Shown in pieces: positions 1 to 22,494 of a DNA stretch of 22,494 nucleotides; position 1 is the first letter of the stretch, and every line of letters begins with the position of its first letter. Source of the DNA: a virus; IMG/VR virus record IMGVR_UViG_3300009136_000039, positions 1 through 22,494 of that record, one strand, 5' to 3'. Under the pieces are notes generated by a model. That model did no database searches, was not told the DNA's origin, and saw only the letters and a list, made by a program, of their open reading frames with translations. The position numbers and the translations under genes were made by a program.

Positions 1-78
1 GGATTATATGGTATTCTACTGTTTTGGTTATTAGTCTTAACTGGTATAGTCTCCATCATGAAATGTTTCACATCCTGA
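1..78 (+). CDS. 3' end of a membrane protein (partial, cut by window edge)
   Basis: Frame 1 is open from the first base to a TGA at 76-78 and encodes 25 residues. About 19 of them are strongly hydrophobic (GLYGILLFWLLVLTGIVSIM), followed by a short polar tail with a Cys. This looks like a C-terminal transmembrane segment of a gene that starts before the window. The stop codon overlaps the GAAAGGA ribosome binding site of the next gene, which fits the tight spacing seen elsewhere. Function cannot be said: a holin-like or accessory membrane protein is possible. The fragment is short, so the frame could be open by chance. Confidence 0.5.
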   Translation, partial: GLYGILLFWLLVLTGIVSIMKCFTS

Positions 79-87
79 AAGGAACCC

Positions 88-519
88 ATGACCCCAGACC
101 AAATCATCCAACTCCGCCACCTCCTCGACCGGGCAATAGTGCGATTAAGTGTTACCGATACAGAATCCGAATGTGTTATACGTCAGGCTTACGCCCTCCT
201 CCCCTGTCCCACCTGCAACGACTCTGGGCGAGTACCTACTTTCGACCAGGCAAGCGGTTTAGCCGATGCTGACCCCTGCCCCGACTGCATTGACGGTAAA
301 ATCCTTAAAGTTATTGATGGTCATATCATTACCGCCGAGGATATTCCCTGCCCCACCTGCAACGGCACAAAAAAAATGCCGGAGTACAAAGTAGAAAATG
401 GGAAAAGTATGAGTCAGAATTGTTTACATCGGCCAGAATGTGCGATTAATACAATTAGCTCAATAAGGAAATGTACTTGTGATGGGCCTAAAGCTATGCC
501 TTGTCCTGACTGCAAATAA
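88..519 (+). CDS. DnaJ-type zinc-knuckle protein, function unknown
   Basis: 143 residues. The start is fixed by GAAAGGA at 78-84, just upstream of the ATG. The N-terminal 35 residues look helical; the rest carries repeated CxxC pairs: C40/C43 (CPTCNDSG), C64/C67 (CPDCIDG), C88/C91 (CPTCNGT), and a final pair C139/C142 at the C-terminus, plus C112, C118, C129 and C131. CPxCxGxG-like knuckles are the zinc-binding unit of DnaJ central domains, but there is no J domain, so this is not a co-chaperone by sequence. A stand-alone zinc-binding protein contacting host protein or nucleic acid is the reasonable inference. It is one of four Cys-rich small proteins in the window. A strong promoter begins three bases after its stop. 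Confidence 0.85.
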   Translation: MTPDQIIQLRHLLDRAIVRLSVTDTESECVIRQAYALLPCPTCNDSGRVPTFDQASGLADADPCPDCIDGKILKVIDGHIITAEDIPCPTCNGTKKMPEYKVENGKSMSQNCLHRPECAINTISSIRKCTCDGPKAMPCPDCK

Positions 520-522
520 CCC

Positions 523-550
523 TTGACACATTCCCCCAATCTGCTATAAT
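523..550 (+). promoter_or_regulatory. Strong sigma70-type promoter for the structured RNA
   Basis: Perfect TTGACA at 523-528 and perfect TATAAT at 545-550 with a 16-bp spacer. The predicted transcription start is near 557. The promoter sits immediately after the stop of the zinc-knuckle gene and points at the hairpin-rich segment that follows. Confidence 0.88.
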
Positions 551-556
551 GAATGG

Positions 557-668
557 TATGAAAGAACGAATGCGGTCAGGTAATCGAAATCATACACATC
601 ATACGGGACACAACCCGTGTATCAGGGGGTCGGTTGGGCTGACCGCTTCCCGGCCCCCGACTTTTTTT
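557..668 (+). ncRNA. Putative phage small structured RNA (promoter-to-terminator, about 110 nt)
   Basis: Seen: a consensus promoter ends at 550 and a terminator ends in a T-run at 662-668, leaving a transcript of about 110 nt with no ribosome binding site of its own. Three pairings can be drawn by eye: ATACGGG (601-607) with CCCGTGT (614-620, one G-U, 6-nt loop); GGGGGTCGG (625-633) with CCGGCCCCC (650-658, one G-U); and GCGGTCAG (572-579) with CTGACCGC (639-646). The last segment lies inside the loop of the second hairpin, so together they would form a pseudoknot. Inference: a phage regulatory or decoy RNA, or a 5' leader whose terminator controls the zinc protein and RepA-like gene downstream. 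I do not recognise a known RNA family. An in-frame ATG at 558 opens 44 codons, but the peptide looks unnatural. Confidence 0.6.
625..668 (+). terminator. Rho-independent terminator of the small RNA
   Basis: A 9-bp GC-rich stem (625-633 with 650-658, one G-U wobble) has a 16-nt loop and is followed after three bases by seven T at 662-668. The loop holds CTGACCGC, complementary to 572-579 upstream, so folding of the leader could influence termination. Confidence 0.8.
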
Positions 669-681
669 ACGAAAGGAAAAA

Positions 682-837
682 ATGAAAACTAAGAATCTCT
701 ATATAAGAAAGTACCTCTGCTGGCTGTTAGGCCACAACTATATCTGCCTACGTCGTTCTCACACAGCCCGAAGTGAAGTAACTGGCTGGATATGCCAACA
801 TTGTGGTAAACAACGACACGAACAGTGGGACACCTAA
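682..837 (+). CDS. 51-residue Cys/His mini-protein, DUF1660-like pattern
   Basis: An ORF of 51 codons (ATG 682, TAA 835-837) with a good GAAAGGA site at 671-677. The protein carries C13, then LLGH (H18), C22, and a CQHCG unit (C38/C41) followed by a Trp near the end. This Cys..LGH..Cys..CxxCG layout resembles small prophage zinc-ribbon proteins of the DUF1660 type; that link is from memory of the pattern. The gene lies between the terminator of the upstream RNA and the RepA-like ATPase, so its expression depends on terminator read-through or an unseen promoter. The function is unknown; a small zinc-binding accessory or host-takeover protein is an inference. Confidence 0.7.
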   Translation: MKTKNLYIRKYLCWLLGHNYICLRRSHTARSEVTGWICQHCGKQRHEQWDT

Positions 838-849
838 AATAAATCTCCT

Positions 850-1953
850 ATGGGTATAGCTAAAAAAGAAGCTGATTTTATCTGGGGCGACAAAGTTAAG
901 GTCGAGTTCATCGACTGGCTCTGGCCTAACCGCTACCCCCTCAGAATGCTCTCAATAATGGCGGGTATCGGCGGAGTCAGTAAATCCACCTTCCTTCTCT
1001 ATATGATTGCCCAAATCACGACTGGCCGGCCCTGGATAGACGACCCTCCCGGCACAACCCGAGAACCTGCCGATTGCATCCTGCTCTCCGCCGAGGATCA
1101 ACCCGGCGATATAATAATACCCCGCCTCATGGCTATGCAAGCTGACATCTCCCGGGTCTGTATCCTCAAGGGCAAAAAAATAACAATGGACGACGGCCAG
1201 GTAGGACTTGTAGGCATCGACAACCTCTCCAAAGACAAAACAGGCGACCTCGATATGCTCTTGGAAGTCCTTGATGCAGCCCCTAATCCAAAATTAGTGG
1301 GTATAGACCCCTACACCTCTTATATGGGTTCAAAAGCTGACTCCAACGACAATATAGCTATCCGCAGTTTTCTCCGACCTCTTGGCGAAATCGCAGCAGA
1401 CTACAATTTAGCCATGATAGGCATTACCCACCTCAACAAAAAAGAGGACGCTTCCGCCGATTTCCGACTCCTTGGCTCTGTAGGCCAACAAAATGCCGCC
1501 CGGATGTGTTGGCTTTTCTCTCAAGACCCTGATGCAGAAGATCGACGCTATATGGTATGGCTCAAAGGCAACCTCTGCCGCCGCAACACCGGCCTTGCCT
1601 ACCGTCTCATAAACGTCCCGGTCAAGCAGCCTGGAACCGAAAGAACAGAATTCTACTCTCAAGTCTGCCTCGAAAAAGAACCCGTCCTGCACACAGCCGC
1701 CGAACTCTTGGCCCCCAAACCCAAAAAATCCAGCTGTCCCCGCAAACAATCCGAAGCCTCCGAGTGGCTCGAATCGTTTTTATCCGAAGGCCCGGTCGAT
1801 TCCAAAATAATTTTCGAGGAAGGCGAAGCCCTCGGCTACTCTTCAGCCACTCTAAACCGAGTCAAGAAATCAATGAAAATTTTAGGTATCCCCATCCGAG
1901 ACACAGTCAACGGCAAAGTTTTACGCTGGGATTGGAGGTCACAATCGTCATAA
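850..1953 (+). CDS. RepA-like (AAA_25) hexameric replicative ATPase/helicase
   Basis: 367 residues. The RecA-like core is clear: Walker A at 39-47 (GIGGVSKST), a SAED acidic motif at 80-83, Walker B-type LVGIDPY with D153, THLNK sensor at 193-197, and the GSVGQQNAARMCWLF stretch near 209-223, which is typical of plasmid and phage RepA-type ATPases. The C-terminal 75 residues (about 295-360) look like the winged-helix tail usual in this family. Expected role: DNA unwinding or helicase loading at the phage origin, as a cytoplasmic hexamer. Odd points: the Walker A has Ser where the family has Gly before Lys (VSKST rather than VGKST), and there is no Shine-Dalgarno before the ATG. Instead, TAAAAT lies at 835-840. 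A repeat-rich gap that could be its binding site follows directly. The coding strand is strikingly C-rich and G-poor. Confidence 0.9.
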   Translation: MGIAKKEADFIWGDKVKVEFIDWLWPNRYPLRMLSIMAGIGGVSKSTFLLYMIAQITTGRPWIDDPPGTTREPADCILLSAEDQPGDIIIPRLMAMQADISRVCILKGKKITMDDGQVGLVGIDNLSKDKTGDLDMLLEVLDAAPNPKLVGIDPYTSYMGSKADSNDNIAIRSFLRPLGEIAADYNLAMIGITHLNKKEDASADFRLLGSVGQQNAARMCWLFSQDPDAEDRRYMVWLKGNLCRRNTGLAYRLINVPVKQPGTERTEFYSQVCLEKEPVLHTAAELLAPKPKKSSCPRKQSEASEWLESFLSEGPVDSKIIFEEGEALGYSSATLNRVKKSMKILGIPIRDTVNGKVLRWDWRSQSS

Positions 1954-1992
1954 CCGCTACAACCCACTTGCAGACCCCTGATACAGAAGAAT

Positions 1993-2025
1993 TGATAATC
2001 TGGTTTATTAGGCTAATAATCCAGA
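1993..2025. repeat. Near-perfect 25-bp palindrome with TGATAATCTGG half-site
   Basis: CTGGTTTATTAG (2000-2011) mirrors CTAATAATCCAG (2013-2024) around one central base with a single mismatch; T1999 and A2025 extend the pairing. The left arm overlaps the half-site TGATAATCTGG at 1993-2003, and CCAGACAATCA at 2021-2031 is a weaker inverted copy. There is no T-run after it, so it is a more likely protein-binding site than a terminator. Confidence 0.65.
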
Positions 2026-2097
2026 CAATCAGAACCCCTCCCCCCCTGCTCCGCAGGCAAAAACCGACCTCACGACCTCAAAACGGCACTTTTCTAC

Positions 2098-2126
2098 CCA
2101 GGTTATCAAACCGACTGATAATCTGG
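2098..2126. repeat. Inverted repeat of the TGATAATCTGG half-site
   Basis: CCAGGTTATCA (2098-2108) and TGATAATCTGG (2116-2126) pair over 11 bp with one G-T and a 7-nt loop. The right arm is identical to 1993-2003, so the same half-site is used twice within 135 bp. It fits a dimeric DNA-binding protein or origin iterons. Confidence 0.65.
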
Positions 2127-2187
2127 ATTCAAAGTCTATTACGAAGGGTTCTAACTATAACGAATATAACGATTATAGGAGCAAAAA

Positions 2188-2406
2188 ATGAATCCATACA
2201 GAGGCATAACCTATCCTAAGATGTTCGCTAATAAGCTGATTTGGTGGCTCTGGAGAAAGTTCATGTGCCCCCAAGAAAAACACTTACTTGATGAATGTTG
2301 GTCAGGCGAGTTCTGGTATCTATCTTGTGATGCCTGTGGCCTCGAAATCCACATCAACAAAATAGAAGAAACATATTACACCTTAAAAAAAGAAAAAAAG
2401 ACTTGA
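2188..2406 (+). CDS. Small Cys-rich protein (72 aa), unknown
   Basis: 72 residues, started by an ATG 10 bases after a TAGGAGC ribosome binding site. The N-terminal 25 residues are aromatic and basic (LIWWLWRKFMC); then come C27, H32, C37, C48 and C51 (CDACG), spaced like a mini zinc ribbon, and a Lys-rich tail. The arrangement echoes the 51-residue protein at 682, so the two may be diverged relatives flanking the RepA-like gene. Its stop codon lies inside the -35 element of the next promoter. The function is unknown. Confidence 0.7.
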   Translation: MNPYRGITYPKMFANKLIWWLWRKFMCPQEKHLLDECWSGEFWYLSCDACGLEIHINKIEETYYTLKKEKKT

Positions 2407-2431
2407 CTCCCTGCGGAGGTTGTGTTAAGAT
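2403..2431 (+). promoter_or_regulatory. Extended -10 promoter giving a leaderless or near-leaderless transcript
   Basis: TTGACT at 2403-2408, a 17-bp spacer and TAAGAT at 2426-2431, with TG at 2423-2424 forming an extended -10. The first base of the next ATG is 2438, seven bases after the -10, which is where transcription would be expected to start. The spacer contains the complete dispersed motif CCTGCGGAGG (2410-2419). Confidence 0.72.
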
Positions 2432-2437
2432 AGAACC

Positions 2438-2743
2438 ATGAAAACTGACAACAACATAATCGGGCACGTCACGGAATGCTACGCCCACAACGCCTCTCAT
2501 TGTGTCCTCTCGGTCATCTCAAACGATGACCCCAGAGCATATCACTTTTTCTACATCCCCAAGACCCCGGACGTAAGTTTTGGAGACATCATCCAAATGA
2601 ATTTTGACACAAATCAATTCCATATCTTTAAGGGTAATTCCCGACTATCCTACCGAATAATCCCTCAACCATTTCCGGGCACCCTCTTGATGGAACTAAT
2701 CCAGGAACACATGAACAGAGAGGAACAACCTCCGCAGGGTTAA
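2438..2743 (+). CDS. Hypothetical protein, 101 aa, leaderless start likely
   Basis: The ATG at 2438 coincides with the predicted transcription start and has no Shine-Dalgarno sequence, so translation from a leaderless mRNA is inferred. The protein has a compact beta-rich look (GHVTECYAHNASHCVLSVI; YHFFYIP; SFGDIIQMNF), similar to small OB or cold-shock-sized proteins, but I cannot assign a family. It ends with PPQG, encoded by a copy of the dispersed CCTCCGCAGG motif (2729-2738), so the motif supplies its C-terminus. The next gene follows after 15 bases. Confidence 0.72.
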   Translation: MKTDNNIIGHVTECYAHNASHCVLSVISNDDPRAYHFFYIPKTPDVSFGDIIQMNFDTNQFHIFKGNSRLSYRIIPQPFPGTLLMELIQEHMNREEQPPQG

Positions 2744-2758
2744 ATAAGGGAACCAGAA

Positions 2759-3175
2759 ATGAACAAAAACGTACACTTTATGTCGTCACGATCTGATTGG
2801 ACAACCCCAGCAGACCTTCTTAAAGAACTGAATACTGAGTTCCTCTTTTCATTTGACCCCTGTCCTACCAATCCCACTTTCGATGGTCTCAACTGCGAAT
2901 GGGGTTATAGTAATTTTTGTAATCCTCCTTATGGCCGTCAAATAACGGCCTGGATAAAAAAGGGTTACGAAGAAAGTCTTAAAGGAAAACTCGTTGTATT
3001 CCTGATTCCCTCCAGAACGGATACCCGCTGGTGGCACGACTACATTATGAAAGCAGACGAGATTCGTTTTATCAGAGGTCGTCTAAAATTCGGTGGGGCC
3101 AAAAACTCTGCCCCCTTCCCAAGTTGCATAGCCGTATTTCGAGGAACCAAAAATGAAAAAACGAGGAATAATTAG
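2759..3175 (+). CDS. Phage DNA N6-adenine methyltransferase (Dam type)
   Basis: 138 residues. The start is supported by AAGGGA a few bases upstream. SSRSDWTTPADLL near the N-terminus, SFDPCP (31-36) and CNPPYG (54-59) are the hallmark motifs of the phage Dam family (PF05869). NPPY is the catalytic motif that positions the target adenine amino group, and the cofactor would be S-adenosylmethionine. The conserved WIKKGYEES and LIPSRTDTRWWHDYI blocks also match. It is somewhat short for the family (usually about 150-180 residues), but both ends look natural. The likely role is methylating phage DNA against host restriction or marking replication. The next gene overlaps it by 23 bases. Confidence 0.88.
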   Translation: MNKNVHFMSSRSDWTTPADLLKELNTEFLFSFDPCPTNPTFDGLNCEWGYSNFCNPPYGRQITAWIKKGYEESLKGKLVVFLIPSRTDTRWWHDYIMKADEIRFIRGRLKFGGAKNSAPFPSCIAVFRGTKNEKTRNN

Positions 3176-3857
3176 GTCATACTCTACTGGCCCCTACAAC
3201 AAAATGAACGACACCGAACAGTGGATACGCATATCCCAAGGATGTCCAAATTGTTGTCCATTCTGCTACGAACCTTCTGAGATGCTTGAATTTCATATTC
3301 CTAAAATAGAGCGAAATCTTGTCAAGATAATGGATATGAATCTACTGTCTCAGGCAACTGCTCTTGAGAGAATTGAACGGCTTGGGGCTGTAAGGGTAAA
3401 CAATAAGGTTGTCCACTACGAACTCGTATGTGGGATAGATCACCGATTTCTTACCATCATTCTTGCGAAAGCTCTCAAGTTCTCCCGATTCCAGAAAATT
3501 CGATTGGCGTGGGATTTTGCATACTTCGACCAGTTTAGAATCAGAAAAGCCCTGAAATTACTAATGGACTCTTGGTATAAACCTCGGGATATAACTGTCT
3601 TTATGATTTGCAACTGGGAAATCTCCTATGAGGAATGTCTCAAGAAATTGTATTTGTGTGCGATATGGTCAGTGAAAGTGGCTGATTGTTATTTCGATGG
3701 GCAGCTTTCCCCAAACATAGAACCTATCGGCTGGACAGCAGAGCAGATAAAAGATTTTCGCAAACGAGTCCGAAAGCATAATCAACTCGTGAATTTTGGA
3801 ATTGACCCCGAGCTAAAAAAACCACTTGAAACATCTCCGAAATCTGATATAATATAG
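3153..3857 (+). CDS. Phage radical SAM protein
   Basis: 234 residues with the cluster motif CPNCCPFC (C31, C35, C38; CxxxCxxC), which binds a [4Fe-4S] cluster and S-adenosylmethionine. The block QWIRISQGCPNCCPFCYEP is the usual N-terminal signature of a set of short phage radical SAM proteins. The barrel appears compact, about 200 residues after the motif, with no obvious second cluster or SPASM domain. The substrate is unknown; tRNA, peptide or nucleotide modification are all open. The start (ATG after GAGGAAC) lies within the end of the methyltransferase gene, implying co-translation. From here on, the + strand shifts from C-rich to G-rich. Its 3' end contains the promoter of the next gene. 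Confidence 0.8.
   Translation: MKKRGIIRSYSTGPYNKMNDTEQWIRISQGCPNCCPFCYEPSEMLEFHIPKIERNLVKIMDMNLLSQATALERIERLGAVRVNNKVVHYELVCGIDHRFLTIILAKALKFSRFQKIRLAWDFAYFDQFRIRKALKLLMDSWYKPRDITVFMICNWEISYEECLKKLYLCAIWSVKVADCYFDGQLSPNIEPIGWTAEQIKDFRKRVRKHNQLVNFGIDPELKKPLETSPKSDII
3826..3853 (+). promoter_or_regulatory. Promoter for the HTH/SLOG/terminase gene group
   Basis: TTGAAA at 3826-3831, a 16-bp spacer and perfect TATAAT at 3848-3853, with TG at 3845-3846 (extended -10). It lies inside the last codons of the radical SAM gene. The predicted start near 3860 leaves a leader of about 14 bases holding the GAAAGGA site. Confidence 0.78.
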
Positions 3858-3873
3858 GTTGAAAGGAAATGAT

Positions 3874-4281
3874 ATGGAAATACCGAAAGTACATGATTTT
3901 GGAGGCGGAGAGCTTGTTGAGTTGAGACAACTCGAAAAAACCTTTGGCATATCCCGCCTTGTAGCTCTCAGATACCTCAAGGCTCTACGCATCAAACCCT
4001 TATATATTGGGGAAGAGACTTTTTTCTCTCTGCCCACGTTCAATAGGATCATGTTCGTACTCAGTCGCCCAGGCAGCCCAGGATTTTTGTTTCCGGCAAG
4101 TCGGGCCAAGCGGGATCGACACCTCCTCAAGAAAGGTTATCTTGTTGAGGTCACGGACGAGATTCTTGAAGAGGCCAAGTCCCCACGAGTCCTGGCAGAA
4201 ATGGCGGCGGCTTCCGGTACAGATACCTCGATGGTAAAAAAACTAATCACCCACCCTCCACAGAAAGAAGGTGACAAATGA
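3874..4281 (+). CDS. Putative HTH DNA-binding protein
   Basis: 135 residues. I choose the ATG at 3874, not the in-frame TTG at 3859, because GAAAGGA (3861-3867) sits correctly before 3874. Residues about 16-40 (VELRQLEKTFGISRLVALRY) resemble a helix-turn-helix, followed by a wing-like strand pair (PLYIGEETFFSL) and a segment rich in Gly/Pro/Arg (SRPGSPGFLFPASRAKRDR). The C-terminal 45 residues are acidic then basic. A transcription regulator or a DNA-recognition component of packaging would both fit its place just before the terminase region. The family is not recognised with confidence. Its stop overlaps the next start (ATGA). Confidence 0.7.
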   Translation: MEIPKVHDFGGGELVELRQLEKTFGISRLVALRYLKALRIKPLYIGEETFFSLPTFNRIMFVLSRPGSPGFLFPASRAKRDRHLLKKGYLVEVTDEILEEAKSPRVLAEMAAASGTDTSMVKKLITHPPQKEGDK

Positions 4282-4679
4282 GGTTAGCAATCGTAGGTGG
4301 TCGAGATTTTGACGATTATACATTACTTGAAGTTTGGGTTGATTCGGTAATGTCAATGCAATTTGACCGTGAGGATAAAGTCTCCATTATATCAGGAGGA
4401 GCGAAAGGAGTGGATAGTTTAGGAGAACAATATGCTAATAATCATAAACTTGGGAAGGTTATTTGTAAGCCCAACTGGGACAAGTACGGCAAGTCGGCGG
4501 GGTTCATTCGCAATCAAACGATAGTTGACAACTGTGATATGGTTCTCGCCTTCTGGGATGGACAATCTCGCGGAACCGCCGACACAATCGAGAAAGCCAA
4601 AAAAGCAAAGAAACCAACTTTTATCATTTATTATGACAAACCAATACCTGTATTTGCAAAACCAATGAAAGGGATGTAA
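4278..4679 (+). CDS. SLOG-superfamily protein, YspA/DUF2493-like
   Basis: 133 residues that match the DUF2493 (YAcAr/YspA) layout closely: GGRDF at 7-11, IISGGAKGVDSLGEQYA at 37-53, a KYGKSAGFIRN block at 69-79, and AFWDGQSRGTADTI at 91-104. The GG and SGGAKG loops are the predicted nucleotide or nucleotide-derivative binding site of the Rossmann-like SLOG fold. The family is common in phages, and its ligand and role remain largely unproven; sensing or processing of a nucleotide signal is the usual proposal. It is translationally coupled to the upstream HTH gene through an ATGA overlap. Confidence 0.88.
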   Translation: MRLAIVGGRDFDDYTLLEVWVDSVMSMQFDREDKVSIISGGAKGVDSLGEQYANNHKLGKVICKPNWDKYGKSAGFIRNQTIVDNCDMVLAFWDGQSRGTADTIEKAKKAKKPTFIIYYDKPIPVFAKPMKGM

Positions 4680-4680
4680 A

Positions 4681-4932
4681 ATGAGAATGCCAAACGAAAA
4701 CGAAAATTTAGTCGGTAAAGTCTGTGTCTGTTCTGTAGGTCGTCCATTTATCGTGACTGGGACAAAAGACGATTTCGACTTTGCACCAAGCGTGAAATTT
4801 TGGACGGGACTTGGCCTTGATGGAAAAGGTACAGCGTGTAGTTCTGTTCCCTGCATCATAGCTGAAACCGGTCAGGAATTCCACGACACATTGGTGAAAC
4901 GGTTCGGCGGAAAGATGTCCTACAATGCCTAA
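4681..4932 (+). CDS. Hypothetical protein, 83 aa
   Basis: The ATG at 4681 is preceded by a GAAAGGGA site; a second in-frame ATG at 4687 is also possible. The protein begins with a charged stretch and then has a beta-rich core (GKVCVCSVGRPFIVTG; FWTGLGLDGKGTACSS) ending in a short helix (GQEFHDTLVKRFGGK). The G-KV-V-GRPF-VTG pattern looks like a small SH3- or OB-type barrel, but the function is unknown. It overlaps the next gene by 8 bases. Confidence 0.72.
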   Translation: MRMPNENENLVGKVCVCSVGRPFIVTGTKDDFDFAPSVKFWTGLGLDGKGTACSSVPCIIAETGQEFHDTLVKRFGGKMSYNA

Positions 4933-5638
4933 TGAAATTGAAAAACCAGAACAGCCGAGTCACGATGATGTGTTGGCGGCTATAACGAGTTTTAATGACC
5001 CCACTATCATCACGAATATGTTTCGTGAACTCGGCTGGTCTTATTCGGTGGAGATTAAGGAGACGCTTGTACTCGCCAAACAGAATGCGAATCTTTCGAT
5101 TAAGTTCAAGGCTATAAAGCACTTGCGAGAACTGTTGCGGGAAGCTGCTGAGACGGCGGGATATACGGCACAGGTGTCCCAGACCATGCCGAATGTTCAA
5201 GGGGGTCACACCACGTTCCATGCCAAACGCATCACCAATATTCTGAACCCGACAAAACAAATAGAATCTTCTATTAAGGAAACTCAAAATGACAAAAAAG
5301 AAACCCGAACCGAACCCAATCGAGACCGCGATAGGGGACAGAGCCAAAGACCCGAAAGCACACGAGAAATTCACGAAAGAATACCAGACGGAGCCGATTC
5401 CCCAGGACCCATCCGAGATACCGGGCGAGCCTTCGCCCCAAGAAGTCTTGACTCTGGAGGAACTGAACCGCAGAACGGAGGAGAGACTCCAAGAGGAACC
5501 GTCCCCAGAAGTAAAAACAGCGATTCTGGAGACTCAAATTCCTTATGTTCCTCCGAAGAAGGAAATCCCTGTATCCAAACCCGCCCCCCAACCTGTGACC
5601 GAGACCTCTTCCCTGGGGTCGCCTCCGCAGAAGATTGA
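4925..5638 (+). CDS. Putative terminase small subunit-like protein; 3' third overlaps another gene
   Basis: 237 codons are open. The first 100 residues look like a real folded protein: helical segments (DVLAAITSFNDPTIITNMF; SIKFKAIKHLRELLREAAE) of the sort found in small proteins encoded upstream of large terminases. From its position and helix pattern I infer a small-terminase role, which would recognise phage DNA for packaging; this is not proven. From about residue 122 to the end the protein becomes low-complexity (R, E, P, S, D) and the DNA is shared with a second frame that starts at 5289 with its own ribosome binding site. Either both frames are used, or the true function needs only the N-terminal part and the tail is a consequence of the other gene's composition. 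Confidence 0.68.
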   Translation: MPNEIEKPEQPSHDDVLAAITSFNDPTIITNMFRELGWSYSVEIKETLVLAKQNANLSIKFKAIKHLRELLREAAETAGYTAQVSQTMPNVQGGHTTFHAKRITNILNPTKQIESSIKETQNDKKETRTEPNRDRDRGQSQRPESTREIHERIPDGADSPGPIRDTGRAFAPRSLDSGGTEPQNGGETPRGTVPRSKNSDSGDSNSLCSSEEGNPCIQTRPPTCDRDLFPGVASAED

Positions 5639-6146
5639 GGAAATAGACGAGTATTCTGACGCTGAAAAAAGTCCAACATTAGCGGGTATAGCAGAGTCGT
5701 TGGGCCGGAAAATGAACGAAGCACAAAAAGGAGTTGCTCCAACGGTTTCTGGTATTAATAAAATGATAAAAGAAAACCCCGAGATGTTCTCGCCCACCCC
5801 TGCGGAGGATGTTGAACTTACGGCCCTGAAAAAATATGTTCTGGAGGATGGGTTTGTGCTGGCCACCGTCGCCTTTCATATAGTCTCTTTGTGTGCTGAA
5901 CCCTTGACGACTCCTTCGACTACGACTTGGGATTTTGCGGACAGAGCCTCGATACCTGATATGGTCTTGGCTCTTCTGAATCAGCCCGGCTATCTTGAGG
6001 GCATCTGGCCAAGTCTAAAAATCGTGATGGGAACAAATGTTGGTAACTCGGCATGGACAGCAGGAATAGCCACCACCATAGCTTTCTTCGATGTCATCCG
6101 CACCCTCCCCGCCATTGTGGAGTTGAAAAATGAAACAAAGTCATGA
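5289..6146 (+). CDS. Pro/Glu-rich protein with C-terminal folded domain, unknown
   Basis: 285 residues. An AAGGA site lies 9 bases before the ATG. Residues 1-125 are disordered-looking and rich in P, E, K and T (EPSPQEV, PVSKPAPQPV). Residues about 130-180 are helical, and the last 100 residues form a hydrophobic domain (DGFVLATVAFHIVSLCAEPL; TAGIATTIAFFDVIRTLPAI) that may touch a membrane or bury a helix bundle. The first 350 bases overlap the preceding gene in another frame. It lies between the small-terminase candidate and the large terminase, so a packaging or head-assembly accessory role is possible, but I recognise no family. Two copies of the dispersed motif (5623-5630 and 5800-5807) fall in it, encoding PPQ and PAED. 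Confidence 0.75.
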   Translation: MTKKKPEPNPIETAIGDRAKDPKAHEKFTKEYQTEPIPQDPSEIPGEPSPQEVLTLEELNRRTEERLQEEPSPEVKTAILETQIPYVPPKKEIPVSKPAPQPVTETSSLGSPPQKIEEIDEYSDAEKSPTLAGIAESLGRKMNEAQKGVAPTVSGINKMIKENPEMFSPTPAEDVELTALKKYVLEDGFVLATVAFHIVSLCAEPLTTPSTTTWDFADRASIPDMVLALLNQPGYLEGIWPSLKIVMGTNVGNSAWTAGIATTIAFFDVIRTLPAIVELKNETKS

Positions 6147-6285
6147 GTGGGAAGATCGCTCTGTTATTGATGTGAGATGTCCTCATTGTGGAGAATGGTT
6201 TACACGAGAAGGTGTCTATCTTGAGGGGGATTCTGTACGTTGTCATTCTTGTGATGGGGAGTTTGAATTAGGACGGCAAAAATAA
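6130..6285 (+). CDS. 51-residue zinc-ribbon protein
   Basis: A short ORF (ATG 6130, TAA 6283-6285) overlaps the previous gene by 17 bases and ends directly against the terminase start. The protein contains two clean CxxC pairs, CPHCGEWF (C17/C20) and CHSCDGEF (C38/C41), 17 residues apart: a classic minimal zinc ribbon. No good Shine-Dalgarno is visible (GGAGTTG is the nearest purine run), so coupling to the upstream gene is likely. Function is unknown; protein-protein or nucleic acid contact next to the terminase is an inference. It is the third 51-to-72-residue Cys-rich protein in the window. Confidence 0.75.
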   Translation: MKQSHEWEDRSVIDVRCPHCGEWFTREGVYLEGDSVRCHSCDGEFELGRQK

Positions 6286-8133
6286 ATGTGGATTAAACGC
6301 CCTTATTCTTTATGGCCACTACCGAGAGATTATGGGGAGTTGTCGAGTGATGGGCAGAAGCAAGCGAGGCTGGCTGTACTTCATAATCAATCGACTCCTT
6401 TTGATTTGGTGGTGGCTTGGGATTTCTTCCGCAGGTGTTATTTGGCGGGTACGGGGAAGTTGTTTTATAAAAACGGTTTTGAGGAATCTCCTCCTTTCCA
6501 CTACGAAATGATTTTTGATTTGGGGGAACATGCCAGAAATTGTACTGCGGCTCCCAGAGGGAGTGCTAAGAGTACCGTTATAGGAATAGAGGCTCCTCTG
6601 CTTTTGGCCTTGACTCGTCCTCATTATGAAATGACCCTCGGATTGGCCACAGATAGATTGGTCGAGGAACGATTTGATAAATTGATACAGCAATTTGTCG
6701 AAAACGAATTAATTTTGCAGGACTTTGGGGAAATGAAACCTCCAAGAGGTCGGAAGATTTGGAACCATCATCAGTTGAGCCTGATGAATGGGGCGATTAT
6801 CAAAGGGCTTAGTGTGATGGGGAAAAAGCGGGGCGGTAGGCCGAGGTTGTTTATTCTTGACGACCCTGAGAATGACCCGGATTCTGATTCACAAGCCGCC
6901 GCTCAAGCTGTCGTGGAAAAGTTTGATATGATTTTGTTTCGCCAGATAATTCCTATGCTTGAGTCCGGTTCCTCTATTTATTGGGTGGGAACCTTAATTA
7001 ACAGACGGTCTTTTCTGTATCGTGCAGTGTCGAGTGATGACCCTCGATTTGATTTCTGGAATCGTAAAATCTTGAAAGCGATGGTGTATGATAAAGATGA
7101 TCCTAAAAAAGTGTCTGTTCTGTGGCCGGAGAAATGGTCACAAGAAGTTCTTGAGGCCAGAAAAGAAGAGATAGGGCCGTCAGCATTTTCGGCAGAATAT
7201 CTGAATGAGCCGGTCTCGGAACAAGACCGCATCTTGGTGATTGACCCCCGCAAGAATGAGTATAGTGTTGAGGGGGAATTTGATTGGTTGAATCCTCTGG
7301 CTCATACCGGCAAGATAAGGTGGACGGAACGGTATATGGAGCCTGGCCACAGGGTTTATAAAGACTATGAGAAGCCGTTCCGAGAACTTGTGTTGCCAAT
7401 GTATCGGATTCTGTTGTTTGATTACGGGAGTGGTTTGTCTCACTATAATGATTATTCCTGTATTATGGTTCTTGGATTCGATACCACAAATACTCTGTGG
7501 ATTCTGGATGTGTGGTTGGGTCGGGCCAAAGATGCAACTCTCTTGCGGTTGATATATGAGAAAGGATTGGCTTGGCGACCAAGGGTTCTTGGGATAGAGG
7601 CCGTGAGTATCCAGATGAGCTTTGCGGAGGCCGTGAAAGACTATATTGACGAGATGGAAGAAAAAGTTTCGCAGCCCTGGAGAGCGAGAGTTTTCCCAAT
7701 CACATATCCCGCCCGGGTAACCAAGAGCCAGCGAATATCTGGTACGGAATGGAGATTCCGACCAGGAAGAATAAAATTTCCGGCTCATCTCGCGGGTAAG
7801 TGGCCATTCGACCAACTCTATCAACAGACGGCGGATTTCACGCCGGATTTAGCCTTACTACCTCACGATGATGTTATTGATACCCTATCAATGTATCAAT
7901 ATGTAGTGAAGAATCGGGGAGGGAAATTTGTTAAAGAGAAAGGTAGGCCCAGTTTGCTTGAGCGTATTCGCAGAAATCTTCCCATCATCAAAGGAATTCC
8001 CCTGCTTTCGGGGGTATCTTCTCGGGAAATCACGAGTGAGATGGCAGATACCTTGAGTCAGAATGCCCGTAAATCTGCTATTGATCCAAATAACCGTCGC
8101 GTTGTACGTGGCCAGAGAAACATCGTGGGATAA
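6286..8133 (+). CDS. terL: Terminase large subunit (packaging ATPase-nuclease)
   Basis: 615 residues, usual for the family. ATPase domain: Walker A APRGSAKST at 89-97, Walker B LFILDDPE at 188-195, and a WVGTL coupling motif near 233-237. Nuclease domain (RNase H-like): LLFDYG with D379, GIEA with E438, and PHDDVIDTL with D528/D529/D532, consistent with the three acidic metal-binding positions. The protein cuts concatemeric phage DNA and pumps it into the prohead through the portal encoded two genes downstream. The ATG follows the previous stop with no gap and lacks a strong ribosome site, so translation is probably coupled. The coding strand is very G-rich and C-poor. The next small gene starts inside its stop codon (TAATG). 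Confidence 0.95.
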   Translation: MWIKRPYSLWPLPRDYGELSSDGQKQARLAVLHNQSTPFDLVVAWDFFRRCYLAGTGKLFYKNGFEESPPFHYEMIFDLGEHARNCTAAPRGSAKSTVIGIEAPLLLALTRPHYEMTLGLATDRLVEERFDKLIQQFVENELILQDFGEMKPPRGRKIWNHHQLSLMNGAIIKGLSVMGKKRGGRPRLFILDDPENDPDSDSQAAAQAVVEKFDMILFRQIIPMLESGSSIYWVGTLINRRSFLYRAVSSDDPRFDFWNRKILKAMVYDKDDPKKVSVLWPEKWSQEVLEARKEEIGPSAFSAEYLNEPVSEQDRILVIDPRKNEYSVEGEFDWLNPLAHTGKIRWTERYMEPGHRVYKDYEKPFRELVLPMYRILLFDYGSGLSHYNDYSCIMVLGFDTTNTLWILDVWLGRAKDATLLRLIYEKGLAWRPRVLGIEAVSIQMSFAEAVKDYIDEMEEKVSQPWRARVFPITYPARVTKSQRISGTEWRFRPGRIKFPAHLAGKWPFDQLYQQTADFTPDLALLPHDDVIDTLSMYQYVVKNRGGKFVKEKGRPSLLERIRRNLPIIKGIPLLSGVSSREITSEMADTLSQNARKSAIDPNNRRVVRGQRNIVG

Positions 8134-8234
8134 TGATAATATTTACAGTGAAGATTTTGGTTCTTATCTTATTTGTCGGGTATATCCTATTCAGGATAAA
8201 GGCCATTATTAAGAAACATATTGACAAAAAGTGA
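8133..8234 (+). CDS. 33-residue single-span membrane peptide
   Basis: The ATG overlaps the terminase stop by one base. The peptide has one long hydrophobic stretch (FTVKILVLILFVGYILF) followed by a basic tail (RIKAIIKKHIDKK), giving an N-out, C-in single-span membrane peptide by the positive-inside rule. The size and charge resemble tiny phage membrane proteins, but no family is recognised. Its last codons overlap the promoter at 8221. The case rests on the start-stop coupling and coherent membrane composition. Confidence 0.55.
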   Translation: MIIFTVKILVLILFVGYILFRIKAIIKKHIDKK

Positions 8235-8248
8235 GATTGTGGTATAAT
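8221..8248 (+). promoter_or_regulatory. Internal strong promoter within the head module
   Basis: Perfect TTGACA (8221-8226), a 16-bp spacer and perfect TATAAT (8243-8248). Transcription would start near 8255, just at the GAAAGGA site of the next gene. It probably lifts expression of portal, scaffold and capsid genes above that of the terminase. Confidence 0.85.
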
Positions 8249-8267
8249 AAAATCGAAAGGAAGGTGT

Positions 8268-8549
8268 ATGGATAATTTGACCTATATATTACTCGTTTTT
8301 ATCGGGATTCTTGTATTAGAATCATTTGCTCATTCAAGAACTATACTTAAACTTACCAGCCAACTTATAGAGGTTAATAAGCAACTTTTGATTGTCGTGG
8401 CCGGGAAAGACTCAAAACCTGAGACCTTAAGGGCTTTAGTGGCATCTGCTAAACCTCCGCAGGGTAAGCTCAAAGGGATTGCTGGTGGGAAGAAGAAAGA
8501 TGATAAAACCAAAAATACCGATTACATAATGGAGGTCGGAGTCCACTAA
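8268..8549 (+). CDS. Small membrane-anchored protein, 93 aa
   Basis: The start is fixed by GAAAGGA at 8255-8261. Residues about 5-20 (TYILLVFIGILVLESF) are an N-terminal membrane anchor. A short helix follows (LKLTSQLIEVNKQLLIVVAG), then a Lys/Gly-rich flexible tail (PPQGKLKGIAGGKKKDD). The PPQG is encoded by a dispersed-motif copy at 8454-8463. It sits directly downstream of its own promoter and overlaps the portal start by one base. The role is unknown; a spanin- or holin-like accessory, or a membrane-docked assembly factor, are possible. Confidence 0.72.
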   Translation: MDNLTYILLVFIGILVLESFAHSRTILKLTSQLIEVNKQLLIVVAGKDSKPETLRALVASAKPPQGKLKGIAGGKKKDDKTKNTDYIMEVGVH

Positions 8550-10567
8550 TGAGTTTCAAGTTCCAGTTGCCAAAAGATACTGCCGCTAATAAACATCAGG
8601 TTGAGCAGATTTTTCAATATCTGGTATCAGCCGGTAAGAACAAAATAAATCCTATATCGGTAAATTGGTTTATAAATCATTATTATATGCGGGGAATCAG
8701 GAATTTCTCGAATATAAACTATGCAAATGGAAGCCTGAATGCCTCTTATTTGGATGGGTCGGGGGTCTTGAAGTTTCGGTACGAGAAAATTGTTGCAAAA
8801 TATCAGGCCCAGCTTGGGAGATTGTTGTCGATAAATATGGCTCCTGCTGTATCGAGACGGGGTAGAAGTCTTGATGGCTTGAGGAAAGCGAGTACGGCTC
8901 AAGTAGTTTTGGATTCGGCATTTCCACAGGAGAAAGTTTCTAAATTAGCCCTTAGTGCTTTTCCTCCACTCCTTCATTACGGCACGATAGGATTTGGGTT
9001 GTGGGTGGAAGATGTGGATAGTATAGGGATTGAGGTTATTAATCCTTGGGAACTGATTCCGATTCCAATAGATGTATCTTCTCCGTCTGACGTGCGGGGA
9101 TTGATTCGAGTGAGGTATGTGCCCTCGGATTATGTAAAAGGTCTTTCGATAACCCCCAGTGAAAAATCAAAAACCTATAAGGGAATGGAAGATTTGAAGA
9201 TTCCTTTTGGCGATTTGCCTGCGGATGCGTCCTCTCGGTTTCAGGGGACGGCTTCTCTTACTCATTCGGGTGGGGGTTTTTATATTAGAAGTGGGCAGAG
9301 TCAAGTCGAGACCCAGTGGAAAGGTCGGCATACCAAAAAAGATAAGACACAGATGGATGTCACCTTGCTTGTCGAGGTCTGGACAGAAACAACCGATGGG
9401 TATTTGGCGGAGTATCTCGTTTTTGCCGGCTCTTACGAGAAATTAGTTCAGTTGTATCGTCACGACCACTCCGCAAGTAAATACTATATGCCGGTAAAGA
9501 TTGCACGGGATGTTGTCGTGGGTGGGTTTTATGGTCGCTCCTTTGTTGACCAACTGATTCCTTTGAACACCGAGGCAGAATATAGTCTTAGTAGCCTTTT
9601 TCAGTCGGTGGCCGAGTTTGATTTATACGGAATACAACTATGGCCTGCGTCTCTTGGAACACCCCCAGAGGCTCATCGAGGACAAGATGGAATTAAACGA
9701 TTAACATACGAACCTGACTATACGGTTCCCGACCTAAAACCAGGCCAAATGCTACCTGCATCGTTGACAAAACCCTATATAGAGGCGGCTATGATTGCTG
9801 GGAGTTTGATGGATGATGTCGCGAATCAGCCAGAAATGTTAAAGGGGGAGGCTCCTGGGCGGGTGGACTCTGCTTCAGGATTAGGCTTGTTGTATGAAAC
9901 GAGTGGTATTCCCTTGACCCCTACTGCCAAAAATGTCGCTGAGGCAGTATCAGGGGTTTATCGTTCTATGTTAGGAATCTGTCGAGATATTTGGCCTTCA
10001 TTGAAGGTTGTGGAGATTAATAATCTTGATGATTCTTTGGCCGGTATTGCTTTTGATATAGAAACTGGTTCAATTAATCTTGCCAAAAATGCTATCCCGA
10101 GTCCTGATGAAGTAAACATCAATATAGCCTCCGAGATTCCTATCTCCAAAGAACAACAGAAATTGGAGCTAAAAGAATCTCTTGATAAAGGAATTCTCAC
10201 ACTTGATGAATTTAGTTTCCAGGTTCGAGAAAAAGGTCTGGATATTCCAGTCGGAGACGAAGTCTCATGGCAGAATTACCGCCGAGCCAAACTTGAAAAT
10301 CTATCTTTATTCGGTGACGGAGAGACTCCTGGGGAAGTAACGGTTAGCGAAAGAGACATGCACATGAAACATTTGAATGTGCTTGATGCTTTTATGGCCC
10401 GTCCCGAATTTTACGCCGCATCTAAAGCCGTGAGAGATAAATTTATCGAGCATTATGAGGAACATAAAATCGTAGGCTTGGGAGTCATGCCGGAAGGAAT
10501 GCCTTCGATGGAAGATGCCGCCGAAATGGAAATGCAACCTCCGCAGGGGGAAATACCACAACAATAA
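8549..10567 (+). CDS. Portal protein
   Basis: 672 residues between terminase and scaffold/capsid, the standard place for portal. The N-terminal half has the mixed helix-strand look of portals (LLHYGTIGFGLWVEDVDSIGIEVINPWELIPIPID), a central aromatic and helical part, and QLIPLNTEAEYSLSSLFQSVAEF near residues 333-355. The C-terminal 70 residues are acidic and Met/Gln-rich, ending in a PPQGEIPQQ tail that contains the dispersed motif (10538-10547). It would form the dodecameric ring at one capsid vertex, through which DNA enters and leaves. The start overlaps the previous stop (TAATG). The assignment rests on position and length more than on a short motif. Confidence 0.82.
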   Translation: MSFKFQLPKDTAANKHQVEQIFQYLVSAGKNKINPISVNWFINHYYMRGIRNFSNINYANGSLNASYLDGSGVLKFRYEKIVAKYQAQLGRLLSINMAPAVSRRGRSLDGLRKASTAQVVLDSAFPQEKVSKLALSAFPPLLHYGTIGFGLWVEDVDSIGIEVINPWELIPIPIDVSSPSDVRGLIRVRYVPSDYVKGLSITPSEKSKTYKGMEDLKIPFGDLPADASSRFQGTASLTHSGGGFYIRSGQSQVETQWKGRHTKKDKTQMDVTLLVEVWTETTDGYLAEYLVFAGSYEKLVQLYRHDHSASKYYMPVKIARDVVVGGFYGRSFVDQLIPLNTEAEYSLSSLFQSVAEFDLYGIQLWPASLGTPPEAHRGQDGIKRLTYEPDYTVPDLKPGQMLPASLTKPYIEAAMIAGSLMDDVANQPEMLKGEAPGRVDSASGLGLLYETSGIPLTPTAKNVAEAVSGVYRSMLGICRDIWPSLKVVEINNLDDSLAGIAFDIETGSINLAKNAIPSPDEVNINIASEIPISKEQQKLELKESLDKGILTLDEFSFQVREKGLDIPVGDEVSWQNYRRAKLENLSLFGDGETPGEVTVSERDMHMKHLNVLDAFMARPEFYAASKAVRDKFIEHYEEHKIVGLGVMPEGMPSMEDAAEMEMQPPQGEIPQQ

Positions 10568-10582
10568 TCGAAAGGAAAAAAA

Positions 10583-10894
10583 ATGGAACCGGATAACTTA
10601 CAAGTAGTCGAGACAGAAGTACATGCCGCTGTAGTGCGAGCATTGGAATTATGGGGGACAACTTTTGACGACCAGAATACAGCAAATGATTTTGTTGCAT
10701 ATATCACCTATTACGTTTCAAGTGGTGCGTATGCTGGTAGAACTGAGAAATATACTTCCGAGAAATACAGAAAGCATTTAGCTAAAGCAGCAGGTTTGTG
10801 TATAGCTGCTATGTTAGCCATAGACCGAAACGGAGATTGTGCTCCTCGTCACTACGAGGGATTGCCGAACTCTGGAGCAAAAACCGACAAATAA
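10583..10894 (+). CDS. Conserved-looking small phage protein, unknown
   Basis: 103 residues, a clear GAAAGGA site and its own compact helical content: VVRALELWGTTFDDQNTANDFVAYITYYVSSGA, then KYRKHLAKAAGLCIAAMLAIDRNGDCAPRHYEGLP. The F-DQN-W/F-AYI followed by K-A-L-AA-DRNG pattern is reminiscent of small all-alpha phage proteins sometimes compared with MazG-like NTP pyrophosphatases, but the metal-binding ExxE pair is not evident, so I do not assign that function. It lies between portal and scaffold. Confidence 0.75.
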   Translation: MEPDNLQVVETEVHAAVVRALELWGTTFDDQNTANDFVAYITYYVSSGAYAGRTEKYTSEKYRKHLAKAAGLCIAAMLAIDRNGDCAPRHYEGLPNSGAKTDK

Positions 10895-10908
10895 TTGAAA
10901 GGAAAAAA

Positions 10909-11865
10909 ATGTTTGGATTAAGAACTTTATTTGGACTCACAAGAATCTTTTTTGCCGAAGATGGCGATGCCAACAATGCAAATGTCGATGGTGGAAAAAC
11001 AGGTGATGACAACAAGGCCGGAGGTGGCGGCGGGGATGATAATAAAGGCGACAACAAAGACAATAAACCAGAAACTCATACTATTAAGGTGGATGGCCAA
11101 GATGTTGCCTTGACCCTTGAGGAGTTGAAGGAACGAGCTATGCACTCGTCTGGTGCTGATAAGCGTTTTCAGGAGGCCGCCGCAGCCACAAAAGCCGCCG
11201 AGAAAGATACCCGAACAGGTGTTCTTGTAAAAACAATAAGTGAATCAGATAATCCTTCCGAGGCGGATGTTCGGGAATTGGCTGGTTTATGGGGAATTGA
11301 ACCCGCCGAGTTTTTACAAAATCTCAAGGGAGACGACTCTCCACAGAAAGGCACGAAAACCACTACTCCCGACTTCAATAAGCAGTTTCAAGAGGTAATG
11401 GGAGCCTCCCCTGCGGAGGTCAAGGCTGTTTTAGAGTTCTCACAGCAGCGACACGTCAACGATGCCCGAAAAGAAATTCGAGAAATATCGGACAAAGCGG
11501 TTGACAAAGATGAGATAATTGGTAAAATGATAATAGGTGAGGACGCGAAAGACGTTCTTGCAGAAGTTAAGAATATGGTAGCTGAGGATGTTCTACAGAA
11601 GATACAGAATGGAAAACCGTTTGGAGCCGAGTTGGTTACAGCGAGCGTACAGATGGTGCGGTCGCAGTTGACTAAACTTGGTATCCCAAAGAAGCTCAAC
11701 CAGCAACCCATCGTTTTGGGCCTGGGGCCGGGTGCAGGACTTTCATCTGAAATCCAAGCTGACGAACCAATCAAGCGAGTTCCTTCGACGAAAGATGACC
11801 AGGAGAAGAATCTTATTGCAAGGTATATGCAAAAGGCATATCAAACTGCCAAGAAAATGAAGTAG
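10909..11865 (+). CDS. Scaffold-like protein for capsid assembly
   Basis: 318 residues. I take the ATG at 10909, preceded by GAAAGGA (10897-10903); an upstream in-frame ATG at 10798 lies inside the preceding gene and lacks such a site. After a short hydrophobic N-terminus comes a very flexible Asp/Gly/Asn/Lys-rich linker (about residues 20-50), then long charged helical segments (ELKERAMHSSGADKRFQEAAAATKAAEK; DARKEIREISDKAVDKDEI). An acidic, helix-rich, low-aromatic protein directly before the major capsid gene is typical of scaffolds, which fill the prohead and leave or are cleaved. No protease motif is seen here. One dispersed-motif copy encodes SPAEV. Confidence 0.8.
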   Translation: MFGLRTLFGLTRIFFAEDGDANNANVDGGKTGDDNKAGGGGGDDNKGDNKDNKPETHTIKVDGQDVALTLEELKERAMHSSGADKRFQEAAAATKAAEKDTRTGVLVKTISESDNPSEADVRELAGLWGIEPAEFLQNLKGDDSPQKGTKTTTPDFNKQFQEVMGASPAEVKAVLEFSQQRHVNDARKEIREISDKAVDKDEIIGKMIIGEDAKDVLAEVKNMVAEDVLQKIQNGKPFGAELVTASVQMVRSQLTKLGIPKKLNQQPIVLGLGPGAGLSSEIQADEPIKRVPSTKDDQEKNLIARYMQKAYQTAKKMK

Positions 11866-11933
11866 GGATTCGTTGATTGAAGCCCTCAACTGACTGCATA
11901 TTGTGTAAATGTATTTAGTTTAGGGGTAATAAA

Positions 11934-13538
11934 ATGGCAAACGAAGCGATTGCTGCCCTCGATAATTTAGTGAGGGAAGAGCTTCCGCAGATGATTACCG
12001 AGGCAGGCCCGGAAATAGCTCCTGTGTTCGATAAGATTAAGCGGACGGCGTTGGGGGTTAAGAAACAGGAAGGTGTCGGTCGTGGCTATAAGGTAATTCA
12101 CCTTTACGAAACCGGCGTGGCTGGCATGATTGAGTCGGCTGATCCTCTTGGCCCGACTATGGAAGCCATTACCGGAACACAGACCGGAATGTTGGATGTA
12201 ACACCTGGCACCCTGACTTCTGGGTTGTCGATTTTCCCAAATGCTGTAGAATCGCCTCACATGGGTGATATTAAGCGGCAACTCACTCTTCATAAGGTCG
12301 TGGGAAACTTTAATATTCCCGCTGCCTGGAAACAGGCCGATTTGCTGAATGCCGCCCAGATTAAAAAGGTGGCACGGGATATGAAGGCTGTAGCTAAACT
12401 GAAAGCTATTTATGAGGCCGCCAGTTTCTTCTCCCATAGTGTAACAAATGAAGCTACTTTTCAGAGTCAAGTCCTTGGGAGAATCTCGGAAATAGCCCGG
12501 GTTGGTGATGCAGATTCGGAATACGGCAAAATAACTATCAATGAGGAGTATGGTCGAATCGCCAATTTCCGCCAGGGTATGCGGATTGATGTAGTCACTG
12601 ATGATACTGGTATACTCCAGAACGGTGCTGCGGGTATAGCTCCTGCTACAAATGGAGATGAAGTAAAGAACTATGAGTTTGGCGGACCGGATTATGTAAT
12701 CCTCATCATCACCAGTGTTGACTATCTCGGCAAAGCCTTTACCGTCAAGTGTATTAATTCGGTAGATGGTGGTGCGATGGATTTCGAGTGGGCGGATGGT
12801 GAAGATGCTTTTAGCCAGGAACCAGTAGCAGATGACTGGATTGTATCGGCCAAATCAACCCGTTATAATTCGGCATCTCGTCCTCAGCTTAGTTGGGGAA
12901 TCAATGACTGGATTAAATCGTCCGGTTATATTTTAGGCGGTTCTGTCGCGAATGCTGCGGCTCTTAGTTTGACGACTTATCCGCAATTTAAGTCTCAGGT
13001 TAAGGACGTGATTGGGCCTTTAACGGACGACGTGATAAATGGCTATATCGGCGGGTATCTGGATGCTTATCCGGGTGAGACCTTGGATACGGTCATTACT
13101 ACGCAGGGTGTTCAGTTGAAGTGGCTGCAACAGCCAGGTCTGCATAATAATAGGCAGAACTATGAGCGTACCGGTAAAGCCCTGAGCTTTAAGGGTGGTT
13201 GGTCTCAGATTTCCTACGAGTTCGGCGGACGAACCTATGAGTGGATTATGAGTCCGATGTGCCTGAGCAATACGTTGTACGCCATGAAGTTTGGTGGCGA
13301 CAATATCCAGAGATTTAGTCCTCCGAGAATGGGTGGAGTCGAGGCCAGTATGGGGCCGGAAATTGAATTTTTGGCTCCGCTTGGTGGGTTGGATGGTGTC
13401 TTTATGATTGCCCGCGACCCGGTCACTAATGCTCCGATGGATTTGCTGGAGAGTCCCTTCTGGTATTACAACCTCATAGCCCCCACAGATCCTCGTGCGG
13501 TAAAATTGACGTCCCTTCAGGAAGCCACTATGCTGTAA
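11934..13538 (+). CDS. Major capsid protein
   Basis: 534 residues after an AGGGG ribosome site. Its place straight after the scaffold, its large size, and its rather even, mixed alpha/beta composition with no repeats support a major capsid protein, presumably of the HK97 fold. The N-terminus (IAALDNLVREELPQMI) is a short helix, and there is no long charged delta-domain, consistent with a separate scaffold gene. Segments such as GMLDVTPGTLTSGL, NFNIPAAWKQAD and QISYEFGGRTYEWIMSP are typical of virion structural proteins. The coding strand uses codons more evenly than the neighbouring genes, as expected for high expression. A 68-bp gap without clear promoter consensus precedes it. Confidence 0.8.
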   Translation: MANEAIAALDNLVREELPQMITEAGPEIAPVFDKIKRTALGVKKQEGVGRGYKVIHLYETGVAGMIESADPLGPTMEAITGTQTGMLDVTPGTLTSGLSIFPNAVESPHMGDIKRQLTLHKVVGNFNIPAAWKQADLLNAAQIKKVARDMKAVAKLKAIYEAASFFSHSVTNEATFQSQVLGRISEIARVGDADSEYGKITINEEYGRIANFRQGMRIDVVTDDTGILQNGAAGIAPATNGDEVKNYEFGGPDYVILIITSVDYLGKAFTVKCINSVDGGAMDFEWADGEDAFSQEPVADDWIVSAKSTRYNSASRPQLSWGINDWIKSSGYILGGSVANAAALSLTTYPQFKSQVKDVIGPLTDDVINGYIGGYLDAYPGETLDTVITTQGVQLKWLQQPGLHNNRQNYERTGKALSFKGGWSQISYEFGGRTYEWIMSPMCLSNTLYAMKFGGDNIQRFSPPRMGGVEASMGPEIEFLAPLGGLDGVFMIARDPVTNAPMDLLESPFWYYNLIAPTDPRAVKLTSLQEATML

Positions 13539-13552
13539 GGACTTATGAACTG

Positions 13553-13574
13553 AATGTCACCATATAGTGACATT
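13553..13574. repeat. 8-bp inverted repeat between capsid and HNH genes
   Basis: AATGTCAC (13553-13560) and GTGACATT (13567-13574) are perfect inverted arms around CATATA. No T-run follows, so it is not a standard terminator. It lies 11 bases before the HNH start codon and could be a stabilising hairpin, an operator, or part of the endonuclease gene's insertion footprint. Confidence 0.6.
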
Positions 13575-13585
13575 GAGGAAATAAA

Positions 13586-14146
13586 ATGCCTAAAATAAAT
13601 GAGTTAAAACTTGGCCACGAAATCGGAAAAAAATCTCCTTTCCAGAGGTTTATTTACGCTCCCTGCAAAAAGTGTGGAACTCCTCGTTGGGCGTTGTATG
13701 TCAAAAAAACCAATCGTCCTCGGGATTTAATCTGTGCAAGTTGCGGGAAAGGCAAACGGAAAGGATTATTTGGTAAAGGCCACTATGACAAGGATGGTTA
13801 TATGTTCAAATCCCTCCCTTGGGATCATCCCTATATTTCTACGGCAAATGGGCGGGGTTGGATTTATGAACATCGCCTTGTAATGGCTCAGCATTTAGGC
13901 AGAAATTTACTTCCACATGAACTCGTACATCATCTTAATGAAATACGAGACGACAACAGAATCGAAAATTTGGCTTTGATGTCCCGAGGGGCACATACTC
14001 ATCTTGAGGTTCCATATAAAGAAAGAATTCAAGACTTGGAACGGACAGTGAAAGTATTAGAAGCCCGAATTAAGATTCTGGAATCGGAAACAGAACCTAC
14101 GCAACCCGATTTTCATTACGAGGCCTGCGGAGGTCAAGTTCTTTGA
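13586..14146 (+). CDS. HNH endonuclease, free-standing
   Basis: 186 residues. Two CxxC pairs (C27/C30 and C50/C53) make an N-terminal zinc ribbon. The HNH core is YEHRLVMAQHLGR (H96) and LVHHLNEIRDDNRIENLALMSRGAHTHLE, with H115/H116, N118, N124, N128 and H137/H139. The last 40 residues include a coiled coil (ERIQDLERTVKVLEARIKI). Such nucleases cut DNA and often spread between phages as homing genes. Its position between the major capsid gene and the following virion genes, with a weak separate promoter possible (TTGACG 13506-13511 and TATGCT 13529-13534, 17-bp spacer) and its own terminator, looks like an insertion cassette. The C-terminus is encoded by a dispersed-motif copy (14124-14133). 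Confidence 0.9.
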   Translation: MPKINELKLGHEIGKKSPFQRFIYAPCKKCGTPRWALYVKKTNRPRDLICASCGKGKRKGLFGKGHYDKDGYMFKSLPWDHPYISTANGRGWIYEHRLVMAQHLGRNLLPHELVHHLNEIRDDNRIENLALMSRGAHTHLEVPYKERIQDLERTVKVLEARIKILESETEPTQPDFHYEACGGQVL

Positions 14147-14157
14147 AAAAAGTGAAT

Positions 14158-14226
14158 AAGCAGACAGGGAGTCATTTTTCTTCCTTTCTCAAAGTCGGTG
14201 TTTCATCCCTGTCTGCTTTATTTTTT
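14158..14226 (+). terminator. Rho-independent terminator with long loop after the HNH gene
   Basis: Perfect 13-bp inverted arms AAGCAGACAGGGA (14158-14170) and TCCCTGTCTGCTT (14206-14218) enclose a 35-nt pyrimidine-rich loop and are followed by T-runs ending at 14226. It closes the head and HNH transcript. Confidence 0.85.
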
Positions 14227-14252
14227 GAACCATAATATTTAGGAGAAAAATA

Positions 14253-15230
14253 ATGGCTCTAACTGTAAAAGAGGCCGTGCGGAAATGGGGGCCAGAATAT
14301 CTCGCCATTTGCGGTCTCGCAAAATACTTTCCGGTAATGAATTCGGAATCCCACATTTTCTTTGTAAATGGAGATGATTCTATCGGTGATGATGGCGTTA
14401 ATCGGGATGGACAGATTCCCGACGAACCCTTCCTAACCATTACTCATGCCTTGAGTCAGTGTTCCGACGACACGAATGATTTCATTTTCGTTCCTAATTA
14501 CTACCAAGCCACTGGAGAGACTTGGCCTATTGACATTTCCAAGTCACAAGTTCATGTTATCGGGATAGGTTACTCTTATGGCCCCTGTAACTGGGTACAA
14601 CCAACAGGTGACACCGCTGCATTTACGATTTCTTCTGGTGCAACTGGCTGTGAAATCGCTGGTTTTGAATTAGGAGCCGGAGAGAATCACGGATGTATCG
14701 AGGTAAGAGGTAGCGGTGTCTGGAATATCCACATCCATGATTGTGGATTCGGCTCGGAATTAGGAATGACCGGGGCATACGGTATCCGCACAGGAGATGG
14801 TACTCATGTAGGTGAGCTTATTAAAGCCTTAATTGAGAACAACAGATTCGGAACTAACCTCACTGCTGCCGGTATTGAAATTTCTTCTCTCAAAACCGGG
14901 CCAAATTCTATTAGGGGTTGTATTATCCAAGACAATCTTTTTGAGGTTAATACTGGAGATATTGGCATCTCTGTTGCTAAGGCCGGTGCTGATTTCGGTG
15001 ACGGCGGTATCTTCGACAATAAATTCATCTTGCAGACCGATGTCGAGGGTATGGCCATTACTTTGGTGGCCACTGTGGTCGGTGGATTCGTTGACGGTAA
15101 TATTGCCAGTGTTCTGGCTAATGAAGCCAGTATGGATAACAATCCGTATTTAACAACTACTGCCTGTGGGCCTGCGTGGGGTCTGAATTACAAGGGTAGT
15201 TCTGAACTCGCAGTAGCTCCAGCGTTATAG
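14253..15230 (+). CDS. Right-handed beta-helix virion protein, first of a tandem pair
   Basis: 325 residues, start after TTAGGAGAA. A short N-terminal helix ends in AICGLAKYFP, then comes a pectate-lyase-like run of parallel beta-helix rungs: DPxxT-like opening (PDEPFLTITHALSQCSDDTNDFIFVP), and repeats of the type GCEIAGFELGAG, NIHIHDCGFG, ALIENNRFG, RGCIIQDNLF, GGIFDNKF and GGFVDGNI. These xNxF rungs are characteristic of the fold. It is about the same length and pattern as the next gene, so the two are duplicates. Its place behind the capsid gene suggests a virion surface or head-fibre protein; a polysaccharide-binding or -cleaving role is possible, but no catalytic residues can be named. 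Confidence 0.82.
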   Translation: MALTVKEAVRKWGPEYLAICGLAKYFPVMNSESHIFFVNGDDSIGDDGVNRDGQIPDEPFLTITHALSQCSDDTNDFIFVPNYYQATGETWPIDISKSQVHVIGIGYSYGPCNWVQPTGDTAAFTISSGATGCEIAGFELGAGENHGCIEVRGSGVWNIHIHDCGFGSELGMTGAYGIRTGDGTHVGELIKALIENNRFGTNLTAAGIEISSLKTGPNSIRGCIIQDNLFEVNTGDIGISVAKAGADFGDGGIFDNKFILQTDVEGMAITLVATVVGGFVDGNIASVLANEASMDNNPYLTTTACGPAWGLNYKGSSELAVAPAL

Positions 15231-15262
15231 CATAACCTTTAGAATTTTTAGGAGAATAAACA

Positions 15263-16252
15263 ATGGCGAATACAGCAAAAACCATTGATGAATTAACAGA
15301 CCGCTATGGTGCGAGGTATGCACTAACTTGCGGTATTTCCAAATATTTCCCTCAGATGAAAGGCACAAGTAAGGTTTTTTGGGTTGAGGGAAATCTTGGT
15401 GACGATGATGACCCGGGTTGTGGTCAGACCCCAGATGCTCCGCTAAAGACAATCAGTGCAGCATTGGCATTATGCACCAAGGATACAAATGACTATATCT
15501 TCCCCATGAATACTTATGCCCCCGAAGGTCAGACGTATCCGATTGTAATTGATAAGAGTTTTATCCACATCATCGGGGGATGGGGAGATAAAAGTCCTAC
15601 CTGGATACATGCGGATGCCGAAGGTGCTACTGTACCCGCAATCCAATTTACTACTGGTGGTGCAAACTGTGAACTTGCCTACCTTGAACTCGGAGCCGGG
15701 GCAGATGCAGCCGGAATTGAGGTAGCAGTAAACTCATTGTGGGCCAATCATATCCATCACTGTCGATTTGGTATGTGTCTTGGTATGGGGGCTGAGTATG
15801 GCATCGAGTTGGTGGCTGCTGCTGAAATGATGAACTGGATAATTGAGCATTGCAGATTCGGCGAACTCCTCGATGAAGGTGGAATTTATGTCCCCGCTAC
15901 AGCAGGCCCAAATGGTGTCCGGGGTACAATCATCCGCAACAACATCATTAGGGTTGCTGATAGTAAAATAGGCATCAATATCGCTGATGTCTCCGGCGAC
16001 TTTGAGGATGGTGGAATCTTTGACAACAGGTTTGATGTTGACACTGGCCCAGGAGCGGCCATCACTTTTGCTGAAGGTGCAAAAGGGATGATTGATGGAA
16101 ATCACGTCATGGTTAAGGATGATAGTGATCCTTTAGCTGTTACTGACTCCTCGATTTTGGTTGGAACCGATACCGACGGCCTTGCAAGTTTGGGTGTGAA
16201 TTACTACAGTGGAACCCTCTGTACAGCGGAAGGTGACTATACAGAAGATTAG
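15263..16252 (+). CDS. Right-handed beta-helix virion protein, second of a tandem pair
   Basis: 329 residues, paralogous to the preceding gene along the whole length: RYALTCGISKYFPQMKG, PDAPLKTISAALALCTKDTNDYIFP, CELAYLELGAGADAAGIEV, HIHHCRFG, GTIIRNNIIRV, GGIFDNRF and GMIDGNHV match its landmarks in order. The start has a good TTAGGAGAA site. The rungs are longer and more acidic than in the first copy, and the C-terminus (NYYSGTLCTAEGDYTED) is negatively charged. Divergence of tandem copies in a surface protein suggests two specificities or a heteromeric spike. A terminator follows. Confidence 0.82.
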   Translation: MANTAKTIDELTDRYGARYALTCGISKYFPQMKGTSKVFWVEGNLGDDDDPGCGQTPDAPLKTISAALALCTKDTNDYIFPMNTYAPEGQTYPIVIDKSFIHIIGGWGDKSPTWIHADAEGATVPAIQFTTGGANCELAYLELGAGADAAGIEVAVNSLWANHIHHCRFGMCLGMGAEYGIELVAAAEMMNWIIEHCRFGELLDEGGIYVPATAGPNGVRGTIIRNNIIRVADSKIGINIADVSGDFEDGGIFDNRFDVDTGPGAAITFAEGAKGMIDGNHVMVKDDSDPLAVTDSSILVGTDTDGLASLGVNYYSGTLCTAEGDYTED

Positions 16253-16280
16253 TCCAAGTGATTAATTAAAGTTTGAATTG

Positions 16281-16318
16281 CGTGTGCCCCCGAGGATATG
16301 GGGGCATACGGTTTTTTT
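16281..16318 (+). terminator. Rho-independent terminator after the beta-helix pair
   Basis: CGTGTGCCCCC (16281-16291) pairs with GGGGGCATACG (16300-16310) over 11 bp with one G-U, 8-nt loop, followed by seven T (16312-16318). It separates the beta-helix genes from the small-gene and tail block. Confidence 0.9.
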
Positions 16319-16333
16319 CTATAGGAGATTGAA

Positions 16334-16834
16334 ATGTATGGAACCGGGAAAGTAAGTGGAGATAGCCCTTGGATAGAGGCCGGGAGTATCACTGCTGCGG
16401 AGGCTGCTTTAGGTGTAGATGAGAGGGATGTTGCCACTGCGGATGCTTTGGATGCAACTAAAATAATCAAAATCATTAACCAACATCCATGTGCCTATGC
16501 TTTTTTGTTTCGATTTAGAAGTGACGGTACTGTGAGGGATACCTCAAACCTCGAATTACAGGTAGCGAGGGGGGTTGACCACTATCATCGCATAGGAAGA
16601 TTAGAAATATCCCAAGGGGCACAAGATGTAGATGGAGCCGATATTCATTTCTGTGACAATGTTGGTTTGGACTTGAACGATGAGTTGTTTGAAGGCAAAA
16701 CGGAAAGTCTTGCAGATAGGATAGGTCATTATTACGTGAGAACCTTGGGATTTGATAAGTTTCTGTTTATTTGCAGTAGCTTAAATGCCACCACCACGAC
16801 CATATATGTGGATTATTGTCCTCTTTACGAGTAG
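16334..16834 (+). CDS. Probable virion protein, unknown
   Basis: 166 residues, started after ATAGGAGATT. The N-terminal half is Gly/Ala/Asp-rich and helical (GSITAAEAALGVDERDVATADALDATKIIKII); the rest is beta-rich with regular alternation (YAFLFRFRSDGTVRD; LELQVARGVDHYHRIGRLEIS; LFICSSLNATTTTIYVDY), like a jelly-roll or Ig-type structural protein. It begins the transcript after a terminator, although I see no clear promoter. Capsid decoration or a neck protein are the plausible roles. One dispersed-motif copy lies in the N-terminal part (16395-16402). Confidence 0.72.
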   Translation: MYGTGKVSGDSPWIEAGSITAAEAALGVDERDVATADALDATKIIKIINQHPCAYAFLFRFRSDGTVRDTSNLELQVARGVDHYHRIGRLEISQGAQDVDGADIHFCDNVGLDLNDELFEGKTESLADRIGHYYVRTLGFDKFLFICSSLNATTTTIYVDYCPLYE

Positions 16835-16845
16835 GGAGAAAGATA

Positions 16846-17109
16846 ATGGCTAAAAAAACAGTAGGCCGGAGAATACTTGGTGCTCTGCTGAAAAAGAGCA
16901 AGGCAAAGAAAGAGACCGCGAGGAAAAAGCGTTATCTTCAACACTACAGAAAGGCTGGAAAAAATGCTCTATCCTATGCCCAGTGGATAAAGAAAGGAGA
17001 ACAATCGACTTATTTCAAAGGGGCTGGTGGCAAACAAAGAACTGTCGAGGCCCAACTTCGGGAGGCTGGGATTAGTCCAGATAGATTCAAGAAGAAACGA
17101 AAAAAATAA
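16846..17109 (+). CDS. Highly basic small protein, 87 aa
   Basis: I use the ATG at 16846 after GGGAGAAAG; an in-frame ATG at 16816 lies in the previous gene. The protein is strongly basic: more than a quarter Lys/Arg, with clusters at both ends (LLKKSKAKKETARKKRY; FKKKRKK), and one aromatic centre (HYRKAGKNALSYAQWIKKGEQSTYF). It would bind nucleic acid or acidic proteins. Possibilities are a DNA-condensing packaged protein or a ribosome-like accessory; the family is not recognised. Confidence 0.7.
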   Translation: MAKKTVGRRILGALLKKSKAKKETARKKRYLQHYRKAGKNALSYAQWIKKGEQSTYFKGAGGKQRTVEAQLREAGISPDRFKKKRKK

Positions 17110-17129
17110 ACTTTTCAGAAAGGAACAAG

Positions 17130-17354
17130 ATGAACACAGAACAAGCACACCAAAATTTGAAAAATGTCTTGCTTAGTGGTCGGATATTAATTAATGGGAT
17201 GCCTCTGACCGCCAATGAGTTGTCCGGTTTGCTTCAAGGCGAGCAAATGTTGTTCGAGAAAGCATCTCAGTTCAACAAGAATCAAGCCGCCGCCAAAGCC
17301 GAAAAGAAACCCAATATTATTCCTCTGAAACAACCGAAAAAAAAGGAGAAATAA
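17130..17354 (+). CDS. Small helical protein, 74 aa
   Basis: Started after GAAAGGA. Residues 1-45 are helical (HQNLKNVLLSGRILINGMPLTANELSGLLQGEQMLF), followed by an Ala/Lys-rich flexible tail (AAAKAEKKPN, KQPKKKEK). It overlaps the next gene by one base (TAATG). It may serve as a small assembly or chaperone-like factor, but nothing specific is recognised. Confidence 0.65.
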   Translation: MNTEQAHQNLKNVLLSGRILINGMPLTANELSGLLQGEQMLFEKASQFNKNQAAAKAEKKPNIIPLKQPKKKEK

Positions 17355-17746
17355 TGCTTGGAACACTCTCGGTATATAATACAGAAGAGCATCGGATTAT
17401 TGAGGGGAGCGGTATCCCCGAATTCTTAATTCATTTGGTAGAAGGCGACCCCAAACGAAAAGGGTGTCTTTTCCTGATCTACTACAACAAGCTCGAAGTC
17501 TTTTGTGTCTGCGAGTGGGTTGGAGGTGGTAGGGACACTTTCGTTGACGTGCTCAACCTCGGGAAGTCTTTGGGGAATTTTGGGCGGAAGGAATCTTCGG
17601 AATTACGCCGGAGATTGTTTGCCCCTCTGACCCCAGAGGATACATGCAAGGCGATTGTTGGAGCCGGTAGTGACTTCCACCACAATCTACAGGATGAGGA
17701 TTCTGAGGAAACTGAGCGAGTTCAGCGTGTGGCAATAGGAGAATAA
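17354..17746 (+). CDS. Hypothetical protein, 130 aa
   Basis: AAGGAGAAATA precedes the ATG. The first 60 residues are beta-rich (GTLSVYNTEEHRIIEGSGIPEFLIHLV; GCLFLIYYNKLEVFCVCEW) and resemble a small barrel; then a Gly-rich turn and helical segment (GKSLGNFGRKESSELRRRLFAP), and an acidic C-terminus (DEDSEETERVQ). No family is recognised. It is translated in tight coupling with its neighbour. Confidence 0.68.
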   Translation: MLGTLSVYNTEEHRIIEGSGIPEFLIHLVEGDPKRKGCLFLIYYNKLEVFCVCEWVGGGRDTFVDVLNLGKSLGNFGRKESSELRRRLFAPLTPEDTCKAIVGAGSDFHHNLQDEDSEETERVQRVAIGE

Positions 17747-17747
17747 A

Positions 17748-17987
17748 ATGAACTGGCGAAAAAAATACCTTTTGGTTTCTATTCTAATGCTCATTATGGC
17801 AATTAGTTTGTTTGTTGTAATGATTAGTGAAGCTCAACGTAATCCAGCAGTAACCGCACAGTTTCCAAACAGAATAAGTGATGGGAACGATATAGAAAAC
17901 ATCAAGTTGATGTTTGCTTTCGAGAAATATGCGATAGTGCGAAAGCGGCGAGATTGGTCTGGGGTTATCATAATGGAGAATAAGTAA
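17748..17987 (+). CDS. Small membrane-anchored or exported protein, 79 aa
   Basis: GGAGAATAAA precedes the ATG. The N-terminus is WRKKYLLVSILMLIMAISLFVVMI, a positively charged start plus a single hydrophobic span with no clear signal-peptidase site, so an uncleaved N-terminal anchor with an outside domain is likely. The remaining 55 residues are mixed (NRISDGNDIENIKLMFAFEKYAIVRKRRDWSGVIIM). In phage genomes such genes can be spanin-like, but Lys-rich C-tail or lipobox features are absent. Confidence 0.65.
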   Translation: MNWRKKYLLVSILMLIMAISLFVVMISEAQRNPAVTAQFPNRISDGNDIENIKLMFAFEKYAIVRKRRDWSGVIIMENK

Positions 17988-18115
17988 TGCCGTTAACGAA
18001 AAAAGGCACTAAGATACTTGCCAAGATGATTAAAACCTATAAAGGCAAGAAGAAAGGCAAAGGCGTTTTTTACGCCTCGGAGAAGGCGGGGACTATAAAA
18101 GGAACTCATAAGTAA
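17987..18115 (+). CDS. Very small basic protein, 42 aa
   Basis: A short ORF whose ATG overlaps the previous stop (TAATG). The peptide MPLTKKGTKILAKMIK and GVFYASEKAGTIKG is a recognisable type: tiny Lys-rich phage proteins with a K-VFYAS-N/K-GTIKG core occur between structural genes in many phage genomes. This comparison is from memory. The role is unknown; binding to DNA or an assembly partner is possible. Its own stop overlaps the next ATG. Confidence 0.68.
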   Translation: MPLTKKGTKILAKMIKTYKGKKKGKGVFYASEKAGTIKGTHK

Positions 18116-18270
18116 TGACTGATGAGCAGCGGGACAAGTTAATTATAGAGACGGCCAGTGATGTGAAATGGATCAAGGCTTGGACGGTCGAGCATAAGCA
18201 GACGCACGCCAAGTATGTTTGGTATTTCATCAGTACAATAATTGCAATAGGTTTGAGTTGGTTTCGTTAA
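18115..18270 (+). CDS. Small holin/XhlA-like protein with C-terminal membrane span, 51 aa
   Basis: Overlaps the preceding stop by one base. The N-terminal half is a charged amphipathic helix (DEQRDKLIIETASDVKWIKAW, H27, H31), and the C-terminus is a membrane span (YVWYFISTIIAIGLSWF) ending in Arg. This N-helix plus C-span layout is that of haemolysin XhlA-type and some class II/III holin partners. With the two anchor proteins nearby, a lysis role is possible. No endolysin lies within the window, so a lysis cassette is not demonstrated. Confidence 0.62.
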   Translation: MTDEQRDKLIIETASDVKWIKAWTVEHKQTHAKYVWYFISTIIAIGLSWFR

Positions 18271-18280
18271 GAGATAAAAT

Positions 18281-19864
18281 ATGGCTAATCCTACTCTACT
18301 TCCACCTTATCTTGGGGATTACTCGGCGGGTTCTACGGCCTATATTTTTTGGAACACCTATACTTTAGGTCTCGACCCCGTGACAATAACCGGTTTAGCC
18401 ATAGCCGATATTGAAATCTATAAGAATGGAAGTACGACTCAGCGGGCAAGTGACAATGGTTACGCTCTTCTCGACACAGACGGAATTGATTTTGATGAAG
18501 CCACAGGTTGTCACGGATTCTCGATTGATTTAAGTGATAATTCGGATGCAGGATTCTATGCTCGCGGCAATGATTATATGGTTCTGGTAAATGCCGTAAC
18601 CCAACTGGGTAGGACTATCCGATTCTGTGCCGCAGTATTTAGTATAGAAAACAGAGCCGGAAGAAATGGAGTCGGGGATTATGAAGTAACCCTGACGATT
18701 CGGACTACGGCAGGAGTTGCGGTTCCAGGGGTTTCTGTTTGGATCAATACTACCAATAATCGTTCTGGTTCTGTGGCCGGAATAAAAGTAACCAATGTAC
18801 TCGGAAAAGTTACCTTTAACCTGGAGTATGCTACCTATTATATTTTCTGTTCGCTCTCAGGATATTCATTTGCAGCCGCTTCTTTTACCTCCGCAGTAGG
18901 TGAGGTGGCTTTTACAAAAGATATTGCTACATCTGCGGCTGTAGCGGGGGCCGGAGCAGTGGCTTTCTATGCCGATAGCTTCTTGACAAGAGCTATTGCC
19001 GATGTACGAGAAAGCACAGACGAGCCAACACAAAAAGCAAAATATCCTCCTGCGAGAATTATTGACCATCTTGAAAAGGCTTACATTCTTATTCTTAATG
19101 AGAAAAATAGGAACTCAAGAACTCCGGCTGTTGCCAAGATTAAAAAGACAATAGTATCGGGGACTACTGCTTATCCTCTGCCTCATACTGTCGGGTCTAT
19201 TCATGGAATCTACAAGGGAGATGCTTCTGGCGGAAAAGTTTACTATGATTCCCGTAGTAAATTTAATGCTCTCGGGAGAGGTCTCTGGATTGAGAACCAA
19301 ACCCTTCATATTCAAACCACCAGTATGTATGGGGAAGGCACGGAAGTAACAATAGAATATGTCCCGTCAGGGATTGCAAGGCTTCATAATGGAACCTACA
19401 CCGTAAATGACGATGGGGATGTTGTTACCTTTGGAGATACTCCAAATGTCGGTACACTGGATACCCACCACGAGGCCTATACCGGAAGCATTTTCCGCAG
19501 TCTCGGAGTTGACGGTACAACCGTCGAAGGAAATTATTTACAGGAACGAGTTATAACGGCCTACAATGAAATTACCCGGGAAGCCACGCTTGATGCACCA
19601 CTCTCTCCTATTCCGACAACGACCGATGGTGTTCTTTATTATGAGATTGCTCCCGCAATTAGCAAAGGGATGGATACAGTTGTTGCTTTATATGCGGCCT
19701 ATCGAATTACCGCTACGGAAGGAAATAATAAAAGGGCTGCTGGCATCCTCAAGGCTTACCGAAATGAAATCAGGAATGTTAGATTAACGGCCTATTACTC
19801 CTATATGCCAGAAGCTCCTATTGACCGAAGTGATAGTAACAACAACAGACGTTATAGGGGATAG
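18281..19864 (+). CDS. Three-part protein: fibre and Ig-like N-terminus fused to probable head-tail adaptor
   Basis: 527 residues. There is a weak ribosome site (GAGATAA). Residues 1-125 form a beta domain with the pattern ADIEIYKNGSTTQRASDNGY and HGFSIDLSDNSDAGFY, seen at the N-terminus of phage appendage proteins. Residues about 130-216 look like a carboxypeptidase regulatory-type Ig fold (YEVTLTIRTTAGVAVPGVSV, GKVTFNL). Residues 227-527 differ: FYADSFLTRAIADVRE, ARIIDHLEKAYILIL and a final Arg-rich tail resemble a head-tail adaptor or tail-tube protein A of podoviruses. This would be a fusion of surface domains to the neck ring; both parts are inferred from pattern. It is followed three bases later by the fibre gene. 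Confidence 0.72.
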   Translation: MANPTLLPPYLGDYSAGSTAYIFWNTYTLGLDPVTITGLAIADIEIYKNGSTTQRASDNGYALLDTDGIDFDEATGCHGFSIDLSDNSDAGFYARGNDYMVLVNAVTQLGRTIRFCAAVFSIENRAGRNGVGDYEVTLTIRTTAGVAVPGVSVWINTTNNRSGSVAGIKVTNVLGKVTFNLEYATYYIFCSLSGYSFAAASFTSAVGEVAFTKDIATSAAVAGAGAVAFYADSFLTRAIADVRESTDEPTQKAKYPPARIIDHLEKAYILILNEKNRNSRTPAVAKIKKTIVSGTTAYPLPHTVGSIHGIYKGDASGGKVYYDSRSKFNALGRGLWIENQTLHIQTTSMYGEGTEVTIEYVPSGIARLHNGTYTVNDDGDVVTFGDTPNVGTLDTHHEAYTGSIFRSLGVDGTTVEGNYLQERVITAYNEITREATLDAPLSPIPTTTDGVLYYEIAPAISKGMDTVVALYAAYRITATEGNNKRAAGILKAYRNEIRNVRLTAYYSYMPEAPIDRSDSNNNRRYRG

Positions 19865-19866
19865 AT

Positions 19867-22266
19867 ATGGCCGATGTCTTTACCACTTCTGGAGAAAACC
19901 CTGAAAACGTAGCTGTGCCAACTCCACAACTACAGGGAATGTTCGTTCCCAGCATAGACAATTCTATGGCCATAGATGGGTTGGGAATTGTTACGCCTTG
20001 GGGGGCTGGAGGTACTGCAAGACGATACAGCGATTACGGTCTTTCTGCGGAGGTTTCCCAACAAAGTACACAACTGAATGATTTAGCAACTGGTTTTATT
20101 CCGGGGGGTGGAGCAGCCTATAATCTTGAGGGGTTAGTGGGGCCTCAAGGCCCTCGGGGGCCAGCAGGCCCGCCAGGTATAATGGGACTTACCAGTTTGC
20201 CATCGGGTTATGTTTTACCCGTCAACTCTAATTTTCTGGCAGATCTTCCTCACAATATTGACGAAATAAATAACCTTGGCACGGCAGTCGATAGATTAGT
20301 TTATACCAGTGAATATACAACAGTAGCAGAAGGCCCCACAGGAGATGATTTATGTTCTGGAACAACCGATGGCGATACTTTATCGGAATATGGGGATTGG
20401 TCAGAACGAGAGATAACTTTTGATGTAGATATTGAATTATCTTATACTACATCTGATTCTACGAAACAAGGAGCACAAGCTACCGCGAGAAGTTGGTATC
20501 AGTCTTTTATTCCAGAAACAACAATTACTCTTACTGGTTTGGAAATAAATATTGATTCTGTTGTGGATGGAACGGCAAAATCGAATATATATTTTTATAA
20601 TGCCGATGCTGATGGCAAACCCACTGGTGCTGCGTTAGGTGGGGGACTTCTTGGTTCTTTATCCTCGGCTGAAACGGGCTGGCAGGGTGATTTAACTCTT
20701 GATGAGATTACGCTAACTGCCGGGAATAGATACTGTTTCCGTTTAGCAGGAAAAGCAGTATCAGGAGAATACCATTTTGATTTTGATTCTGGTGATAGTT
20801 ATGCTGATGGGACTTGCTGGTATTGGGATGGATCAGATTATGTAGCACAAAATGGGGATATTGATTTCAAAATCTACGGTACTGGTGGAGATGAAGTTGA
20901 ATTAATAGAAGGTGAGAAATACACTATTGTTGTTAATGCCAAAGATGTAGTCGGGGAAGCAGAATTATATTGGAGTACCAGAACTGATAATCCTTATGCC
21001 AATGGTGATAGATATGCAAGTGCTGATTCTGGTGAATCCTGGACTATTGACGAGGACGATGATGTTTGGTTCAAGACCAAGGCAGATGGTGTAGAGAAAG
21101 ATGATGGTTCTTTTGACGCAGATGGTTTTAATCGTGCCGACGATGCACATGGGGAAACTTGGATAGCACAAACATTTACTGCTGGTTCTACTTATACTTT
21201 TTCAAGTATTGTGTTGAAGTTAGCCAAAATGACCACTTGGGGTGGAACAGTAGAAACTGTTACTGTAAGTATTAAAGCATTTGAATCTGATTCATATTCT
21301 GAGGCTACTTGGGCTGAAGCGGTTTTTACCTCCGCAGGGAGGGCGTTGTTGGATGATGCTAATGCGGCGGCACAAGCGACTACTTTGGGGTTGGGAACGG
21401 GAGATAGCCCTATATTTACAGGAGCCTATACTGGACGTGGTTCTGCGGAGGCTCCGGCTTATGGTTTTACGGATGCTCCGGGCACGGGAATGTATATGAC
21501 TGGTGGTGATTATGGTGAACTTGCTTTTACCCACAGTGGTCATCGTTTATTTAATATGGTAGTAACTGATTGGGACGCTGGCGATGCTGATGTTAATGTC
21601 TCGGTTCCATTACGTATTTCAGATGGTAGTGCTGCCAGACCTTCGCTTACTCATTTTTTAGACCCAAATACAGGTTGGTATAGAGTAGGCAACGACCAGG
21701 TTGGAATCACCACTGGAGGTACTTTAAGGGCTACTTTTGCTAATGCAGGACTAATCCTGTCTGGATTGACGGCATCCAAACCTGTTGTTACCAATGCAAG
21801 TAAAACTTTAGTATCTGCTGACGATTTATCGGAATGGGTTCCTTGGGAGGGTGGTTCTTCTGACGTTACGTTGGATACTTTAAGACTTAGTGTTGACCAA
21901 CCCCTACATACCAGTGATAGTCCTATATTTGCTGGATTGACTATTAATGGGGCAGTATCAACAGCAACATTGACAGTAACGGAATCAGCAGATGAAATAG
22001 ATGTTTCAGAAGTGAATGTTGTTTTTATTAATATAACCGAGAATATTATTCTCGGTGGCCTAACAGGTGGTGTAGATGGCCAAGTTCTCGAAGCTGTTTA
22101 TAAAGGGAATTATACCAAAACTGTTACATTTTTACATAAAGAAGGAGTAGCCGACCAAGATTTCTATATGCACACAGAAGCCGATGAGACATTTGATGGT
22201 GGTGGTATAACCTTTACCTGTGATGGTAGTAACTGGTATGATGGTGGTCATGGCAGGCATGTTTGA
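19867..22266 (+). CDS. Tail fibre with collagen-like segment
   Basis: 799 residues. Residues 1-85 are an N-terminal attachment region. Residues 89-107 are six Gly-X-Y triplets (GPQGPRGPAGPP), a collagen-like trimerising linker. Residues about 200-400 hold two beta-sandwich units (ARSWYQSFIPETTITLTGLEI; GKPTGAALGGGLLG; EGEKYTIVVNAKDV; WIAQTFTAGSTYTFSSIVLKL), the kind seen in surface-bound carbohydrate-binding fibres. From about 490 there is LLDDANAAAQATTLGLGTGDSPIFTG, then PGTGMY and NTGWYRVGNDQVGITTGGT, typical tail-fibre shaft repeats. It is the likely host-recognition fibre. Three motif copies (20045, 21330, 21443) lie in it. The next gene begins after 11 bases. Confidence 0.88.
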   Translation: MADVFTTSGENPENVAVPTPQLQGMFVPSIDNSMAIDGLGIVTPWGAGGTARRYSDYGLSAEVSQQSTQLNDLATGFIPGGGAAYNLEGLVGPQGPRGPAGPPGIMGLTSLPSGYVLPVNSNFLADLPHNIDEINNLGTAVDRLVYTSEYTTVAEGPTGDDLCSGTTDGDTLSEYGDWSEREITFDVDIELSYTTSDSTKQGAQATARSWYQSFIPETTITLTGLEINIDSVVDGTAKSNIYFYNADADGKPTGAALGGGLLGSLSSAETGWQGDLTLDEITLTAGNRYCFRLAGKAVSGEYHFDFDSGDSYADGTCWYWDGSDYVAQNGDIDFKIYGTGGDEVELIEGEKYTIVVNAKDVVGEAELYWSTRTDNPYANGDRYASADSGESWTIDEDDDVWFKTKADGVEKDDGSFDADGFNRADDAHGETWIAQTFTAGSTYTFSSIVLKLAKMTTWGGTVETVTVSIKAFESDSYSEATWAEAVFTSAGRALLDDANAAAQATTLGLGTGDSPIFTGAYTGRGSAEAPAYGFTDAPGTGMYMTGGDYGELAFTHSGHRLFNMVVTDWDAGDADVNVSVPLRISDGSAARPSLTHFLDPNTGWYRVGNDQVGITTGGTLRATFANAGLILSGLTASKPVVTNASKTLVSADDLSEWVPWEGGSSDVTLDTLRLSVDQPLHTSDSPIFAGLTINGAVSTATLTVTESADEIDVSEVNVVFINITENIILGGLTGGVDGQVLEAVYKGNYTKTVTFLHKEGVADQDFYMHTEADETFDGGGITFTCDGSNWYDGGHGRHV

Positions 22267-22277
22267 TAGAGGATAGT

Positions 22278-22490
22278 ATGGGAATAAGATTTCAACAAAA
22301 AAGAGATACGGCTGCGAATTGGACGACCAATGACACAGTTCTTTTAGCTGCTGAGATTGGATACGAAACGGATACAGGTAAACTTAAAATAGGAGACGGA
22401 ACGACGGCTTGGACATCTTTAGCTTATGCGGTTGCGGGGAGTGTGGCAGAATACGTTACAGAGTATGGAGCATTAGAGGTTACTGAATAA
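22278..22490 (+). CDS. Short protein matching the Mtd N-terminal fibre domain, 70 aa
   Basis: I choose the ATG at 22278 (AGAGGA at 22268-22273); an upstream in-frame ATG at 22263 overlaps the fibre stop. The sequence IRFQQKRDTAANWTTNDTVLLAAEIGYETDTGKLKIGDGTTAW is the hallmark of the N-terminal domain of phage tropism determinant-type fibres (Mtd_N): a small attachment module normally followed by a long variable receptor-binding part. Here it stops at 22488-22490 after about 70 residues, so it is either a detached adaptor or the next gene (ATGAG begins at 22490, cut by the window edge) carries the rest. No diversity-generating retroelement parts are visible in the window. Confidence 0.82.
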   Translation: MGIRFQQKRDTAANWTTNDTVLLAAEIGYETDTGKLKIGDGTTAWTSLAYAVAGSVAEYVTEYGALEVTE

Positions 22491-22494
22491 TGAG

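Follow-up and report, generated by a model that had tools for sequence, protein, structure and literature searches.

The DNA analyzed here, referred to as the window, is a stretch of 22,494 nucleotides of viral sequence. Ahead of a gene for a RepA/DnaB-like ATPase it carries a compact predicted transcription unit with the following features.

523 to 550, plus strand: sigma-70-type promoter TTGACA-16-TATAAT, with -35 at 523-528, -10 at 545-550 and TGC before the -10
557 to 668, plus strand: predicted RNA of about 109-112 nt, its start placed 7 nt past the -10; the covariance model matches
558 to 572, plus strand: 5' segment containing two in-frame AUGs, AUG558 where the RNA is predicted to start and AUG570 just 5' of P1; a possible start of a leader ORF
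572 to 579, plus strand: 5' strand of helix P1, GCGGUCAG, partner of 639-646
580 to 600, plus strand: J1, a conserved unpaired linker including AAUCAUACACAUC
601 to 620, plus strand: hairpin H2 with an ACACAA loop, stem 601-607/614-620 of 7 bp, one being U-G
625 to 633, plus strand: 5' arm of the terminator, GGGGGUCGG
639 to 646, plus strand: 3' strand of P1, CUGACCGC, inside the terminator loop
650 to 668, plus strand: 3' arm of the terminator, CCGGCCCCC, and T-tract (T662-668)
673 to 684, plus strand: Shine-Dalgarno sequence AAGGA and ATG of the next ORF (51 aa, 682-837), the ATG 23 nt past the terminator stem
850 to 1953, plus strand: AAA_25 ATPase (RepA/DnaB-like), located 3' of the element in all phages carrying it

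The promoter matches the consensus in 12 of 12 positions and is the sole perfect one that a promoter scan retrieved within positions 1-3000. The 5' end of the RNA was placed according to this promoter, and its extent according to promoter and terminator together. The intrinsic terminator combines a stem of 9 bp (625-633/650-658) with a loop of 16 nt and was missed by a simple terminator scan, as the latter permits loops of 3-8 nt only. The long-range pairing P1, 572-579 with 639-646, consists of eight Watson-Crick pairs out of eight. A preliminary description had pointed out the perfect promoter, the terminator, a 7-bp hairpin between the two and the 8-bp complement reaching into the terminator loop, and had held that the ensemble fits no recognized RNA family. 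All of these features were recovered, the complement covaries in relatives, and Rfam 15 gave no match for the element in the window at the gathering score, nor at E<=5. Seven loci of relatives searched against Rfam likewise gave no match apart from one unrelated tRNA. Folding of positions 558-668 yielded z = -2.0, and 0.95% of shuffled terminator loops pair equally well with the 5' region. Taken singly, the window sequence is only suggestive of a structured RNA, and it is the comparative evidence that decides.

Several other genes of the window deserve mention. Positions 88-519 encode a protein of 143 aa in which zinc-ribbon-like CPTC/CPDC motifs recur and which matches nothing in Pfam or PHROG; partial relatives of it lie directly upstream of the RNA in the related loci L002, L045 and L059. 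A gene for a Dam-type adenine methyltransferase (2759-3172) overlaps a radical-SAM-like gene (3153-3857), for which several kin phages show about 80-85% identity. The terminase gene is immediately preceded by two ORFs on the same strand, 4925-5638 (237 aa) and 5289-6146 (285 aa), which share 350 nt in different frames. Conservation in nine kin phages, at about 41-58% identity, extends both to the C-terminal portion of the former ORF and to the N-terminal portion of the latter, and the two look like a conserved overlapping gene pair. Between terminase and the next long ORF, at 8221-8248, a second perfect 12/12 TTGACA-16-TATAAT promoter stands directly 5' of an ORF at 8268; it has no structured leader.

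Relatives were collected by two protein searches. The ATPase led to L002 (86% identity), in which this element again lies 5' of the same ATPase gene with an unrelated small ORF in between. The terminase led to 20 kin loci with 78-89% identity, and an alignment of terminases reached more distant kin. A first covariance model, built from three sequences and with E-values that are rough owing to a short calibration, detected the element in the window, L002/L062, L054 and L055, L059, L045/L061, L063, L051/L065 and L071. Including the window these are ten contigs (nine besides it) with eight distinct sequences, each record having a single copy; a second covariance model, based on these members, returned the identical set and no further convincing match. 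The comparative set is thus one of eight distinct sequences from one clade of uncultured phages. All eight have the promoter, with 11-12 of 12 matches and invariably a 16-bp spacer, and all eight keep H2 with its CACA loop, the terminator stem and the P1 helix from the terminator loop to the upstream strand. The predicted length of the RNA across the group is about 105-135 nt.

DNA and peptide similarity searches of annotated phages and plasmids gave no real match, and none of the 35 matches to a gapped pattern in 84,980 genomes, inspected singly, had the terminator or the P1 complement. The element is absent from the relatives of the 51-aa neighbor ORF (L003-L007) and from farther terminase kin without this ATPase, namely L088, L089, L091 and the 52-kb record L093, the first three being short. 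Loci that lack this ATPase also lack the RNA; note that L046 and L053 end inside the ATPase gene and are uninformative on the presence of the RNA. No copy of the terminase turned up in 930 genomes searched from three sampled phyla, a sampling that says little on the host.

As evidenced by the alignment of the eight distinct sequences, the three helices are maintained while their sequences change. Standard pairs occupy 94% of the pair cells against 84% in shuffles, in an alignment that was fitted to the model and is biased by construction towards terminator and hairpin, P1 lying outside the model with the pseudoknot added afterwards. Eight of 22 pairs have changed on both sides, where 3.9 were expected and none of 500 shuffles reached as many. 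Sliding the register by 1-3 columns in either direction reduced the standard pairs to 35-55% in all six cases. RNAalifold, applied to a plain MAFFT alignment, recovered P1 and the hairpin unprompted. P1 is 7-8 bp long and occurs in four sequence types, GCGGUCAG/CUGACCGC, GCGGACA/UGUCCGC, AAGCGGU/ACCGCUU and AAGGUGGA/UCCGCCUU, each fully paired within its own RNA; when strands are swapped between types of equal length, 2 of 7 or 4-5 of 8 pairs are left, so that the exchange mostly fails. For L061 and L065 taken singly the shuffle control of P1 is weak (about 0.2) because their 5' regions are long, and the support for P1 in these two lies in its aligned position and exact complementarity. In H2 a compensatory change leads from CGGG/CCCG to UGGC/GCCA, and the loop, ACACAA in the window, is UCACAG or CCACAA in relatives.

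As all inner branches of a terminase tree of the members are open, the independence of these changes was judged from the combinations of helix types instead. Both P1 types (U-A and A-U) co-occur with both H2 types, so that, barring recombination, the double changes did not arise in a single joint event. The covariance search in related phages that the preliminary description had proposed revealed compensating changes in all three pairings among the eight distinct sequences. The relatives alter the sequence and keep the pairings, the reverse of what that description had named as evidence against the RNA. From these comparisons the element is very probably a real conserved regulatory RNA, with three helices including a pseudoknot maintained by compensating mutations.

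The best-kept unpaired parts are the J1 motif AAU(C/U)AU(A/G)C and the CACA hairpin loop, and J1 measures exactly 21 nt in six of the eight members. The terminator loop contributes 3-15 nt before the 3' strand of P1 and 0-4 nt after it, lengths that would suit a pseudoknot coexisting with the terminator stem, the helices being able to stack as in ordinary H-type pseudoknots. An antisense promoter within J1 was sought, and one weak 9/12 site, apparently unconserved, was found. The long-form members (L059 1650-1735, L061 1778-1847, L065 1639-1708) have an extra 5' arm, AGCGGAG, near the RNA start, which is a further possible partner of the terminator loop; in L065 it can pair there beside P1, without replacing it.

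The genomic position of the RNA is as constant as its helices. It shares its strand with the AAA_25 ATPase gene and precedes that gene in all phages that carry it, even where the ATPase is only 35-40% identical (L054/L051), and promoter and intrinsic terminator are in line with that gene. The next start codon follows the terminator stem at 18-23 nt in all eight members despite differing next ORFs, and a Shine-Dalgarno sequence follows the T-tract in all of them. In L054, L051/L065 and L071 the next gene is the ATPase itself, with its start codon 18-21 nt past the stem; elsewhere an unrelated small ORF sits between RNA and ATPase. In the window this is the 51-aa ORF with a C-terminal CxxCGKxxH motif, whose relatives were found at 53-69% identity in five further phage contigs, L003-L007; as the close kin lack it, it probably is a mobile small gene. 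The suggestion that the RNA is a leader for this zinc protein finds no support, as the ORF is replaced by unrelated ORFs or missing in relatives. Promoter scans of the three loci in which the ATPase is the next gene found no other forward promoter between terminator and ATPase start; with no such promoter or room for one, transcription of the ATPase gene has to proceed through the terminator.

This arrangement is most simply read as cis-acting. We consider it about an even chance that the element is the structured leader of an early or replication operon and acts as a transcription attenuator. Its basis in the sequence is the promoter, the three helices with their covariation, and the fixed position and spacing; production of the RNA, partial and regulated termination, and an effect of events at the 5' end on P1 are inferred. 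RNA polymerase would start at the strong promoter and synthesize the 5' strand of P1, J1, H2 and then the terminator, whose loop could pair back to P1 over 7-8 bp to form the pseudoknot, with P1 possibly stacked on the terminator stem. Most transcripts would stop there as an RNA of 105-135 nt, and the fraction reading through would reach the Shine-Dalgarno sequence that directly follows the T-tract, allowing expression of the next ORF and the AAA ATPase. Events in the 5' part, such as ribosome entry at the conserved AUG or the binding of a factor to J1 or to the CACA loop, might alter P1 and hence termination. In favor of this reading, no comparable leader accompanies the second perfect promoter at 8221. 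Several points weigh against this reading. The pseudoknot alone leaves the terminator unopposed; a conserved antiterminator was not found, and the best candidate for one pairs worse than shuffles. RNA and ATPase sequences do not co-diverge (L054) and so give no hint of a cognate ligand, and in a compact phage genome any gene could come to lie soon after the terminator of an sRNA.

An alternative that we rate as somewhat unlikely is a free-standing sRNA of the phage that would act in trans. In this RNA, stabilized by terminator and pseudoknot, the unpaired J1 (AAUCAUACACAUCAAA) and the CACA loop might serve for base pairing with host mRNAs or as a binding site for a host protein, the downstream genes being served by leaky read-through. 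The combination of a near-consensus promoter with a strong terminator in all eight members is consistent with such an RNA, as are its high identity between phages with strongly different ATPases and the behavior of J1, the best-conserved unpaired stretch, which avoids the terminator arm relative to shuffles as a seed or protein site might. Against it, complementarity to the phages' own sequences is not clearly above shuffles across members, a stronger case in L063 not being shared, and neither the place before the ATPase nor the spacing from terminator to start codon ever varies. Nothing points to lysogenic immunity; a PF00589 integrase was found in none of eight kin records, several of which are fragments. 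The preliminary description had left the choice between a stand-alone RNA and an attenuating leader. Given that the RNA always sits ahead of the ATPase operon and keeps a fixed spacing from terminator to start codon, the attenuating leader fits better and the free sRNA is less favored.

A specific form of the attenuator, whose probability overlaps with that of the general reading, couples it to translation: a ribosome starting at the conserved AUG would cover the 5' strand of P1, run into the terminator and block both pseudoknot and terminator, so that read-through would report the supply of ribosomes. In the five short forms the predicted RNA has an AUG at its first or second base and another, in the same frame, just 5' of P1, with distances from AUG to P1 of 8, 14 or 17 nt, all 2 mod 3. 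The short forms would thus be leaderless, while in the three long forms the AUG stands behind a Shine-Dalgarno-like stretch; in total all eight members have an AUG at or near the 5' strand of P1. The frame runs uninterrupted through the whole terminator stem in seven members and stops within the terminator loop in the eighth, both alternative frames contain stops in almost every member, and several leader ORFs terminate at the next start codon. On the other side, the leader peptide is unconserved and one-base indels shift the frame between members, so that only the act of translation could matter. Eight related sequences are too small a set, the frame counts take no account of kinship, and the length pattern could also be due to chance. 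We regard this form as rather unlikely.

A riboswitch-like mechanism is quite improbable. Here P1 would close a nested hairpin while J1 (AAUC..RC) pairs with the 5' arm of the terminator (GU..GGUU) in a mutually exclusive antiterminator. This helix, P2, was proposed by RNAalifold on the unbiased alignment, RNAs cut before the 3' arm of the terminator fold mostly around P1, and folds with P1 and with the terminator lie within about 4 kcal/mol of each other. However, shuffles were at least as strong as the pairing of J1 with the terminator arm in 2000 of 2000 and 1963 of 2000 cases in the two controls, a single column pair covaries, and weakly so, and the predicted folds vary between members. 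With its pairing below that of nearly all shuffles, P2 is largely refuted, and as a hypothesis drawn from these sequences, ribosome entry would be more attractive as relief of termination than a helix competing for the terminator arm. A short protein-coding gene (MKERMRSGNxNHTH...RGSVxLTAxRPP) that mimics RNA conservation, suggested by a frame that is open in the window and L002 and by few, synonymous changes in the first eight codons, was rejected as extremely unlikely in view of the covariation between distant strands, the frame shifts among members, the stop in L054 and the lack of a match in annotated phages or plasmids.

Within the attenuator reading, we tentatively propose a leader switch of the phage in which a terminator-locking pseudoknot would face competition, at the 5' end, from ribosome entry or from a host factor. 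Without a classical antiterminator, such a switch would turn on the replication operon only when the host translates; we hold this specific version to be rather unlikely. The element adds to the uncultured phage clade an RNA family supported by covariation in which a pseudoknot strand lies inside the loop of an intrinsic terminator. Should read-through be regulated, a replication operon would be controlled through the stop signal itself and not by a repressor or a classical antiterminator, and the element is small enough for direct testing with reporters or by transcription in vitro.

The succession of promoter, structured leader and terminator just 5' of the Shine-Dalgarno sequence of an operon is the common layout of attenuator leaders, be they trp-type or the expression platforms of riboswitches. 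The phage element differs from these in that no conserved antiterminator was found, that a conserved pseudoknot ties the terminator loop to the 5' part, and that it belongs to no Rfam class. The CI RNA of phage P4 and the c4 RNA of phage P1 arise from leader termination that limits a phage replication operon, and act as antisense RNAs in lysogens. The position as a leader RNA and the termination before a replication operon are shared with them, whereas the element has no Rfam match, no target within the phage above chance and no integrase in the eight kin records, several being fragments. preQ1-II riboswitches are three-stem pseudoknots, of the H-type with an embedded hairpin. The present RNA resembles them in this architecture, but it has no Rfam match and one stem of its pseudoknot is the terminator itself. 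The concept of the three-stem pseudoknot is treated in PMC11262651. A pseudoknot RNA with a terminator before a gene is also found in type III toxin-antitoxin systems (ToxI, and its phage mimic, PMC3475682); in contrast to their repeated units there is one copy here, and the next ORF varies, with no conserved gene of the ToxN-like toxin type. In T4 and RB69, gp32 is described as repressing its own translation via a pseudoknot operator in the gene 32 mRNA (PMC535899), the likeness being that in both cases the 5' leader of a phage replication gene contains a pseudoknot. Autoregulation by the ATPase is not indicated for the present element, since the protein diverges to 35% (35-40% in L054/L051) while the RNA is kept, and unlike the gene 32 operator the pseudoknot here includes the transcription terminator.
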